Below are positions 1 to 64,000 of a DNA stretch of 64,000 nucleotides, piece after piece; position 1 is the first letter of the stretch; each line of letters starts with the position of its first letter. The notes beneath the pieces are model-generated. The model saw only the letters and a list, made by a program, of their open reading frames with translations, ran no database searches and had not been told where the DNA came from. This DNA is from Halorientalis sp. LT38. Lineage in GTDB: Archaea > Halobacteriota > Halobacteria > Halobacteriales > Haloarculaceae. Where the stretch lies: contig NZ_JAYEZN010000001.1 of assembly GCF_037031225.1 (NCBI RefSeq), forward strand, positions 2,976,001 through 3,040,000, written 5' to 3'. A program made the position numbers and the translations under genes.

Positions 1-1
1 C

Positions 2-103
2 GCCGCCATCGTCTACCTCAATCGCCTCTCGGACTGCCTGTTCACGCTCGCGCGCGTCGTCAACAAGCGCGAGGGCGTCCGCGAGGAGAACCCCGAGTAC
101 TGA
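2..103 (+). CDS. ATP:cob(I)alamin adenosyltransferase (PduO type), C-terminal end only
   Basis: Only the last 33 codons are inside the window; the gene starts upstream of base 1. The tail reads AAIVYLNRLSDCLFTLARVV and ends at TGA 101-103. The YLNRLSDxLFxLAR helix is typical of the end of PduO-type corrinoid adenosyltransferases, which transfer the adenosyl group of ATP to cob(I)alamin. That assignment rests on family knowledge and a short fragment. Nothing can be said about its operon. Confidence 0.75.
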   Translation, partial: AAIVYLNRLSDCLFTLARVVNKREGVREENPEY

Positions 104-139
104 GGCCCCGGTCCAGTCGCAACAGCTGCTCGCGTCGAC

Positions 140-1084
140 CTACTGGGGCTCGTAGACCAGCACGCCGCCGCGGTCGCGAAGCGTCACCTCGCCCCGGTCT
201 TCGAGCACGTCGAGGTGGCCCACCGCCTCGCTCATGCCGGCGAAGGACTCGGTGACCGGCAGGTCCTCGAACAGCCCCTCCATCACGTCGACCGGCGTCG
301 TCGGGCCGTCGACCAGCGCTTTCACGTTCGCGGTGCGCTCCTCGTGGGCCTCGCGGATCTCGCCGATACGCTCGCTCGGCCGGTCGATCAGGTCGCGGTG
401 GCCGGGGAGCAGTCGGTCGTAGTCGCGGTCGCGGAGGCGGTCGAGCGAGCGGTTGTAGGCCGGGAGGACCCGGGGTCGCTCGCCGTCCTCGCCGGGCGGC
501 AGGAGGAAGGGATTCGGCGTGATCTCGAGGAGGACGTGGTCGCCGACGATCGCCTGGCGCTCCCCGTCGGCGTCGAAGGAGAGGACACATTCCCCGTCCG
601 CGTGGCCGAGTACCTCGTCGACGTCGAGGACGGTGTCGTGGACGACGAGGGTGTCGCCCTGGACGACCTCCTGGTCGACCGCGACGTCGGGGGCGTACCG
701 CAGGAACACCTCGGGGAGGCCGGTAACGGTCTCGGCGGTCGAGCGGGCCATCCCGCAGCGCTCGAAGAAGTCGGTGAAGAACTCGCATTCGCGCTCGAAG
801 CGGCCCTCGAAGTCGCTGACGATGGCGGCGGCGTCGGGGGTGGCGACGACGGTCGCGCCGGCGTCGCGGAACCGGTGGGCGAGTCCGAAGTGGTCGGGAT
901 GTGGGTGGGTGATCACCACGCGCTCGATATCGTCGGGTTCGAGGTTTCGTTCGTCGAGCGCGTCGAGCAGGTGCGACCAGGCCTCCTCGCTGTCTGGACC
1001 GGGATCGACGAGGGTGCGCCCGGCGAGGTAGGCGTTGACCGGGCCGATCTGGAACGGCGTCGGAACCGTGAGGCGTGTGAACAT
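140..1084 (-). CDS. MBL-fold metallo-hydrolase
   Basis: A 314-residue metallo-beta-lactamase-fold protein. The HxHxDH zinc motif is present as THPHPDHFG, followed downstream by the GHADGE and PGHRDL segments that supply further metal ligands in this fold. The C-terminal part is helical and resembles the extra domain of LACTB2-like hydrolases. The substrate cannot be read from the sequence. The open frame extends to 1153, but the ATG at 1084 places MFTRLTVP directly before the first beta strand, so it is preferred. It is convergent with the adenosyltransferase gene. A palindromic operator-like site lies about 150 bp upstream. Confidence 0.8.
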   Translation of the reverse strand: MFTRLTVPTPFQIGPVNAYLAGRTLVDPGPDSEEAWSHLLDALDERNLEPDDIERVVITHPHPDHFGLAHRFRDAGATVVATPDAAAIVSDFEGRFERECEFFTDFFERCGMARSTAETVTGLPEVFLRYAPDVAVDQEVVQGDTLVVHDTVLDVDEVLGHADGECVLSFDADGERQAIVGDHVLLEITPNPFLLPPGEDGERPRVLPAYNRSLDRLRDRDYDRLLPGHRDLIDRPSERIGEIREAHEERTANVKALVDGPTTPVDVMEGLFEDLPVTESFAGMSEAVGHLDVLEDRGEVTLRDRGGVLVYEPQ

Positions 1085-1235
1085 GCAATCGCCTACCCGC
1101 CGCTGGGGCATACAGTTTTGGTCGAAAAGCGCGGCCGGCGAGTCCGTGCCCACGGTGAGGCTCGACGGCCGAGTACCGTTTGGACGCGTTGTTGGGACAG
1201 ACGCGTGGCCGACCCCCGACGGGGCTGCAGCCGAT

Positions 1236-1251
1236 TTTAGGTACGCCTAAA
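1236..1251. promoter_or_regulatory. Palindrome resembling a DtxR/SirR/Idr metal-regulator operator
   Basis: The sequence is TTTAGG-TACG-CCTAAA, an inverted repeat with 6-bp arms and a 4-bp spacer. It overlaps an A/T-rich stretch (TAAATAATTG) that could act as a TATA element in either direction. DtxR-family iron or manganese regulators of haloarchaea bind palindromes of the TTAGG-n4-CCTAA kind (family knowledge). It sits between the divergent MBL hydrolase and the small protein at 1364, so the regulated gene is uncertain. Confidence 0.5.
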
Positions 1252-1333
1252 TAATTGAAAAAGGTTGTGGTCGGCCCCGCCGGGCAGTGCACCCCGTCAC
1301 CCTCTGACGGCCCGGACGTGTAGGGCCACAAAC

Positions 1334-1340
1334 CTTTTAT
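1334..1340 (+). promoter_or_regulatory. TATA element for leaderless gene at 1364
   Basis: CTTTTAT lies about 27 bp upstream of the ATG at 1364. That is the haloarchaeal spacing for transcripts that start at or next to the initiation codon. No Shine-Dalgarno motif precedes the ATG. Confidence 0.5.
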
Positions 1341-1363
1341 CTGTCCTCTGCGTAAGGACGGAT

Positions 1364-1624
1364 ATGAACAAACACTTCGAAGACGCGGGCTACTACCTGA
1401 AGCGAGCGGGCGAGACGGCAAAGCGCGGCGTCGTGGAGGAACTCGAACCGGTCCAGCGGCGCGTCGAGAAGTTGACCGGCGGCGAGGACGAACCGGAACC
1501 GGGCCGGCTGGAGGAAGTCCGTGCGGACCTGAAGGAGATCCAGGGACGCGCAGAGGGCGAGGCGAAGGAGGCCATCGCGAAGGCGCGGGAGCGGATCGAT
1601 TCCTACCGGACGGCGGAAGCCTGA
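1364..1624 (+). CDS. Small conserved haloarchaeal protein, charged and helical
   Basis: An 86-residue protein beginning MNKHFEDAGYYLKRAGETAK. It is almost entirely charged helix (Glu, Lys, Arg) with no membrane segment, cysteine or recognisable catalytic motif. It looks like the small haloarchaeal family placed among the DUF755x domains, but I am not certain of the number. The frame extends upstream to 1265; the ATG at 1364 is preferred because a TATA element lies 27 bp before it and the upstream part is non-acidic and atypical. It stands alone between a divergent hydrolase and tRNA-Val. Function unknown. Confidence 0.7.
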   Translation: MNKHFEDAGYYLKRAGETAKRGVVEELEPVQRRVEKLTGGEDEPEPGRLEEVRADLKEIQGRAEGEAKEAIAKARERIDSYRTAEA

Positions 1625-1633
1625 GAGGTAACC

Positions 1634-1639
1634 CTTAAG
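1634..1639 (+). promoter_or_regulatory. Probable TATA element of tRNA-Val
   Basis: CTTAAG lies about 30 bp before the first base of the tRNA-Val gene, a suitable distance for an archaeal promoter. It is a weak match and is supported only by position. Confidence 0.35.
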
Positions 1640-1666
1640 TCCGGTCCAGCGGTAGGATTTTTCGCC

Positions 1667-1741
1667 GGGTCGGTGATCTAGTCCGGTTATGATATCTCCT
1701 TCACACGGAGAAAGCCGGCGGTTCAAATCCGCCCCGACCCA
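1667..1741 (+). tRNA. tRNA-Val (CAC anticodon)
   Basis: The full cloverleaf can be folded by eye. Acceptor GGGTCGG pairs with CCGACCC, the anticodon arm is TCTCC-TTCACAC-GGAGA giving anticodon CAC (codon GTG), and the T arm is GGCGG-TTCAAAT-CCGCC. The discriminator base is A at 1741. No intron and no encoded CCA are present. Confidence 0.95.
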
Positions 1742-1837
1742 TTTTCAAGGGACAAGACGAGGAGCGCTGCGAGGAGTCCGTCCCTCGAAAATGATCGACA
1801 GGATTTGAGCCCAGAGGACGAGCGAAGCGAAGTCCTC
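1741..1837. repeat. Inverted repeats directly after tRNA-Val
   Basis: Two hairpins are visible. In the first, ATTTTCAAGGGAC (1741-1753) pairs with GTCCCTCGAAAAT (1780-1792) with one mismatch. In the second, GAGGAC (1814-1819) pairs with GTCCTC (1832-1837) around a GAGCGAAGCGA-like loop. The first may help end tRNA transcription or processing. The second uses the same loop words as the palindromes at 25,664-25,905 and 48,225-48,330. Confidence 0.5.
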
Positions 1838-1881
1838 GCGTTCACAATGCGTTCGGAACAAGTTACTTTGACAACTAAATC

Positions 1882-2469
1882 TCAGCTGTGTTTTCGAACG
1901 AAATCGCGCCAGCCTTCATACGACGTATTCGCCCAGATGTGCTTATCCGTGCTACTCCCACTGACATGGCGCGCGACAGAAGATGCAGACCGATGACTGT
2001 AGTCGCATCCTTCTATCGGACAGTTTACTTTGTCCGCTGGGTTGCCCATGTTGTCCATCATCGCTTTGATTGAGGGTTCAGTCGTACTCTTAGTTTGGTC
2101 CTCTTCGTGATGGGTATCCACGAGCGGGGAAGGTGAAGCCGTCTCAGTTTCGATCAGGTTTCCACCCTGATCGTCAAGTTCGATATGCGGATGGAGACTG
2201 AGAACGGTAGCGTAGGGTTCGGCGTTGGGGGGCAGCCGGTCGAGGCCGAATCCCTCTCTGGCTTCAGTAACACGTTCGTACAGTGTCTCAAACTGGTCAC
2301 GTTCGAGCGGGACTCTATCGTCACCGTCCCGATACTCTATCAGAAGGCGACGTTCTTGAACAGCAGTCACACGAAAGGACTTCTGTGACAGCGGCGTAGT
2401 GAAGACTGTCTCGGATGGAAGGTCCTCCACGTTCTCGAGGAGAACGTGCCACTCTTTTCCGAACGACAT
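1882..2469 (-). CDS. Hypothetical protein with C-terminal C2H2-like zinc finger, low GC
   Basis: A 195-residue protein starting MSFGKEWHVLLENVEDLPS. The first ~90 residues look like a compact beta domain. The middle is a polar linker rich in Thr, Glu and Ser. The C-terminal part carries CPIEGCDYSHRSASSVARH, a C-x4-C...H...H arrangement typical of a zinc finger. The frame can be opened to a TTG at 2496, but the ATG at 2469 fits the domain start better. Base composition is clearly A/T-richer than all neighbours and it lies next to tRNA-Val, which suggests recent transfer. Function unknown. Confidence 0.65.
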   Translation of the reverse strand: MSFGKEWHVLLENVEDLPSETVFTTPLSQKSFRVTAVQERRLLIEYRDGDDRVPLERDQFETLYERVTEAREGFGLDRLPPNAEPYATVLSLHPHIELDDQGGNLIETETASPSPLVDTHHEEDQTKSTTEPSIKAMMDNMGNPADKVNCPIEGCDYSHRSASSVARHVSGSSTDKHIWANTSYEGWRDFVRKHS

Positions 2470-2611
2470 AACAGGGTCTTGAGAGGCACACAGCAAAAGA
2501 TTGCGGACCAGTCAGTTCGACGCTAAACGCACTACGTAGAAGTTCGGCGCACAGCGGACGTAGCGATTGGTAACTGTCGTTCTAATCGAGTTCGAACAGG
2601 CTCGACAGACT

Positions 2612-3196
2612 TTACTCCCCGGCCATCCCGCCGAACGTTTCGTCGGCGTCGGCGGGGGTGTCGAAGTCGTGGAAGTTCTCGCCCTTTTCCTTACTCAAGA
2701 TGTTGAGCGCAGCAGCGGCGCCGTCGCCGGCGGAGATGACGGCCTGCCACTCCTCGGTCCGGACCATGGCGCCGGTGGCGTAGGCGTCCGCGACGCTGGT
2801 CTGCATGTTGACTTCCACGTCCACCACGTCGTCGTCTGTGAAATCACAGCCGAGGTCCTCGGCGAGGTCGCGGTTCGCGCCGGTGGCGAGGACGAGGTAG
2901 TCGGCGTCGAGGGAGTCGTCGTCGGTGGCGACGGAGAAGCCGTCGCCGGTGGCCTCGACGTCGGTGACTGCCGCGTCCTGGCGGCGGTCGACGCCGAAGC
3001 TGTCGACCTGGTTCCGAAGCGTCTCCATGTAGGCCGTGCCGTCCTGGGAGCCGATCCCGGGGTAGTTGAACAGGTGGGCCTTGTGCATCCAGGTCTTGTC
3101 GGAGTCGAAGACGGTGGCGTCGACGCCGTTTTTCTGGCAGAACAGTGCGGCGCTCAGGCCGGCGGGGCCGCCGCCGACGATGGCAACGTTGGCCAT
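2612..3196 (-). CDS. FAD/NAD(P)-binding oxidoreductase, thioredoxin-reductase-like, short
   Basis: A 194-residue protein with the dinucleotide-binding motif GGGPAGLSAA at residues 8-17 and the second flavoprotein signature DYLVLATGA near residue 100. The C-terminal YATGAM...AVISAGDGAAAAL block matches the FAD-closing motif of thioredoxin-reductase-like enzymes. At under 200 residues it is much shorter than true thioredoxin reductase (about 310): the inserted NAD(P) domain and the redox CxxC are both missing. It is probably a conserved haloarchaeal mini-flavoprotein, not a truncation, because the order of motifs is intact. Substrate unknown. Confidence 0.75.
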   Translation of the reverse strand: MANVAIVGGGPAGLSAALFCQKNGVDATVFDSDKTWMHKAHLFNYPGIGSQDGTAYMETLRNQVDSFGVDRRQDAAVTDVEATGDGFSVATDDDSLDADYLVLATGANRDLAEDLGCDFTDDDVVDVEVNMQTSVADAYATGAMVRTEEWQAVISAGDGAAAALNILSKEKGENFHDFDTPADADETFGGMAGE

Positions 3197-3302
3197 ACCG
3201 AAAACAGGGCATTCGGACGGAAAGCCGTTTGGCCAGCCAGGGCACAGGCCAACTGACCGACTGGAACCCAGCTATTTGGTCGTCCAGCCCCTAGAAGGTT
3301 CG

Positions 3303-4649
3303 ATGTCCCAGACACCGCCAGGGCCGAAGGGGCGACCGGTGTTCGGTAGCAGCAGGCAGTACGCCCGGGACCCGTTCGCATTCGTGACGGCGCTGGAGCG
3401 CGCCTACGGGGGAATCGCGCAGTTCGACATGGGGCCGATGGAGACGTACGCGGTGACCGATCCCGAGGCGATCGAGGAGATCCTCGTCACCCAATCCGAC
3501 GCCTACGAGAAGCCCGACTTTCAGGCGGACGCGATCGGCGACCTGCTGGGTGAGGGCCTGCTGCTCAGCGAGGGCGAGACCTGGGAGCGCCAGCGCGAAC
3601 TGGCGAACCCGGCCTTCGACATGAACCGCCTGTCGGGGATGGCGGACCGGATCACTGGCCACGCAGAATCGATGGTCGACGGCTGGACGGCCGGGGACGA
3701 GATCGACGCCGAGATGTCCATGACCGAGGTGACGCTGCGGGTCATCCTCGACGTGATGATGGGCGTCCGACCGAGCGACCAGCGGATCGAACACGTCCGC
3801 GAGCAACTCGAGCCGCTGGGTGAGCGCTTCGAGCCGGATCCGATCCGATTTGCCCTCCCGGACTGGGTGCCGATGCCGGGCGACGCCGAGTTCGCGGCGG
3901 CGGTCGCTGAACTCGAGGAGATCATCGACGGGATCGTCCGCCAGCGACGGACGGAGCTCGCGGAGGCGGACGATCCGGACGCACCGATGGACTTCCTGTC
4001 GATCCTGCTGCGGGCTCGCGAGGAAGGGACCGTGACCGACGAGCAGTTGCGCGACGAGATGATGACGATGCTCCTGGCGGGCCACGACACGACGGCGCTG
4101 ACGCTGACGTACACCTGGTACCTGCTCTCGGAGCATCCGGAGGTCGAGCGGCGGGTCCACGCCGAACTCGACGAGGTGCTGGGCGACGGACAGCCGACGA
4201 TGGCGGACGTGCGAAAACTGGAGTACACCACCTGGACGATCGAGGAGGCGATGCGGCTCTACCCGCCGGTGTACGCCATCTTCCGCTCGCCGACGCGGCC
4301 GGTCGAGATCCTCGGGTACACGATTCCGACGGACGCGAGCATCATGCTCCCGCAGTGGGCGGTCCACCGTTCGGACGAGTACTGGGAGGAGCCGGAGGTC
4401 TTCGATCCGGAGCGGTTCTCGCCCGAGCGCCGCGCGGAGCGGCCGCGGTTCGCGTACTTCCCGTTCGGCGGGGGACCGCGCCACTGCATCGGCAAACACC
4501 TCGCGATGCTCGAAGCCCGGTTGATCGTCGCGACGGTCGCGGACCGCTACCGCCTCGAATTCCTCGGCGAGTCGCCGCTGGAACTGTTGCCGACGCTCAC
4601 CGCCCATCCGCGCCAGGAGATGTCGATGCGAGTCGTGCCGCGCGAATAG
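3303..4649 (+). CDS. Cytochrome P450
   Basis: A 448-residue soluble P450. Visible motifs in order are the I-helix oxygen-binding AGHDTT, the K-helix ExxR (EEAMR) and the heme-binding loop FPFGGGPRHCIG with axial Cys395. Length and motifs match archaeal P450s such as the haloarchaeal CYP174 family. The family name is from memory and the substrate is unknown. The frame runs upstream to 3066, but the ATG at 3303 starts MSQTPPGPKGRPVFGS, the usual proline-rich P450 N terminus. No ferredoxin or reductase partner lies beside it; the flavoprotein at 2612 is divergent and only a speculative partner. Confidence 0.93.
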   Translation: MSQTPPGPKGRPVFGSSRQYARDPFAFVTALERAYGGIAQFDMGPMETYAVTDPEAIEEILVTQSDAYEKPDFQADAIGDLLGEGLLLSEGETWERQRELANPAFDMNRLSGMADRITGHAESMVDGWTAGDEIDAEMSMTEVTLRVILDVMMGVRPSDQRIEHVREQLEPLGERFEPDPIRFALPDWVPMPGDAEFAAAVAELEEIIDGIVRQRRTELAEADDPDAPMDFLSILLRAREEGTVTDEQLRDEMMTMLLAGHDTTALTLTYTWYLLSEHPEVERRVHAELDEVLGDGQPTMADVRKLEYTTWTIEEAMRLYPPVYAIFRSPTRPVEILGYTIPTDASIMLPQWAVHRSDEYWEEPEVFDPERFSPERRAERPRFAYFPFGGGPRHCIGKHLAMLEARLIVATVADRYRLEFLGESPLELLPTLTAHPRQEMSMRVVPRE

Positions 4650-4674
4650 GGGGCCGTCCTCGACGGGCCGCCGC

Positions 4675-4785
4675 TCAGCCGACGATCTCCTCGACGTCGG
4701 CGTGGCCGAAACAGACGCGACTCCGGGTCATCGCGACGCGCTCGCAGCCGTCCTCGGCGCAGGACTGGAGTGTGGGAAAGCACAT
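4675..4785 (-). CDS. Possible 36-residue zinc-binding microprotein
   Basis: The short frame from ATG 4785 encodes 36 residues with three cysteines and a histidine arranged CAEDGC...CFGH, which could bind zinc. It sits in the gap between the P450 and the M48 peptidase and reads towards the P450. Small CPxCG-type zinc proteins are common in haloarchaea, which makes this plausible. No promoter or ribosome-binding site decides the matter, so it is tentative. Confidence 0.4.
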   Translation of the reverse strand: MCFPTLQSCAEDGCERVAMTRSRVCFGHADVEEIVG

Positions 4786-4892
4786 CTCGCCTCTCCCTTC
4801 GAGCGGAGGCGGAAAGCGGTGTCGGCGGGATCGGCGGTCGGCTGGATCGGCGGTGGCGAGGGGCGACGATCGGCGGGCCACGGAATCGACGG

Positions 4893-5831
4893 TCAGCGTC
4901 GACCCGCGGGGCTCGTCCTCGCGTGCTCGCGGAGGCGCTCGATCCGTTCGTCGATGGCCGGGTGCGTCGAGAGCGCGCGGCCGAGCGGCCCGGTCTCGTC
5001 GCCGAGCGTGTAGAGCGACGAGAGGAGTCCCCAGTCCGGTTCGCGGACGCGGTCGAGTTTCGCCAGCGCGCGGGCCAGCGCCAGCGGGTCCCCGGTCACC
5101 GAGACGGCGCGGTCGTCCGCGGCCAGTTCCCGCCGGCGCGAGTGAGCACGCACCGCGAGCGTGAGCGCGAAGAGGACGACGACGATCCCGTTGCCGATCA
5201 GCAGCCGAAACCGGCCGACGGTGCCGTCGGCCCAGCGGTTCGGGTGGCCGCGGATCCACGCCGTCGCCCGGGCCAGTCCGGTCAGAAAGAGCAGCGCCGG
5301 CGACAGCACGAGGGTCACGAGGCCGACGACCGTCCGCAGGGTGCTGTAGGACAGCGTCTGGACCAGTCCGTCCCGATTCTCCAGGTGAGCGAACTCGTGG
5401 GCGAGGATCGCTTCCAGTTCGGCGGGCGAGAGCAGGCGGAACAACGAGCGGTCGAGCACCACTACGCCACCCGTCCGGCTGCCGATGGAGAGGGCGTTGG
5501 GGACCGACAGGTCAGCGACGAGCAGGCGGGGGGCCTCGATCCGCATCCCATCGACCAGCCGGTCGGCGCGGCGGTAGAGGTCCGGCGCTCGCCGGCGCGG
5601 AATCTCGGTGGCGTCGATGCCGGCGAGCAACTGGCGCGTCCCGAACTGGTAGCTGCAGTACCCGAGCACGAGCGTCGTGACGGCGACGAACAGGATCGTG
5701 GTCGACAGCGGCGGTCGGCTCGCCCAGAACCAGACGAGCGCGGCGTAGACCAGCCAGGCCGCCAGGGCGTAGCCCGCAAGCAGCGCGAGGCCGACGGCGG
5801 CCATGAGCGCGCGCAGTCCCAGTCGACCCAT
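4893..5831 (-). CDS. M48 family membrane zinc metalloprotease (HtpX-like)
   Basis: A 312-residue protein with two hydrophobic segments near the N terminus (about residues 8-37 and 43-60), the zinc motif HEFAH at 145-149, two more membrane segments around 165-185 and 205-235, and the downstream RRRELAADDRAV glutamate region. This is the HtpX layout: a membrane-bound endopeptidase for misfolded membrane proteins, catalytic site facing the cytoplasm. The ATG at 5831 (MGRLGLRALM) is chosen over the longer frame to 5957, whose extra 42 residues overlap the divergent gene's promoter. Confidence 0.9.
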   Translation of the reverse strand: MGRLGLRALMAAVGLALLAGYALAAWLVYAALVWFWASRPPLSTTILFVAVTTLVLGYCSYQFGTRQLLAGIDATEIPRRRAPDLYRRADRLVDGMRIEAPRLLVADLSVPNALSIGSRTGGVVVLDRSLFRLLSPAELEAILAHEFAHLENRDGLVQTLSYSTLRTVVGLVTLVLSPALLFLTGLARATAWIRGHPNRWADGTVGRFRLLIGNGIVVVLFALTLAVRAHSRRRELAADDRAVSVTGDPLALARALAKLDRVREPDWGLLSSLYTLGDETGPLGRALSTHPAIDERIERLREHARTSPAGRR

Positions 5832-5918
5832 GTCACCGCTCCGTAGTCGTCTCGCGAGCAAAGGCGTGTCGGCACCCCCATCCCAACTTTGAACTCGTCC
5901 CATACGATACCCTCCCCC

Positions 5919-6164
5919 GTGCCGACCGTCGAAGTCTCCCTTCCACAGGACGTGCACGCGCAGTTCGAACGGGTAGTCGACGAGGAGTTCGTCACCGAGG
6001 AGGAGGCCGTCGAGGAGTTGCTCTCGGCCGGGCTGGACGCCTACACTCGCGACGTGTCGAGCGACGACCGCGGCGCGACGGACGTGGCCGACGAGTACGC
6101 AGACGACATGTGGGACACCGCCGAGGACCCGGCCGGCGCCGGGCCGGACGAAGAGTTCCTCTAG
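5919..6164 (+). CDS. Small acidic haloarchaeal protein, CopG/ribbon-helix-helix-like
   Basis: An 81-residue protein from a GTG start: PTVEVSLPQDVHAQFERVV, then EEFVTEEEAVEELLSAGLDA. A short beta strand followed by two helices resembles the CopG/RHH DNA-binding fold. The acidic C-terminal tail (about 30 residues) is less structured. Haloarchaeal genomes carry a family of this kind (DUF7120, from memory). The GTG at 5919 puts the strand at the protein start; the frame also opens upstream at 5889. Divergent from the M48 protease. Confidence 0.65.
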   Translation: MPTVEVSLPQDVHAQFERVVDEEFVTEEEAVEELLSAGLDAYTRDVSSDDRGATDVADEYADDMWDTAEDPAGAGPDEEFL

Positions 6165-6186
6165 CCCGCCGTATTTTTCGCCCGGT

Positions 6187-6534
6187 TCACTCGGCCAGCG
6201 TCGCGTCGTCCAGGTACTCCCAGCCGTCGAGATCGGCGGCCGTCAGGAGCTCTTCGATCAGCCGTTCGCCGCTCGCGACCCCCGATTGCTCGTCCGCCGA
6301 CTCGACCGCTACCGTCACCGACCCCTGGACGGTCAGCCGGTAGGGGTCGAACGGGCCCGACGGGAACTCGTAGACGTCGGTCGCCTCGGCGCTCACCGTC
6401 TCGATACTGCCGTCACCGGCCGCGAGAAGCGTCTCCCGGATCGAGGCGGCCGCCTCGCTCTTGGCCGTCCCGGTGGTGCCGGCGCTCTCGGTCGCGACCG
6501 TCTGGAATCCCCGACGGACGAGATAGCTCGTCAT
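6187..6534 (-). CDS. Conserved haloarchaeal protein of unknown function
   Basis: A 115-residue acidic protein starting MTSYLVRRGFQTVATESAGT. It alternates helix and strand with no membrane segment, cysteine pair or known motif. It follows the RAM/AsnC-like protein and TrkA on the same strand with 26 bp spacing, so it is probably the last gene of that operon. No function can be assigned. Confidence 0.6.
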   Translation of the reverse strand: MTSYLVRRGFQTVATESAGTTGTAKSEAAASIRETLLAAGDGSIETVSAEATDVYEFPSGPFDPYRLTVQGSVTVAVESADEQSGVASGERLIEELLTAADLDGWEYLDDATLAE

Positions 6535-6560
6535 CGTCCGCCGTTTGCAGTCCAGTCGGA

Positions 6561-6791
6561 TTAGTCCATCGCGATGTAGGTCTGGGTGTTCTCGACGCCG
6601 TCGATGGCCTGGATGCCCGTGGCCGCGACGTCCTTGACCGCGGCGGGGGAGTCGACCTCGACCTTGGCGATGAAGTCGACGTCGCCGGCGACGATGGAGC
6701 ACTCGACGACGCCGTCGACCGCACTGATGTCGTCGCGGATGCGGTCGGCGTCGCCGGTGTGGGCCTTGACCATGACGTATGCGACGACCAC
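6561..6791 (-). CDS. Stand-alone RAM (Lrp/AsnC ligand-binding) domain protein
   Basis: A 76-residue protein, VVAYVMVKAHTGDADRIRDD..., matching the ligand-binding alpha/beta half (RAM domain) of Lrp/AsnC regulators without the helix-turn-helix. The conserved VDGVVECSIVAGDVDFIAKV core is split by GxxD as usual. GTG start at 6789-6791, two bases after the TrkA stop, so it is translationally linked to trkA. Such proteins form octamers that bind amino acids in the family; the ligand here is unknown. A sister copy is encoded at 7602 on the opposite strand. Confidence 0.85.
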   Translation of the reverse strand: MVVAYVMVKAHTGDADRIRDDISAVDGVVECSIVAGDVDFIAKVEVDSPAAVKDVAATGIQAIDGVENTQTYIAMD

Positions 6792-6793
6792 GG

Positions 6794-7483
6794 TCAGACA
6801 CCTCCGGCGGCGGTGGCGCGACCCCCACTGTCACCGACCACGATCTGTCGCACGTCGTCCAGCACGCCGAAGTCGGCGAGGACGACCAGGCGGTCGCCCG
6901 CCTCCAGCGAGGCGTCGGCGTCGGGGAGCCCGTAGGACTCGTCCTGCTTGCCGAACGCGAGCACGCGGGACTTGGCCGGCAGTTCGAGTTCGCTCAGGGT
7001 GTAGCCACGCATCGGGGCGTCGTCGGTCACGGTCAACTCGAGCATCTGGAGGTTGCGCGCGATGTCGGCGACCGCGCGGATCGACCCGCCCAGCAGGGCG
7101 TTCTTGGCGGCGATGGCGCCCAGCCGCTCGGGGTAGATCACCTCGTCGACCTCGGAGGCGTACTTCCGGTAGATGTCCTCGCGGTAGTCCTCGTCGATTC
7201 GCAATACCGTTCGACAGCCGTGGTGTTTGGCGATCAGGCAGGCGATGAAGTTGTCGTTCAGGTCGCCCGACAGCGCGCCCAGCGCGTCCGCGTTCGCGAG
7301 GTCGGCCTTCGCGAGGACCGCCTCGGTCGAGCCGTCGCCCTCGATGACGTCGAATCCCTCTTTGCGTGCTCGCTCGACCGCCGGCGGATGGGACTCCACG
7401 ACGACGACCTCGTGGCCGCTCTCCTGCAAGACGCGGGCGGTCCGGAGGCCGACGCGACCGGCACCCACGATAACGAATCTCAT
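6794..7483 (-). CDS. trkA: TrkA-family potassium uptake regulator
   Basis: A 229-residue protein with an RCK N domain opening MRFVIVGAGRVGLRTARVL (GxGxxG nucleotide-binding loop), acidic residue E29 at the end of beta 2, and a C-terminal RCK_C/TrkA_C domain from about residue 150 (MRGYTLSELELPAKSRVLA). It would gate a TrkH-type K+ channel according to NAD(H) or ATP/ADP; no TrkH is present in the window. Single RCK module, about half of bacterial TrkA. First gene of an operon with the RAM protein at 6561. Confidence 0.9.
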   Translation of the reverse strand: MRFVIVGAGRVGLRTARVLQESGHEVVVVESHPPAVERARKEGFDVIEGDGSTEAVLAKADLANADALGALSGDLNDNFIACLIAKHHGCRTVLRIDEDYREDIYRKYASEVDEVIYPERLGAIAAKNALLGGSIRAVADIARNLQMLELTVTDDAPMRGYTLSELELPAKSRVLAFGKQDESYGLPDADASLEAGDRLVVLADFGVLDDVRQIVVGDSGGRATAAGGV

Positions 7484-7601
7484 GTGCTACATTGACCCAC
7501 GGGAGGCCATAAAGCTATCCCGACGCGGGCGGCCGATCACCTGACGGGTCGGCCACAGGGCGGGGTAAACACTTTTGACGTGCGCTAGAGTAACGTGGCA
7601 C

Positions 7602-7832
7602 ATGGTCCGGGCCTACATCATGGTCAAGACGGCGGCGGGCAAATCCCAGGGGCTCCTGGAGGCGACGCGGTCGCTGTCGGGGGTCGAGGAGGCGCACATC
7701 GTCGCCGGGAAGTACGACGTCATCATCGAGGCCCGGGGCGACGAGGTCTACGACGTGATGCACTCGGTCGCGACGGACGTCCGGGAACTCGACGGCGTCG
7801 CGGACACGCGAACCTACATCTGTCTCGAGTAG
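7602..7832 (+). CDS. Stand-alone RAM (Lrp/AsnC ligand-binding) domain protein, second copy
   Basis: A 76-residue protein, VRAYIMVKTAAGKSQGLLEA..., clearly paralogous to the protein at 6561 (same length, shared AYxMVK start and TYI end). It also lacks the DNA-binding helix-turn-helix. ATG at 7602; the frame opens at 7575 but nine extra residues add nothing conserved. It is divergent from trkA, with a 118-bp gap that should contain both promoters. Likely a ligand-sensing partner for a regulator encoded elsewhere. Confidence 0.85.
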   Translation: MVRAYIMVKTAAGKSQGLLEATRSLSGVEEAHIVAGKYDVIIEARGDEVYDVMHSVATDVRELDGVADTRTYICLE

Positions 7833-7917
7833 CCGCCGTCGCCGCGGTCCTGCGAGGTGCCTCCGCGACGCGGCGCGGATCCGACACCCCAAAGGTGTCC
7901 TGGCCCAAAGGTTGGGT

Positions 7918-8241
7918 ATGGTCTCCGTGGTCGAGGTCGCAGGGCTGCTGGTCATCGTGGCGCTCAATACGGCCATCGCAGCGCTGGCGACCCGCTTCTT
8001 CCGCGTCCGGCTGAACACCCAGTGGGGCAGCGCCGTCTACGCGGCCGTTCTCACGCCGATCCCGCTCGTCGGAACGACGCTGCTCCTCGGGAGCGTGCTC
8101 GGGCCGAACCTGGGGAGCGCGAACGCGGTCCTGGGCCTCACGGTCGCCGTGCCACTGGCGGTGGGCATCGCCTTCGACTACTTCTGGATGCCCTCGCCCG
8201 AGGAGGTCGACGTGCCGGACCGACGGCGCCAGGGTACCTAA
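7918..8241 (+). CDS. Small haloarchaeal integral membrane protein
   Basis: A 107-residue protein with about three hydrophobic helices (residues 3-23, 38-60, 72-92) and a short charged C-terminal tail. No catalytic or transport motif is visible. ATG at 7918 follows the RAM gene by 85 bp. Its stop overlaps the convergent thymidylate kinase stop by four bases. Function unknown. Confidence 0.65.
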
Positions 8242-8822
8242 TCGCGAAGCCGGTGGATCGCATCGACGGCGCGCTCTCGCACCGCGTCGGGCGACTGCGT
8301 CGCGTCGATGCGGACGAACCGGTCGGGTTCGGCCGCGATCAGGCGCTCGTAGTTCTCGCGGACCGCAGCGAGGTAGTCCGCGGTCTCGAACTTGTTGGTG
8401 GCGCCGCTGCGCTCGGCACCCGTCTCGGGCGGCACGTCGAAGTACAGGGTCGCGTTGGGCGCCCGCGTGAACGGCTCGTGGATCCGCTGGACGTACGCCA
8501 GCGCGTCGTCGAGGTGCTCGGACAGCGTCGCGCCCTGATAGGCGTACCGCGAGTCGGAGTAGCGGTCGGAGACGACGAGGTCGCCCTCTTCGAGCGCCGG
8601 GCGGACGACCCGCGAGAGGTGGTCGGCGTGGTCGGCGGTGTAGAGGAACAGTTCCGCGAGCGGGTCGGCGTCGTCGTCCCGGATCGAGCGGCCGACGGCC
8701 TCGCCGTACCAGGAGTCGGTCGGCTCGCGCGTGAAGGTGACCGGGTCGTCGAGTTCACCACGTAACGCCTCCCAGACGGTCGTCTTCCCGCTGCCGTCGA
8801 TCCCCTCCAGCGTGACGAGCAT
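8238..8822 (-). CDS. tmk: Thymidylate kinase
   Basis: A 194-residue dTMP kinase. P-loop GIDGSGKTT at residues 7-15, [12 protein letters not shown] signature in the middle (the DRY/F motif of the family), and [13 protein letters not shown] near residue 30. It phosphorylates dTMP to dTDP for DNA synthesis. The frame extends to 8882, but ATG 8822 ([13 protein letters not shown]) is the standard start of this family. The lid region near residues 130-150 lacks an obvious second arginine cluster; this was not pursued. Confidence 0.93.
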
Positions 8823-8996
8823 ACCCGCCCTGGGCGGCCGGTGCTTGTAAATCGGCCGCTCCGGATCAGTCGGGAAACACACTCCGACGGCCCGTGCAGT
8901 TCGGCGAGGCGTGGCGTTCCCGACGGGCCGTCCTGTCGCGGTACCGGACTGGTTGCACGGTAGCTTTAACCGGATCTGTCCCGAAATGTCGGACGT

Positions 8997-9875
8997 ATGA
9001 ACGTACTCGTCGTCGGCGGCAGTGGCTTCATCGGGACGAACCTAAGCGAGACGTTGACGGAGCGAGGCCACGAGGTCACGATTCTGTCGCGGGAGCCGGA
9101 GCGCGAACCCCTTCCGGCCGGCGTCGAGACCGCCCGCGGCGACGTGACGGCCTACGACTCCATCGAGGGCGCCTTCGCGGAGCAGGACGCGGTGGTGTAC
9201 CTGGTCGCGCTCTCGCCGCTGTTCAAGCCCAAGGGCGGCAACGACCAGCACTTCGCCGTCCACACCGAGGGCGCGCGCAACGTGGTTCGGGCGGCCGAGG
9301 AACACGGCGTCGACAGACTGGTTCATATGAGCGCGCTGGGCGCCGATCCGAACGGGCCGACGGCCTACATCCGCGCGAAGGGGGAGGCCGAGGACGTGGT
9401 CACGAGCTCCGAGCTGGACTGGGTGATCTTCCGCCCCTCGGTCGTGTTCGGCGAGGGCGGCGAGTTCGTCTCCTTCACGAAGAAGCTCACGCCGCCCGGC
9501 GTCGCGCCGCTGCCCGGCGGCGGCAAGAAGACCAACTTCCAGCCGATCTGGGTCGGCGACCTCGTGCCGATGCTCGCAGCCGCGGCCGAAGACGACGAGC
9601 ACGTCGGGGAGACCTACGAGATCGGCGGGCCCGAGGTCCTGACGCTCCGGGACATCGCCAAGATGGTCCGGGGGAGCGTCATCGTCCCGGTGCCGATGGG
9701 GCTGGCTGGCGTCGGCATGAAACTCGGGGGCGCGATCCCGGGCTTCCCGATGGGGGGCGACCAGTACCGATCGCTCCAGTTCGACAACACGACGAGCGAC
9801 AACGACGTCGCGGCCTTCGGTGTCGACCCCGCCGACATGACCCGACTCTCGGAATACCTCGATCGAACGACGTAA
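8997..9875 (+). CDS. NDUFA9-like atypical short-chain dehydrogenase (NAD(P)-binding)
   Basis: A 292-residue protein starting [20 protein letters not shown], with the GGxGFIG Rossmann loop at residues 7-13. The mid region (HMSALGAD...YIRAKGEAE) keeps the Tyr-x3-Lys-like pair of extended SDRs, and the [11 protein letters not shown] and [11 protein letters not shown] blocks match the complex I NDUFA9/NmrA-like group. Likely an NAD(P)-dependent epimerase/reductase acting on a sugar nucleotide or quinone; the substrate is not deducible. TATA-like GCTTTAACC lies about 28 bp before the ATG, so it is probably leaderless. Confidence 0.85.
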
Positions 9876-9976
9876 GCACTCGTTTTCCGAGAGTCTAAGC
9901 TCCGATTAACGCCCGGCCGTTCGGGCGATTGTGCGACGTTCGCGCCATTCTATTTGCTGATAGTTGGGGGTAAAAC

Positions 9977-9982
9977 TTATAG
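9977..9982 (+). promoter_or_regulatory. TATA element of the cetZ operon
   Basis: TTATAG within AAAACTTATAGCC lies 39-44 bp upstream of the cetZ ATG, predicting a start near 10,005. The resulting short leader contains GGAG 8-11 bp before the ATG, a usable Shine-Dalgarno motif. Confidence 0.55.
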
Positions 9983-10020
9983 CCGTATTGTGACTGTTTC
10001 CTTTCACACGGAGACGAGTC

Positions 10021-11202
10021 ATGAAACTCGCGATGATCGGTTTCGGCCAGGCGGGCGGGAAAATCGTCGACAAGTTCCTGGAGTACGACGAGCGAACCGG
10101 GAGCGGGATCGTCCGTTCCGCGGTCGCCGTCAACACCGCTAAAGCCGACTTACTTGGACTGGAGCGCGTACCGAAAGACAACCGGGTGCTAATCGGACAG
10201 GCCCGGGTGAAAGGACACGGCGTCGGCGCCGACAACGAACTCGGCGCCGAGATCGCGGAGGAAGACATCGACGAGATTCAGGGTGCGATCGACAACATCC
10301 CTGTCCACGAGGTCGACGCCTTCCTCATCGTCGCCGGACTCGGTGGCGGTACCGGGTCGGGCGGGTCGCCGGTCCTGGCCAAACATCTCAAACGTATCTA
10401 CACGGAACCCGTCTACGGGCTGGGCGTGCTGCCCGGCGGGGACGAGGGCGGTATCTACACCCTGAACGCCGCCCGATCCTTCCAGACGTTCGTGCGCGAG
10501 GTCGACAACCTCCTCGTGTTCGACAACGACGCCTGGCGGAAATCCGGCGAATCGGTCGAGGGCGGCTACGCCGAGATCAACGACGAGATCGTCAAGCGAT
10601 TCGGCATCCTCTTCGGCGCCGGCGAGGTCCAGCCCGGCCAGGAGGTCGGGGAGAGCGTCGTCGACTCCAGCGAGATCATCAACACGCTCGCGGGCGGCGG
10701 CGTGTCGACGGTCGGCTACGCCGCCGAGGAGGTCGAACCCGGGGAGGACTCCGGCGGCCTCCTCTCGCGGTTCAAGGGCGACGACGGCGACGACGGGATG
10801 GACACCGCCAACACCACGAACCGCATCACGAGTCTCGTCCGGAAGGCGGCGCTGGGCCGCCTGACCCTGCCCTGCGAGATCGACGGCGCCGAGCGGGCGC
10901 TGCTCGTGCTGAGCGGTCCGCCGAAACACCTCAACCGGAAAGGCATCGAGCGCGGGCGGAAGTGGCTCGAAGAGCAGACCGGGAGCATGGAGGTCCGCGG
11001 CGGCGACTACCCCGTCCCCGAGTCGGGCTACGTCGCGAGCGTCATCCTGCTATCGGGCGTCCACAACGTCCCGCGCATCAAGGAGCTCCAGCAGGTGGCC
11101 ATCGAGGCACAGGACAACATCGACGAGATCCGGCAGGAAAGCAAAGCGAATTTAGAGGAGTTAGTCGAGGACGATGATGATGAACTGGATCCGCTCTTCT
11201 AA
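10021..11202 (+). CDS. cetZ1: CetZ tubulin/FtsZ-superfamily GTPase (CetZ1-like)
   Basis: A 393-residue protein with the tubulin/FtsZ GTP-binding loop GGGTGSG at residues 108-114, N-terminal MIGFGQAGGKIVDKF, and later NTLAGGGVSTVGYA and the long helix ending in an acidic tail ([10 protein letters not shown]). Its length and the MKLAMIGFGQAGGK start match CetZ1, which controls cell shape and motility in Haloferax (known for the family). It polymerises with GTP at the cytoplasmic face. First gene of an overlapping operon with a membrane protein, cofC and cofG. Confidence 0.93.
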   Translation: MKLAMIGFGQAGGKIVDKFLEYDERTGSGIVRSAVAVNTAKADLLGLERVPKDNRVLIGQARVKGHGVGADNELGAEIAEEDIDEIQGAIDNIPVHEVDAFLIVAGLGGGTGSGGSPVLAKHLKRIYTEPVYGLGVLPGGDEGGIYTLNAARSFQTFVREVDNLLVFDNDAWRKSGESVEGGYAEINDEIVKRFGILFGAGEVQPGQEVGESVVDSSEIINTLAGGGVSTVGYAAEEVEPGEDSGGLLSRFKGDDGDDGMDTANTTNRITSLVRKAALGRLTLPCEIDGAERALLVLSGPPKHLNRKGIERGRKWLEEQTGSMEVRGGDYPVPESGYVASVILLSGVHNVPRIKELQQVAIEAQDNIDEIRQESKANLEELVEDDDDELDPLF

Positions 11203-11950
11203 GGGTACGATCGCAATCGCACTGTTCGTGGTCCTCCTGGGGGCCGTGGGGACAGCCGCTGCGCTGACCGTCTCCGCGGACGATCCCGCGCGGGAGGCCC
11301 AGGTGGGAACCGAGATCAACACGACGGTCACGATCGACGACGCGTTCACCGAGAACGGCCAGTGGACGGTCGGCGCCGAGACCGAACTGCAGAACGTCAG
11401 CTGGCAGCTCGAGGAGTACGACCAGGGTTCCCGGGTCGAGCGGTGGAACGACCTCGGCGGCCAGTCGATCAGCCAGCAGGTCTCCAGCGACCCGGAGGGC
11501 GACGAACTCCGCGTCCAGATCCGCGGTGAGGTCCCGGCGGTCCCCGAGTACAACTACTCGAACCCGTCGGCGGAGAACGTCACCTTCGTTGCGGTCACGA
11601 GCACGACGGGCGACAACACCCAGACGCTCGCGACCTACGAGGTCCACGTCTACACCAAGGACAGCAAGGACGCCCGCGAGGCGATCGACAGCGCCCGGGA
11701 AGCCAGTGACGGCGCCGGCAACCCCGACGAGGTCGAGAGTACGATCGACAGCGCGATCTCCTCGTACAACAACGGCAACTTCGGGAACGCGATGGACCTG
11801 GCCGAAGACGCCGAGTCCTCGGCCACCAGCTCCCAGCAGACGAGCCAGCTGCTGATGTTCGGTGCCGTCGCAGTCGTCGCCATCGCCGTGATCGGCGGCG
11901 GCGTCTACTACTGGCGCAACCGCGGCGACGACTACGACAAGCTGCGCTGA
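11174..11950 (+). CDS. Secreted, C-terminally membrane-anchored protein of unknown function
   Basis: A 258-residue protein with an N-terminal hydrophobic signal (about residues 12-31), an extracellular beta-rich part with N-glycosylation-type sequons (NTT, NVS, NYS, NVT), a helical stretch of two alpha-hairpins (about 165-220, [15 protein letters not shown]...[14 protein letters not shown], like a degenerate TPR), and a transmembrane helix near 228-250 with a positive end. Three ATGs (11174, 11177, 11180) are possible starts, all inside the cetZ 3' end. It overlaps cetZ by 29 bp and touches cofC by ATGA, so it is cotranscribed. Confidence 0.8.
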
Positions 11951-12585
11951 TGGACGTCGTTGTCCCGTTCGCCGCAACCGAGCCGAAGACGCGGCTCGCG
12001 GACGCGCTCGCCGCATCCGAACGCGAGTCCTTCGCCCGCGCGATGTGTTCCGACGTGCTCTCGGCCGTCCGCGAGAGCGGTCACCAGCCGCGCGTTCTCG
12101 CCACGGCCGACGTCGCGTTCGACGCCCCCGTCTCCGTCGACGACCGCCCGCTCTCCGACGCGGTCAACGCCGTCTTCGAGGAGGCGTTCGAGGCGGACCC
12201 GGACCGCGACGGCGTCGCCGTCGTCATGGCCGACCTCGCGCTGGCGACCCCCGAAGCGCTCGACCGACTGTTCTCGGCCGAGGGCGACGTCGTGCTGGCC
12301 CCGGGTCGGGGCGGGGGGACGAACGCGATCGTCACCCGCCACCCCGAGTTCCGCGTCGACTACCACGGGGCCTCGATCCGCGACCACCGCCGGGCGGCCC
12401 GTGAGGTCGGCGCCGAGGTGACCGAAGTCGACAGCTTCCGGCTGGCGACCGACGTCGACGAACCGGCGGACCTCGTCGAAGTGATGCTCCACGGAACCGG
12501 GGCTGCGCGCGAGTGGCTCCTCGACGCCGGCTTCGAGATCGAGACGACCGACGGCCGTGCCACCCTGCCGCGCTCCCAAGAGTGA
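11950..12585 (+). CDS. cofC: 2-phospho-L-lactate guanylyltransferase CofC
   Basis: A 211-residue nucleotidyltransferase of the MobA/GTA fold. It begins [20 protein letters not shown], with the conserved PF...KTRL of CofC, and has the [14 protein letters not shown] metal/nucleotide motif and the [10 protein letters not shown] loop. It joins GTP and 2-phospholactate to give LPPG, the side-chain donor for coenzyme F420. It overlaps the preceding stop as ATGA and is followed by cofG, another F420 gene, supporting the call. Confidence 0.93.
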
Positions 12586-12611
12586 AGGCCGGGGGACACG
12601 GACCGAAGCCT

Positions 12612-13721
12612 GTGATTCCAGGGGCCGAGGCGTACGGTGTCGACGTCGAGATCGCGGCCGACCAGATCGAGCGACTGCTCGACGTGACCCCGGCCGACGT
12701 CGAGCCGGCCGACTCCCTTTCGTTCTGCCGGAACGTCTTCGTCCCGCTGACGACGGCCTGCCGGTACACCTGCACGTACTGCACCTACTACGATCCGCCG
12801 GGGCGAGCCACGCTCATGAGCCCCGAGGAGATCCGCGAGACGGTCCGGCGCGGCGCCGACGCCGGCTGTACGGAGGCGCTCTTTACCTTCGGCGACGACC
12901 CCGACGATCGGTACACCGAGATCCACGACCAGCTCGACGAGTGGGGCCACGACTCCATCCACGAGTACCTCCGGGAGGCCTGTGAGATCGCGCTCGAGGA
13001 GGGGCTGCTCCCCCACTCGAACCCGGGCGACCAGACCCGCGAGCAGATGGCCGAGGTCGCGGACCTGAACGCCTCGATGGGCGTCATGCTGGAGACGACG
13101 GCCGAGGTCCAGGCCCACGGCGGCCCGCGGGCGAAGAACCCGGGCCAGCGCCTCCGGACGATCCGGACGGCGGGCGAACTCGGCGTGCCGTTCACGACCG
13201 GCATCCTGCTCGGGATCGGCGAGGGCTGGCGCGACCGCGCGGAGTCGCTTTTGGCCATCCGCGCGATGCACGAGCGCTACGGTCACGTCCAGGAGGTGAT
13301 CGTCCAGCCGGTGGTCGAGAACGAGCGCTGGCGCGACGGCACCGTCGGCGTCGACGCGCTCCGGCGGACGGTCGCGATGGCCCGCCACTGCCTGCCCGAG
13401 GACGTGAGCGTCCAGGTGCCGCCGAACCTCGCGCCCGCGCGGGAGGTCGTGGACTGCGGCATCGACGACCTCGGGGGCGTCTCCCCGGTGACCGTCGATC
13501 ACGTCAACCCCGACTACGAGTGGCCAGGGCTGGACGAACTCCGGGCGGTGGCCGACCACGCCGGCGTCCCGCTCCGCGAGCGACTGCCGGTGTACGACCG
13601 CTACGCGACCGACGAGTGGCTCTCGGCGCCGATCGCAGCGGCCATCGACGCCCCGAACGCAGCGGGCGAACGGTACCGGCGCGTGCTCGGCGACGGGGTC
13701 CGGAACGCCGCGGCGGAGTGA
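12612..13721 (+). CDS. cofG: 7,8-didemethyl-8-hydroxy-5-deazariboflavin synthase subunit CofG
   Basis: A 369-residue radical SAM protein with the CxxxCxxC iron-sulfur motif CRYTCTYC (C50, C54, C57). With CofH it makes the Fo chromophore of F420. Two GTG starts are possible: 12612 (MIPGAEAYGVDV, matching the usual start of haloarchaeal CofG) and 12582, which overlaps the cofC stop as GTGA. I chose 12612 from family knowledge; the overlap makes 12582 a serious alternative. Last gene of the cetZ-cofC-cofG operon. Confidence 0.93.
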   Translation: MIPGAEAYGVDVEIAADQIERLLDVTPADVEPADSLSFCRNVFVPLTTACRYTCTYCTYYDPPGRATLMSPEEIRETVRRGADAGCTEALFTFGDDPDDRYTEIHDQLDEWGHDSIHEYLREACEIALEEGLLPHSNPGDQTREQMAEVADLNASMGVMLETTAEVQAHGGPRAKNPGQRLRTIRTAGELGVPFTTGILLGIGEGWRDRAESLLAIRAMHERYGHVQEVIVQPVVENERWRDGTVGVDALRRTVAMARHCLPEDVSVQVPPNLAPAREVVDCGIDDLGGVSPVTVDHVNPDYEWPGLDELRAVADHAGVPLRERLPVYDRYATDEWLSAPIAAAIDAPNAAGERYRRVLGDGVRNAAAE

Positions 13722-13830
13722 CTGGCCGGCCGCGGCCGGGCGCTGCGTATCGACAGCGGAAACGAGCCACGACGTTGATGCCGGAGGGTATCAAAACGCC
13801 CGCACGAAGCGGCTTCGGTCGCACTCACAG

Positions 13831-15987
13831 ATGGCCTGGGAATACACGCCGTACACGATCCCCTTCGCAGTCACGATACTCTGCAGTCTCGTCTTCGGCG
13901 CGTATCTCCTGCACCGCACCCGGGAGCGGGACTGGGACGTGGCGGTGGGGTCGCTGGCCGTCGTCTGCCTCGGGACGCTCGTCTGGGGCGTCGCGGCCCT
14001 GCTGCAGGTTTCGACGACCTCGTTCGAGCTGATGGTGCTGGCAGAGCAGTGGACTTACGTCGGGACGCCGATCGTCGTGATCGGCTGGCTGGTGTTCGCC
14101 GCGGCCTACACCGGGCACGACGATCTGGTGTCCGTGCCCGTCGTCGGTGGCCTGGCGCTCGTCCTCGGGAGCGGGTCGCTGCTCGCGCTGACGAACGGCT
14201 CCCACGAACTGCTGTGGGCGTCGCCCGCCGTCGTGGACTACGGCTCCTTCAGTTCGCTCACCTACGAGCAGACGAGCGCCTACTACGCGTTCGTGATCGC
14301 CGCGTTCGGGACGGCGCTGCTCGGCGTCGCGCTGCTCGGCCGGTTCATGCTCACCTCCCGGACGCGCTACCGCAGCCAGATGGCCGCCCTCATCGTCGCT
14401 GCCGCGGCGCCGCTAATGGTGAGTCTCTGGGTGGTGCTCGGACTGGGACCGCACCCGACGGTGGAGCTGTCGCCGATCGGGTTCGTCGTCTCCGTCGCCG
14501 CGTTCACCTACGCCATCGAGCGCCACCAGCTCCTGGATCTCGCGCCCATGGCCCGGACGCGCGTCGTCGAGCACATGCGGGAGGGGTACGTGGTCCTGGG
14601 CGAGAACGAGCGGATCGTCGACCTGAACCCGGCGGCCAAGCGGCTGCTCGGCGTCGGCGAGGACGTGATCGGCGCCGACGTACGTGCGATCCTCCCCGAG
14701 GTGGAGCCACTGCTCGACGGCGACGGCAGGCCGGACACGGAGCTGTCGGTGACGGTCGGCGGCGACCGCCGGTATCTCACGGCCAATAGCTCGACGCTCG
14801 CCGAGAACGGGACCGAGCGGGGCAGTTTACTCCTCCTCCGGGACGTCACGGACCGCCGGCAGGTCGAGAATCGCTACCAGGAACTCATCGAGCACTCGGC
14901 GGACGTGATCGCCGTCCTCGACGAGACGGGCACGGTCACCTACGCGAGTCCGTCCCACGAGACGGTCCTCGGTATCGATCCGGCGGCGATCGAGGGCATG
15001 AACGGGCTCGAGCGCGTCCACGGCGACGACCGGGACCGCCTCGAGGACCTCCTCGACTCCCTCTTCGAGCGGCCAGGGGAAACCGAGCGCTTCGAGTTCC
15101 GCGCCAGCCACGCCGACGGCGAGTGGCACGTCTTCGAGGGGATCGCCCGGAACCTGCTCGACAACCCCGTCGTCGAGGGGCTCGTAATCAACTCCCGCGA
15201 CATCACAGAGCGCAAACGCCGCGAGCGGGAACTGGAGCGCCAGAACGACCGGCTCGAGGACTTCGCGAACCTCGTCTCCCACGACCTCCGCAACCCCCTG
15301 CAGATCGCCGAGGCCTACCTCGAACAGGCGCGTCAGTCCGGCGACGAGGACGCTTTCGAACGGGTCGAGACCGCTCACGACCGGATGGAGGCGATCATCG
15401 CGGACGTCCTGGAACTGGCCCGTCAGGGACGCAGCCTCGACGAGACCGAGGTCGTCTGGCTCTCCTCGGTGGCGAACGAGGCCTGGAACACCGTGCGGAC
15501 GGAGACGGCGACGCTCACCGTCGCCCGGGACTGTGAACTCCGGGCGGACCCCGAGCGGCTCCGCCGCCTGCTCGAGAACCTCTTTCGCAATTCGATCGAA
15601 CACGCCGGCCCCGCGGTCACGGTGACCGTCGGTGCCCTGCCCGACGGCCACCTCGCGGGGGAGCGAAGCGGGAGCCAGCAAGTGGGCGGCGCTCGAACGG
15701 GCTTTTTCGTCGAAGACGACGGGCCCGGCATCCCCGAGGACGAGCGCGAGCACGTGTTCGAGTCGGGATACACGACCGCGACCGGGGGAACCGGATTCGG
15801 ACTGGCGATCGTCGAGGGGATCGCTTCGGTACACGGCTGGCAGGTGTCGGTCACCGACGCCGCGACGGGGGGCTCGACGGCAGTTGCCGACGGTGCGCCG
15901 GGTCGATCGGCCGACGCGAGCGAGGACCGCGGCGGGGCCCGGTTCGAGTTCACGCCCCGCGACGAGGCGGGCGTCGAGCCGACGTGA
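13831..15987 (+). CDS. 7TM sensor histidine kinase with two PAS domains
   Basis: A 718-residue membrane kinase. Order: HisKA_7TM-type membrane region (residues 5-230, starting MAWEYTPYTIPF), PAS (about 241-340), PAS (about 348-465, ending in RDITERKRRE), HisKA with phospho-His484 (SHDLRNPL), and HATPase with N box RNSIEH and G1 box DDGPGIP. An insertion of about 15 polar residues (GERSGSQQVGG) separates two ATPase strands. No receiver gene is adjacent; haloarchaeal kinases often work with distant or phosphorelay partners. Two related kinases are at 28,893 and 33,341. Confidence 0.93.
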   Translation: MAWEYTPYTIPFAVTILCSLVFGAYLLHRTRERDWDVAVGSLAVVCLGTLVWGVAALLQVSTTSFELMVLAEQWTYVGTPIVVIGWLVFAAAYTGHDDLVSVPVVGGLALVLGSGSLLALTNGSHELLWASPAVVDYGSFSSLTYEQTSAYYAFVIAAFGTALLGVALLGRFMLTSRTRYRSQMAALIVAAAAPLMVSLWVVLGLGPHPTVELSPIGFVVSVAAFTYAIERHQLLDLAPMARTRVVEHMREGYVVLGENERIVDLNPAAKRLLGVGEDVIGADVRAILPEVEPLLDGDGRPDTELSVTVGGDRRYLTANSSTLAENGTERGSLLLLRDVTDRRQVENRYQELIEHSADVIAVLDETGTVTYASPSHETVLGIDPAAIEGMNGLERVHGDDRDRLEDLLDSLFERPGETERFEFRASHADGEWHVFEGIARNLLDNPVVEGLVINSRDITERKRRERELERQNDRLEDFANLVSHDLRNPLQIAEAYLEQARQSGDEDAFERVETAHDRMEAIIADVLELARQGRSLDETEVVWLSSVANEAWNTVRTETATLTVARDCELRADPERLRRLLENLFRNSIEHAGPAVTVTVGALPDGHLAGERSGSQQVGGARTGFFVEDDGPGIPEDEREHVFESGYTTATGGTGFGLAIVEGIASVHGWQVSVTDAATGGSTAVADGAPGRSADASEDRGGARFEFTPRDEAGVEPT

Positions 15988-16005
15988 GTCACTGCCCCTC
16001 GACCG

Positions 16006-16707
16006 TCACCGGGAGGGGTTCCGGGCCCCGACCTCGGCGTCCGGGTCGGCGTAGGTGTCCAGTTCGTGGAGGTCGCCGAGCACGGTCGCCTCGATCTTCC
16101 GGAGGTGCTCGCCGACAGTGGCCGAGGAACAGCCGAGTTCGTCAGCCAGTTCCTGATGGGTGGCCCGGCGCGGGTCGGCGTAGTACCCCTGTTCGACGGC
16201 GACCGCGAAGATCTCGCGCTGGCGCGCCGTCAGGCCGTCGAGCAGGTGGGCGGCGTCGGGGTAGGAGCTCCCCGTGCCGACGACCTCGACGTCGACGCCA
16301 TCGGGGAGCTCCTCGAGTCGCTCGCGGAAGCCGCTCTCGTGGCCGACGTAGGTCACCTCCATCGCGGGGCCGTCGATGACCCTGATCGGCCGCTTGACGA
16401 AGATGTCGGAGGAGCGGTCGGTGGCGAGCAGCGACCGGGTGTAGTCCGTGGGTTCGAAAGAGAGGTAGGCGTGCCAGGTTCGCTCGCCGGTGAGACTGCA
16501 CTCACGGACCGACTCCGCGGCTGCGACGATGGACTCGAACCGGTCGCGGTCACCGTGGCACTCGACGAGCAGGACGACCGACCCGTCGTCCAGGGCGTCG
16601 GAGCGGTGGAGCGCCTCGACGCTCACCGCCGGGTCGCGAAACGTCTCCCCGATGAACGGGTGGCACCGATCCGGGTCGATCGAGAGCCGAATCGTCACGT
16701 GTCGCAT
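16006..16707 (-). CDS. HTH-10 (Bat-like) transcriptional regulator
   Basis: A 233-residue protein whose last ~55 residues (LTARQREIFAVAVEQGYYADP...TVGEHLRKIEATVL) form the HTH_10 domain of bacterio-opsin-activator-like regulators. The first ~150 residues match the accessory sensor half of that family but carry no PAS or GAF motif I can place. An A/T-rich promoter with AAATATTTCC lies just upstream, inside a perfect 10-bp palindrome (GAAATATTTC). It is convergent with the sensor kinase at 13,831, 18 bp apart, which hints at but does not show a functional pair. Confidence 0.9.
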   Translation of the reverse strand: MRHVTIRLSIDPDRCHPFIGETFRDPAVSVEALHRSDALDDGSVVLLVECHGDRDRFESIVAAAESVRECSLTGERTWHAYLSFEPTDYTRSLLATDRSSDIFVKRPIRVIDGPAMEVTYVGHESGFRERLEELPDGVDVEVVGTGSSYPDAAHLLDGLTARQREIFAVAVEQGYYADPRRATHQELADELGCSSATVGEHLRKIEATVLGDLHELDTYADPDAEVGARNPSR

Positions 16708-16995
16708 CGTCGAGTACTACTACCAAGTAGGAAATATTTCTTACGCCGTCGAAGTGGAGAAGGGGGGATGGTGGAATCGCTCGGCAGCCGCGATGACCAC
16801 CGAATCGGGGATTCCTGGGCCGGAATACTCCAGTTCGGCCCGTCCGCGATAGGGGATAGTGGCCGACGGCTATTGGATTTTGACCCGCGTATTCGAGGTA
16901 GGTTTATGTACGTTCCAATCTGAAGGAAACTACTAATAAAGGACCCGCGATCGCGACGGGGGAGTGGCCGCGCGACAGCACGTCGCCCGAAATAG

Positions 16996-18357
16996 TCAGC
17001 GATCGGTCAGGATCGGCGTGCCGTCGGCCTTCGGCCCGAGGCGCGGGCCGAGCGTGTCGGCGCCCGGGTCCACCCGGCGGCGCTGTCGGTAATCGGTCGA
17101 GCGCTCGACGGGGATCCGGCCGATGGCGGCGATCATGTCGGCGTACTCCCGGACCGAGCGGAACTCGCCGTAGTCGCCGCCGGCGCGTTTGGTGATCTCC
17201 TCGGAGAGGATCGTCCCCATGAAGTCGTCGGCGCCGCAGGTGAGCATCTTCAGCCCCTGGGCGTCGCCGTATTTCACCCAGGAAGACTGAATATGGTCGA
17301 CGTTGTCGAGGTAGAGCCGGGAGACGGCGATCAGCAGTTCGTCCTCGTGGGTGGTCGCGCCGTTCTCCACCATCCCGCGCTCGGCCAGCGGCGTCTCCTC
17401 GTGGACGAAGGAGAGGGGCACGAACTCCGTGACGGCGTCGGTGCGGTCCTGTAGCTCCCGGATCCGGTCGAGGTGTAGCACCCTGTGGGCCTCGTTCTCG
17501 ACGTGGCCGTACATGATCGTCGCCGTCGTGTCGAGGCCCACCTCGGCGGCGGCCTCCATCGCCTCGAGCCACTCGCCGGTGTCGATCTTGCCGGGGCAGA
17601 TGACGTTTCGGACCTCGTCGACGAGGATCTCGGCGGCCGTCCCGGGAACCGAGTCGAGTCCAGCCGCCTGCAGCCGGCGGAACACCTCCTCGTAGGACCA
17701 GTCGGTGCCGCGGCGGGCGTGGTAGGCTTCCTCCGGCGTCATCGAGTGGACGTGGACGCCGTCGACGCTCATGGCCTCGATCTGCTCGACGTAGGTCGCG
17801 GGGTCTTTCTCGTACTCCCCGGGCGGGCGGTAGTTCAGGTCCTCGCGGTCGCTGGCCTCGAGGATCTCGCGGTGTTCGGCGTCGAGGGCGAAGGCCGGGT
17901 GGAGGCCGGACACCGAGGTCACCTCGTAGACCCCGCGCTCGGCGGCGTCGCGGACGATCTCGCGGGACTCGGCGGGCGTCTTGGTGAACCCGTCGTGGTC
18001 GTCCTGGTGGGACGCGCGGAACTGCTCGGAGCGGTCCTTGAAGTTACAGAACAGGCAACCGGTGTTGCAGGCGGTGGTGACGTTGTTGTTGAGGTTGGCG
18101 ACGAAGGTGACCTCCTCGCCGACCACCTCGGCGCGGCGGCGATCGGCGGCCTCGAGGACGCGCTCCTTGCGCTCGCGGTCGATCCCCGATCGGTCGGTCC
18201 CCGTCGTGAGCAGCTCGATCCCGTCCGCGACCGAGAGCCGATCGCCCGCGCGGGCCTTCGCGAGCGCGTTCTCGAACGACTGGTCGGTCTCGGGACGGTG
18301 CTCGAAGTCGAACTCGCCCCGGGGGACGTTGACCGACGGCGTGACCGCGTCAGACAT
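16996..18357 (-). CDS. cofH: Fo synthase subunit CofH
   Basis: A 453-residue radical SAM enzyme with CNTGCLFC (C97, C101, C104). It couples tyrosine-derived 4-hydroxyphenyl to 5-amino-6-ribitylaminouracil; CofG then closes the ring. The GLHPAF, HVHSMTPEE and VKYGDAQGLKML blocks are characteristic. ATG 18357 (MSDAVTPSVNV) is preferred to the longer frame at 18384. CofC, CofG and CofH thus lie within 6.5 kb, separated by a kinase and a regulator, with cofH on the other strand. The 288 bp before 16,996 hold only the HTH-10 promoter. Confidence 0.93.
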   Translation of the reverse strand: MSDAVTPSVNVPRGEFDFEHRPETDQSFENALAKARAGDRLSVADGIELLTTGTDRSGIDRERKERVLEAADRRRAEVVGEEVTFVANLNNNVTTACNTGCLFCNFKDRSEQFRASHQDDHDGFTKTPAESREIVRDAAERGVYEVTSVSGLHPAFALDAEHREILEASDREDLNYRPPGEYEKDPATYVEQIEAMSVDGVHVHSMTPEEAYHARRGTDWSYEEVFRRLQAAGLDSVPGTAAEILVDEVRNVICPGKIDTGEWLEAMEAAAEVGLDTTATIMYGHVENEAHRVLHLDRIRELQDRTDAVTEFVPLSFVHEETPLAERGMVENGATTHEDELLIAVSRLYLDNVDHIQSSWVKYGDAQGLKMLTCGADDFMGTILSEEITKRAGGDYGEFRSVREYADMIAAIGRIPVERSTDYRQRRRVDPGADTLGPRLGPKADGTPILTDR

Positions 18358-18459
18358 ACTGGCGGGCACGAGCGGGACGCTCAAATACGTGGCGGGTGCG
18401 GTAAGGCAGCGGCGTCGACCGGTCGAATCGACCGCTCGAGGCGCCGTCCGGACGGGCGA

Positions 18460-19758
18460 TCAGACGGCGGCTTCGGACGCCTCGACGGCGACGTCGTCGG
18501 GCAGCTCGTCGCGGGCGCGCTCGTATTCCTCGGGATCGGGGGACCGGAACTCCGCGGCGACTCGGCGGGCGCGGTCGTAGTGCTCGCGGGCCTCGTCGTA
18601 GGCTGCATCCGCCGCGGCCGCGTTGCCGTCCTTCCGCGCGGACTCGGCGCGGTCGACGGCCTGCTCGGCGCGCTCGCCGTGAGCCGCGGCGAGTTTCTGA
18701 GCGGCCCACTCGACCTGGAACCGGAGCGCCTCGGGGTCGCCGTCGAACACGTTTCCGTGGCGGAGGACGAGCGCCAGCGTCTCGTGGCTCTCCTCGAGCG
18801 CCCGTCGCCAGGCGTCGACGGCCGCGTCCGGATCCGCCACCTCGACCGCGCGCTCGCAGGCCTCGGTCGCCGACCGCAGCGGCGCCCCGCCGACCTCGGT
18901 GATGGCCTTCTCGACGCCGGCCACCTCGGCGGCCATGTCGTCTGCCTCGTGGTACTCGACGTCCTTCGAGAGGTCCATCGCGCGCTCGTACAGGGAGAGC
19001 GACCGGTCGTAGGTCTCGTAGGCCTCGAGGTAGTCGCCGTCGGTCCGCGCGGCCTCGGCCCCGGCGGCGAGGTGGCGCGCCCTGGTCCAGTGCGTGCGGA
19101 TGCGCGCCAGGGAGAGCCGCGTCTCGAGCTGGGCGATCCGGCGATGCATCGCGTGCTCGCCCTCACGGAAGTCCGCCGCAACCTGCCGGGCCTCCTCCAG
19201 TAACTCCTCGCTGCGAGAGATGGCCGTCTCCGCCGTCGCCGGGTCGCCGTCCTCCAGGTTGGACTCGACGGTCGAGACGTGTTCCCGGGCCTTCTCCAGG
19301 CGCCGGTCGACAGTCACCCAGTAGGAGATGGCCTGCTCGACGTATTCGCCGACCGGATCGAGGTCCTCGCGGCCGCCTTGCCAGAAGGTGTAGCGGTCGC
19401 TGGTCCGTGCGGTCAGCGTCACCCGGCTCTTGAGCATCCCGGTCTTGGTCTCGACCGACCGGATCTCCGTGTACGGCAGCGAGACGCTCCGATTGCGGCC
19501 GCTGCCCTCGTGGTTGCCGCCGACGACGAGCAGGACGCGCTCGTCGGTCACGGCGGCGACCGCGCTGTACTCGGAGCCCGGCGTGACGGTCCGCTCGCCG
19601 TCGCCGTCCTCGTGCTTGATTCCCTTTTTCTCGTTCGTCAGGACGTACGCCGGCGCTTCGGTCCCCTCGAAGTAGTCCTCGAGTGCCGCGTCCTCGAGGT
19701 AGCCGGCCCCACCGCCGTCCCTCGACACCGTTCGTTCGGCGTTGCTGCTGCCCCCCAT
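18460..19758 (-). CDS. PH-like domain plus helical repeats protein, paralog A
   Basis: A 432-residue acidic, soluble protein. Residues ~25-150 form a PH-like beta domain (VLTNEKKGIKHED..., VTDERVLLVVGG, SLPYTEIRSVETKTGMLKS). Residues ~150-425 are helical hairpins rich in Ala/Glu/Arg with TPR-like spacing. It is paralogous to the protein at 22,068: the NEKKG, VTDxRVL-VVG, PYTEI-GML and YVE-A blocks align in order, and both genes begin after a GATCACC-ATG leader. It follows the DNA methyltransferase with a 44-bp gap. Function unknown; a methyltransferase-associated role is inference. Confidence 0.8.
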   Translation of the reverse strand: MGGSSNAERTVSRDGGGAGYLEDAALEDYFEGTEAPAYVLTNEKKGIKHEDGDGERTVTPGSEYSAVAAVTDERVLLVVGGNHEGSGRNRSVSLPYTEIRSVETKTGMLKSRVTLTARTSDRYTFWQGGREDLDPVGEYVEQAISYWVTVDRRLEKAREHVSTVESNLEDGDPATAETAISRSEELLEEARQVAADFREGEHAMHRRIAQLETRLSLARIRTHWTRARHLAAGAEAARTDGDYLEAYETYDRSLSLYERAMDLSKDVEYHEADDMAAEVAGVEKAITEVGGAPLRSATEACERAVEVADPDAAVDAWRRALEESHETLALVLRHGNVFDGDPEALRFQVEWAAQKLAAAHGERAEQAVDRAESARKDGNAAAADAAYDEAREHYDRARRVAAEFRSPDPEEYERARDELPDDVAVEASEAAV

Positions 19759-19802
19759 GGTGATCCCGTAACTACCTACTGTTGACGCTCCCCCCTAATC
19801 AA

Positions 19803-21998
19803 TCACTCGCCCGTTACCTCCGCCGAGCCGACAGGTGCGCGGTCGGTCAGCCACGCCTCGACGAGTCGATCGATCTCGGCCTCGATGGCCGACAGCGCCG
19901 GTGACTCGGGATCCGGGCCCCCGTCACCGTCCGCCCGCTGGGCGTCGGCCACGAGTTCGTGGGCCCGGATCGACAGGTCGGCCAGCCGATCGCTGTGCGG
20001 GCAGGCCGCCGGGTCCGGCAGTCGCAACTCGGAGACCACGGACTTCGTGAGGCTCGCCTTCCCGTTCGAGGAGAGGTCACGGAGCGTCCGCTGGTAGGGC
20101 GCGGAGTTGAGCAACGCACAGAGGAAGTGCGCCGTTCGGCGGTCGTCCGCGGCGACGAACATGTAGTGATCCCCTGGAATGGCCTGTCGCTCGCCAAGGT
20201 CGGGATCCGTCCGCGTCGACACGACGGTGAAGTCGGGCTTGAACCCCAGCCGACACCACGCGATCTTGTAGTCGGCCCAGGTGTAGGCTCCGAGTCCGAA
20301 CACGGAGTAGAAGGGGCCGTGATCCAGCCAGGACGACGAGCGGTCGGTCAGTTGCTCCCTGTGGTCCCGGAGGTAGGCGTAGGCGTCCGGATACTCCCGC
20401 TGCAGGCGCTCCTCGTTGTCCTCGCCCGCCTGCCGCTGGGGCACCAGCCGAAGGTCGTGGCCGGTCAGCCCCCACTTCCGCACGTGTCGCGACTTCAGGT
20501 ACGGGTAGACCAGGTCGTCCTCGATCCGGTCGAGGGCCTCGCGCTCCAGCCCGAAGACGGCGTTGGCGTCGTCTTTCAGCCCGTGTCTGATCTCGTGGTC
20601 GCAGGGGCCGAGCGCCGCCCGCTCCGCGTCGGCCCGGAGCCACGGCGTCGACGGATCGTCCGGCGCGAGCGGCACGAGTTCGGTCGCCGTCGCCGTCGCG
20701 CTCTCATGCAGGGCCGACAGCGACCCGAAGTCAGCCGAGTCCTCACCGGCGGTCCAGACCGTCGCGGGGACCGGGAAGGACGCCTGCGCGTCGGCCGCGA
20801 ACGCGTAGACGGCCGCGTTCGCGCCGACTTCGGGGAAGGGCGTCAGCGCCGAGAGGTCCTGCACGTCCCGCAGATCCAGTGCCCGATCACCCACGCGAAG
20901 CCGGCGCAGGACCGCGCCCGCGGGCCCCCGCATCAGGTCGCGTTTCAGGACGAACGCCGCCGCCCCACCCTCCCGGAGGTACCGGTGGACGCAGACCCAG
21001 GCGAAGGGTACCGAGACGTCGTCGTTGCTGTGGCCCAGGCGGGCCGTCACCCCGTCGTGGGGCTGCAGATCCAGTCGGTCGACGTACTCCGCTCGCCAGC
21101 GGTCCTTGAGCCGCTCGGAGAGTCGCTCCCAGGGAACCCACGGCGGATTTCCGACGAGGGCATCGAACGACGCATCGAGCGAGGCACCGCGAACCCGGAT
21201 CTCGTCGTCGCGTGTCAGCGCGAGCGCGTCGGTCAGGAACACGGGGAGGGCGACCGACTCGCGGTCCGCGGCCTCGAGTTCGTCGAACAGGGCCACCGCG
21301 TAGGAGAGCGTCGCGCTCTTGACGGCGACGGGGTTCACGTCGATGCCCACGACGGAATCGGTCGCGGCGTCGAGGAACGATTCGGAGTCGCCCGTCCAGC
21401 CCTCGCGTTTCCGCTCCAGCGCGGCCGTCAGGAAGACGCCGGAGCCACAGCCCGGATCGAGGACCGTCGCGTCCGCGACCGTCTCGGGGAGCGACTCCAG
21501 CGCCAGGTCGGCGACGGCGCGCGGGGTGTAGAATTCGCCCAGCGCGAGGCGGACCGCGTGCGGGACCACCTCGGCGTAGAGATCCCGGAGGCGGTCGGGT
21601 GTGAGCCGCCCAAGGTCGCGCTCCCGGACCGATTCGAGCACCTGCTCGCGCCCGCGGTCCGGCGGCAGGATTTCGTCGTGCAAATCGCCGAACGCGCCGC
21701 CCGTCGCGCCCGTGTTCGTGCCCGGTTCCCGATTCGCGATCGCCGTCCCCGTACTGCCTTCGACGGCATCGAGCAGGCAGTCCAGCAGGTAGTCGACGTA
21801 CAGCGTCTCGACGAACGCCGCATCGACGGGGTCGTCGACTGCCATCTCGGCGAACACGTCGCCGTGGCTGGTCCGGACGAACGACGCCCAGCGGTCCCTC
21901 GCGGTGGCGACGGCGCCGCCCTCGGACAGTCGGTCCCGGGCGCTACTGACGTAGGTCCTTCTGTGCTCGTCGACGTCGACGTCCCGGAACGGGCCCAT
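19803..21998 (-). CDS. N6-adenine DNA methyltransferase with target-recognition region
   Basis: A 731-residue class I methyltransferase. LGEFYTPR (153-160) introduces the SAM fold, DPGCGSGVFL (181-190) is motif I, and GNPPWVPW (283-290) carries the NPPW catalytic motif of gamma-type m6A enzymes. The C-terminal half (about 450-700), with LKSRHVRKWG and LNSAPYQRTLR, resembles the target-recognition part of Eco57I/PglX-like enzymes. No PD-ExK nuclease or helicase motif is visible, so it is probably methylation only. It lies between two paralogous PH-like proteins, all on one strand with gaps of 44 and 69 bp. The recognition site is unknown. Confidence 0.88.
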   Translation of the reverse strand: MGPFRDVDVDEHRRTYVSSARDRLSEGGAVATARDRWASFVRTSHGDVFAEMAVDDPVDAAFVETLYVDYLLDCLLDAVEGSTGTAIANREPGTNTGATGGAFGDLHDEILPPDRGREQVLESVRERDLGRLTPDRLRDLYAEVVPHAVRLALGEFYTPRAVADLALESLPETVADATVLDPGCGSGVFLTAALERKREGWTGDSESFLDAATDSVVGIDVNPVAVKSATLSYAVALFDELEAADRESVALPVFLTDALALTRDDEIRVRGASLDASFDALVGNPPWVPWERLSERLKDRWRAEYVDRLDLQPHDGVTARLGHSNDDVSVPFAWVCVHRYLREGGAAAFVLKRDLMRGPAGAVLRRLRVGDRALDLRDVQDLSALTPFPEVGANAAVYAFAADAQASFPVPATVWTAGEDSADFGSLSALHESATATATELVPLAPDDPSTPWLRADAERAALGPCDHEIRHGLKDDANAVFGLEREALDRIEDDLVYPYLKSRHVRKWGLTGHDLRLVPQRQAGEDNEERLQREYPDAYAYLRDHREQLTDRSSSWLDHGPFYSVFGLGAYTWADYKIAWCRLGFKPDFTVVSTRTDPDLGERQAIPGDHYMFVAADDRRTAHFLCALLNSAPYQRTLRDLSSNGKASLTKSVVSELRLPDPAACPHSDRLADLSIRAHELVADAQRADGDGGPDPESPALSAIEAEIDRLVEAWLTDRAPVGSAEVTGE

Positions 21999-22067
21999 TC
22001 GGTCGCGAGTTCGGCGGGACCTGACAAATAACCCTCGTCCGCAGTGTGCGGCCGGACGACCGGCGGC

Positions 22068-23456
22068 TCAGTCGTTCGAGAGCCCGCGCGTCCGCCGGTC
22101 CCCGTCCGACATGTCGCCGACGAACTCGAACCCGTCGGCGGCCGCGGACTCGGCGGCCTCGATCCGGTCTCCGAGCGCGTCGCGCGCCGCCTCCAGTTCC
22201 GGGGTCAGTCCGGGCTTCAGTTCGCTCGCGACGGCGAGGGCCGCCTCGATCTCGGCCCGGGCGTCCTCGTAGGCGGCGATCGCCGCGTCCGGCCGGTTCG
22301 TCGCGAGGCAGTGATCGCCCGCGACGCGGTGGCGGTCGGCGAGCGACCGACGGGTCGTGACTACCTGTCCCGCGATGGTCTCGACGCGCTCGCGCAGTTC
22401 GTCGCTGTCGCCGGCGAACCGACTGTCGTCGCTGCCCCAGTCCAGGACCAGTGCGGTCTGGTAGCGTTCGAGCGCGCGTTCGAGCCGTTCGGCGGTGACT
22501 TTCGGATCGTCGACCTCGCGAGCCCGCTCGTAGGCCGTCTCGGCGCGTCCGAGCGGCGACTTCGAGAGGCGATCGAGCGTCCGCGTCACCGCGTCGGCGC
22601 TCTCGCGGATCTCCGTCTGTTCCGGGAAGTCGTGCTCGCGCGCGACGTCGAGTGCGCGCTCGTACTGGCTGCGCGCCTGCAGGTAGGTCTCGTAGGCGTC
22701 GTCGTAGCGCTCCTGGCGCCAGTGGTCGCTGGCGGTCGTCTCGTGGGCCTCGGCCCGTGAGACGTGAACGTCCATCACCGCCGCGTCGAGGCGGCGCTCG
22801 GCCCGGTGGATTCGCTCCCAGACCGCGTCGGTGCGGTCGGTGGTCAGTTCCGGGGCCTTTCGCTGTGCGACTTCGAGGTGATCCCGTGCCGTGCCGGCCG
22901 CATCGCGCGCGGCCTCGTGGTCACGCTCCTCCAGATGGCTCGCCACGTCGGCGAGGTGTCGGTTGGCGTGGCTGAGCTGGCTCTCGACCCGCGACCAGAC
23001 GACGGCGGCCCGTTCGACGTACTCGGCCGCCGGCTCGACGTCGACCGAGCGGCGGAGCGCGAAGCGCCACCTGACGCCCTCGGTCGTCCAGACGTCCAGT
23101 CCGTTCCGCAGCATTCCGCCGCGGGTCTTGACGTCCTCGATCTCCGTGTAGGGGACGGCCACGGACTTGTCGCCGTCCGCGCCGCCGTCCCCGACGACGA
23201 ACAGGACGCGCGTGTCGGTCACCGCGAGGATGGCCCGGTAGCCGTCGCCCGGCGTGTACGCCGTCGCGCCGTCGTCGGCCTCCCGGCGAACGCCCTTTTT
23301 CTCGTTCGATAATAGAAACGCCACGCGTTCGGACTCGCCCAGGTACTCGATGAGGGGCCGGTCGCGGAGGTAGCCACTCGCGAAGACGCCGCCGCTACCG
23401 GTCCCAGTGAGCAACTCCTCGTCGTCGATCGCGTTCTCGTCCTGGGAAGCCAACAT
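22068..23456 (-). CDS. PH-like domain plus helical repeats protein, paralog B
   Basis: A 462-residue acidic, soluble protein and the first gene of the methyltransferase cassette. The PH-like part (about 40-165) shows LLSNEKKGVRREA, VTDTRVLFVVGDG and PYTEIEDVKTRGGML, block by block like paralog A. Helical repeats fill ~165-440 (ESQLSHANRHLADVASHLEE..., YLQARSQYERALDVA). The frame opens at a GTG (23471); ATG 23456 is chosen because both paralogs have GTAGGT...GATCACC directly before ATG. Neither copy has a transmembrane segment or enzyme motif. Confidence 0.8.
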   Translation of the reverse strand: MLASQDENAIDDEELLTGTGSGGVFASGYLRDRPLIEYLGESERVAFLLSNEKKGVRREADDGATAYTPGDGYRAILAVTDTRVLFVVGDGGADGDKSVAVPYTEIEDVKTRGGMLRNGLDVWTTEGVRWRFALRRSVDVEPAAEYVERAAVVWSRVESQLSHANRHLADVASHLEERDHEAARDAAGTARDHLEVAQRKAPELTTDRTDAVWERIHRAERRLDAAVMDVHVSRAEAHETTASDHWRQERYDDAYETYLQARSQYERALDVAREHDFPEQTEIRESADAVTRTLDRLSKSPLGRAETAYERAREVDDPKVTAERLERALERYQTALVLDWGSDDSRFAGDSDELRERVETIAGQVVTTRRSLADRHRVAGDHCLATNRPDAAIAAYEDARAEIEAALAVASELKPGLTPELEAARDALGDRIEAAESAAADGFEFVGDMSDGDRRTRGLSND

Positions 23457-23649
23457 GGTGATCTCGCACACCTACAATGAATCTGATTGATAATGAGTCA
23501 TACGCTCGCTCCAGCCCGCGTCCGACGATGAATTTATCAGATGGTTCGAAAAATAAATTCTCACAGTACGCGAACGGAGCCGAAGTGTGCCACAGCGCCG
23601 ACGTCTGTCTGACTGGGGTTTAGGTACTGTCGTCTCCCTGGTAGGTGGT

Positions 23650-23847
23650 ATGCCACGGTTGATGCTGGACCTGCCCGACGAACTCAGACGGCCGGGCCCT
23701 GGTCCCGAGAGCGCCGAAAACCAGACGGAAGACGGTCGGGCGCAGACGCGCGATCCGACCGAGACGGTGACTGCGAGCGGGCAGCCGGTCGGCGGCCCGC
23801 GCGTGGTCCGCTGGCACCGCTGCTGGGCCGGGACCGACGGTCAGTAA
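23650..23847 (+). CDS. Possible small protein of 65 residues
   Basis: Within the 384-bp gap between paralog B and the actin-like gene, the ATG at 23650 opens MPRLMLDLPDELRRPGPG..., a polar, proline- and arginine-containing protein without motifs. TTTAGG about 29 bp upstream could be a TATA element for a leaderless transcript. The opposite strand is also open here, so it may be non-coding. The rest of the gap holds A/T-rich promoter sequence for paralog B (TTATCA and AAATAAATTC around 23,490-23,560). Confidence 0.3.
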   Translation: MPRLMLDLPDELRRPGPGPESAENQTEDGRAQTRDPTETVTASGQPVGGPRVVRWHRCWAGTDGQ

Positions 23848-24899
23848 CTGTCGCTCTCGATGAGGTGGGCCGCGATGCGCTGTGCGCCGACGGTCGCCGA
23901 GAGGTCGGGCCGGTCGGCCGAGACGGCTGTCACGTCACGGTTGAGTTCGTCGCTCAGGCGTTCCTCGAACTCCCCGACGATACCTGGGACGCAGGCCATC
24001 CCGCCCGTCAGGACGACCGGCTGGTCCAGCGCGAGCTTGTACACCTTCATGTGGTCGTTGGCCAGTTCCGGCAGGAAGGTGTTCGCGATCTCGTCGACGG
24101 CCTCGTCGAGGTAGTCGTTGCAGGCGTCCATGACGCTGCGCTCGATGGTGAACTCGTGGGCGCCGCCGCCGGGCTGTTGAATCACGTCGGTGAACGGCTC
24201 GAAGTCGACGAAGTCGGCGTGTTCTTCCTTGTACTCCCGGGCGGTCGTCTTGTCGATGTTGACCCGGCCCTGGGTCTCCTCTTCGACGTTGTTCTCGATC
24301 ATCCGGTCGACCTCGTTGCCCGTCACGGCGCCGGTCGCGAAGGGGGCGAGCTGCTCGCCGCGGCGGTAGGCCGAGGCCTCCAGGTTCGTCGAACCCATGT
24401 TGACCGAACAGAAGATCTCCTCGATGGCCTGCAGATCTTCGCCCAGCGCGGGAATCGACCCGCAGAGCGATTCGGGGTAGCTCTGGACGAGTTCGCCCCC
24501 GATGGCGCTCTCCTCGATGACGGATTCGAGGTTCGCCAGTCCCTTCTCGTTGTCGATGGTCGGGATGGCGTAGACGACGACGCTGTCCTCGGGGACCTCG
24601 TGTTCGGCGATCAGCGCGTCGAAGAACTTCTTGGTCAGTTCCGCGCGGTCGTCGTCCTCCGGGAGCCCCGAGCGGAGCATGAACTCAGCGCGGTCGGGGT
24701 ACTCGGTCGCGGCCTCGTCGCCGTAGAGGACGCGCTCCTCGCCAGTGATCGGGTCGTCGTAGGTCGCCAGACAGGTGAGCGTCCGGATCGTCTCCAGCCC
24801 GCCATCGCCGTCCGGGAGGGCGATCACCGTTCGCGTGCTGCCCAGCTTGACCCCGACCGGAACCGGTCCGTCCGACGTCGCCGTCTCGTCATCGCTCAT
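23841..24899 (-). CDS. Actin-fold protein, haloarchaeal cytoskeletal type (volactin/salactin-like)
   Basis: A 352-residue actin/Hsp70-fold protein. Phosphate-1 loop VGVKLGSTRT (residues 15-24), phosphate-2 loop CSVNMGSTN in the middle, adenosine motif VVLTGGMACVPGI near the C terminus. The positions usually held by Asp in the two phosphate loops are Lys and Asn, so nucleotide hydrolysis may be altered. Haloarchaeal actin homologs (volactin of Haloferax, salactin of Halobacterium) are of this kind; I cannot tell which group. It is just downstream of an ArlD/E-domain gene on the same strand (101-bp gap). Confidence 0.8.
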   Translation of the reverse strand: MSDDETATSDGPVPVGVKLGSTRTVIALPDGDGGLETIRTLTCLATYDDPITGEERVLYGDEAATEYPDRAEFMLRSGLPEDDDRAELTKKFFDALIAEHEVPEDSVVVYAIPTIDNEKGLANLESVIEESAIGGELVQSYPESLCGSIPALGEDLQAIEEIFCSVNMGSTNLEASAYRRGEQLAPFATGAVTGNEVDRMIENNVEEETQGRVNIDKTTAREYKEEHADFVDFEPFTDVIQQPGGGAHEFTIERSVMDACNDYLDEAVDEIANTFLPELANDHMKVYKLALDQPVVLTGGMACVPGIVGEFEERLSDELNRDVTAVSADRPDLSATVGAQRIAAHLIESDSY

Positions 24900-25000
24900 G
24901 ATCGGCAGGCGGTACTCACGGCTGTGGTAAATATTCTCTCCCTATACTCGGGATCGAAACACGGAGACGGATCGGTCGGGGGACAGAGGCCGACCGGAAA

Positions 25001-25528
25001 TCACTGCATCGAGACGAGGCGCGCGACGTAGACGAGACTGAGTCGGTGGTCGTCGGCGGTGCCGCCGCGAGGTTCCTCGGCGGGACTCTCGAGGCCGAGC
25101 AGGTAGTCGTTGAGGTCGGCGGCGACGTTTTCGGTGAGCCAGCCGACCGACTCGTAGAACTGGATCGCCTCGCTCGTGCCCTGGTAGCCGAAGTTCGTCA
25201 GCAGGAACTCGAGCCACTCGAAGACGACGTACTCCGCGCCGTAGCTCTCGGGGAGCGCGTCGAGGTACGGCTTCGTCAGATCGTCGGCGCCCGCCTCCAG
25301 CGGGAGCAGTTCGCGGTAGAGGCCGTCCTGAAACCGGTCTCTGGCGTCGGTCTCCGGTTCGAGACTGCCCCAGCCGTTGCCTTCCGGCCGGGCGCCGTCG
25401 TCGCCGTCGCTCGTCGGTGGGGTTCGTGCGTCGCCGCCGTCACCGCCGGACTGGCGCGGGCCGTCACCGCGTTCCCGCGCCATCTTCCGGAGTTCGTCGA
25501 GGTCGTAATCGCGTGGATTGATCGTCAT
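25001..25528 (-). CDS. ArlD/E (FlaD/E) domain protein, stand-alone
   Basis: A 175-residue protein with a disordered, Gly/Asp-rich N-terminal half and a C-terminal Arch_fla_DE domain from about residue 85 (KPYLDALPESYGAEYVVFEW, then LLTNFGYQGTSEAI and YYESVGWL-type repeats, here FYESVGWLTENV). The domain is the one that links the archaellum motor to chemotaxis proteins in Euryarchaeota. Here it is not in an arl operon but directly upstream of the actin-like gene. It could be a scaffold for polar assemblies; that role is inference. Confidence 0.82.
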   Translation of the reverse strand: MTINPRDYDLDELRKMARERGDGPRQSGGDGGDARTPPTSDGDDGARPEGNGWGSLEPETDARDRFQDGLYRELLPLEAGADDLTKPYLDALPESYGAEYVVFEWLEFLLTNFGYQGTSEAIQFYESVGWLTENVAADLNDYLLGLESPAEEPRGGTADDHRLSLVYVARLVSMQ

Positions 25529-25663
25529 GTGTCCGTTACCCGGATATTCCGGCCCCAGTATGTTAAACCTTACACCCGTCCGAGCGCCGTCTGTGGGTTC
25601 TCTCCGGCGGAAATCGGCTCGCGTCTGTCGCGTGTCCGACGGACGTCTGTCGGTGGGCGTCCA

Positions 25664-25905
25664 GCCGAGCCATGCGAGGCTGGGCTCGAAAGACGCTACG
25701 CGTCTTTCGGCGTCCGCGCGAACGGAGTGAGCGCGGGCTCGTTGGAGCTTGCTCCGACGGCGTCTCCGCGAGCAGTGGCGAGCGGGGGCTTGTCGGAGCT
25801 TGCTCCGACGGCGTCTCCGCGAGCAGTGGCGAGCGGAGGCTCGGGAGGCGAGCGAAGCGAGTCTGCCGATGTCCCCGCGAACGGAGTGAGTCAGTCGGTG
25901 TCCGT
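25664..25905. repeat. Palindromic and tandem repeat cluster between divergent genes
   Basis: A 42-bp sequence occurs twice (25744-25785 and 25795-25836, offset 51 bp). Each contains the hairpin CGGAGC-TT-GCTCCG or its close copy. Nearby palindromes include CGAAAGACG...CGTCTTTCG (25687-25709) and GCGCGAACGGAGTGAGCGC-type words. The 507-bp gap between the ArlD/E gene and corA otherwise holds only the corA promoter and upstream ORF. Open frames crossing the repeats show unnatural Ala/Pro/Ser repeats and are not genes. Confidence 0.75.
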
Positions 25906-25935
25906 ACCCACGCCCCGGGCGAGGTCGCGTGAACG

Positions 25936-25940
25936 TTTAT
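25936..25940 (+). promoter_or_regulatory. TATA element upstream of corA leader ORF
   Basis: TTTAT within GAACGTTTATCAG lies 25-29 bp before the ATG at 25965. It predicts a transcript that begins at or next to that ATG, that is, a leaderless small ORF followed by corA. Confidence 0.5.
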
Positions 25941-25964
25941 CAGCCTGCCGCGACACGCGCGAGT

Positions 25965-26039
25965 ATGCACGCCACGCAGGGCCGCGGGCCCGAGTCGACC
26001 GGGAGCCGCGCCGCCACGCGCGGGAGGGCGGACCCGTGA
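25965..26039 (+). CDS. Possible 24-residue leader ORF coupled to corA
   Basis: ATG 25965 opens 24 codons rich in Gly, Arg and Thr and ends at TGA 26037-26039, sharing the bases GTGA with the corA start at 26036. The TATA element at 25936-25940 favours a transcript starting at this ATG. Such an overlap allows termination-reinitiation coupling. It may act as a leader controlling corA translation, or be an accident of a GC-rich leader; the sequence alone does not decide. Confidence 0.4.
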   Translation: MHATQGRGPESTGSRAATRGRADP

Positions 26040-27013
26040 TCGCGGCGCTCGTCTACGGGGCCGACGGCGTCACGGAGTACGACGACATCGCCGCGGCGAA
26101 GGCGGCGGCCGGGACGACCTGGGTCCGGGTGCGCGACGGGACGCCGGCGGAACTCGAATCCGTGGCGGAGACCTTCGGCGTCCACCCGCTGGTCGTCGAG
26201 GACGTCCGCAACAACGTGCGGGCCAAGACCCAGTCCTTCGACGGCTACGCGTTCACGCTGCTCAAGACCGTGGAACTCGCCCGGGGCGAGCAGTCCTTCG
26301 AAGACGAGGTTCGCGACGAGGCGGTGGGAATCTGCGTCGGAACCGACTGGGTCATCACGCTCGCAGCCGGGCCCGACGACCCGGTCGACAGGGTCTGGGA
26401 CGCCGTCGTCCGCGGCGACGAACGGCTGCTGGAACGCGGCCCCGACTTCACCGCTTACCGGATCGTCGACGTGATCGTCGACGAGTACTTCGCCGTCCTC
26501 GACGACATCGAGACCGACATCGAGGCCATCGAGGAGGCCGTCACCGTCTCGACCGACATCGAGACGCTCGAGGAGATCAACGCCCTCCGCCGGGACCTGC
26601 TCGCCTTCCGCAAGGTGGCCTGGCCCTGCCGGGAGGCCATCGGCGTCCTCGCCCGCGGGGACCCGCCACAGGTCCGCGAGGAGACCGAGAAGTACTACCG
26701 GGACGTCTACGACCACCTCGTCCAGGTCGTCGACCTCACCGAGACCTACCGGGACCTGACGACCGGCGCGCGCGACATCTACCTCAACACGCTCTCCCAG
26801 TCCACCAACGAGGTGATGAAGGTGCTGACGGTCATCGCGACCATCTTCCTCCCGCTGACCTTCGTCGCCGGCGTCTACGGGATGAACTTCGCCGAGAGCC
26901 CGTACAACATGCCCGAGTTGACCTGGCGATACGGCTACCCCGCCGTACTGGTCCTGATGGCCGTCATCACCGGCGCGATGCTCGTCTACTTCCAGCGGAA
27001 GGACTATCTATAG
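26036..27013 (+). CDS. corA: CorA-family Mg2+/Co2+ transporter
   Basis: A 325-residue protein with a large cytoplasmic N-terminal alpha/beta domain, a long helix carrying the acidic patch DDIETDIEAIEEAV, and two C-terminal membrane helices. The pore signature GMN is at residues 282-284 (VYGMNF). CorA pentamers import Mg2+ or Co2+. The start is GTG 26036 with GGAGG about 8 bp upstream (in CGGGAGGGCGGACCC); the frame is open far upstream but that part is repeat-derived and not coding. A 24-codon ORF overlaps its start. Confidence 0.92.
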   Translation: MIAALVYGADGVTEYDDIAAAKAAAGTTWVRVRDGTPAELESVAETFGVHPLVVEDVRNNVRAKTQSFDGYAFTLLKTVELARGEQSFEDEVRDEAVGICVGTDWVITLAAGPDDPVDRVWDAVVRGDERLLERGPDFTAYRIVDVIVDEYFAVLDDIETDIEAIEEAVTVSTDIETLEEINALRRDLLAFRKVAWPCREAIGVLARGDPPQVREETEKYYRDVYDHLVQVVDLTETYRDLTTGARDIYLNTLSQSTNEVMKVLTVIATIFLPLTFVAGVYGMNFAESPYNMPELTWRYGYPAVLVLMAVITGAMLVYFQRKDYL

Positions 27014-27070
27014 CTTTCGGCCGCCGACACCGATCGCGGGATTAAGTGACAGGATCGGATAGACCCGCCA

Positions 27071-27580
27071 ATGACCGGTTCTTCGCCCGATCGTTCGGCC
27101 ACCGGGGACGCCCGCGCCGTCTCCAACGTCGTTGGGGTCCTCCTCGTCGTGGCCATCGTCGTGCTCCTCGCGGCGGTCGTCGGGAACCTGGCACTCGGGT
27201 TCGGCGGGTCGATGGGCACGCCCGCGCCGACGTTCACCGTCGAGACCCAGTATCAGGCCGACGGCTCGGGCAACGACGACGACCGACCGTACCTCAACGT
27301 CACCCACACCGGCGGCGATACCGTCGACGGGACGAAGCTGTTCGTCGTCGATTCGGACGGCAACGAGGTGGCCTGGGCCGACGTGTGGACCGGCAGCGAG
27401 GAAGTCACGGCGACCGACTACGTTCACATCGACGGCCACGGGAGCGACGGCGCCCTCAACGCCGCCTGTCTGGGCGAGACGTACGAACTGATCTATCGCC
27501 CCGGCCCGGAGGCCTCACAGATCCTCCGGGAAGTGGAGATCGACCGGGCGGCGACCCCCCCGGCGGAGATCCACTGCTAG
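27071..27580 (+). CDS. Type IV pilin / archaellin N-terminal domain protein
   Basis: A 169-residue secreted protein. DARAVSNVVGVLLVVAIVVL at about residues 13-32 is a class III (prepilin) signal with the processing site before the hydrophobic helix. The rest is a beta-rich extracellular domain with one NVT sequon and two cysteines (ALNAACLG and the C-terminal Cys). It would be cut by PibD and assembled into an adhesion pilus. TATA-like sequence is not clear upstream. Its stop overlaps the stop of the convergent permease gene by four bases. Confidence 0.85.
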   Translation: MTGSSPDRSATGDARAVSNVVGVLLVVAIVVLLAAVVGNLALGFGGSMGTPAPTFTVETQYQADGSGNDDDRPYLNVTHTGGDTVDGTKLFVVDSDGNEVAWADVWTGSEEVTATDYVHIDGHGSDGALNAACLGETYELIYRPGPEASQILREVEIDRAATPPAEIHC

Positions 27581-28824
27581 CCCAGTGCCAGCGGCACCAG
27601 CAACACGCCCATCAGCGTCGCCCGTCGCGACCCGAACAGGGGCGGGAGCAGGCCGACGACCGTGGCGGCAGCGAAGATCCCGACCCCGATCGGACCGGCG
27701 AGGACGGCCGAGAGCGCGACCAGCAGCGCCAGCACGGCGACCGACAGGACCGCGTAGTCGATCGCGCCCACCACCGACAGGTACCGGTCACCCACCGTCG
27801 GCACGAGGACGAACCCGATCGCCGCGGCGAGTGCGACGCTCGCGAGCAGGAGGGGGAAGTGAAGCGGCGCGCCGCTCTCCTCCAGCGCGACGAGGACGCC
27901 CGTCCGCGGGGAGCCGAGCGCCCGGAGTGCCAGCAGCGCGAAGACCGTGTTCGCCGTGTTGACGCCGCTGGTGATCACGACGAATCCGCGCGCGCCGAAG
28001 CGGTACGGGACGGCGAGCAGCGCACCCGTGGCCGCGATGGCGCTGGAGACACCGGGGATGAACCCGACGACCGCCCCGGAGAGCGTCCCCGCGGCAGAGA
28101 GCCCACCCACCGCGGATTTCGAGAGCGCCATGGTCGCGTCGTCCTGGGGCGGGACGCCCTGGCCCCGCAACGCTTCGATCAGGACCGGGGCGCCGAACAG
28201 CCCGGCGAACAGCGGGGCGAGCGTCCCGCCGGCGCTCACCAGCCCGCCGGTCGGGAGGTCGAGCGTCACCAGTCCGAGGCCGCCGCTGGCCGCGAGCGCG
28301 AGGCCGGCACCGACTTTCCCGCGATAGGACCCCTCGGTGGTCACCAGCCCCACCGCGACGGCCGCCAGCACGACCGAGAGGTTGGCCCGAATCGTCGGAT
28401 AGACCGCCGTCACGAGTTCGGTGACCGGTACCGCGAGCGGGACCGCCAGCGCCACAGCCAGCCCGCTCCCGAGCGCCGACAGCCTGAGCGCTTCCCGGCC
28501 CCGACCGGCGAGCACGAGTTCGTGGCCGGGCAGGGCCGTCGCGGCCATCGCCGGGTCCGGCACGCCCAGCGCCAGCGCCGGGACGACGTCGAGGAACGTG
28601 TGAACGGTGCCGGCGGCCAGCATCGCCGCGCCGACGAGTCGCGGCGGGCCGGGGACCGACGCCGCGCCCGCGGCGAGCAGCAGCGCCATGTTGTTCGCGT
28701 GGAGCCCGGGGACGAGGCCGCTCACGACGCCGAGCGCCGCCCCGCCGAGGACGAACGCCAGCGCCGTGGCCGCCGCCGACGGTGCGACCGCGATCCGGAC
28801 GCCTGCCCAGGCCGAGACTCCCAT
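27577..28824 (-). CDS. TctA-like membrane permease (DUF112 family)
   Basis: A 415-residue protein with about ten to twelve hydrophobic helices. The N-terminal GLVPGLHANNMALLLAAG and the internal GFIPGVSSAIAATGALLA are the two inverted PG(L/V)xx(A/S) motifs of TctA, the large subunit of tripartite tricarboxylate transporters. No TctB or TctC partner lies next to it, as is usual for haloarchaeal members. Start ATG 28824 (MGVSAWAG) preferred over 28851. Substrate unknown. Confidence 0.85.
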   Translation of the reverse strand: MGVSAWAGVRIAVAPSAAATALAFVLGGAALGVVSGLVPGLHANNMALLLAAGAASVPGPPRLVGAAMLAAGTVHTFLDVVPALALGVPDPAMAATALPGHELVLAGRGREALRLSALGSGLAVALAVPLAVPVTELVTAVYPTIRANLSVVLAAVAVGLVTTEGSYRGKVGAGLALAASGGLGLVTLDLPTGGLVSAGGTLAPLFAGLFGAPVLIEALRGQGVPPQDDATMALSKSAVGGLSAAGTLSGAVVGFIPGVSSAIAATGALLAVPYRFGARGFVVITSGVNTANTVFALLALRALGSPRTGVLVALEESGAPLHFPLLLASVALAAAIGFVLVPTVGDRYLSVVGAIDYAVLSVAVLALLVALSAVLAGPIGVGIFAAATVVGLLPPLFGSRRATLMGVLLVPLALG

Positions 28825-28892
28825 CGAGCCGAGGTGGTCCCGGCTTCGCACTTAAGCCCTCGCTGGCCTGTCCCCCCTGGGCGGGCCTGTCT

Positions 28893-30869
28893 TCAGTCCT
28901 CGTCCGGCGCTCGCGTCTGGGTTCCGGGCGCCGGGTCCGACCGCGAGTCGGCCGCCTCGAGCACGGCGTCGATCGAGTGATCCCCGACGGAGTCTCCGCC
29001 GACGCCGACGAACTCGAAGCGAGCGCCCCCGCTCTCGCTGTCTGTGACGCGGACCTCCCAGCCGTGGGCGCTGGCGACGTCGGTGACGATCGAGAGCCCC
29101 AGTCCGGTCCCATCGTCGCTGGTGGTGTAGCCGTGATCGAGCACGTCGGACTTTTCCTCGTCGGGGATGCCGGCGCCGTCGTCGGCGACGAAGAAGCCCG
29201 TCCCGGCCTCGCGGTCGATCTCGCCGAGGGTGACGGTCACGCCGGCGCGACCGTCCGGGTCATCGGACTCTGTCCGATTGCCTGTCGAACCGTGTTCGAC
29301 AGCGTTCCGAAAGCAGTTCTCGAAGACGTTGAGCAGGCGGTCGGGGTCGGCCGGGACACGGAGATCGAGGTCGGCCTCGAGGGTCGCGTCGGCGGTGTCG
29401 ACGTTCGCCCAGGCCCGCTCGGCCAGGTCGGCGAGGTCGACGGACTCGGTCTCGGTGATCGCTTTGCCCTGCCGAGCCAGCGTCAGTGCGTCGTCGACGA
29501 TCGCGCCCATCCGCTGGTTGGCATCGCGGATCGTCTCGAGGTGTTCGACCGGGACCTCGACGGTCTCGGCGTCCGGGTCGGCCCGGTGCAGGCACAGTTC
29601 GACCGTGCCGTCGGAGACGTTGAGGGGGTTCCGGAGGTCGTGGGAGACGATGCCGGCGAACTCGTCGAGGCGTTCGTTCTGGTGTTCGAGCTTGGTCGTC
29701 TGCTGGACGAGGTTCTCCTTCTGGGCCTCCAGTTCCTGTTCGCGATCGCGGAGGACGCGCTCGCGGCGTTTCTGCCGGGTGATGTCGTGGAGCATGACGA
29801 CGTGGCCGACGACCGTCTCCCGGTCGGTCAGCGGCGAGACCGTGACCTCGTAACAGCGCTCGCCGTCTGCGCCGTCGATCCAGAGTTCGTCGGTGATCGC
29901 AGTCAGCTCGCGGTCGCCCCGGAGCACGTCCAGCAACGGGCCGCCGTCGACGATGGCATCGACGTCGACCACCGCGGCCACGGACCGACCGACCGGGCGG
30001 TTCACGCCCATCATCTCCTTGGCCGTCTCGTTGATGTCGACGATGCGATGGTCGGCGTCCAGCACCAGCACGCCGGCGTCCATCTCCTCGACGACGAAGT
30101 CACGGGCCATCAGGACGACCGAATCGGACCCGAGTCGAGAGAGCAGGCGGTCGAGGGGTATCATCCGGAGGAAGCGGACGCTCACGGTCGTCAGCAACGC
30201 GATCGTCCCGAACACCAGGAAGGTGAACGGGAGTGCGAGCATGTGGGGGACGGGGCTCAGGCCGGTGAACGTCGCCACGCTCGCGGACAGCTGGACGACG
30301 AATGTCACGATGAACAGGGCGCTCAGCTTGCGATAGACGTTCCGGGAGCGGCGGAACTTCTTGTACAGCAGCACGATACAGCCGAGGACCATCACCCACG
30401 AGAGCCCGGCCGCGAAGTAGGCGATCGGACCGAACGCGTACTCCAGTCGGTCGTAGGACCCCGCGTCGACCATCCGGGCGTCGAGATGGACCCGGGCGAG
30501 GTCGATGGCCAGCGCGTCGCCCAGCACGGCCACCGCGGCCGTCGCGAAGGGGAGGAGCAGGAGGGCTCGAACGCGCCGCGGCGTGACCAGATCGCTACGG
30601 CCGGTGTAGTGGAGCGTGAACACGGTGAGGCTGATCGGGAGGAAGATGGCAACCGGCGATCCGAACCGAACCAGTACCTCCGCCGTCGCCTGGTCCGCGG
30701 CCGAGACGATGAGCAACTGCGCGAACGCCCAGGCACTGACGGACAGCACGACGGCGACGAACCAGGTCTCGGCCTTGCTGTCACCCTGCCGCCACGTGAG
30801 GACCGCCACCGCCGCGCCTAACAGAGCCACGAGTATCAGCGGCACCGTGTACGGCGTGTACTGCCACAT
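28893..30869 (-). CDS. 7TM sensor histidine kinase with one PAS domain
   Basis: A 658-residue kinase starting MWQYTPYTVPLILVAL. HisKA_7TM membrane region (residues 5-225), PAS (about 245-360, ending MLHDITRQKRRE), coiled coil, HisKA with phospho-His410 (SHDLRNPLNV), HATPase with N box FRNAVEHGSTGN, G1 DDGAGIP and G2 GTGLGLSI. Start ATG 30869 is chosen by alignment with the kinases at 13,831 and 33,341, which also begin M..W/Q.PYTVP. It lies on the far side of the L1-L10-L12 operon from its paralog. One repeat unit with two hairpins is embedded in the N-box region. Confidence 0.93.
   Translation of the reverse strand: MWQYTPYTVPLILVALLGAAVAVLTWRQGDSKAETWFVAVVLSVSAWAFAQLLIVSAADQATAEVLVRFGSPVAIFLPISLTVFTLHYTGRSDLVTPRRVRALLLLPFATAAVAVLGDALAIDLARVHLDARMVDAGSYDRLEYAFGPIAYFAAGLSWVMVLGCIVLLYKKFRRSRNVYRKLSALFIVTFVVQLSASVATFTGLSPVPHMLALPFTFLVFGTIALLTTVSVRFLRMIPLDRLLSRLGSDSVVLMARDFVVEEMDAGVLVLDADHRIVDINETAKEMMGVNRPVGRSVAAVVDVDAIVDGGPLLDVLRGDRELTAITDELWIDGADGERCYEVTVSPLTDRETVVGHVVMLHDITRQKRRERVLRDREQELEAQKENLVQQTTKLEHQNERLDEFAGIVSHDLRNPLNVSDGTVELCLHRADPDAETVEVPVEHLETIRDANQRMGAIVDDALTLARQGKAITETESVDLADLAERAWANVDTADATLEADLDLRVPADPDRLLNVFENCFRNAVEHGSTGNRTESDDPDGRAGVTVTLGEIDREAGTGFFVADDGAGIPDEEKSDVLDHGYTTSDDGTGLGLSIVTDVASAHGWEVRVTDSESGGARFEFVGVGGDSVGDHSIDAVLEAADSRSDPAPGTQTRAPDED
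29261..29309. repeat. Hairpin repeat unit inside the kinase ATPase domain (one copy)
   Basis: Two hairpins follow each other inside the coding sequence: TCGGAC-TCT-GTCCGA and TGTCGAA-CCGTG-TTCGACA. The stretch 29276-29309 (34 bp) is identical to 33703-33736 in the paralogous kinase. The encoded residues are the N-box neighbourhood VEHGSTGNRTESDD. Confidence 0.75.
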
Positions 30870-31110
30870 CCCAGTCTCCCTCAATATTCCGGCTCATGGG
30901 ATTATAAGTAACCGGTCGAAATATCACGGCTGATTCTAGAGTCTCAGATGGAAGAAGGTGGGGCCAGCGTCCGAATTTTTCGGGGTCGGTATTTCGGATT
31001 CTGATTTCGAAGGCCCCTCGATTTCGGGCGGTGCGGTCCAGCGGTCCCGGGCGGTCCACTCGTCGTCCGATCGCTCGTCGAGGCGCGCTCTATGGCCCTG
31101 CCGCTATGGG

Positions 31111-31125
31111 GCGTGAAAAATGCGG
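31111..31125 (-). terminator. Probable terminator of the L1-L10-L12 operon
   Basis: On the minus strand the sequence CCGCATTTTTCACGC places a run of five T about 24-28 bases after the rpl12 stop. Archaeal RNA polymerase terminates at such oligo-T runs. No strong hairpin precedes it. Confidence 0.45.
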
Positions 31126-31143
31126 AGAATTGTGTGGCCGGAA

Positions 31144-31488
31144 TCAGCCGAACAGCTCGCCGAGGCCCTCGCCGTCGGCGTCGTCTTCCTCGTCGTCGCC
31201 CTCGTCTTCGGCTTCGGCTTCCTCCTCCTCGCCGCCCTCGTCGTCGTCGCCCTCTTCGAGTTCGGCGTCCGCACTGCCGCCAGCCGGGGCGGCCGCGCCG
31301 CCGGCCGGGACCGCGGCGGCCTGCTCGACGGCTTCCTCGATGTCGATGTCCTCCAGCGCGGCCACGAGGGCCTTGACGCGGGACTCTTCGACGTCGACGC
31401 CCGCTGCCTCGAGGACGCCCGTGATGTTGTCTTCGTTGATCTCTGCGTCGGTCTCGTTCAGGATGAGTGCTGCGTAAACGTATTCCAT
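31144..31488 (-). CDS. rpl12: 50S ribosomal protein P1 (archaeal L12)
   Basis: A 114-residue acidic stalk protein: [20 protein letters not shown], a helical dimerisation domain (1-58), an Ala/Gly hinge ([15 protein letters not shown]), a long Glu/Asp tail and the conserved C-terminal end GLGELFG that recruits translation factors. Last gene of the L1-L10-L12 operon, 31 bp after L10. Confidence 0.97.
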
Positions 31489-31519
31489 GGTTGTGTGTTT
31501 GGTTGCTGGTATTTAGTTG

Positions 31520-32566
31520 TTAGCCGAACATCGCGCCCATCGCGTCGCCCGCGTCGCCGTCGTCGTCATCGTCGTCGTCGGCGTCCTCGGGTTCGGCGTC
31601 GGCCGCGTCGCTTTCGTCCTCGTCGTCACCGCCCTCGTCGGCCTCGGCATCGGCCTCGGCGTCGGACTCGGCGGTCTCGACGTCCTGGAGCTCCTCGGGG
31701 AGCGCCTCGGGGTCGTCGATCTGGGCCGCGAGGGCCCGGACCTGCCCGTCTGCCTTGCTGACCAGGTCGGGCATGAGCTCCTCGTCCTCGATGGCGGCCT
31801 GGAGGCCGACGGACTTGGCCTCGCCGGCCCCCTTGCCGAGCAGCGAGCCGACCGTCTGGGCGGTCGGGTAGACGGCGTTGATCGAGAGGTTCTGCGCGGC
31901 CGCGGTGGCCGCCTCGATGTCCGCGCGGTACTCCTCGACGTCCAGTTCGAGTTCCTCGGGCTCGAAGACGACGCCGTCGGCGAACACGGCCTGCAGGTCG
32001 AGCCCGACTTCCTTGGGCTCGATGCCGAGTTCGCTCAAGACGTTGGCGAGCTGGCTGTCGACGACCTCGCCCGCTTCCAGCACCGTGGAGTCTGCCATGA
32101 CCTGGATCGACCCCTCCTGGATGCGCGCTTCGGCCCCGACGGCCTGCAGTTCACCGACGAACTGGCCCGGGTCCATCCCGGTGTCGCCCTCCGGAATCAC
32201 GATGTCGTTGGGAGCGACCTCGCCGTCGTTGATCGGCGCGGCGGTCTTCGACTCCTCGAGCTGCTGGAACAGCGTGAACGGGTTCGCGTTCGTGCCGATG
32301 AGGCCGACCTGGCCGCCGATGTACTCCGTCAGGTCCTCGAGTCCGTCGTCGACTTCGTCGAGGGCCCGCGCCATCAGCGTGTTGCGGCTGACGCGGAGTT
32401 CGGCCGTGCCGTGGAGGTTGCGTCGCATGGCCTGGAGCTGCCGGCTCGGAATGCCGGCGATGTTGACGATACCGATCGAGTCGTAGCTCTCCAGGGTGTC
32501 GACGAGCTCGTCGACCTCCTCCTTTTTCCACTGCGGAATCGTCTCGGTCTTGCGTTCTGCGCTCAT
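31520..32566 (-). CDS. rpl10: 50S ribosomal protein L10 (archaeal P0)
   Basis: A 348-residue stalk base protein. The N-terminal rRNA-binding domain ([19 protein letters not shown]...) contains [10 protein letters not shown]; the C-terminal half carries the P1-binding helices and a very acidic tail ending GDAMGAMFG, the same tail type as L12. Its ATG directly follows the L1 TAA (32567-32569) with no gap, giving tight translational coupling. Confidence 0.97.
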
Positions 32567-33205
32567 TTAGGCCACCTCGACGGCGGGCCCCATCGTGGTC
32601 TTGACGAACATCGAGTCGATGTTCAGGGGACCCTTCTCGAGTTCGGCGTGCAGCCGACGCATGATGACGTCGATGTTGTCCGCGATGGCTTCGGCGTCCA
32701 TGTCCTCGGCGCCGACGCGCGTGTGGAAGGTCCGCCGGTCGCGGCTGCGGAGCTGCACCGTGTTTTTCATCCGTTCGACGACTTCGACGACGTCGTCGTC
32801 GGGGTCGAGCGGTTCGGGCATCTTCCCGCGCGGGCCGAGGACCGTCCCGAGATACCGACCGATGTCCTGCATCATGTCCTGCTCCGCGATGAAGAAGTCG
32901 GTCTCGTCGGCGAGGTCCTTGGCCGCGTCGTCGTCGTCGCCAAGCTCTTCGAGGTCGTCCCCGTCGAGCACGTCGTCGGCGACGTCTTCCGCGCGCAGGG
33001 CTGTCTCCCCTGCGGCGAAGACGACGATGTTTGTCTCCTGGCCCGTCCCTTCCGGCAGGACGACGCCAGTGTCGACGCGGTTCGACGGATCGTCGAGGTC
33101 TAGGTCGCGCAGATTGATCGCGAGGTCCACCGTCTCGCGGAAGTTCCGCTCCGGTGCGTCCTCGAGTGCGCTAGATACTGCTTGCTCTATGTCCTGATCT
33201 GCCAT
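32567..33205 (-). CDS. rpl1: 50S ribosomal protein L1
   Basis: A 212-residue L1 with the conserved [14 protein letters not shown] signature at the domain interface and the closing MVK-T-x-GP ([12 protein letters not shown]). It binds the L1 stalk of 23S rRNA. In several archaea it also represses its own mRNA (family knowledge). A GGAGG motif lies 5-11 bases before the ATG. First gene of the L1-L10-L12 operon. Confidence 0.97.
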
Positions 33206-33296
33206 CGTTCACCTCCGTAGTACGCATGATGCTCCTACGGGTCAGTGAAACAGGCTACGCCTGTCTCGTCCGGAACGAAGCCGATGTGAAACTTAA
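33206..33296 (-). promoter_or_regulatory. Promoter and leader of the L1-L10-L12 operon, candidate L1 autoregulatory site
   Basis: On the minus strand TTTAAG (33291-33296) is a good TATA element, predicting a start near 33,266 and a leader of about 60 bases. Near its 5' end the leader has a hairpin ACAGGC-TAC-GCCTGT-type stem (33250-33264) and further on a CCGTA...TACGG pairing. Archaeal L1 binds an rRNA-like structure in its own mRNA; whether this is it cannot be decided without folding and comparison with 23S helix 77. Confidence 0.45.
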
Positions 33297-33340
33297 ACCC
33301 GTCGAACCGGGACCGAGGCGACGATTCGAGCCGACTGCCG

Positions 33341-35275
33341 TCACTCGGCCGTCGGTGTGACCGCGACGCCGCTCGTCACGTCTCCGATCTCGAACCTCGC
33401 GCCGCCGGCGTCACTGTCGGCGACGTCGATCGTCCAGCCGTGGGCCCTGACGACGTCGCGAACGATCGCGAGTCCGAGACCGGTGCCGTCGTCACTGGTC
33501 GTATACCCACTTTCGAGCACCGAATCCTTCCGGTCGTCGGGGATGCCCGGTCCGTCGTCGGCCACGGCGAACCCGTCGCCGGTGCCGAGGGGCTCGACCC
33601 GGATGCTGACGCCCTCGCGACCGTGTTCGATCGCGTCATCGGACGAAGTCCGATTGCTCGTGGAGCCATGCTCCACGGCGTCATCGGAACGCGAAGCGTT
33701 CTGATTGCCTGTCGAACCGTGTTCGACAGCGTTCCGGTAGAGGTTCTCGAAGACGTTCAGCAGTCGGCCACGGTCGCCGTCGGCGGTCAGGTCGAGGTCG
33801 ACGGACAGGGTGGCCTCGCCGGTATCGACGTTGTCCCAGGCCGCCTCGGCCACCTCGGCCAGGTCGACGGGTTCGGTCTCGGTGAGCGCTTTCCCCTCGC
33901 GTGCGAGCGTGAGCGCGTCCTCGATGATGTTCTCCATCCGGGAGGTCGCGTTTCGCATCTCCGCGATTTTGTCGTCGTCGACCTCGACCACGCCGGTCTC
34001 CTCGTCGGTTTTCGCCTCCATGATCTCGAGGTAGCCGTCGGTGACGTTGAGGGGATTGCGGAGGTCGTGAGAGACGATGCCCGCGAAGCGGTCGAGCCGC
34101 TCGTTCTGGTACTCGAGCTGTTGCTTCTGGGCCCGTAGTTCCTCGGTCTGCTGTTCGAGCTGCTCTTCTCTGCGTTTCTGTTTGGTGATGTCGTGCAACA
34201 GGACGACGTGTGCGACGGTCTCACCCTCCGAACCGCTGAGTCGCGATACTCGCACTTCGTAACAGCGGGTGCCGTTCGCGGTCTCGACCCAGATCTCGTA
34301 GTCGGCCTCGTGGAGTTCTTCGTCGTCACGGAGGATCCTCGGTTCCGTCTCGCCGTCGACGATGCGTTCGGGCTGGGTGATGTCCGACAGATGTTTTCCG
34401 ATCGGTCTGTCGAGCCCGAGCATCTTCTTCGCCATCGAGTTGACGTCGACGACCCGGTCGTCGCTGTCCAGGACCATGACGCCGCTGTCGATCTCCTCGA
34501 CGACGAAGTCCCTGGCCAGCGGGACGGCGCTATCGAACCGTGAGTCAAAGACCGAGAGGAACCGGTCGACTGGAATCGCCCGGACGAACTTGACGCTCGT
34601 CGTCCCGAAGAGGACCAGCACCCCGGTGAGCAGGTAGCTGAACGGGACGAGCATGAAGTGGGGGAACGGGCTGAGTCGCGTCAGCGAGAGAAACGCCAGG
34701 ACCGCCGGGAGCGCCGTCGAGAAGAAGACGACGGCGCTCATCTTGCGATAGACGTTCCGGGACCGCAGGACGCGCTGTAACAGCAGCCCGTTGTAGACCA
34801 GCACGATCGCGTACGCGATGGCTGCCATCGCGAACACGCCGATCCCCCAGTCGTAGGTGAGGAGTGTGAACGACCCGCTCCGGTCGAGCCCCACGTCGAC
34901 GAGCATCCACCCGTGGACGCCGTTGGTGAGACTCACGAGGAGGAATGCCACGGGCAAGAGGCCGAGTACGGCGATCCGTGGTCGAGTCAGCCACTCGCCC
35001 CGGCCCACGAAGTGGAGCGTGAACCCGAACGCCGTCAGGATCATGAACAATATCGAAGGCATGAACAGGGCGAACCAGAATTCCTTCCAGGCCAGCCCGA
35101 CGCTCGAGACCGTCAGAAGGGTGAACAGACACCACAGGACGTAGGAGGACTGGGTCAGCGCTCCCCAGACGTCCATCCGGTCGTCGGCCTCGTGAAAGGC
35201 ATACACAGTGACGACGATCCCGAGGAGCATTGCGAGCGCCAGCGGCACCGTGTACGGATTCCATTGCAGTTCCAT
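33341..35275 (-). CDS. 7TM sensor histidine kinase with one PAS domain
   Basis: A 644-residue kinase starting MELQWNPYTVPLALAM. 7TM region (about 7-225), PAS (about 245-360), coiled coil, HisKA with phospho-His403 (SHDLRNPLNV), HATPase with DDGPGIP and GTGLGLAI. Domain order matches the kinase at 28,893, so the two are close paralogs flanking the L1-L10-L12 operon on the same strand. The N-box segment VEHGST is repeated twice in frame with a third diverged copy (IEHGREG), through two 45-51-bp hairpin units at 33633-33728. Confidence 0.93.
   Translation of the reverse strand: MELQWNPYTVPLALAMLLGIVVTVYAFHEADDRMDVWGALTQSSYVLWCLFTLLTVSSVGLAWKEFWFALFMPSILFMILTAFGFTLHFVGRGEWLTRPRIAVLGLLPVAFLLVSLTNGVHGWMLVDVGLDRSGSFTLLTYDWGIGVFAMAAIAYAIVLVYNGLLLQRVLRSRNVYRKMSAVVFFSTALPAVLAFLSLTRLSPFPHFMLVPFSYLLTGVLVLFGTTSVKFVRAIPVDRFLSVFDSRFDSAVPLARDFVVEEIDSGVMVLDSDDRVVDVNSMAKKMLGLDRPIGKHLSDITQPERIVDGETEPRILRDDEELHEADYEIWVETANGTRCYEVRVSRLSGSEGETVAHVVLLHDITKQKRREEQLEQQTEELRAQKQQLEYQNERLDRFAGIVSHDLRNPLNVTDGYLEIMEAKTDEETGVVEVDDDKIAEMRNATSRMENIIEDALTLAREGKALTETEPVDLAEVAEAAWDNVDTGEATLSVDLDLTADGDRGRLLNVFENLYRNAVEHGSTGNQNASRSDDAVEHGSTSNRTSSDDAIEHGREGVSIRVEPLGTGDGFAVADDGPGIPDDRKDSVLESGYTTSDDGTGLGLAIVRDVVRAHGWTIDVADSDAGGARFEIGDVTSGVAVTPTAE
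33633..33736. repeat. Two tandem hairpin units inside the kinase ATPase domain
   Basis: Unit 1 is 33633-33677 (45 bp) and unit 2 is 33678-33728 (51 bp), both beginning GCGTCATCGGA. Each has two hairpins: TCGGAC-GAA-GTCCGA and GTGGAG-CCATG-CTCCAC in unit 1, GAACGC-GAA-GCGTTC and TGTCGAA-CCGTG-TTCGACA in unit 2. Lengths are multiples of three, so the reading frame is kept and the protein gains 15 or 17 residues per unit. Confidence 0.8.
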
Positions 35276-35513
35276 TCCGACCAGGTCCTGTTACTCTCAG
35301 TTCCATATAGGCGAACCAACAGTTAAAGACACGCTCTGAAAAATCAGAACTGATACTTCGGGGGCCCCGGACTCGCGACCGCCAGTCCGTCAGCCGGTAT
35401 CGGGTGTAATCCCAAGCGAGACCCCGTCTCTCGCATACTCGGCCAGTGGACCAGCTCGCCTCGCCTAATCCTTTAGGGGGGTGGCGTATCTGCCCCAGCG
35501 CGGTACGGGTAGT

Positions 35514-36683
35514 ATGAAGGACAGGTCGACAGGGCCGTCGGAGTGGACCATCGTCGACGACCGATCCGAGTCGCCGCAGTCGGCGCAGCCGCCGGACACC
35601 TCGTTCACCCGTCTGGGGACCCTCGGCGTCGAGGAGGAGTTCTACCTCGTCGACGCGAACGGTCGCCCGGCACACGGCGCCAGCCGCCTCGTCCACGGCA
35701 GCCTCCCGTCCGAGTTGGCGGACCAGATCGAGACGGAAGTGTACGACTGCCTCGTCGAGACCAAAACCGACGTCTGCGACGACGCCGCCGCGCTCGGGCG
35801 ACAGGTGCGGCGCAAGCGGCGCGCGCTCCGGGACCACGCGGCCCACTTCGGCCGCGACGTCGCGGCGGCGGGCATCCACCCGGCCGCCTGCCCGGACGAC
35901 GTCCAACCCACGGAGGGCGCTCGCTATCGCGCGATGCTCGACCGGCTGCAGTACCCCCAGTGGCGGAACCTCGCGACTGGCCTGCACCTCCACGTCGGGG
36001 TCGACGACGCGGAGAAGGCCGTCTGGATCGCGAACGAACTCCGCTGGTACCTCCCGGTGTTCCTGGCGCTGTCGGCGAACTCACCGTTCTACGACGGCCA
36101 CGACACCGGCCTCGCGTCCGCACGCGCGAACGTCTTCGGCAGTCTGCCCTGCTCGGGGATGCCGCCCGCCTTCGACTCCTTCGCGGCCTACAGGGACGTC
36201 CGCGAGACCATGATCGAGACGGACGCGATTCCGGACGCCAATCAGCTCTGGTGGGACGTCCGGCTGAAACCTGACCTGGGGACCGTCGAGATCCGCACCG
36301 CCGACGCCCAGTTCGATCCCGACACGGTCGTCGCGTTCGCGGAGTACGCCCGCGCGCTGGTCCGCGACCTCGCCGCTCGCTACGAGGACGGCGAGTCGGC
36401 GACGGAGTTCCACGACGCCTTGCTCGAGACTAACAGGTGGCGGGCGCTGCGGTACGGCCACGACGCCGAGTTCACCGACCGGAACGCGCGGACCGTCGTC
36501 GACCTCGGGACGGTCGTTTCCCGGGAGTGCGACCGCCTGGGAATCGACGGGATTGGCGACGTCCTCGATCGGCCCAGCGGGAGCGCCCGCCAGCGGACCG
36601 CCTACGACCAGCGTGGACTGTCCGGGGTCTGTGACCTCCTCCGGATCTCGTCCGCAGAGGAACCCGTCGAACGCGTCGCCTGA
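35514..36683 (+). CDS. gshA: Glutamate-cysteine ligase (haloarchaeal GshA)
   Basis: A 389-residue GCS2-type ligase. TLGVEEEFYLVD is the N-terminal metal/ATP glutamate motif of the family, and the NLATGLHLHVGV and ANSPFYDGHDTGLASARANVF blocks form the substrate cleft. It makes gamma-glutamylcysteine, the main thiol of haloarchaea, in the cytoplasm. A GTG at 35481 is in frame; ATG 35514 fits haloarchaeal homologs. The last 100 residues are variable. Divergent from the kinase at 33,341. Confidence 0.92.
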   Translation: MKDRSTGPSEWTIVDDRSESPQSAQPPDTSFTRLGTLGVEEEFYLVDANGRPAHGASRLVHGSLPSELADQIETEVYDCLVETKTDVCDDAAALGRQVRRKRRALRDHAAHFGRDVAAAGIHPAACPDDVQPTEGARYRAMLDRLQYPQWRNLATGLHLHVGVDDAEKAVWIANELRWYLPVFLALSANSPFYDGHDTGLASARANVFGSLPCSGMPPAFDSFAAYRDVRETMIETDAIPDANQLWWDVRLKPDLGTVEIRTADAQFDPDTVVAFAEYARALVRDLAARYEDGESATEFHDALLETNRWRALRYGHDAEFTDRNARTVVDLGTVVSRECDRLGIDGIGDVLDRPSGSARQRTAYDQRGLSGVCDLLRISSAEEPVERVA

Positions 36684-36842
36684 CCGCCGATTCGGTGGCG
36701 AGACGGTGCGGTGATCGGTGGACGCGGCCGCCGCTGGCCAGTGGCGCCCTCGAAAAGACGATGCGGCAGCAGTCGGGCGTCCGCACTACGAATCGGAAAA
36801 GTCGCTTCGGCCGTTTTCCGAGCCTTTGCGGAGGAAGCCTCG

Positions 36843-37331
36843 CTACGCTGCGGCTTCGTCCGCGAAGATGTCGTCGTACTCGCCCTCGTCGATTCGCTCC
36901 TTGAACTCGCGGGGGTTGTTGCCCTCGATGGTGACGCCCAGCGAGGTGCAGGTCCCGACGACTTCCTTGGCGGCGTTCTTCAGGTCGTAGGCCAGCAGGT
37001 CCGGGTGTTTCTGCTCGGCGATCTGGATGACCTGGTCGACCGAGAGGTCGGCGACGAAGTTCTCCTGGGGTTCGCCGCTGCCCGTCTCGAAGCCGGCCTC
37101 GTCCTTGACGAGTTCGGCCGTCGGGGGGACCCCGACCTCGATCTCGAAGTCGCCCTCGTCGTCGTAGTCGACGGTGACGGGGACTTCGGTGCCGTCGAAG
37201 GCCGCTGTCTGGTCGTTGATCTGTTCGACGACCGCCTGCACGTCGACGGGGGTCGGCCCGAGTTCCGGTCCGAGCGGCGGTCCGGGGTTGGCCTGCCCGC
37301 CGGGGACGAGTACCTCGATGGTTCCAGCCAT
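36843..37331 (-). CDS. rpl11: 50S ribosomal protein L11
   Basis: A 162-residue L11 beginning MAGTIEVLVPGGQANPGPPL with the proline-rich N-terminal loop, and the C-terminal rRNA-binding domain with the KNAAKEVVGTCTSLGVTIEG block. It shapes the GTPase-associated centre. ATG 37331 is chosen, removing a 22-residue upstream extension. Separated from L1-L10-L12 by a kinase and gshA, as in some other haloarchaea. Confidence 0.97.
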   Translation of the reverse strand: MAGTIEVLVPGGQANPGPPLGPELGPTPVDVQAVVEQINDQTAAFDGTEVPVTVDYDDEGDFEIEVGVPPTAELVKDEAGFETGSGEPQENFVADLSVDQVIQIAEQKHPDLLAYDLKNAAKEVVGTCTSLGVTIEGNNPREFKERIDEGEYDDIFADEAAA

Positions 37332-37449
37332 ATGGGTTCTATCACGGGGGCGCGCTTTTAACGGTTGCTTTCCCGGGCTGGTGTGTCGCGGGGACACACG
37401 CGGCTCGGGGACGCTCGAAAAAACGGGGACTGTCGGGCGCTCGGCCCGA

Positions 37450-37650
37450 CTACTGGATGGAGACGCCGTTTCGCGAGAGGTACGCGCTGGCTTCCTTGAT
37501 CTCGACCGGGCTGCCGAGAATGCGTACCCCGTCCTCCTCCGTTCGGATTGTCAGGGTAAACCGGTGCTCCAGGTCCTCCCGGAGGCCGTCGAGGGCCCGC
37601 TCCGGTAGCAGGATCTGTGTACTGTCGCGCAGCAAAGCCGCGTCGGGCAT
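37450..37650 (-). CDS. Small conserved haloarchaeal protein (VNG_1110C-like)
   Basis: A 66-residue protein, MPDAALLRDSTQILLPERAL...RTEEDGVRILGSPVEIKEAS. Strand-helix pattern without cysteine, possibly nucleic-acid binding, but no motif proves it. I recall a Halobacterium family (VNG_1110C) also encoded next to L11, which fits this context. The frame opens at 37740; ATG 37650 matches the conserved start. Upstream of and codirectional with L11, 118 bp away. Confidence 0.75.
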   Translation of the reverse strand: MPDAALLRDSTQILLPERALDGLREDLEHRFTLTIRTEEDGVRILGSPVEIKEASAYLSRNGVSIQ

Positions 37651-37774
37651 CACGTGAAGGGTCGCAATCTCGCCGTATAGGTGTATCGAAACCGTCCCCC
37701 GCGAGTGTCGTGGACCCGGAGACGGGCCCGACGCGCACACTGGCTTTATCTACGAGCCGTCCCCTTCTCCCGGC

Positions 37775-38272
37775 ATGACCGTCTACGAGACCGACGTGCC
37801 GGGCGTCGGCAAGAAGTTCGAACTCGAGATCGGCGGCGGCGAGCGCATCGTCGTTCTCATTCACCACGACGGCAAGCGGGAGGTCTACCGTCGCCCCGAC
37901 GAGGACGCAGACAGCGAGAAGCTGTTCTCCGTCGCCGGTAAACAGGCCCGCCAGCTCGGGTCGATCATCGAGGGTGCGTTCTTCCAGCCCGTCGAGACCG
38001 ACGAGGTGCAGGTCCCCCTGGGTGACGCCTTCATCGAGTGGCTGGACCTCGCGCCGGACTCGGAACTGGTGGGCCTGACGCTGTCGGAGGCCGACCTCCG
38101 TCAGGAGACGGGCGTCTCCGTGCTGGCCGTCCAGCGCGAGTCCGAGACCTTCCCCAACCCCGGCCCGGACTTCTCGCTCGCGGCCGGCGACGTGCTGGTC
38201 ACGCTGGGGACTCGCGGGGACCAGGAAGCGCTCGAGGAGATGCTCGGCGAGGACGGCGGGTCGAACGCGTAG
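37775..38272 (+). CDS. TrkA_C/RCK-type regulatory protein, KhtT-like
   Basis: A 165-residue soluble protein. The N-terminal half is a beta-rich domain with GERIVVLIHHDGKREVY; the C-terminal half (about 85-160) is an RCK_C domain (LGDAFIEWLDLAPDSELVGL..., ending DVLVTLGTRGD). This layout is KhtT, the cytoplasmic regulator of the KhtU K+/H+ antiporter. The next gene is such an antiporter, starting on the base after this stop, so they are one unit. TATA-like CTTTAT lies 30 bp before the ATG. Confidence 0.88.
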   Translation: MTVYETDVPGVGKKFELEIGGGERIVVLIHHDGKREVYRRPDEDADSEKLFSVAGKQARQLGSIIEGAFFQPVETDEVQVPLGDAFIEWLDLAPDSELVGLTLSEADLRQETGVSVLAVQRESETFPNPGPDFSLAAGDVLVTLGTRGDQEALEEMLGEDGGSNA

Positions 38273-39505
38273 ATGGCGGTCGCGCTCTACGAACTCGGCA
38301 TCGCGCTCACCGCGCTCGCGATCGCCGGCTCCGTCGTCTTCCGCTACGGCCTGTCGGTCATCCCCGCGTACATCCTGGTCGGCGTCCTCGTCGGCCCCAA
38401 CTTCCCCTCCTCGGTCGGCGACCTCTCGCCGGTCGCGCTGGGGGCGCTTGGAGACGTCTCGCTGACGCTCGTCTCCGATAGCGAACTCGTCGCCGGGCTG
38501 GCCGAACTCGGGATCGTCCTCCTGCTCTTCTTTCTGGGCCTGGAGTTCAGCATCTCACAGCTGTTCGGGGACAGCCGCCGCATCGCCGCCATCGGCGTGA
38601 TCGACCTCCTCGTGAACTTCGGCGTCGGGCTGGCCATCGGCGTCGCCTTCGGCTTCTCGGCCGTCGAGACGCTGTTCGTCGCCGGGATCGTCTACATCTC
38701 CTCGAGCGCCGTCATCACCAAGTCGATCATCGACGAGGGGTGGGTCGCCAACGCCGAGAGCGGGCCGATCCTCGGGACGCTCGTCTTCGAGGACATCTTC
38801 ATCGCCGTCTACCTCGCCGTCCTCTCGGCGGTGGCGCTGGGCGGCGGCTCTCTGGAGGAGGCGGCCCTGTCCGTCGGGACCGCCTTCGCCTTCCTCGGCG
38901 CGCTGCTCGCCGCGGCCTGGTACGGGAGCGGGCTGGTCGAGCGACTGTTCGCGACCGACTCGGACGAGTTGTTCTTCCTGCGCGTGCTCGGCGTGACGAC
39001 GCTGATAGCCGGCGTGGCCCTGGCGATGGGCGTCAGCGAGGCCGTCGCGGCCTTCTTCGTCGGCACGGCCTTCAGCGGGACCGACCACACCGAACGCATC
39101 GAACACGTGATCGCGCCGGCCCGGGACCTCTTCGCCGCCGTGTTCTTCTTCTCCATCGGACTGACGACCGACGTGACGCTGCTCTCGGAGGTCGCGCTCC
39201 TGCTCGCCGTCGCGGTCGTCGCGACGACCGCGAGCAAACTCCTCAGCGGGACGCTCTCGGGACGGGTGTACGACCTCGACCCGCGACGCTCGCTGCGGGT
39301 CGGCCTGGGGATGGTCCCGCGCGGGGAGTTCTCGCTGATCCTCGCGACGCTGGCGGCGTCGGCCGGCGCGTCGACCGGAACGTTGGGGGAGGTCGTCCCG
39401 GCCTTCGCCGTCGGCTACGTGCTGATCATGAGCATCGTCGGGACGCTGCTGATCCAGAACGCGAGCGCGATCGAACGCGTCCGCGAGCGGACGGTCGGGG
39501 GGTGA
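38273..39505 (+). CDS. Monovalent cation:proton antiporter (CPA2 / KhtU-like)
   Basis: A 410-residue membrane protein with about 12 helices. ILVGVLVGPNFPSS, LGLEFSISQL and SSSAVITKSIIDE are the CPA2 transport-core motifs, and GMVPRGEFSLIL is the conserved C-terminal core helix. It exports K+ (or Na+) in exchange for protons, with the KhtT-like protein as its regulator. ATG follows the upstream TAG with no spacer. No C-terminal RCK domain, as expected when a separate regulator is encoded. Confidence 0.9.
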   Translation: MAVALYELGIALTALAIAGSVVFRYGLSVIPAYILVGVLVGPNFPSSVGDLSPVALGALGDVSLTLVSDSELVAGLAELGIVLLLFFLGLEFSISQLFGDSRRIAAIGVIDLLVNFGVGLAIGVAFGFSAVETLFVAGIVYISSSAVITKSIIDEGWVANAESGPILGTLVFEDIFIAVYLAVLSAVALGGGSLEEAALSVGTAFAFLGALLAAAWYGSGLVERLFATDSDELFFLRVLGVTTLIAGVALAMGVSEAVAAFFVGTAFSGTDHTERIEHVIAPARDLFAAVFFFSIGLTTDVTLLSEVALLLAVAVVATTASKLLSGTLSGRVYDLDPRRSLRVGLGMVPRGEFSLILATLAASAGASTGTLGEVVPAFAVGYVLIMSIVGTLLIQNASAIERVRERTVGG

Positions 39506-39558
39506 GGAGCGACCCCCAACGAAAGCGCTTTTGAGTCGCGGTTGCCGACTACCCCCTA

Positions 39559-40671
39559 ATGGGCCTGGAGGAGGAGATCGAGGAGATCGAGGAAGAGATC
39601 GCCGAGACTCCCTACAACAAGTCGACGGAGGCCCACATCGGCCGGCTGAAGTCCAAACTCGCGCAGAAAAAGGAGGAATTCGAGAAACGACAGTCCGGCT
39701 CCGGCGGTGGCGGCGGCTACGCCGTCGAGAAACACGGCGACGCCACGGTCGCGCTCGTGGGCTTTCCCAGCGTCGGCAAGTCGACGCTCCTGAACGCGAT
39801 GACCAACGCCGACAGCGAGGTCGGCGAGTACGAGTTCACGACCCTCGACGTCAACCCGGGCATGCTCAAGTTCAACGGCGCCAACATCCAGATGCTCGAC
39901 GTTCCCGGACTGATCGAGGGCGCCGCGGAGGGCCGCGGTGACGGCCAGGCGGTCCTCTCCGTGGTCCGGACGGCCGACCTCGTCGTCTTCCTGCTGGACG
40001 TCTTCGAGATTCACGAGTACGCGCGCTTGCGCGAAGAACTGTACAAGAATAACGTCCGGGTCGACACCGAGCCGCCGCGCGTGACCATCCGCCGGAAGGG
40101 GAAAGGCGGGCTGTCGGTCAACGCCAGCGTCGACCTCGACCTGGACGAGGAGACGATCAAGCAGGTCCTCCGAGAGCACGGGTTCATCAACGCGGACGTG
40201 ACCATCGGCGAGCAGATCGACATCGACGAACTCATCGACGGCGTGATGGACAACCGCGTCTACCTCCCCTCGATCGTCGCGGTCAACAAGGCCGACCTGA
40301 TCGACCCGGACTACCTCCCGACCGTCGAGGAGAACCTGCGCGACCACGACATCGATCCCGACGAGGCCGTGTTCATCAGCGCCGAGGAGGGGAAGGGCCT
40401 GGACGCCCTGAAGGAGGAGATCTGGGACGCGCTCGGACTCGTCCGCGTCTACATGGACAAACCGGGCCGGGGCGTCGACTACGAGGAACCCCTGATCCTC
40501 CGCTCGGGCGACACCGTCGAGGACGCCTGCGAGAAACTGGGCGGGGAGTTCGAAGAGCGCTTTCGCTTCGCCCGCGTCTCCGGTTCGAGCGCCAAACACG
40601 ACGAACAGCAGGTCGGCACCGACCACGAACTCGAAGACGAGGACGTCCTCCGGATCGTGACCCGGAAGTGA
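39559..40671 (+). CDS. DRG-family GTPase (OBG/DRG class)
   Basis: A 370-residue GTPase. Coiled-coil N terminus MGLEEEIEEIEEEIAE, then G1 GFPSVGKST (near residue 69), G2 TTLDVNPG, G3 DVPGLIEGA, G4 NKAD, and a C-terminal TGS domain (LRSGDTVEDACEKLG...). The YEFTTLDVNPGML segment is the DRG signature. Archaeal DRG proteins associate with ribosomes. A TATA-like CTTTTG lies about 28 bp before the ATG. Confidence 0.95.
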   Translation: MGLEEEIEEIEEEIAETPYNKSTEAHIGRLKSKLAQKKEEFEKRQSGSGGGGGYAVEKHGDATVALVGFPSVGKSTLLNAMTNADSEVGEYEFTTLDVNPGMLKFNGANIQMLDVPGLIEGAAEGRGDGQAVLSVVRTADLVVFLLDVFEIHEYARLREELYKNNVRVDTEPPRVTIRRKGKGGLSVNASVDLDLDEETIKQVLREHGFINADVTIGEQIDIDELIDGVMDNRVYLPSIVAVNKADLIDPDYLPTVEENLRDHDIDPDEAVFISAEEGKGLDALKEEIWDALGLVRVYMDKPGRGVDYEEPLILRSGDTVEDACEKLGGEFEERFRFARVSGSSAKHDEQQVGTDHELEDEDVLRIVTRK

Positions 40672-41150
40672 ACGACGAATCGGCCGACACGGCAACCCCG
40701 TCGGACTCGCCCACCAGACGCCTCCTCGCGGCCCTCGCCGTCGCACTCGTGCCCTGGACCGTCCTCACGATCGGGTCGGACGTCTCGTTGTTTTTCACCT
40801 TCGGTATTCTCAACGTCGACCCGCTGGGACTGACGACGATCACCGACTTCTACTTCCGGTACACGGCCGCGTTGCCGGAGTACCTCACCGCCTGGGGCCT
40901 CTCCGTACTCGTCTTCGCGGTGGGACTGGCGAGCGCGCTGGTCGGCCTCGTCTGGCGGGAGGACCCCCGCGTAACGGCCGCGATGTTCGTCTTCGCCGGG
41001 TTCGGGCAGCTGCTGTTCGCGCTGGGCTTCCTCCGGCGGGTCGGCTACACCGCGATTCCGATCGGGACCGTCCTCCTGTGGGCGCTCGTCTGGCGGTACT
41101 ACCGGCGCGATCTGGCGTCGATCGTCCAGTTCCCGGACGGGCGGGAGTAG
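40668..41150 (+). CDS. TIGR04206-type haloarchaeal membrane protein
   Basis: A 160-residue protein with about four hydrophobic helices (residues 18-40, 65-90, 105-122, 130-145). The FTFGILNVDPLGLTTITDFY and LPEYLTAWG segments match, from memory, the TIGR04206 family of unknown function. GTG start overlaps the DRG stop as GTGA, so it is coupled to the GTPase gene. Confidence 0.75.
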   Translation: MNDESADTATPSDSPTRRLLAALAVALVPWTVLTIGSDVSLFFTFGILNVDPLGLTTITDFYFRYTAALPEYLTAWGLSVLVFAVGLASALVGLVWREDPRVTAAMFVFAGFGQLLFALGFLRRVGYTAIPIGTVLLWALVWRYYRRDLASIVQFPDGRE

Positions 41151-41193
41151 CCGCGTCGGTATCCTTTTCGGCGTTCCACCCGAGGTCCCGGAC

Positions 41194-41949
41194 ATGCACG
41201 CGACGCTCGACCACACCATGCTGCGCGTAGAGGACCTGGACGAGTCCCTGGACTGGTATCAGGATCACTTCGACTACGAGGAGTACGGCCGCTGGGAGGC
41301 CGACACGTTCACGAACGTCTTCCTCGGCCCGGCCGAGAAACACGAGGACGGTGCGCTGCTCGAACTCACCTACAACCACGACGACCGGACCTACGACTTC
41401 GGCGACGCGTGGGGCCACATCGCCGTCCGCTGCGACGACGTCTACGAGGCCTACGAGCAACTGATGGACGAGGGCGTCGAAGACTATCGCGACCCCGACT
41501 CCTGTGGTGGCCAGTACGCGTTCGTCACCGATCCGGACGGTCACGAGATCGAGATCGTCGAGCGCGACCACGGGGCCAAATGGAGCCTCGACCACACCAT
41601 GCTCCGGGTCGAGGACGCAGACGAGGCCATCGGCTGGTTCACGCGGAAACTGGAGTACGACCTGTTCCGCCGGGAGGAGTTCGAGGACTTCGCGCTCTAC
41701 TTCCTGAAGCCCGAAGCGGCCGCGCCCGAGGAGATGTCCGTCGAACTCACGTACAATTACGACGGGCGCACGTACGACGTGGGCGACGCGTGGGGGCACG
41801 TCGCGGTCCAGGCCGACGACCTGCACGAGTTCTGGGACCAGTTGCTGACCCGTCACGCCGAGGACTACCGCGACCCCGAGAGCTGTGGCGACCGCTACGC
41901 GTTCACGAAGACGCCGGACGGCCACGAAGTCGAGATAGTGACGAGCTGA
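41194..41949 (+). CDS. Double VOC (glyoxalase-fold) protein
   Basis: A 251-residue protein made of two tandem glyoxalase/VOC domains: LDHTMLRVEDLDESLDWYQDH at residue 5 and LDHTMLRVEDADEAIGWF at about 133. Each repeat has the GDAWGHIAVRCDD metal-loop and the final DPDGHEIEIVE glutamate. The metal ligands (two His, two Glu) are retained in both halves. Lactoylglutathione lyase-like in fold; with a gamma-glutamylcysteine ligase nearby, a thiol-adduct substrate is possible but unproved. TATA-like CCTTTTC about 28 bp upstream. Confidence 0.9.
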   Translation: MHATLDHTMLRVEDLDESLDWYQDHFDYEEYGRWEADTFTNVFLGPAEKHEDGALLELTYNHDDRTYDFGDAWGHIAVRCDDVYEAYEQLMDEGVEDYRDPDSCGGQYAFVTDPDGHEIEIVERDHGAKWSLDHTMLRVEDADEAIGWFTRKLEYDLFRREEFEDFALYFLKPEAAAPEEMSVELTYNYDGRTYDVGDAWGHVAVQADDLHEFWDQLLTRHAEDYRDPESCGDRYAFTKTPDGHEVEIVTS

Positions 41950-42255
41950 GCGACGACCATCCGGCCCCGATCGATCGACAGGTCGGGATCCCTACTCGTA
42001 ACTCCGGTCACGTTGGTTGCCGGAAGGCCTGTTGTACCGATAGTTCTGCGTCAAACGGCCGTCGGATAGCGAGCGGCTACCCCGTCGGCTGCGCCCCAGG
42101 TCAGCACGGTCGTTGGCGTCGTGCTCGTGTCAGACGCCTGCAAGCCGACCGGCCGACGACCTCACATCCGAGGCGAATTCGCGCCTCTGGGCCGCCGAAT
42201 CGCCGGTTTCTGGGCATGTGTCGTGGTGTCAACCCTCGTATTTGACCACAAAGCA

Positions 42256-42262
42256 TTTATAA
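42256..42262 (+). promoter_or_regulatory. Strong TATA element of the S-layer glycoprotein gene
   Basis: TTTATAA in AAGCATTTATAACGG predicts a start near 42,284, leaving a leader of about 120 bases before the S-layer ATG. Long leaders are known for S-layer genes of this class. The remaining 300 bases back to the VOC gene show no gene or clear repeat. Confidence 0.7.
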
Positions 42263-42295
42263 CGGGCCACAGTTGTTTCGACCGTACCCCTACCC

Positions 42296-42409
42296 ATGGT
42301 GACAGTATCGAGTACGGTTTGGCAGTCTCCGCGCGGCGGCAGTGCGGGCCGCGACTGCCTCGCGGGAAAGGTGCTGAAACCGCCCGAAAAGCACAAACAC
42401 AAACTATGA
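42296..42409 (+). CDS. Possible 37-residue leader ORF overlapping the S-layer start
   Basis: ATG 42296, about 12 bases after the predicted transcript start, opens 37 codons ending in TGA at 42407-42409, which shares ATGA with the S-layer ATG (42406). The peptide is basic (ends KPPEKHKHKL). There is no Shine-Dalgarno motif before the S-layer ATG, so reinitiation after this ORF is an attractive mechanism. Coding status is unproved. Confidence 0.4.
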   Translation: MVTVSSTVWQSPRGGSAGRDCLAGKVLKPPEKHKHKL

Positions 42410-45195
42410 CAGGAACACGCGACAAGATCCGCAGTCTGTTCCTCGCGACCCTGATGGTACTCTCCGTCTTCGGAGGCACCATCGCGTTCTCGGGAGCAAC
42501 GGCTGCACAATCCGCAGGTAACTGGGGATTCACCCAGGATACCGATCCGACTGAACAGAAGAACAATCAATATGACGAAACACTGACGTCCAGTGGCGGT
42601 CCGTACTGGCAGGGTCAGCGCCTTGTCATTCAGGCCCAGAACGTTGGAACTAGTACGCTTCAGATCCGAGAGAGCGTGAGCAAAGACGGCGGTGGCGAAC
42701 GCCTCCCGTCCGGTTCGCTGGTCCGTGAAGTGAACCTGAACAATAACGATGCGGCCATCATCAACACGGCCGGCCTCGAAGGCTCCTACGTGATCACAAC
42801 CGGAAGCGGCAATGGTGACGTGATCAACTTCGAGAATGGTGCTGCTGACGGTACGCCTCACTCGGGCTACTTCGCAAATGATGGCACTGTGAGCCTCGGA
42901 TCCGGTAACAGTGTTAACGATGCCGTTGAGCTGGCCTCCTTCGAGGTCACGTCTCAGAACCTGGACGCCAGCTTCCAGTCCGCTGAGTCGGCTCAGGAAA
43001 AGATCTTCCTCGAGGTCGACTCCGCTCGCGGGGACTCCGACCTTCTCGTCACCGCTGACGGTCTCGACGACGACGAAGTTGTCGAGATCTTCAACGACGA
43101 GTTCAACACGAGTGACGACGACAACTCCGTGCAGGCGATCTACGACGCGAGTGACAGCAGTGTCTCAGCTGGGGACCAGTCACTCGCTAATGCAGGTGCG
43201 AGTTCCTCGTACGGTGACGGTGTCGTCTTCGACGGCGTTGACAGTCAGGCCAACATCTCGGCCAACTTCAACGACATCGATACGGGTGACTACGAGTTCG
43301 AGTTCGAGGTTACCGACACCGGTGTCTCGGACAGCTCGTCTGTCACCGTGAGCGACGAGGAGGACGTTGACGCCGAGATTCTCAACGGTGGCGTTGCGAC
43401 GGCCGCGCAGGGTGACTTCGCTGTGGTTCCGATCCAGCTCGAGGAGACGGACACGGCCCGAGTCAACCTCGGCTTCAACGACGTCAACTTCAACGCGTCC
43501 TTCCAGGTCGAAGACGGTAACGACGATGGTCTCGTGACGGTCGAGATCAACACGCGTTACGCCGGTCTTCAGAATGGACTCGGACAGTCCACTGCTGACG
43601 ACGTCCTCGGAGCGGCATTGACCGTCTCCGACAATCAGGACAGTGTGACTATCCCGTCCGGTTCGGATTGGGGCATGTGGTCGCCGAGTGGCGGAACCGA
43701 TCACATCAACAGCCCGATGGACGCTGACCAGTACGACATCAACGTTACACACGTCGACGACATCAACAACGAGTTCGACGTCGGTACGGTCCAGATCGTC
43801 GAACCGTCGGTCGACGGCATCACCAGCTGGACGATGCCCAGCAACGTCTTCTCCGACGTGGAGGAAGACGAGACCGCGGAACTCTACGAGTACATCCAGA
43901 ACGGTGAGCTGACCGAGTCCGACTCGGTCGCCAAGCGCGACGTGCTGGTCTTCCAGATCCAGTCGACCAGCATGTTCGGCGAGCTAAAGGCTGCTGAGAG
44001 TGCTTCTGGCGTCGACTACGCGGACGCACTCAACCAGATCGCCTCCTACAACGATAGCTACGATTCCGCGAACGGCAAGAGCTTCAAGTTCCTCGTCGAG
44101 CAGACCAGCGACACCACGCGAGCGAACACTGACCCCAAGCAGGTTGACCTCGCTGCCAGTGCCGGTAACGGTGTCAAGGTCGTTCCCGACGAGCGTAACT
44201 CCTCGCTGTTCGTCGTCATGAAGGAGAACAACCTGCAGCTTACCCGCACTCTTGGCTCCGGCAGTTCCAACCTCGAGATGGCTGAGGGTGACGCCTACGA
44301 GGCGAACTGGACGGTCTTCGACAACACCGGCCTTGACAGCGACAATGCGGGCGTCACTGACACGGCCGAGATCACCGAGAAGTCCATCGACTTCGACACG
44401 GACGCTGGCGGCGTCATCCGCGTCGCTGCCGCGCCCGGTCAGGTCATCTCGGGCTCCACGAGCGTCGCCCCCGGTACGGAGCTGAACGTCCGGCTCCGCT
44501 CCACGGGCGACACGCCGTTCCTCGAGGACCCCGAAGCTATCGTCCAGCCTGACGGCACGTTCAACGCCACGGTCGATCTCTCCGACCGCGCGCAGAACGC
44601 GTCCTTTAGCGCCAACGCGCAGGGCTTCGATAGCGACTTCGACACGCCCGGTGTCATCGGTCAGGCACCCACGGCTGACGTCGACTTCGAGGACCAGACC
44701 GTCGAGAACGGGTCCGTGACCGTCGACGCGACGCTCTCGGACGGCGGCTTCATCTCGCTCCGTACGGGTTCGCCCGACGGCGAGATCGTGGGCGCCTCCG
44801 AGTACCTCGGTGAGGGCGACAACACCGCCACCATCGACGTCGATCCGCTGTCCGAGGAGACCGAGCTGTACGCGGTCGCCCACCAGGACACGAACGACAA
44901 CGAAGCCCTCGACTTCGAGGTCGGTGGCTCCACGGACGGCCCGTACACCACGAGTAACGGGACGGTCGTGAGCGACTCCGCGATGATCTCGCCGCAGGAC
45001 GACACCGAGACCACCACGGAGCAGCAGACCACCGAAGAACCCACCACCGAAGACACGGAGACCGATGCTCCGGAGACCGACGGTGGCGACGACGGTGACG
45101 AGGAAACCACCGCGGGCGACGGTGCTGGCTTCACGGCCGTCATCGCGCTCGTCGCACTCCTCGCCGCGGCGCTGATCGCAGTCCGCCGCGACTAA
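42406..45195 (+). CDS. csg: S-layer glycoprotein
   Basis: A 929-residue secreted protein: Sec signal peptide MTGTRDKIRSLFLATLMVLS with cleavage after SGATAAQ, a long acidic, Asn/Ser/Thr-rich ectodomain with many N-x-S/T sequons, a Thr/Glu-rich (ETTTEQQTTEEPTTED) O-glycosylation-type spacer, and a C-terminal helix GFTAVIALVALLAAALIAVR of the PGF-CTERM type. It builds the surface lattice and is lipid-anchored after archaeosortase cleavage in relatives. The PGF tripeptide is AGF here. The archaeosortase gene follows at 45,307. Confidence 0.93.
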   Translation: MTGTRDKIRSLFLATLMVLSVFGGTIAFSGATAAQSAGNWGFTQDTDPTEQKNNQYDETLTSSGGPYWQGQRLVIQAQNVGTSTLQIRESVSKDGGGERLPSGSLVREVNLNNNDAAIINTAGLEGSYVITTGSGNGDVINFENGAADGTPHSGYFANDGTVSLGSGNSVNDAVELASFEVTSQNLDASFQSAESAQEKIFLEVDSARGDSDLLVTADGLDDDEVVEIFNDEFNTSDDDNSVQAIYDASDSSVSAGDQSLANAGASSSYGDGVVFDGVDSQANISANFNDIDTGDYEFEFEVTDTGVSDSSSVTVSDEEDVDAEILNGGVATAAQGDFAVVPIQLEETDTARVNLGFNDVNFNASFQVEDGNDDGLVTVEINTRYAGLQNGLGQSTADDVLGAALTVSDNQDSVTIPSGSDWGMWSPSGGTDHINSPMDADQYDINVTHVDDINNEFDVGTVQIVEPSVDGITSWTMPSNVFSDVEEDETAELYEYIQNGELTESDSVAKRDVLVFQIQSTSMFGELKAAESASGVDYADALNQIASYNDSYDSANGKSFKFLVEQTSDTTRANTDPKQVDLAASAGNGVKVVPDERNSSLFVVMKENNLQLTRTLGSGSSNLEMAEGDAYEANWTVFDNTGLDSDNAGVTDTAEITEKSIDFDTDAGGVIRVAAAPGQVISGSTSVAPGTELNVRLRSTGDTPFLEDPEAIVQPDGTFNATVDLSDRAQNASFSANAQGFDSDFDTPGVIGQAPTADVDFEDQTVENGSVTVDATLSDGGFISLRTGSPDGEIVGASEYLGEGDNTATIDVDPLSEETELYAVAHQDTNDNEALDFEVGGSTDGPYTTSNGTVVSDSAMISPQDDTETTTEQQTTEEPTTEDTETDAPETDGGDDGDEETTAGDGAGFTAVIALVALLAAALIAVRRD

Positions 45196-45199
45196 ACCA

Positions 45200-45238
45200 C
45201 CGGCCTAACCGCCGGCCTTCGATCAATTCCCTTTCTTT
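45200..45238 (+). terminator. Probable terminator of the S-layer gene
   Basis: CCGGC (45200-45204) can pair with GCCGG (45211-45215), followed by a T-rich stretch ending CTTTCTTTC. It lies just after the S-layer TAA (45193-45195). Confidence 0.45.
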
Positions 45239-45306
45239 CGACGCCACCCGGGTAGCGACAGCTACGGCTCCCGATCGTCGGTTACGCTCGGGTAACGACA
45301 AGACAT

Positions 45307-46305
45307 ATGCCGGTCATCGTCGAAGCGTCTGGTAGAATGCAAGAGACGGTGCTGGGCGCGCTGGCGTGGGTCGGGCAGTTCTCCGACCCGCTCGCCTGGC
45401 TCGTGATCGCCGCCTTCGGCACCGGCGCGGTGCTGGACTGGTACGACTGGCACCGCGACGCGGCACGAACGATTTCGGTCGCCGCCTGGGTCCTCTTTGC
45501 GCTGTTCTGGTTCACGCAGATTCACCACTTCGCGTTCGTCCAGAAGAGCATCGTCGAGGGGATCGGGACCCTCGTCGCCGTCCCTGCCTCGCTGTACGTC
45601 GCCCTCCTTCTCCACCGCGGCCGGGACTCGCTGTTGGTCCTCTCGCGGGCCGTCGCGGTGATGGGTGCGGTATTCCTGCCGTTCGAGGCCATCCTCGTCC
45701 TTCAGGAACTGCTCATCGAAGCGGTCACTCGACAGACGGAGTTCCTGATGGGGCTGCTTGGCTACCACCCCGAGGTGATCCCGGGGAGTGAGGTCAAAGC
45801 GGAGTACGAGGCCTTCCGGAACACGTTCGTGTTCTACCCAGAGGAGAACTACCGGATAACCTATACGATCATCATCGCGTGTACGGGCATCGGGAGCATG
45901 GCCATCTTCGTGGGGCTGATCGCGGCGGTCCGCGCGCCGCTTAATCGCAAACTCCGCGCGCTGGCGGTGTCGATCCCGGTCATCTACGCCCTCAATCTCG
46001 TCCGGAACGTGTTCATCGGCCTCTCGTTCGGGACCATGAAGATGCAGCTGGTTCCCGAGGCGACGGCGAGCCTGTTCGCGTTCGACCTGGCGGCCGATCC
46101 GGGCCTGGTCTCCTACTACTGGGCCGATCGGATCATCGCCCAGAGCGCCTCGGTCGTGGCGCTGGTGGCGATCACCTGGCTGGTCGTTCGCGAACTCCCG
46201 GAAGTGCTGATCGTCATCGAGGACCTCCTCTATATGGCGACGGGCAGCGAGTACGACCTCCGGGGTGCACTGGGCGTGCCGGTCGCTCGAGCCGATGGCG
46301 AGTGA
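45307..46305 (+). CDS. artA: Archaeosortase A (PGF-CTERM specific)
   Basis: A 332-residue protein with about eight membrane helices. The exosortase-family catalytic residues are visible: Cys192 in IIIACTGIGSM and Arg233 in LNLVRNVFIG. It cleaves C-terminal PGF-CTERM tails outside the membrane so the protein can be transferred to an archaeol lipid. ATG 45307 is used; a second in-frame ATG at 45337 is possible. Its place directly downstream of the S-layer gene, its main substrate in relatives, supports the call. Confidence 0.93.
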   Translation: MPVIVEASGRMQETVLGALAWVGQFSDPLAWLVIAAFGTGAVLDWYDWHRDAARTISVAAWVLFALFWFTQIHHFAFVQKSIVEGIGTLVAVPASLYVALLLHRGRDSLLVLSRAVAVMGAVFLPFEAILVLQELLIEAVTRQTEFLMGLLGYHPEVIPGSEVKAEYEAFRNTFVFYPEENYRITYTIIIACTGIGSMAIFVGLIAAVRAPLNRKLRALAVSIPVIYALNLVRNVFIGLSFGTMKMQLVPEATASLFAFDLAADPGLVSYYWADRIIAQSASVVALVAITWLVVRELPEVLIVIEDLLYMATGSEYDLRGALGVPVARADGE

Positions 46306-46312
46306 GTAGCTC

Positions 46313-47083
46313 TCAGTCTTCGGCCAGTTCGGGCGGCAGCCCGGCGAGATCGACCAGCGCGTCTCGTTCCAACAGGTGCAGGTCACCGGGGATCACGAGC
46401 AGGTGCAGCGGCGGCCCGAAGTCGCGCTCGGCGAGCGCCGACAGTTCGTCTGCGGCGACCGTGGGGCTATCGCTGCCGGCCTGACAGACGGCGACGGCCG
46501 GGAGATCTTCGTACTCCTCGGCGAGGAGGCCGGCGGCCGTCGCGGCAGTCATGTAGTCCTCGTCGGCGGCCTTGATGTCGAGGTAGACGAGCGTGTGAAG
46601 GCCGCGCTCGCGGTTGTCGTCGATGGTCTCGACGACGCTTTCGGGGACGCCGGTGCCGCCGTGGGCGCGCTCGAAGGGGAGGGTGGTCGCCTTTCCGAAC
46701 CGGTAGTTCTGGAGGCCCGTGAGCGAACTCGCGGCGGTCTGGGCGGTCGTGCCGTGGACGACGGCGGTGTCGATCCCGCGGTCGCGGGCACGCAGTCGGA
46801 GGTCGACGTGGGTCGTCGAGATCATCGGGTCGCCGGCGGTCAGGAAGACGGCGTCGCCCGCCTCGGCGGCGTCGAGGATCGGGTCGGGGTCCCGTTCGAC
46901 GCCCTCGCGGTCGCGGACCTCGATCGTGACGTCGTGGTGTGCTTCCAGGTCGGCGACGGTGGAGCCGACGAGTTTCGAGGTGTAGAACTCGGCGAACGCC
47001 CGGTCGGCGGCGCGGAGCCGGTCGCGGCCCGCGACGGTGATCGAGCGCTCGTCGTACAGCCCGAGGCCGACGAACGTGAGCAT
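46313..47083 (-). CDS. dphB: Diphthine synthase
   Basis: A 256-residue tetrapyrrole-methylase-fold protein starting MLTFVGLGLYDERSIT. FLTAGDPMISTTHVDLRLRA is the SAM-binding region, and HGTTAQTAASSLTGLQNYRF the substrate loop. It methylates the modified histidine of elongation factor 2 on the way to diphthamide. Convergent with artA. Confidence 0.95.
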   Translation of the reverse strand: MLTFVGLGLYDERSITVAGRDRLRAADRAFAEFYTSKLVGSTVADLEAHHDVTIEVRDREGVERDPDPILDAAEAGDAVFLTAGDPMISTTHVDLRLRARDRGIDTAVVHGTTAQTAASSLTGLQNYRFGKATTLPFERAHGGTGVPESVVETIDDNRERGLHTLVYLDIKAADEDYMTAATAAGLLAEEYEDLPAVAVCQAGSDSPTVAADELSALAERDFGPPLHLLVIPGDLHLLERDALVDLAGLPPELAED

Positions 47084-47164
47084 ATCTGTCGTCCGGGGGC
47101 CGCGGGGTTAAACGGCCCGACCTGGAGCGTCAGGCTTACCGCCGGCGGTCGCCGAGGAGTGGAC

Positions 47165-48166
47165 ATGTCGGTGCCATGCGTGTGTGTCGCCCGCGAGGCC
47201 GGCGAGGCCGCCCGTCAGGAGCTCGCGGCCGCCGAGCTGGTGGACGACGCCCACCGGATCGAACACGCCGACGGGCGGCTCTACATCCCGGTCGTCGACC
47301 CCGATGCGGTTCCCGAGGGGTACGAGGTGGTCGACCGCGACGCACCCGTGCGCGAGACACAGACCATGCCCGCGGATCTCGTGGACTTCGAGCCCTCCTA
47401 CGAGCGGATCGGTGAAGTCGCGATCATCGACGAGGACGATCCGGACCGGGCGCGCGCGCTTGCCGACGCCATCGTCGACTCGGCGCTGCCGGTCCACACC
47501 GTCTTGAACCGCGCCTCGAAGGTCAAGGGCGACCTCCGGGTGCGCGACTGGGAGGTGCTGGCGAGTCCGGACGAGGCCGAGGCCGCGCCCACCGAGGCCG
47601 TTCACCGCGAGTACGGCTGCGAGTACGCGGTGGATCTCGCCGAGGTGTACTTTTCGCCCAGACTGGCGACCGAGCGCCACCGCGTCGCCGAACAGGTCTC
47701 GGCCGGCGAGCACGCTTTCGACATGTTCGCGGGCGTCGGGCCGTTCGTGATCCCGTTCGCGGAGCGCGGTGCCGAGGCCGTCGGCGTCGACCTCAACGCG
47801 CGGGCGATCGAGTACCTCCGGGCGAACGCGGAGCGCAACGACGTCGCGGATCGGGTGACCGCGATCGAGGGAGACGTCCGCGACGTGGCCGGCGAGTACG
47901 AGAACTGGGCCGACCGGATCGTGATGAACCTGCCTCACAGCGCCGGCGAGTTCCTCGACACGGCGGTGGCGCTGGCCGGCGACGAGGCCGTGCTCCACTA
48001 CTACGACATCCAGCACGAGGACGACCCGTTCGGGCCGGGCGAGCGCGCGATCCGGGCGGCGGCCGAACCCGAGTACGAGGTGACGGTCGAGACGCGACAC
48101 ACCGTCCGGTCGTACGCGCCCCACGAGTTGAACGTCGTGCTGGACGTGCGATTGACGCGGCGGTGA
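47165..48166 (+). CDS. trm5b: tRNA (guanine-37-N1)-methyltransferase Trm5b
   Basis: A 333-residue enzyme: an N-terminal D1/D2 region, then a class I SAM fold with motif I DMFAGVGPFVIPFAERG, motif II VGVDLN and the NLPHSAGEFLD catalytic motif (NPPR-like, here NLPH). VLNRASKVKG marks the tRNA-binding D2 domain. It methylates G37 next to the anticodon to prevent frameshifting. ATG 47165 is used. Confidence 0.93.
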   Translation: MSVPCVCVAREAGEAARQELAAAELVDDAHRIEHADGRLYIPVVDPDAVPEGYEVVDRDAPVRETQTMPADLVDFEPSYERIGEVAIIDEDDPDRARALADAIVDSALPVHTVLNRASKVKGDLRVRDWEVLASPDEAEAAPTEAVHREYGCEYAVDLAEVYFSPRLATERHRVAEQVSAGEHAFDMFAGVGPFVIPFAERGAEAVGVDLNARAIEYLRANAERNDVADRVTAIEGDVRDVAGEYENWADRIVMNLPHSAGEFLDTAVALAGDEAVLHYYDIQHEDDPFGPGERAIRAAAEPEYEVTVETRHTVRSYAPHELNVVLDVRLTRR

Positions 48167-48224
48167 CCGGAGATCGATTCGCAACCCTTATTGCGATTAT
48201 GTGCCCACGTTTCGATGCACACGG

Positions 48225-48330
48225 AGTGCCGGTGTCTCGCTGAACGAAGTGAAGCGAGGCTCGGCAGACGAGTGAAACGAGTCTGCCGGTGTACCACCGA
48301 GCGAAGCGAGGTGGTGCTCGGGGCGTGAAC
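48225..48330. repeat. Cluster of palindromes just upstream of tRNA-Thr
   Basis: Consecutive inverted repeats are separated by GAGTGAAACGA- or GAGCGAAGCGA-type loops: CGGCAGAC...GTCTGCCG (8-bp arms) and ACCACC...GGTGGT (6-bp arms), with a weaker TCTCGCT...AGCGAGG before them. The same loop words appear in the clusters at 1,741 and 25,664. They end 11 bp before the tRNA. Length, sequence and lack of regular spacing exclude a CRISPR. Confidence 0.65.
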
Positions 48331-48341
48331 CGTGTGAACGC

Positions 48342-48415
48342 GCCGGTGTAGCTCAGACTGGCAGAGCGAATCCTTCGTAAGGATTAGGCCGAGGGTTCAA
48401 ATCCCTCCACCGGCT
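48342..48415 (+). tRNA. tRNA-Thr (CGT anticodon)
   Basis: Acceptor GCCGGTG pairs with CACCGGC, the anticodon arm is AATCC-TTCGTAA-GGATT giving CGT (codon ACG), and the T arm is GAGGG-TTCAAAT-CCCTC. Discriminator T at 48415. No intron. Its last 11 bases plus six flanking bases are repeated at 48502-48518. Confidence 0.95.
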
Positions 48416-48501
48416 TTCTGCTGCGAGCGAATCTCGAGCAGCGAAAGCCAGAGGGATTTGAAGCAGGGAGGAGCTGCGCTCCGACCGTGGTTCACAATCC
48501 T

Positions 48502-48518
48502 CTCCACCGGCTTTCTGC
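48502..48518 (+). repeat. 17-bp direct repeat of the tRNA-Thr 3' end
   Basis: CTCCACCGGCTTTCTGC occurs at 48405-48421 (end of tRNA-Thr plus flank) and again at 48502-48518, 97 bp downstream, also preceded by a TTCA-AATC-like word. A duplicated tRNA 3' end is what integrase-mediated insertion leaves behind; a small tandem duplication is the alternative. No integrase gene is visible. Confidence 0.7.
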
Positions 48519-48531
48519 GACGACCGTTCGA

Positions 48532-48954
48532 TCACTTCACTCGAACTGTCCCGGCCATCCCCGAACTCTCGTGTGGGATACAGTAGTAGCCGTAGGTTCC
48601 TGGTCGGTCGAGGGTGTACTCGTAGTTCTCGCCCGGTGCGATGAGTCCCTCGGTGACCCGGTTTCTCGCAGCGCGCTCTGACTCGAAGCCACCACTCGCG
48701 AAGTAGGCGGCCTCGTCTGGAATCTCGTCTGCAGATGCGGTGACAGTGTGATCGACGTCGCTCTCGTTCGTCCACCGAACCGTCTCTCCCGATTCGATCG
48801 GCACGGTCTCCGGTTCGAACGTGCGGTCGTCGGGCATCGTGACGGTCTGGATCGACGACGACTGTCTGTTCGAACAGCCGGCGGTGCCGACAGTCGCCAG
48901 GGTGGCAGTGCCGAGACGCAACACCGCCCGTCGGTCGTAGCGTTCGAGTGACAT
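48532..48954 (-). CDS. Cupredoxin (halocyanin-like) Tat lipoprotein
   Basis: A 140-residue exported blue-copper protein. RRAVLRLGTATLATVGTAGC combines a twin-arginine start and a lipobox with Cys27. The cupredoxin part keeps the type 1 ligands: His in VDHTVTA, Cys and His in YYCIPH, and Met in SSGMAGTV. It would carry electrons outside the membrane. Last gene of the cluster below the ZIP transporter (24-bp gap), so it probably serves the multicopper oxidase. Confidence 0.88.
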   Translation of the reverse strand: MSLERYDRRAVLRLGTATLATVGTAGCSNRQSSSIQTVTMPDDRTFEPETVPIESGETVRWTNESDVDHTVTASADEIPDEAAYFASGGFESERAARNRVTEGLIAPGENYEYTLDRPGTYGYYCIPHESSGMAGTVRVK

Positions 48955-48978
48955 TGTAACAGTGAGGTGTGGGACCTA

Positions 48979-50229
48979 TTAGAGTACCACGAAGAGGTCG
49001 GTCACGTACATCACGCCGAGTCCGAGCAGGAACGCGAGCAAATTCGTGGCGCTGGCCAAGCGACCGCCTGCATCCCGGACCATTCGCGCAATTTCCCAGT
49101 CGACCTGCAGTATCGCACCGACCCCGATCGCGAGGAAGAAGGCGCCGATCGTCGGCGAGTAAGCGAGACTCCCGATCCAGCCACCGAGGATGACGGGTGC
49201 GCCGGCGATGACGCCGAGTGCGGCGAAGTGCTTGACCGACGGGCGTTCGCCACGGGCGACCGGCGCAACGACGGCGGGGCCTTCCGTCACGTTGTGGAGC
49301 ATGAACCCGATGACGAGGAACGCGCCGAGCGACACGCGCCCGAGTGCGAACGAACTCCCGATAGCGAGTCCCTCCGCGAGGTTGTGCAGGCCGATCCCGA
49401 TCGCGACCAGATAGGCGATCCAGAGACCGCTACTGGCCCGGCTATCTCCGGCGGCGACACGGCCCGTACGCCACGCGCTGATCGCCTGGACCAGGAGAAG
49501 GGCCCCGAGGATTCCAAAGACGACCAGGAGGTTACCCTCGAAGGCGCCTGGAACCCGCTCGGCGAGTTCGAATGCCTCGAACCCGGCGTCGAACGCCAGG
49601 AAGCCCAGGACGCCGGCCGCGAACAGGAGAACGGCGTGCAGCCAGCGATCACTCATCGTCTTGATGTAGGGGAACCAGAGCATCCCCAGTGCGACCGGGA
49701 TCACGCCGACGAACAGCCCGATGACTGCGAGCGTCCCGAGCAGACCGGGGCTCAATCCGGGTGACTGACTCGGCGCGACGATCGTATTGTGGAACGTCGC
49801 CCCGTCGGAGAGGACGAGCGCGACTTCGAGATCCCACCCCGGATTCCAGTGATACGGGAGCACGATCTGTGCGCTCTCCATCGGCGCGAGCGTGTTGTCA
49901 CCGCCGGCGCCTTCGACCCGGAAATCCCAGTAGGCTTCGTCGACGAGCACCTGTGAGATCGTCACGGATTCGGGCCCGTTGTTCGTCGCGTGCAACACGA
50001 CCGTTCCGTCGCTCGGAAGCGTCGTGTGGGTGATCGTCACGTCGGGGAGCGGGGCGCCGCTCTGCACACCGGCGAGCGGTGACGTGAATACGAACACGCC
50101 CAGCACGAGCACGAGCAACACGACCGGGAGCAACGCGCTGACCCATCGCGGAAGCCCGAGCGGTTGTCTGATCTCGTTCTCGGCCGGTACTCCACCGTCC
50201 GTCGTCGAGTTTCGTGACTCGTCGGCCAT
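48979..50229 (-). CDS. ZIP-family metal transporter with extracytoplasmic N-terminal domain
   Basis: A 416-residue protein. One N-terminal anchor helix (about 29-50) is followed by a ~110-residue beta-rich extracytoplasmic domain, then about eight membrane helices of the ZIP fold. The metal-site helices show HNLAEGLAIGSSF (helix IV, HNxxEG) and HNVTEGPA (helix V). ZIP proteins import Zn, Fe or Mn. The beta domain (DVTITHTTLPSDGTVVLH...) resembles a CARDB-like fold. Its ATG directly follows the multicopper oxidase stop, so oxidation and uptake are likely linked. Confidence 0.85.
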   Translation of the reverse strand: MADESRNSTTDGGVPAENEIRQPLGLPRWVSALLPVVLLVLVLGVFVFTSPLAGVQSGAPLPDVTITHTTLPSDGTVVLHATNNGPESVTISQVLVDEAYWDFRVEGAGGDNTLAPMESAQIVLPYHWNPGWDLEVALVLSDGATFHNTIVAPSQSPGLSPGLLGTLAVIGLFVGVIPVALGMLWFPYIKTMSDRWLHAVLLFAAGVLGFLAFDAGFEAFELAERVPGAFEGNLLVVFGILGALLLVQAISAWRTGRVAAGDSRASSGLWIAYLVAIGIGLHNLAEGLAIGSSFALGRVSLGAFLVIGFMLHNVTEGPAVVAPVARGERPSVKHFAALGVIAGAPVILGGWIGSLAYSPTIGAFFLAIGVGAILQVDWEIARMVRDAGGRLASATNLLAFLLGLGVMYVTDLFVVL

Positions 50230-51486
50230 TTAGACCACCTCGAAGAAGCTCATCCAGCCCAGTTCGGCAAACTCCGACTGATGGGCGTGGAACATGTACA
50301 GCCCGGGCTCGTGGTCCGAGTAGTCGATCTCGACGATACCGCGCTGGGCCTGGGTCTGCATGATCGTGTCCACGGTCTTGCGCGTCGGCGTCAGCGTCGT
50401 CCCGTGGTCGTAATAGTCGAAGAACTGCGAGTGAGTGTGGAACGAATTGACGAGGTCGAACTCCGTCGCATTGGAGAGGTAGACGCGCTGGCGTTCGTTC
50501 CTGTCGATCTGGATCGGGCGTTTCGTCTCGCCGGCCGTCCAGTTGCCGTTGCCGTCAGTCTCACCGACCCCGTATCCGAACGCCCGCGTGTTCGCCGCGT
50601 AGACCTCGTTGCCGCCGTCGAAGTTGGTATCGAACGAGTTCATCACCATCACCATCTCGTTGACGGCGTCGTTTTCGGCGTACTCGTGGTTCCGGCTCTT
50701 CGCTTCGTCGACGAGCCGCGTCCGGAGGGCGTCGGTAATCGGGCCGGGGTAATCGACGTAGTCGCGGGGGTTCTCCCTGACGCGTTCCGGGTCCGGATCG
50801 ACGATGATCGTGCCGTAGAGCCCGCGGTGGATGTGCTCTTTCAGCGGGAGCGAGTGGCAGTGATAGAAGTGCGTGCCGGCGGGCTGGGCGATCCACTCGT
50901 AGGTGAAGGAGTCACCGGTATCGAGCACACCAGGCCCGTTCTGGGGGATCCCGTCCATTCGCGGATTGAGGTTCTTCAGGTGCGGGTGGATCGTGTGCGC
51001 GTGTCGCCCCAGGTTCGTGAACTGCACGCGGATCAGGTCGCCCTCGACGGCGCGGATCGTCGGGCCCGGCACTTGGCCGTTGTACGCCCACGCCTGGAAC
51101 TCGACGCCCGGCGCGATGGTGATCGTCGTGTCCACGGCAGTGAACTCGAACTCCCGGACGGTGCGACCGTCCTCCTCGTAGACCCGCTGGGGAACGTTGT
51201 CCTGGCCGCCCTCTCCGGTGTTGAACGCAGTGAGGAACTCGTGCGGGTCGAAATCCATATCCTGGTACTCCCCCACCGCTCCGAAATTGCCGTGTTCCTC
51301 CTCATCGTGGTCGGCGGAAGCACCTGCCCGCGAACTTCCGAGTCCGACTGCTGCACTCCCGGCGACACCGAGACCGCCGAGTACCGTGCGACGACTGACT
51401 CTTTTCTCTCCAGTGAGAGATTCGACCAGTCGCCGTTCGAGTCGTTCTGTGACGTCCGCCGCACTGCCGTAATCTATCGATGGCAT
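50230..51486 (-). CDS. Two-domain multicopper oxidase, Tat-exported
   Basis: A 418-residue protein with Tat motif SRRTVLGGLGVAG (31-43). Domain 1 has the trinuclear HxH pair HPH (167-169) and FYHCHSLPLKEHIH (207-220) with type 1 Cys210. Domain 2 has HTHSQFF and FHAHQSEF, HxH motifs without cysteine. Thus the type 1 copper is in domain 1 and the trinuclear centre is between domains, a two-domain MCO. Nitrite reductase (NirK) is the alternative, but the extra HxH pairs argue against it. Substrate unknown; the ZIP neighbour suggests a metal ion. Confidence 0.85.
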   Translation of the reverse strand: MPSIDYGSAADVTERLERRLVESLTGEKRVSRRTVLGGLGVAGSAAVGLGSSRAGASADHDEEEHGNFGAVGEYQDMDFDPHEFLTAFNTGEGGQDNVPQRVYEEDGRTVREFEFTAVDTTITIAPGVEFQAWAYNGQVPGPTIRAVEGDLIRVQFTNLGRHAHTIHPHLKNLNPRMDGIPQNGPGVLDTGDSFTYEWIAQPAGTHFYHCHSLPLKEHIHRGLYGTIIVDPDPERVRENPRDYVDYPGPITDALRTRLVDEAKSRNHEYAENDAVNEMVMVMNSFDTNFDGGNEVYAANTRAFGYGVGETDGNGNWTAGETKRPIQIDRNERQRVYLSNATEFDLVNSFHTHSQFFDYYDHGTTLTPTRKTVDTIMQTQAQRGIVEIDYSDHEPGLYMFHAHQSEFAELGWMSFFEVV

Positions 51487-51540
51487 GATCGCCTCCGCTG
51501 CTCGAGCCTTCGGTTACGCATACGCGGTAGTAGAACGCCC

Positions 51541-51566
51541 GAATATATAAATTAGACCCTTCTAAT
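51541..51566 (-). promoter_or_regulatory. Promoter of the multicopper oxidase cluster with palindromic operator
   Basis: Read on the minus strand, TTATATATTC is a TATA element 55-64 bp before the ATG. Immediately upstream, ATTAGA-AGGG-TCTAAT (51551-51566) is an inverted repeat with 6-bp arms, placed where a regulator would compete with TFB. The leader of about 30 bases is short. Confidence 0.55.
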
Positions 51567-51967
51567 CCTTGGGTCAGTATGGGCTAATTATCAGATGAGG
51601 TGTTCCCGAATATCTCGGCGATCAGCCTTCGTCGGGACGGTGGGTAGAAACGGAACGGGTACCGGCCTCGGGTAGGGCAACTGGGGAGTCTCCACTCCCA
51701 GCGTCGAGTGTGCCCGTTCAAACCGATGTGGTCACGACGGATTTCACGCCAGTTCCGGGCCAAATCCCGTGTTCGGAAGGGTACCGGAGTTTCGCCGGCT
51801 CTTCCGCCGGCCCCCGTTCGATTCGAACGCTGTCGCACACCTGCTGATCAGCGACCGAACACGTGAGCGGCAGGTGTCCGGTGAGTTGAATCAGGGAGTG
51901 GCACAACGCGGGACGACCGCGGGACACACCCCGTCACCGGCTGTACGCGGTTCTCGATCGCCCTCGC
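51567..51967. other. Intergenic region without a recognised gene
   Basis: About 400 bp between the oxidase promoter and the sulfatase-like stop. Short frames on both strands encode Arg/Pro-rich sequence with no motif, and no tRNA or transposase remnant could be made out. Composition is slightly richer in A/T up to about 51,640. I see nothing in it beyond the oxidase promoter. Confidence 0.5.
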
Positions 51968-53257
51968 TCACGCGTACCCGATCTCTTCCAGCCGTTCGCC
52001 CCGCGTCTTCGACCCCTCGCCGTCGACCTGGCGGACGTCCAGTCCGCTCTGTAGTTCGGCGAGTCGGGCACGCGGGTCGCCGTCGAACTCGCCGACGGTC
52101 TGGAAACCCTCGGTGTGGGTCTGGTAGGCGTAGGAGCCGTCGGCGGCGACGAAGCCACGGAGGGGCGCCCGGCGGCGATCGAGTTCCTCGCTGGGGACCG
52201 ACCGCTTCCGGAACTGGGCGTCCGTGCCGGGCGGCGGGCCGTGGTACTCGACGAGACGGTCGACCGAGCTGGACGCTTCGAGGAGGCTCCGGCCGCGGGA
52301 GTCGACGTCGATGCCGGCGACCTCCGCGACGGTGCGGTGGACGTCGAGGAGGCTGACGACGCGGTTCACCCGGCCGTCGAGGTCGGGCCCGCTCACGACG
52401 AGGGGGACGCGCGTTAGCTCGGGGTAGAGGCCGAAGGCGTGGGAGACGGCGCCGTACTCGCCGAACAGTTCGCCGTGATTCGAGCAGGTGATGACGTAAT
52501 CGAACGACGCCGCGAGGTCGGCGAAGATCTCGCGGTAGGCCTCGGCGAGGTATTCGACCGATCGGCGGTAGGCGCGGCGGGCGCGGTCGAGGTCTGGCGG
52601 GGCCTCGGTGAAGGCGTCGGCGGCGACCAGGGAGACGGGGCCCTCGCCCGGCGCGGGCGGGTGGTAGGGGGAGGCGGTCTCCGTGAGGTCGACGAGGAGG
52701 AACTCGTCGTCGCCGAAGTCGGTCGCGCGCACGCGGTCGCGGACCGAGGCCGCGCCGCCGTCCGCGGCCGAGCGGGTGAGGAGTTCGTACCCCTCCCGGA
52801 GCGACCGCTGGGTGGCACAGTCCGCGCCGAGGCATCGCCAGGCGCCACGGAGGAAGCCGCCCAGACCGGCCGACCCGGGGTCGTCGAAGTACGGGCCCCA
52901 GTCGAACGAGCGGGGGTGGCTGGACGCGAGGCTCGCGTACCCGGCGAACTCGTCGAAGCCGCGATCCCAGCCTGCTGCCGCCCGCAGGGCCGGGGAGGCG
53001 GAGAACGCCCGGGTGGTGTAGCCGGCGGCGGCGAGCCGTTCGGCCAGGGAGGGGGTCGGGCAGTCGAGGGCGGGCGCGTCGCTGTGGACGCCCACTTCGC
53101 TGGGGTAGCGGCCGGTCAGGAGGCTGGCGGCGACGGGTGCGGCCCAGGTGGCGGTCGAGAAGGCCCTGGTGAACCGGCGGCCGGGGAGCCAGTCGAACGC
53201 CGTGGCAAAGTCGTCGTACCGGAGCGAATCGAGCACGACGACGGCGACGTTGTCCAT
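51968..53257 (-). CDS. Sulfatase/alkaline-phosphatase-fold protein, probably catalytically altered
   Basis: A 429-residue protein with N-terminal VAVVVLDSLRYDD (metal Asp10), the STATWAAPVAASLLTGRYPS segment and ITCSNHGELFGEYG near residue 245. These are the sulfatase-superfamily blocks in order. However, the nucleophile position (Cys, Ser or Thr two residues before Pro) is Ala39, and the usual SDHG is SNHG. So hydrolysis is doubtful. ATG 53257 is chosen over 53362, whose extension reads through promoter sequence. Divergent from the kinase at 53,499. Confidence 0.82.
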   Translation of the reverse strand: MDNVAVVVLDSLRYDDFATAFDWLPGRRFTRAFSTATWAAPVAASLLTGRYPSEVGVHSDAPALDCPTPSLAERLAAAGYTTRAFSASPALRAAAGWDRGFDEFAGYASLASSHPRSFDWGPYFDDPGSAGLGGFLRGAWRCLGADCATQRSLREGYELLTRSAADGGAASVRDRVRATDFGDDEFLLVDLTETASPYHPPAPGEGPVSLVAADAFTEAPPDLDRARRAYRRSVEYLAEAYREIFADLAASFDYVITCSNHGELFGEYGAVSHAFGLYPELTRVPLVVSGPDLDGRVNRVVSLLDVHRTVAEVAGIDVDSRGRSLLEASSSVDRLVEYHGPPPGTDAQFRKRSVPSEELDRRRAPLRGFVAADGSYAYQTHTEGFQTVGEFDGDPRARLAELQSGLDVRQVDGEGSKTRGERLEEIGYA

Positions 53258-53498
53258 GCACCGGCCTGGGGAGGGCGGCCGTTTGGTAATGCGTTCGTTT
53301 ACCGTTGCACCGGCCAGAAACTGGGTGAACGTCCGTCCTCTGCTCGCACTTACTCGCTGCAAATGCGAGTACGGTGTGACTTACGCCTGGGCTGCACCCG
53401 CGCAGTGACGCGATCGCCGGGACGCCGCGGCGCCTCGACCCGTGCCCGCCCTCGAAATGCCCTCAACCCTTAACATGACACTCGACGTACGCCGAAAT

Positions 53499-54956
53499 AT
53501 GAGTGACGCCGATGTCGATCGAATTCGGGTGCTCCACGTCGACGACGACGCCGAGATCGTCGACCTGGCCGCTACCTTTCTCCGCCGCGAGGACGAGCGA
53601 CTGGACGTGACCTCGGCGGAGTCGGCCGCGGACGCCCTGGACCGGATCCGCGACGACGCGGTCGACTGCGTGGTCACGGACTTCCACCTCGCGGACATGG
53701 ACTGTGCGGAGTTCGTCGCGGCGGTCGGCGACGCCGACCCGGACCTGCCGGTGATCCTGTTCACCGGACGCGACCGCGCCCGGATCGACGCCGAACTGCT
53801 GGACGACGGGATCAGCGGCTACCTCCAGAAGGGCTCGGGAACGGAGCGCTACGAGACGCTCGCCGAGAAGATCCTCGACGCAGTCGGTGACGACGTGGCC
53901 ACCGACGGTGGGTCCGACCCGTCGCAGAGCCCGGATCTGGCCGCCCTCGCTCTCGGCGACCGGGAGTCCGTCCTCTCGACGGCGCTCGACACCGTCCAGG
54001 ACGGCTTCTTCGTCCTGGATCGCGACCGGACCGTCGTCTACTGGAACGAATCCATCCCCGGCGTGACGGGCTTTGCGGGTGCCGACCTCGAGGGGATGGA
54101 TCCGACCGACTTCTTCGTCCCCGACGACCGCGAACGGATCACCGAGGCGATCGACGAGGCGCTCGAAACCGGCGAGGCGACCATCGAGGCGACGGTGCAG
54201 CGACGCGACGGGGGCGAGATCCCCGTCGAGTTCCGCGGCTCCCGGCTGACCGACGAGGCGGGCGAGACCGTCGGGGTCGCCGGCGTCGCCCGCGACATCT
54301 CCGACCGGGTGGCCTACGAGCGCGAACTCGAACGCCAGACCGAGCGGCTGGAGGAACTGATCGGTGCGGTCTCCCACGACCTCCGGAACCCGCTGAACGT
54401 CATCTCGGGACGGATCGAACTCGCCCGGGAGGTCGAGGACGGGGCCGAGCACTTCGAGGCGGTCAAGCGCTCGACGGCCCGTATGGAGACGCTGATCGAC
54501 GACCTCGTCACGCTCGCCCGGAAGGGAAAGACGGTCCGGCAGACGGAGTCCGTGGACCTGGGGCCGCTCGTCGAGGCCGTCTGGGCGGAGCTCGAGACCG
54601 CCGACGCGACGCTCGCGGCCGAGACCGACCGACGCCTCGACGCTGACGAGGGTCGGCTCCGCCGACTCCTCGAGCAGGCACTCGAGAACGCGGTCGTCCA
54701 CGGCGGCGAGAGCGTGTCGATCACCGTCGGTGACGTGGCCGACGGATTCTACGTCGAGGACGACGGGCCGGGCATCCCGGCAGACGACCGCGAGCGACTG
54801 CTGGAGTACGGCGAGACGACCGAACACGACGCCTCGGGGCTGGGACTCGCGCTGATCCGGCGGATCGGCGAGGCCCACGGCTGGTCGGTCGCGATCACTG
54901 ACGGCACGTCGGGCGGGACGCGGATCGAGATCACTGGGCTGCAGAGCGAGGACTGA
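53499..54956 (+). CDS. Hybrid receiver-PAS-histidine kinase
   Basis: A 485-residue soluble protein: receiver (residues 8-125; VLHVDDD, phospho-Asp61 in VVTDFHL, conserved FTGR and K), PAS (about 160-280), HisKA with His293 (SHDLRNPLNV) and HATPase with N box ENAVVHG, DDGPGIP and GLGLALI. It can accept and donate phosphate, as in haloarchaeal phosphorelays. In-frame ATGs at 53475 and 53499 are possible; 53499 has a weak TTAA element about 27 bp upstream. It is convergent, one base apart, with the receiver-PAS protein at 54,958. Confidence 0.9.
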   Translation: MSDADVDRIRVLHVDDDAEIVDLAATFLRREDERLDVTSAESAADALDRIRDDAVDCVVTDFHLADMDCAEFVAAVGDADPDLPVILFTGRDRARIDAELLDDGISGYLQKGSGTERYETLAEKILDAVGDDVATDGGSDPSQSPDLAALALGDRESVLSTALDTVQDGFFVLDRDRTVVYWNESIPGVTGFAGADLEGMDPTDFFVPDDRERITEAIDEALETGEATIEATVQRRDGGEIPVEFRGSRLTDEAGETVGVAGVARDISDRVAYERELERQTERLEELIGAVSHDLRNPLNVISGRIELAREVEDGAEHFEAVKRSTARMETLIDDLVTLARKGKTVRQTESVDLGPLVEAVWAELETADATLAAETDRRLDADEGRLRRLLEQALENAVVHGGESVSITVGDVADGFYVEDDGPGIPADDRERLLEYGETTEHDASGLGLALIRRIGEAHGWSVAITDGTSGGTRIEITGLQSED

Positions 54957-54957
54957 C

Positions 54958-56148
54958 TCACTCCCGGTCGGTGACGTCGCGGAGGACGCCGACCGTCCCC
55001 TGGAACTCGCCGTCGTCGGTGATGACGGCCACGTTGGCCTCGTAACACCGGACCTCGTCGTCGACCGTCTGGGTGGCGAACTCGAAGACGCCCCAGCGCC
55101 GGTCACGGTCCTCGAGCAGGTCGGCCACCAGTTCCCGACCCGCTTCCAGGTCGTCTTCGCGGAGGAACTGGGCGGCCTGGGCGCCCTCGACGAACCCGCG
55201 TTCGTACCCGGTGTGTTCGAGGAATGCCTCGTTGACCCAGGTGATGCGTTCGTCGGGGTCGAGCAGGTAGACCGGATCGCCGACGTTGTCGACGACGCGC
55301 TGGTACCCCTCCAGGTCCTGCTCGCGGCGCTTTCTCTCGGTCAACTCGCGGGTCGAGACGACGAAGCCGTTTATCAGCGGGTCGTCGAGGTGGTTCCGAC
55401 CGCGCGCCTCGACCCACCGCCAGTCGCCTTCGGCGTCCTCGATGCGAAACTCCGCGCGCGGGGTGTCCTCGCCGTCGATCACGCCGTCGTAGAACTCCTC
55501 GCGCAGACGGCGCCAGTCCTCGGGGTGGATCCGTTCGTACGGCACGCGACCTTTGAGGTCGTCGGCCTCGTAGCCCAGCGACTCCGTCACCGCCTCGTTC
55601 TGGTAGCTGATCACGGCTCCGGGGCGGACGACGCTGAGCATGTCGGGGGTCGTTTCGAGCAGGCGCTGGGCCTGTTCCCCCCGCCGACGGGTGTCAAGCG
55701 CTTCGCGGTGTGAGGCGCACAGATCGACGACGTGGTCGGCGAGTTCGCCCGTCGGATCCTCGCCGTCGGTCGTCAGGTAGTCGTCGATGCCGGCGGAGAT
55801 GGCCGCGCTCGCGAGCGTCTCGTCGCCGTCCGTGGCGAAGAGGACGATCGGCAGATCCGCGTGTGTGGCCCGGACGGCCTCGACGAACTCCACCGGCGAG
55901 TAGGCCGCGTCGTCCGTGCAGATCACGCAGTCGAGAGGCGCCTCCGTCGGGGCGAGCGGACTCCGCATCCGCGGGTCGATCCGTTGCTGTGCCTCGGCGA
56001 TGCGCTCCACCCCCGCCTCGAAGTCCGGCTCGGTTATCACCTCGACGTCGGGGTCGACGCGATCGAATCCGGCCCGGATCCAGTCCGCCACCTCCTCGTC
56101 GTCACCGACGTAGCACGCCCTGAACGGACCCGGGCCGACCTGTCCCAT
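54958..56148 (-). CDS. Receiver-like plus two PAS domains, no output domain
   Basis: A 396-residue protein. Residues 8-145 form a receiver-like domain (CVICTDDAAYSPVEFVEAVR, LPIVLFATDGDE, ISAGIDDYL); the phosphoacceptor Asp is present but the loop is diverged. PAS 1 (about 165-275) and PAS 2 (about 285-396) each end in a (R/V)xxTxR motif. The protein stops at the end of PAS 2 (LRDVTDRE) where a kinase domain would normally begin. Either it is a signalling partner without output or a truncated kinase. Confidence 0.85.
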   Translation of the reverse strand: MGQVGPGPFRACYVGDDEEVADWIRAGFDRVDPDVEVITEPDFEAGVERIAEAQQRIDPRMRSPLAPTEAPLDCVICTDDAAYSPVEFVEAVRATHADLPIVLFATDGDETLASAAISAGIDDYLTTDGEDPTGELADHVVDLCASHREALDTRRRGEQAQRLLETTPDMLSVVRPGAVISYQNEAVTESLGYEADDLKGRVPYERIHPEDWRRLREEFYDGVIDGEDTPRAEFRIEDAEGDWRWVEARGRNHLDDPLINGFVVSTRELTERKRREQDLEGYQRVVDNVGDPVYLLDPDERITWVNEAFLEHTGYERGFVEGAQAAQFLREDDLEAGRELVADLLEDRDRRWGVFEFATQTVDDEVRCYEANVAVITDDGEFQGTVGVLRDVTDRE

Positions 56149-56332
56149 TGCTCATCATCTGCGCACGTTCCGTGATAAGTGTTGGCAACACATCGGTATC
56201 GACACGCGGTTTAAACGGCGATACACGGCCGTTGAGTTTCTCCCGGCGCGCGACGCCTCGTCGCGTCGGTCCGACGTGGGTTCGGACGCGTCGCTGTTCG
56301 AGCGTGAGAGCGGATCGGGAGGAGTCCCCCGA

Positions 56333-57202
56333 TCAGACGCCGAATTCGGCGCCGATGTACAGGACGACGACGAGGAAGATCCAGACGACGTCGACGAAGT
56401 GCCAGTACATCGAGACGGTGCTGACGGAGGTGTGGCGCTCGGCCGAGTACTGACCCAGCAGCCCCCGGATGAACACGATCGACAGCAAGATTGCGCCCAG
56501 TGTGACGTGGAGGCCGTGGAGGCCGGTCAGGCCGAAGAAGGCGCTCCCGAACACGGCGTCCTGTAGCTGGAGTCCTTCTTCGACGATGAACGCGTAGTAC
56601 TCGTAGACCTGCCCGCCGATGAAGACGATCCCGAGCAGTAACGTCACGCCCAGTAGACCGAGGAACTGCTTGCGGTCGTTCTTCAGGAGGCCGGTGTGGG
56701 CGAAGTGCAGCGTGAAACTGCTGGCCACCAGGATCAGGGTGTTGACGATGACGAGGGTCCCGAACAGGTGGGGGAGTTCACCCGGGGGCCACTGGCCGGC
56801 CCGGATGAAGAAGTAGTAGATGAACCCGGCCCCGAAGGTCGCGATCTCGGTCCCGAGGAACAGTATCATCGCGAGGCGCAGGGTCGAGTCGTCGTGTTCA
56901 CCGGTGCCGTGCTCCCAGAAGTTGACCACGAAGGCGTGGTAGAGCCAGCCGTACAGCCCGCCGAGGAACAGCACCGCGCTGGCGATGAAGACCCCGGGTC
57001 CGAGCATCGGGCCGACGATGGCGTTGTCACCGCGGCCCAGCACGTACAGGGCCGCGCCGATGTAGAAGCCGCTCGCGCCGATCGCCGTTACGAATGGCCA
57101 CCAGCTGGCTTCACCGAACCCGCGCGGCCAGTCCTCGACCGCGGGCAGGTGGTGGCCGCCGTGGCCACCGTGGTCGTCCGAAGTGTCGTCTGCGACGCCC
57201 AT
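56333..57202 (-). CDS. Heme-copper oxidase subunit III
   Basis: A 289-residue membrane protein with seven hydrophobic helices and a His-rich N-terminal segment (DDHGGHGGHH). EIATFGAGFIYYFF, LHFAHTGL, FFGLTGLHGLHVTLGA and MYWHFVDVVWIFLVVVLY are the subunit III signatures. It stabilises the oxidase core in the cell membrane. ATG 57202 (MGVADDTSDD) is used. Subunits I and II are not in this window. Confidence 0.92.
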   Translation of the reverse strand: MGVADDTSDDHGGHGGHHLPAVEDWPRGFGEASWWPFVTAIGASGFYIGAALYVLGRGDNAIVGPMLGPGVFIASAVLFLGGLYGWLYHAFVVNFWEHGTGEHDDSTLRLAMILFLGTEIATFGAGFIYYFFIRAGQWPPGELPHLFGTLVIVNTLILVASSFTLHFAHTGLLKNDRKQFLGLLGVTLLLGIVFIGGQVYEYYAFIVEEGLQLQDAVFGSAFFGLTGLHGLHVTLGAILLSIVFIRGLLGQYSAERHTSVSTVSMYWHFVDVVWIFLVVVLYIGAEFGV

Positions 57203-57312
57203 TTGTAGGTGAGCGTTGCGGGTCGACTGGTAAAAACCTGCCCAAGTCGTCGCCGGCGCGCGCACGCGTCGTTCCGGAAGCTACAGGGCGACCCCGGTCC
57301 AAGCCCCCGGCG

Positions 57313-58725
57313 ATGACGTCGCCCGACCCCAGTCGCCCCCGTCGGCGCCTCCCGGTCGCGACGGTCGCCGGGGCGCTGCTCGCCCTGACCCTGTTCGTCG
57401 GGACCGCGGCGGCACACGGCGGCAGCCTCGGCGCGTCCGGCCGGGAGTCGATCAGCGTGCCGACCTGGCTCCTCCTGCTCACCGGCGGCGGCGCCGTCGG
57501 CGCCTCCTTCCTCCTCTCCAGTTTCGTCACCGACCGCCTGCTCGTCCGGCAGATCCACGGGTGGGGCCGCGACGCGGTCGTTCCCGGCCGCCGTGTCGCG
57601 GTGCGGGTCGGTCAAATCGTCGGCCTCGCCGGCCTCGCTGTCGTCCTCGTCGTCGGGTTCCTGGGACCGACCGCCGCACTCGCGAACCTGGGCCTGCTGC
57701 TCGTCTGGGTGGGCTGGTGGGCCGGCTTCACCATGACGACCTACCTCGTCGGCAACGCCTGGCCGGTGGTGAACCCCTGGCGCACCCTGACGAGCGCCGT
57801 TCCGACGCTCGATCGACCGTATCCAGAGCGTCTCGGCGCCTGGCCCAGCGTCGTCGGCCTGCTCGCGCTGATCTGGCTGGAGGTCGTCAGTCCGCTGGCC
57901 GACGACCCCCGGCTGCTCGCGACGGTCGTCGTCGGCTACTCCGCGTTCACCCTCGCCGGCGCCGTCGTCTTCGGGCCCGACCGCTGGTTCGGCAGCGTCG
58001 ACCCCGTCGCCCGCGTCTTCCGCTACTACGGCCGGGTCGCGCCGCTGACCCGCGACGACGAGACGGGCCGGCTCCGCCTCCGGCTCCCCGGCAGCGCGCT
58101 CACGGACGCCCGTCTCGTCGACGGCCTCGACGAGGTGGCTTTCGTCGTCGCCCTCGTCTGGGTGACGACCTACGACGGCCTGGTCGCGACGCCGCTCTGG
58201 CGCGAGTTCGCCCGCGGCGTCGTCGGGCTCGGCGTCCCGCCGGTCGTCCTCTACCCGGCCGCGCTGGTCGTCGGCTACCTGGCCTTCTTCGGAGCCTACT
58301 GGCTCGCCGCGGTGGGCGCCCGACGACTCGCCGACACGTACGTCTCGCCCGCCGTCCTCGCCCGCCGGTTCGCCCCGCCGCTTTTGGCCATCGCCGCCGG
58401 GTACCACCTGGCCCACTACCTCGAGTACTTCGTCTCGCTCGCCCCTGCCGCGCTGTCGGTCCTGCTGACCCCGCTCGCCGGCCCCGCCTCGGGCGAGGTG
58501 GCCGTCGCGGTGATCCCCGGCTGGTTCGGCGCGCTCAACATGAGCTTCGTCCTGCTGGGACACCTGCTCGCGATCTGGGTCGCCCACGCCGCCGCCTTCG
58601 ATCGCTTCCCCGGCCGACTCCAGGCCGTCCGCAGCCAGTACACCTTCACCTTCGTGATGGTCTGCTACACGATGACCAGCCTCTGGATCGTCTCGCGACC
58701 GAGCGTCACACCACCGTTCCTATGA
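57313..58725 (+). CDS. Large haloarchaeal integral membrane protein, function unknown
   Basis: A 470-residue protein with a cleavable-looking N-terminal helix (RRRLPVATVAGALLALTLFV...) followed by about ten membrane helices. Conserved-looking features are GNAWPVVNPWRTL, AGYHLAHYLEYF and GHLLAIWVAHAAAF, with histidines inside membrane helices that could bind heme or metal. Divergent from oxidase subunit III and next to a small zinc-finger membrane protein, so a role around the oxidase is possible. I do not recognise a named family with certainty. Confidence 0.8.
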   Translation: MTSPDPSRPRRRLPVATVAGALLALTLFVGTAAAHGGSLGASGRESISVPTWLLLLTGGGAVGASFLLSSFVTDRLLVRQIHGWGRDAVVPGRRVAVRVGQIVGLAGLAVVLVVGFLGPTAALANLGLLLVWVGWWAGFTMTTYLVGNAWPVVNPWRTLTSAVPTLDRPYPERLGAWPSVVGLLALIWLEVVSPLADDPRLLATVVVGYSAFTLAGAVVFGPDRWFGSVDPVARVFRYYGRVAPLTRDDETGRLRLRLPGSALTDARLVDGLDEVAFVVALVWVTTYDGLVATPLWREFARGVVGLGVPPVVLYPAALVVGYLAFFGAYWLAAVGARRLADTYVSPAVLARRFAPPLLAIAAGYHLAHYLEYFVSLAPAALSVLLTPLAGPASGEVAVAVIPGWFGALNMSFVLLGHLLAIWVAHAAAFDRFPGRLQAVRSQYTFTFVMVCYTMTSLWIVSRPSVTPPFL

Positions 58726-59048
58726 CCGACACCGAGACCCCACGGACGAACGCCACCGATCGACCCGACGGATCGACGAGCCCGCCCGCTCCGGACGAGT
58801 ACGAGGTTCCGCCCGGGGACGAGCCGGTGGTCTGCACGCACTGCGGCGCGCCCTTCGCCGACGCCGACCTGCTCGCCCTCCATCGCGGGATCGAGCACGC
58901 GGCGGCCCTCGACGAGGCCGAGCGCGAGGCCTTCGACGACGCCTACGAGGCCGAGTCCGAGGCCCTGCGGCTCTTCCGGTTGCAGGCGCTGGGGGCGCTC
59001 GTCATGCTGTACTTCGGCCTCCTGATGGCCTACGCCGTGTTCGCCTAG
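58722..59048 (+). CDS. Small membrane protein with N-terminal C2H2 zinc finger
   Basis: A 108-residue protein with CTHCGAPFADADLLALHRGIEH near residues 38-59 (C-x2-C...H-x4-H zinc finger) and a C-terminal helix ALGALVMLYFGLLMAYAVFA anchoring it in the membrane. The ATG overlaps the stop of the preceding membrane protein (ATGA), so the two are coupled. Similar haloarchaeal proteins (DUF7410, from memory) occur near oxidase genes. Function unknown. Confidence 0.75.
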   Translation: MTDTETPRTNATDRPDGSTSPPAPDEYEVPPGDEPVVCTHCGAPFADADLLALHRGIEHAAALDEAEREAFDDAYEAESEALRLFRLQALGALVMLYFGLLMAYAVFA

Positions 59049-60109
59049 ACGTCGCGCTCGACGACGAAGCGGGTGAACTCGGCGAGTTGCCGTTTCGGCT
59101 CGGGTTCCAGGTCGAGTCCCTCGAGGTGTTCTCGCGCCTGCTCGGAGAGCGACTCGGCTCGCTCGCGTGCGTATTCGATGCTGCCCGTCGACTGGAAGAG
59201 GTCGAGCGTCCACTCGATCTCCTCGTCGGTGTTGTCGTCGGCCCAGAGGATCTCCTCGAGGCGGGCGGCTTCCTCTGGCGACGCCTGTTCCATGGCGTGG
59301 ATGACCAGCAGCGTCTTCTTGCCCTCCCGGACGTCGTTGCCGTAGGCCTTGCCGAAGTCGCCGGCCTGGTCCAGGGAGTGCTCGACGTCGAGGATGTCGT
59401 CGCCGATCTGGAAGGCGATGGACATCTGCTGGGCGTACTCGGCGACGGCGGTCTCGACGGATTCGGGCTGGCCGGTGACGATGGCGGCCAGTCGCGCCAC
59501 GATCCGGCCGAGACAGCCGGTCTTGCAGGCGCACATCTCCAGGTACTCCGCCTCGGAGATGTCGATCTCCCGGTCGTTGTGCCAGGTGATGTCCATCCCC
59601 TGACCCAGGTGCGTGCGGTTGAGCTCGTGCATGAGCATCTCGTAAGCCGCGAGCCGCGTCCCGTCGTCCAGATCGCCCGGGTCGTGGGTGATGATCTTCA
59701 GCGGGAGGAAGTACATCGCGTTGCCCGCGTTCAGGGCGATGTCCGTGCCGTATTCGAGGTGAATCGCGGGCTCGCCCCGCCGCATCGACGCGTCGTCCTC
59801 GACGTCGTCGACGACGATCGTCCCGTTGTGCAGGATCTCCGGGATGCAGGCGTAGGGCAGGTACGCCTCCGGATCCTCGCCGAAGCCCTCGATCAACAGC
59901 AGGCAGAGGACCGCCCGCCACCGCTTTCCCCCCCGGTCCAGCAGTTCCCAGATCGGATCGGCCAGGGCTACCTGGATCGCCGCCGGATCGTACTCGTGAA
60001 CTGCCGGGCCGAAAAACTCCGCGAGATACCCCTCGTCGACGGTCCGCGGGAGCAGTTCCTCGATGGTCTCGTCGACCACCGGTCGCCACTCCGCCAGAAC
60101 CTCTCGCAT
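59045..60109 (-). CDS. Isoprenyl (geranylgeranyl/farnesyl) diphosphate synthase
   Basis: A 354-residue all-helical prenyltransferase. The first Asp-rich motif is DDVEDDASMRRG, the second GDDILDVE; GGKRW precedes them as substrate clamp. It condenses isoprenyl units for archaeal lipids or quinone tails. Ala/Glu-rich tail. ATG 60109 (MREVLAEW) is used. The chain-length residue before the first motif is Val/Thr-type, so product length is uncertain. Its stop overlaps the convergent zinc-finger gene. Confidence 0.92.
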   Translation of the reverse strand: MREVLAEWRPVVDETIEELLPRTVDEGYLAEFFGPAVHEYDPAAIQVALADPIWELLDRGGKRWRAVLCLLLIEGFGEDPEAYLPYACIPEILHNGTIVVDDVEDDASMRRGEPAIHLEYGTDIALNAGNAMYFLPLKIITHDPGDLDDGTRLAAYEMLMHELNRTHLGQGMDITWHNDREIDISEAEYLEMCACKTGCLGRIVARLAAIVTGQPESVETAVAEYAQQMSIAFQIGDDILDVEHSLDQAGDFGKAYGNDVREGKKTLLVIHAMEQASPEEAARLEEILWADDNTDEEIEWTLDLFQSTGSIEYARERAESLSEQAREHLEGLDLEPEPKRQLAEFTRFVVERDV

Positions 60110-60244
60110 GTGCAACCGGTCACGCCCGGTCCTCAAAAGTGTTCAGAAATGCGCCCGCTCGACTCCCTTCGGCGGGGCGGGCAGGGGACCCGCGCGCACG
60201 TCGATACCGCACGCTTTTGCCCGCCGGGTCCCCAGGGGGGACCG

Positions 60245-61015
60245 ATGAGCGATCCAGCCGAGCGCCCGGTCGTCGGCGTCCTGGGCGAGTCCGCCGAGCC
60301 GATCGTCGCCGCCGTCGAAGCCGCCGGCGGACGCGCCGAGACCGGTGACACCGACGCCGTCTACGGAGTCTCGCCCGACGCGCTCGTCGCCGTCGGCGAG
60401 GCACCGCTACTGGCGCTCGCTTCCCGCTCCGACGCGCCGTCGGTTCCGATCCTCCCGGTCGACGCCGGCGAGTGCGTGCCGTCGGTTCCCCGGTCGGCCG
60501 TCACTGACGCCGTCGACGCGCTCGTCTCCGGTGGGGGCGACGTGGCGGCCTATCCGGTCGTCGGCGTCCGCGTCGACGGCGCGGTCCGGGCCCGCGCGCT
60601 GCTGGACGTGACGCTTTTGACCGCCGAGCCGGCCCGGATCTCCGAGTACGCGGTCGTGACCGGCGACGATACCGTCGCCCGCTTCCGCGCAGACGGCGTC
60701 GTGGTCGCGACGCCCGCCGGTACGCACGGCTACACCCGCCGGGTCGACGGTCCGGTCGTGGCCGCCAACACGGGCGTCGCGGCTATCACCCCGATCGCTC
60801 CCTTCGCCACGGACGCAGATCGCTGGGTCCTCGACCTCGAGCGCGTCTCCCTGCGCGTCGAGCGCGACGAGGTCCCAGTCGAGCTGCTCGCCGACGACCG
60901 TCGGATCGGGGGCATCGATCCGGGGGTTCCCGTCTCCCTCTCGGTCGTCGACGACCTCTCCTTGCTCACGGTGTCGGCGAGTCGGTCGCCGCTTCGGGTG
61001 CCGACCGACGAGTGA
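60245..61015 (+). CDS. Divergent NAD-kinase-like protein
   Basis: A 256-residue protein with the NAD-kinase fold order: N-terminal Rossmann half (VVGVLGESAEPIVAAVEAAG) and C-terminal beta half with VVVATPAGTHGYTRRVDGPV, the counterpart of the TPTGSTAY substrate loop. The GGDGT phosphate-binding motif expected near residue 50 is replaced by AVGEAPLL, and Asp is lost, so kinase activity is uncertain. TATA-like GCTTTT lies 30 bp upstream. Haloarchaea often carry this second, diverged copy (memory). Confidence 0.8.
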   Translation: MSDPAERPVVGVLGESAEPIVAAVEAAGGRAETGDTDAVYGVSPDALVAVGEAPLLALASRSDAPSVPILPVDAGECVPSVPRSAVTDAVDALVSGGGDVAAYPVVGVRVDGAVRARALLDVTLLTAEPARISEYAVVTGDDTVARFRADGVVVATPAGTHGYTRRVDGPVVAANTGVAAITPIAPFATDADRWVLDLERVSLRVERDEVPVELLADDRRIGGIDPGVPVSLSVVDDLSLLTVSASRSPLRVPTDE

Positions 61016-61071
61016 GCGTTCGCCCGCGCCGATTGGAAAAACACTAAAGCCTCACGGACGCAGTCCCGCGT

Positions 61072-61512
61072 ATGGAACCATCGGTAACGCTGTTCGGCCC
61101 GCTGGACGCGATCCTCGGGGGCCAGATGGAGTACGTGCTGCTGGCGCTCGCGGTACTCAACATCGGGACCCGGCTGTTCGCACACCGGTCACACGTCAAA
61201 CAGGCCGACGAGGGCGGTGCCGAATCGATCTCGCGCAACCCGATCCACGCCGCGACCAACGTCCTGTTCGTGCTCGCGGCGTTCTACTACGCCACCCTCC
61301 ACGCCCATTCGGGCGTCGTCATCTCGGTGCTCGTCGTCGGCGTGTTCATCGCCGACTTCTTCGAGTTCGAGGCCCGCAAGGTGGAAGCCCGCCGCGGCAT
61401 CGAGATCGAGCGACCCAAGGGCGCGATCGGTGCGTCGCTGCTCGCCCTGCTCTACGCCGGGTACCTCGCGATCTTCTTCCTCTTCGAGGGCGTCGTCTCG
61501 AGCGTCATCTGA
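61072..61512 (+). CDS. Small membrane protein of the cytochrome-b-complex neighbourhood (DUF7313-like)
   Basis: A 146-residue protein with four hydrophobic helices (about 18-36, 62-78, 83-98, 120-142) and a basic loop. In haloarchaea a protein of this kind (DUF7313, from memory) accompanies the cytochrome bc genes, here transcribed convergently 437 bp away. TATA-like CTAAAG is about 28 bp before the ATG. No function is known to me. Confidence 0.7.
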   Translation: MEPSVTLFGPLDAILGGQMEYVLLALAVLNIGTRLFAHRSHVKQADEGGAESISRNPIHAATNVLFVLAAFYYATLHAHSGVVISVLVVGVFIADFFEFEARKVEARRGIEIERPKGAIGASLLALLYAGYLAIFFLFEGVVSSVI

Positions 61513-61948
61513 TCGCCACGGCGCGCTCGTCGTTCCCGTTTCGACACCACTCGACCCCGAGCCGTCGCCACGATCAAACGCCGAACCGTCCGTCTTCACA
61601 GGTCGCGTCCTGCACTGCGATGACGCTCGGGGGTACGCCGGCGCCACGCCCGCAGCGCGCCTGTCGCTTCGGCGTGCCCCTCGGCACAACACCGTCGTCG
61701 ACACAGCGTGTCCGTTACCACGCGTGACAATCGCCGGAGCGCATCCATCGCGACAGCCTATCCACCGCCACAACGTGTCCGTCGCCACGGTGTGAACTAA
61801 CCGGCCGGCTACCGCCAGCGCTCCACGTCTGCTGCACGGACGGCTCTCCGGGGGGTGGGCTCACACAGTCTCGACGCGTGGCTGTTAGGAGACGAGACGC
61901 ACGGAGAAACGCGTGTCGCGGTTCCGCCAGTCGACAGTTCCGCCCGCT
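61513..61948. other. Intergenic region without a recognised gene
   Basis: About 435 bp between two convergent genes. The words CGTGTCCGT-ACCACG and CGTGTCCGTCGCCACG recur (around 61,705 and 61,770) as imperfect repeats, and the plus strand is C/A-rich. No credible frame, hairpin terminator or RNA gene was found. One frame open to 61,795 is arginine/serine-rich and looks like a shadow. Confidence 0.5.
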
Positions 61949-62215
61949 TCAGCTCTTCCGGTCGGCCCAGGCCTCCCGGCCCTGTTCGACCAGCGGGATG
62001 ACGACCCAGAAGGTCAGCGCACCGAGGATCGCGAACCAGAACAGCATGTCCTTCAAGAGTAGTGCGATGCTCCCGTAGGCGCCCGGATCCGTCGGCGGCG
62101 GCCCGATCAACTGCCCCGACTCGAAGCTGGAGGTGGTGTACCAGCCGGCGAGCACCATCCAGGCCAGCCCCGCGGTCGTGAAGATCCCGAGGCCCTTGGC
62201 GAATTCGTCAGCCAT
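61949..62215 (-). CDS. Small two-helix membrane protein of the cytochrome b operon (DUF7314-like)
   Basis: An 88-residue protein with two membrane helices (about 9-26 and 52-73) and a basic tail. It overlaps the upstream gene by eight bases and follows the cytochrome b genes on the same strand, so it is probably the last subunit-like gene of that operon. The name DUF7314 is from memory. Function unknown. Confidence 0.75.
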   Translation of the reverse strand: MADEFAKGLGIFTTAGLAWMVLAGWYTTSSFESGQLIGPPPTDPGAYGSIALLLKDMLFWFAILGALTFWVVIPLVEQGREAWADRKS

Positions 62216-62591
62216 TATCCGTGTGTTCGTCGGTGTCGTCTTTAGACTTTCCCATTCCCGCCGCCTGGAACCGCGTCGAGAACGCGTACGCCGCCGCTCC
62301 GACGAGGATCAGACCGATGGCGAGCAGTGCGGCGACCGGCCGGATCTCCGACAGCGAGGCCGTCGCTCGGTTGGTCGCCGAGTCCAGCAACACGAACCCC
62401 CCGACCACCGTAATGATGGCGAACAGCGTCGTAAAGACCGTGACCGCCTTGTACACCCGCATCGGCACCTCGACGCCGCGGGCGTCGTCGGACTCGTCGG
62501 CAGAACTGCCGTCGCTCGCCGGGTCGTCGCCGGCCTCGTCGCTGGCGTCGTCGTCGGGCGAAACTGACCGGTCGCGGTCGTCTGGTGTCAT
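62208..62591 (-). CDS. Small membrane protein of the cytochrome b operon (DUF7315-like)
   Basis: A 127-residue protein with an acidic Ser/Asp-rich N-terminal 40 residues and two membrane helices (about 50-68 and 85-108), ending in a charged tail. It lies 46 bp after the cytochrome b C-terminal subunit and overlaps the next gene. Likely an accessory subunit of the complex; this is inferred from position only. Confidence 0.75.
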   Translation of the reverse strand: MTPDDRDRSVSPDDDASDEAGDDPASDGSSADESDDARGVEVPMRVYKAVTVFTTLFAIITVVGGFVLLDSATNRATASLSEIRPVAALLAIGLILVGAAAYAFSTRFQAAGMGKSKDDTDEHTDNG

Positions 62592-62637
62592 TGGGACGGG
62601 AAACAGAAGCGGGCGTTCGAGACGGCCGTCGCGCCGG

Positions 62638-63450
62638 TCACTTCGGCGGTCGCAGCCGGTAGTAGCGACGGTTGAGGGTGAACATGTACCCCTCGCGCAT
62701 CGACTTGAGGATCGCGTAGCTGATGAACCCTGCCACGAACGGCAGGAGGAACGTCAGGTCGAACAGCAGGTGCGAGTCCATCGGTGCCAGGTTCTTCACC
62801 GACAGCGTGGCGATGGTGAACGCGAAGACGACGCCGAACACGCCGACCGACGCCCAGAAGGGCTGTTCGACCGGGCGCCGGGCGGCCCCCTTGTTCAGGA
62901 AGGGGACGATGGTGATCGCGCCGACGACGACCAGGTTCGCCAGGACGCCGTACGTGCGGTCCGCCATCAGCTTCTGGCCCCCCAGAAGCGCCAGCTCGGG
63001 GTTGAGCGGGCCGAGTTTGAGCAGGCCGAACGACCAGTAGAGATACCAGTCGGGCAGGATGACCGCGGGCGTACTCGAGGAGTCCGCCGGCGGCAGCATC
63101 TCCGGGGGCAGCGTCGCCGAGAGGAACACGATCATGCCGACGAAGAAACTCGTCAGCGCGAGGTTCCGGATCATCTCGTGGGGCCAGGCCGGGAAGCCCA
63201 GCACGTCACGTTCGACGTAACTCGACTCCTGGCGCAGGTCCTGGTCCTCGCGGCGCGCCCGCTCGAAGTACTCGTAGGTCAGCCGGGAGAGCCCCTGCGT
63301 GCGCTCTTTGCGCTCGCTCCACGTGGGGGTCTCGTCGTCCGGCGGGACGATTCCCGTTCCGCCGTCAGACCGTAGGTCTGACGAGGTCCCGCTCTCTTCG
63401 TTCACGGGACCGCCGTCCGTTTCCGTCTCCGGAGTGTCGTTGTCGCTCAT
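62638..63450 (-). CDS. Cytochrome b complex, C-terminal (subunit IV-like) protein
   Basis: A 270-residue protein with a long hydrophilic N terminus (about 85 residues) and three to four helices. PDWYLYWSFGLLKL is the Qo-site PDWY/PEWY motif of the cytochrome b C-terminal half. It completes the quinol oxidation site with the next upstream gene. Split cytochrome b (b6 + IV type) is usual in haloarchaea. Its start is four bases after the b N-terminal stop. Confidence 0.92.
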   Translation of the reverse strand: MSDNDTPETETDGGPVNEESGTSSDLRSDGGTGIVPPDDETPTWSERKERTQGLSRLTYEYFERARREDQDLRQESSYVERDVLGFPAWPHEMIRNLALTSFFVGMIVFLSATLPPEMLPPADSSSTPAVILPDWYLYWSFGLLKLGPLNPELALLGGQKLMADRTYGVLANLVVVGAITIVPFLNKGAARRPVEQPFWASVGVFGVVFAFTIATLSVKNLAPMDSHLLFDLTFLLPFVAGFISYAILKSMREGYMFTLNRRYYRLRPPK

Positions 63451-63454
63451 TGTA

Positions 63455-64000
63455 TTAGTGTGGTTCCGCGATGCCCTGCATCCAGACGATGCCGATGTGG
63501 ACGGCGATCAGCGCCGTCACGATGAACGGCAGGAAGAACACGTGCAGGATGTACATCCGTTGCAACGTGGCCTGCGTCAGCGTGAAGCCGCCGAACAACA
63601 GCTGCGCCGTCCACTCACCGGCCAGCGGGATCGACAGCGCCATCTCGACGCCGATCTGGCCCGCCCAGTAGCTCAGCTGGTTCCAGGGGAGCAGGTAGCC
63701 GCTGTACCCGAAGACCATCGTCAGCGAGATCAGCACGATGCCGATGATCCAGTTGAGCTCGCGGGGCTCCTTGTACGCGCCCGTGAAGTACACCCGCAGC
63801 ATGTGCAGGAACACCGCCGCGGTCATCACCTGGGCGCTCCAGCGGTGGATCGACCGGAGCATGTACCCGAAGTTCAGCTCCGTCATGATGCTCGTCACCG
63901 ACTGGTAGGCGACCGTCGGGTCTCCCGTCGCGCCTGCGGCCGCGGGGGCGTAGTAGAACCCAAGCAGGGCGCCCGACACCGCCGCGACCAGATACGCGAG
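63455..64000 (-). CDS. Cytochrome b N-terminal (b6-like) subunit, partial
   Basis: The gene enters from beyond base 64,000; 181 residues are visible without a start. Heme ligands are in SIHRWSAQVMTAAVFLHMLR (two His in one helix) and ILHVFFLPFIVTALIAVHIG (two His in the next), the four axial ligands of the two b hemes. GYSGYLLPWNQLSYWA lies between. It transfers electrons from quinol in the membrane. A Rieske protein would be expected further upstream. Confidence 0.93.
   Translation of the reverse strand, partial: LAYLVAAVSGALLGFYYAPAAAGATGDPTVAYQSVTSIMTELNFGYMLRSIHRWSAQVMTAAVFLHMLRVYFTGAYKEPRELNWIIGIVLISLTMVFGYSGYLLPWNQLSYWAGQIGVEMALSIPLAGEWTAQLLFGGFTLTQATLQRMYILHVFFLPFIVTALIAVHIGIVWMQGIAEPH

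Follow-up and report, generated by a model that had tools for sequence, protein, structure and literature searches.

The locus lies within a window of 64,000 nucleotides (the whole stretch of DNA that was analysed) from Halorientalis sp. LT38. It comprises three genes on the reverse strand, transcribed in the order A, methyltransferase, B, with gaps of 69 bp between A and the methyltransferase and 44 bp between the methyltransferase and B. An earlier note on this DNA had described these three codirectional genes with the correct coordinates, strand and gaps; a salactin gene and a gene of the FlaD/E family, just upstream of A and on the same strand, were missed in that reading. The features of the region are as follows.

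18460-19758, reverse strand: B, 432 aa, a paralogue of A
19803-21998, reverse strand: the methyltransferase, 731 aa, between A and B
22068-23456, reverse strand: A, an open reading frame with an ATG start; an in-frame GTG is also present at 23471
23457-23649, no strand: intergenic region between divergent genes; upstream of A it contains conserved blocks and a TATA-like stretch
23650-23847, forward strand: short open reading frame of 65 codons, MPRLMLDLPDEL...VVRWHRCWAGTDGQ, convergent (tail-to-tail) with salactin and transcribed away from A
23841-24899, reverse strand: salactin, upstream of A (PF25229, 3.7e-186; NCBIfam salactin, 7.5e-181)
25001-25528, reverse strand: gene of the FlaD/E family (archaellum accessory), next to salactin on its upstream side (PF04659, 9.5e-25)

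The intergenic region 23457-23649 was compared by alignment of four Halorientalis genomes, and its blocks suggest, at the level of the sequence, that there may be a separate promoter for A, the methyltransferase and B. Purifying selection acts on A, the methyltransferase and B alike (dN/dS 0.16-0.57). Downstream of B in strain LT38 is cofH, which is placed outside the unit because B is followed by other genes in other Halorientalis genomes. Elsewhere in the window, at 10021-11202 on the forward strand, there is what appears by eye to be a CetZ/tubulin-like gene, near cofC- and cofG-like genes.

The two proteins that flank the methyltransferase had been proposed to be paralogues made of PH-like blocks and helical repeats, which is borne out here. 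A and B align at about 35-36% over about 415 residues, and both match bPH_3 (PF14470) above the Pfam gathering score of 23, A at 8.7e-7 (29.8 bits) and B at 3.1e-6 (28 bits). In A, the PH domain occupies about residues 45-155 of 462 and is followed by TPR-like helical hairpins (141-441); B is likewise composed of a PH domain and helical repeats. The structure prediction that had been called for gives, for A, an AlphaFold2 model with a mean pLDDT of 89.8, in which the PH domain is followed by nine long helices forming hairpins. Over about 100 residues, the PH part superposes on solved PH domains with an rmsd of 2.5-3 angstrom; MTMR2, BBS5, USP37 and TFIIH p62 are among the matches. The predicted helices of the repeat part are 21-37 residues long and all TPR models fall below the Pfam cut-off. 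The fold of this part resembles TPR and NASP-like folds with poor global superposition, and these matches were not used for function because the rmsd is large.

A phylogenetic tree splits the family into four groups: Halorientalis A, Halorientalis B, genes linked to salactin, and unlinked paralogues. Halorientalis A groups with the salactin-linked genes, apart from B and the unlinked paralogues, although support for a single origin of the salactin-linked genes is modest (76/63). A and B are separate deep clades, which does not support B as a recent tandem copy of A. Clear orthologues of B were found only in Halorientalis, in a search of the genus, where they always adjoin the methyltransferase; one B-like row in the tree (L101) is a very long branch. 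B is most likely another scaffold of the A type. In L083, L088 and L094, an unlinked paralogue of the family neighbours an archaeal operon that includes genes judged by eye to be rRNA dimethyltransferase-like and HemK-like.

Most homologues of A carry an Mrr_cat-like domain (PF04471), as seen in Mrr-type proteins, at the end of the longer forms. This domain was not found in A of the window by Pfam search, and has been lost there. Within Halorientalis, it is present in A of H. salina (6.1e-11) and probably also in A of H. marina, judged by length only, and is absent from the remaining copies. An active nuclease of the Mrr type would carry Mrr_cat with D...(E/Q)xK. A of the window differs in having no such domain at all, and in the aligned homologues that do bear it, read by eye, the catalytic lysine of (E/Q)xK is missing, for which reason nuclease activity in these homologues is unlikely. 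It could be supposed that the locus is the remnant of a restriction-modification system, in which an ancestral A restricted DNA with an Mrr-like nuclease, the methyltransferase gave protection, and A of the window has since lost its nuclease. The retention of Mrr_cat in one, and by length perhaps two, Halorientalis copies of A and its loss from the others would be in keeping with this, but the absent lysine and the many Mrr_cat-bearing homologues that adjoin salactin in genomes without the methyltransferase make such a history highly improbable.

The methyltransferase itself is of the gamma-type N6-adenine class, with motif I DPGCGSG, motif IV NPPW, an FYTP region and the core fold. DPGCGSG and GNPPW are present and vary little or not at all across 20 relatives; the earlier note had named DPGCGSG and NPPW. 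PF02384 (N6_Mtase) is matched above its cut-off at 5.9e-9, and the PADLOC model REase_MTase_IIG at 4.2e-86, the match lying outside the nuclease part of that model; the protein indeed has no nuclease or helicase domain, as had been noticed at first. A helical N-terminal region precedes the methyltransferase core, which is followed by a target-recognition region at the C-terminus that is poorly modelled, with low pLDDT (mean for the whole model, 72). The closest folds found by Foldseek are CamA of Clostridioides difficile (5e-16) and M.BseCI (1.7e-14), although the methyltransferase is a longer protein and only about 15% identical to these. CamA is also a solitary enzyme.

That the immediate neighbourhood fits neither restriction-modification, BREX nor DISARM had been stated from the sequence and is upheld by model searches. 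The methyltransferase is weakly similar to mad2 of MADS and to PglX of BREX, but the scores are far below the curated cut-offs (MAD2, 40 bits against 720; PglX, 32.5 bits against 400). A and B match no mad gene. A Pfam scan of the neighbours revealed neither PglZ nor BrxC, and no DISARM gene either, nor does PADLOC match A or B to DISARM. Indeed, PADLOC gives no strong match for A or B at all. A close comparison is with type II restriction-modification loci found in Halorussus halobius and in two MAGs of the Halobacteriales, which have a homologous methyltransferase (46-49% identity) and a convergent gene of 220-242 aa that matches a PADLOC type II restriction endonuclease model. In strain LT38, by contrast, no restriction endonuclease adjoins or is fused to the methyltransferase, although an unrelated nuclease may lie elsewhere in the genome, and the endonuclease of the related loci is absent from all eight Halorientalis genomes; the same query does find the gene beside the methyltransferase in genomes G161 and G243.

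The relatives of the methyltransferase include three labelled clades: one beside PH genes, which is supported at 100/100 and confined to Halorientalis, one with the convergent type II restriction endonuclease, and one beside an SF2 helicase, which is made up of Halobellus and Halogeometricum. The remaining relatives have no constant partner beyond the local synteny of close relatives. A partner conserved across the haloarchaea was not identified, the helicase and the endonuclease each being limited to one clade. Genes of the A/B family were not found near bacterial relatives of the methyltransferase. One distant viral contig carries a relative (26%), and no plasmid match covers 80% of the query. 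Orphan methyltransferases are widely distributed in haloarchaea (PMC6471742), although the enzyme of the window was not matched to any of the orphan groups named there. The simplest account of these sequence data is that the methyltransferase would be a solitary modification enzyme. In Halobellus and Halogeometricum (L175, L176, L177, L179, L180, L183), the relatives follow an SF2 helicase gene of 660-777 aa with gaps of -3 to 131 bp, and it is possible that these pairs form a system.

Among 293 genomes of the order, a sample and not an exhaustive set, the methyltransferase is present in 37 (a few copies being split or truncated) and the A family in 41; for two loci (L062 and L152) the presence of the methyltransferase was taken from tblastn coordinates, the gene caller having skipped it in both. 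The two are found together in six genomes, five of which are Halorientalis, while in the sixth they are unlinked; outside Halorientalis, this is the only one of 36 sampled genomes with the A family to have the methyltransferase. Conversely, A, B and salactin are absent from all of the 26 named haloarchaeal methyltransferase loci outside Halorientalis, over the stretch examined. In Halorientalis, A and the methyltransferase are neighbours in 8/8 genomes, with a P450-like gene (named by eye) inserted between them in H. salina, and A, the methyltransferase and B are together in 7/8, B being absent from Halorientalis litorea (G162). Of the two outcomes that the note had named as refuting its idea, the first, PH proteins mostly without the methyltransferase, is thus what is observed, only 6/41 genomes with the A family having the enzyme; the second is not, the triplet being conserved in nearly the whole of one genus. 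The genes flanking the triplet on both sides are also syntenic within Halorientalis, and the conservation of the triplet in the genus is therefore weak evidence for coupling.

These distributions bear on the earlier proposal of a single defence or epigenetic-marking system with A and B as sensors, which is not supported, as the conserved neighbour of A is salactin and the methyltransferase is found elsewhere without A or B. The single defence cassette was rejected as the leading reading because A and the methyltransferase are distributed separately, and a defence or marking role for the three has no support outside one genus. A version specific to Halorientalis, in which the methyltransferase marks self DNA and A and B sense or act upon unmodified DNA, would have in its favour the constancy of the arrangement there with its short gaps, the Mrr_cat-like domain in most homologues of A, and the occurrence of A-type PH relatives as part of a plasmid helicase. 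Set against these are the PH proteins and methyltransferases that mostly occur without one another, the lack both of strong PADLOC matches and of a nuclease domain in A and B of the window, synteny that reaches past the triplet, and the presence in H. litorea of A and the methyltransferase without B, so that this version is considered unlikely. The helicase in question is a 1600-aa DEAD/DEAH protein on plasmids of Halapricum desulfuricans, H. litorea and Halomontanus rarus (L202, L203, L204), near an ADP-ribosylglycohydrolase gene and, in two of the three, HEAT-repeat and VWA genes. It is possible that these plasmid loci are defence cassettes.

Of 52 Haloarculaceae genomes that carry salactin, 27 have a gene of the A family next to it, downstream and in the same orientation, at 119-507 bp; the counts are from tblastn coordinates, and that of 27 is inflated by species relatedness. 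These 27 genomes are from six genera and most lack the methyltransferase. In strain LT38, the gap is 373 bp by tblastn coordinates. Salactin is beside A in all of the Halorientalis genomes checked except H. litorea, where salactin has relocated and A and the methyltransferase are still together. The actin of the window is the same as that of Halobacterium salinarum by family, with an equivalog score of 600.6 against the NCBIfam cut-off of 400. In Halobacterium, however, the synteny of salactin is poor even within the genus, its neighbourhood gave no function, and no partner was named by the authors who described it (PMC10746226), whereas the neighbourhood in the Haloarculaceae is conserved and consists of the PH/repeat protein, the small open reading frame and often the FlaD/E gene. 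In the fetched loci, where genes were called approximately, 25/50 salactin genes have the FlaD/E gene immediately upstream. Homologues of the short open reading frame are at the same place in 10/11 salactin-A loci, and in three loci without an adjacent A; across several genera these have the conserved ends MPR...RWLxCWxG and lie on the strand opposite to salactin and A.

The genes that flank the salactin-A pair differ by genus, being ParA and CheW genes on the opposite strand in several and other genes in Halorientalis. The persistence of the pair over six genera despite these changing flanks argues against A, the methyltransferase, B and salactin all being unrelated bystanders in a stable region of the genome, an explanation that would agree with the general synteny of the region within Halorientalis and that is nonetheless quite unlikely. 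On the other hand, 14 of the 41 genomes that have both A and salactin do not have them adjacent, and many genomes carry salactin without A, which counts against a tie between them.

It might also be that the whole set from the FlaD/E gene through salactin and A to B is one unit, with the methyltransferase marking sites that A and B tie to salactin for partitioning. The common strand and order across the genus, and salactin beside A in all of its genomes that were checked but H. litorea, would be consistent with this, as would the disturbed DNA partitioning that follows loss of salactin at low ploidy in Halobacterium salinarum (PMC10746226). Nearly all of the other genomes with salactin beside A lack the methyltransferase, however, A is probably under its own promoter, and in H. 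litorea salactin is elsewhere, which leaves this improbable. More doubtful again is that the methyltransferase was recruited in Halorientalis to a salactin module in which the actin, the PH/repeat adaptors and the DNA mark jointly partition or attach DNA.

The explanation that is favoured, and that is somewhat more likely than not, is that two unrelated functions lie side by side at this locus, A being a salactin accessory protein and the methyltransferase a solitary enzyme that has lodged by A and B. For A, this draws upon its fold, its family and the conserved linkage of its gene to salactin. The PH domain of A would bind membrane or a protein at the cell pole, and a partner would be held by the TPR-like superhelix. 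In this way, A would interact physically with salactin and anchor or nucleate its filaments, or tie them to cargo; the FlaD/E-family protein and the product of the small open reading frame would act together with A on salactin. The methyltransferase has the fold and motifs of its class and falls in a single Halorientalis clade, and no cognate nuclease was detected for it within Halorientalis; the enzyme would methylate DNA without restriction, having been fixed between A and B once, in the ancestor of Halorientalis, and inherited vertically since. Against this explanation, A adjoins the methyltransferase in every Halorientalis genome and the gaps are short, so that the genes may be co-transcribed or coupled within the genus, and in H. 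litorea it is salactin that has moved away from A.

In Halobacterium salinarum, filaments of salactin grow out of the cell poles (PMC10746226), and there are two candidates for what they might carry. The linkage to FlaD/E, ParA and CheW genes and to the archaellum operon of Halovenus points to the polar motility or chemosensory machinery as a putative cargo. The published deletion phenotypes, in which partitioning is affected and motility is normal, point to DNA, and a motility role for salactin is not favoured because its deletion in Halobacterium salinarum produced no motility defect (PMC10746226).

Salactin is among the very few dynamically unstable actins, and A is a concrete candidate for its partner. 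The greater value lies in the putative salactin partners, a set open to testing; the methyltransferase is less important, as one more solitary haloarchaeal enzyme of its kind. The presence of a PH/repeat protein, a small open reading frame and a FlaD/E gene makes the Haloarculaceae neighbourhood informative, and allows two questions to be put to the test, namely by what salactin is held at the pole and what it moves.

Further context for salactin is present in other genera. In the genus labelled g4 (L103, L104, L121), a different protein of 200 aa is encoded directly downstream of salactin; it has no Pfam match, is PH-like by eye, and has two hydrophobic stretches. In several genera of the Haloarculaceae (L084, L085, L086, L089, L092, L102, L105, L114-L116), the FlaD/E-salactin module is divergent from genes for a ParA-type ATPase and a CheW-domain protein. 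In Halovenus carboxidivorans (G177, L112:1-14501), an archaellum-type operon includes two genes for salactin, with a FlaC/FlaD-E fusion gene next to each, and the arrangement in L111 (G265) is similar. The operon contains FlaI-/FlaJ-type secretion genes, two archaellin-domain genes, CheD/CheC, and FlaH-like KaiC ATPases, of which there are two copies in L112.
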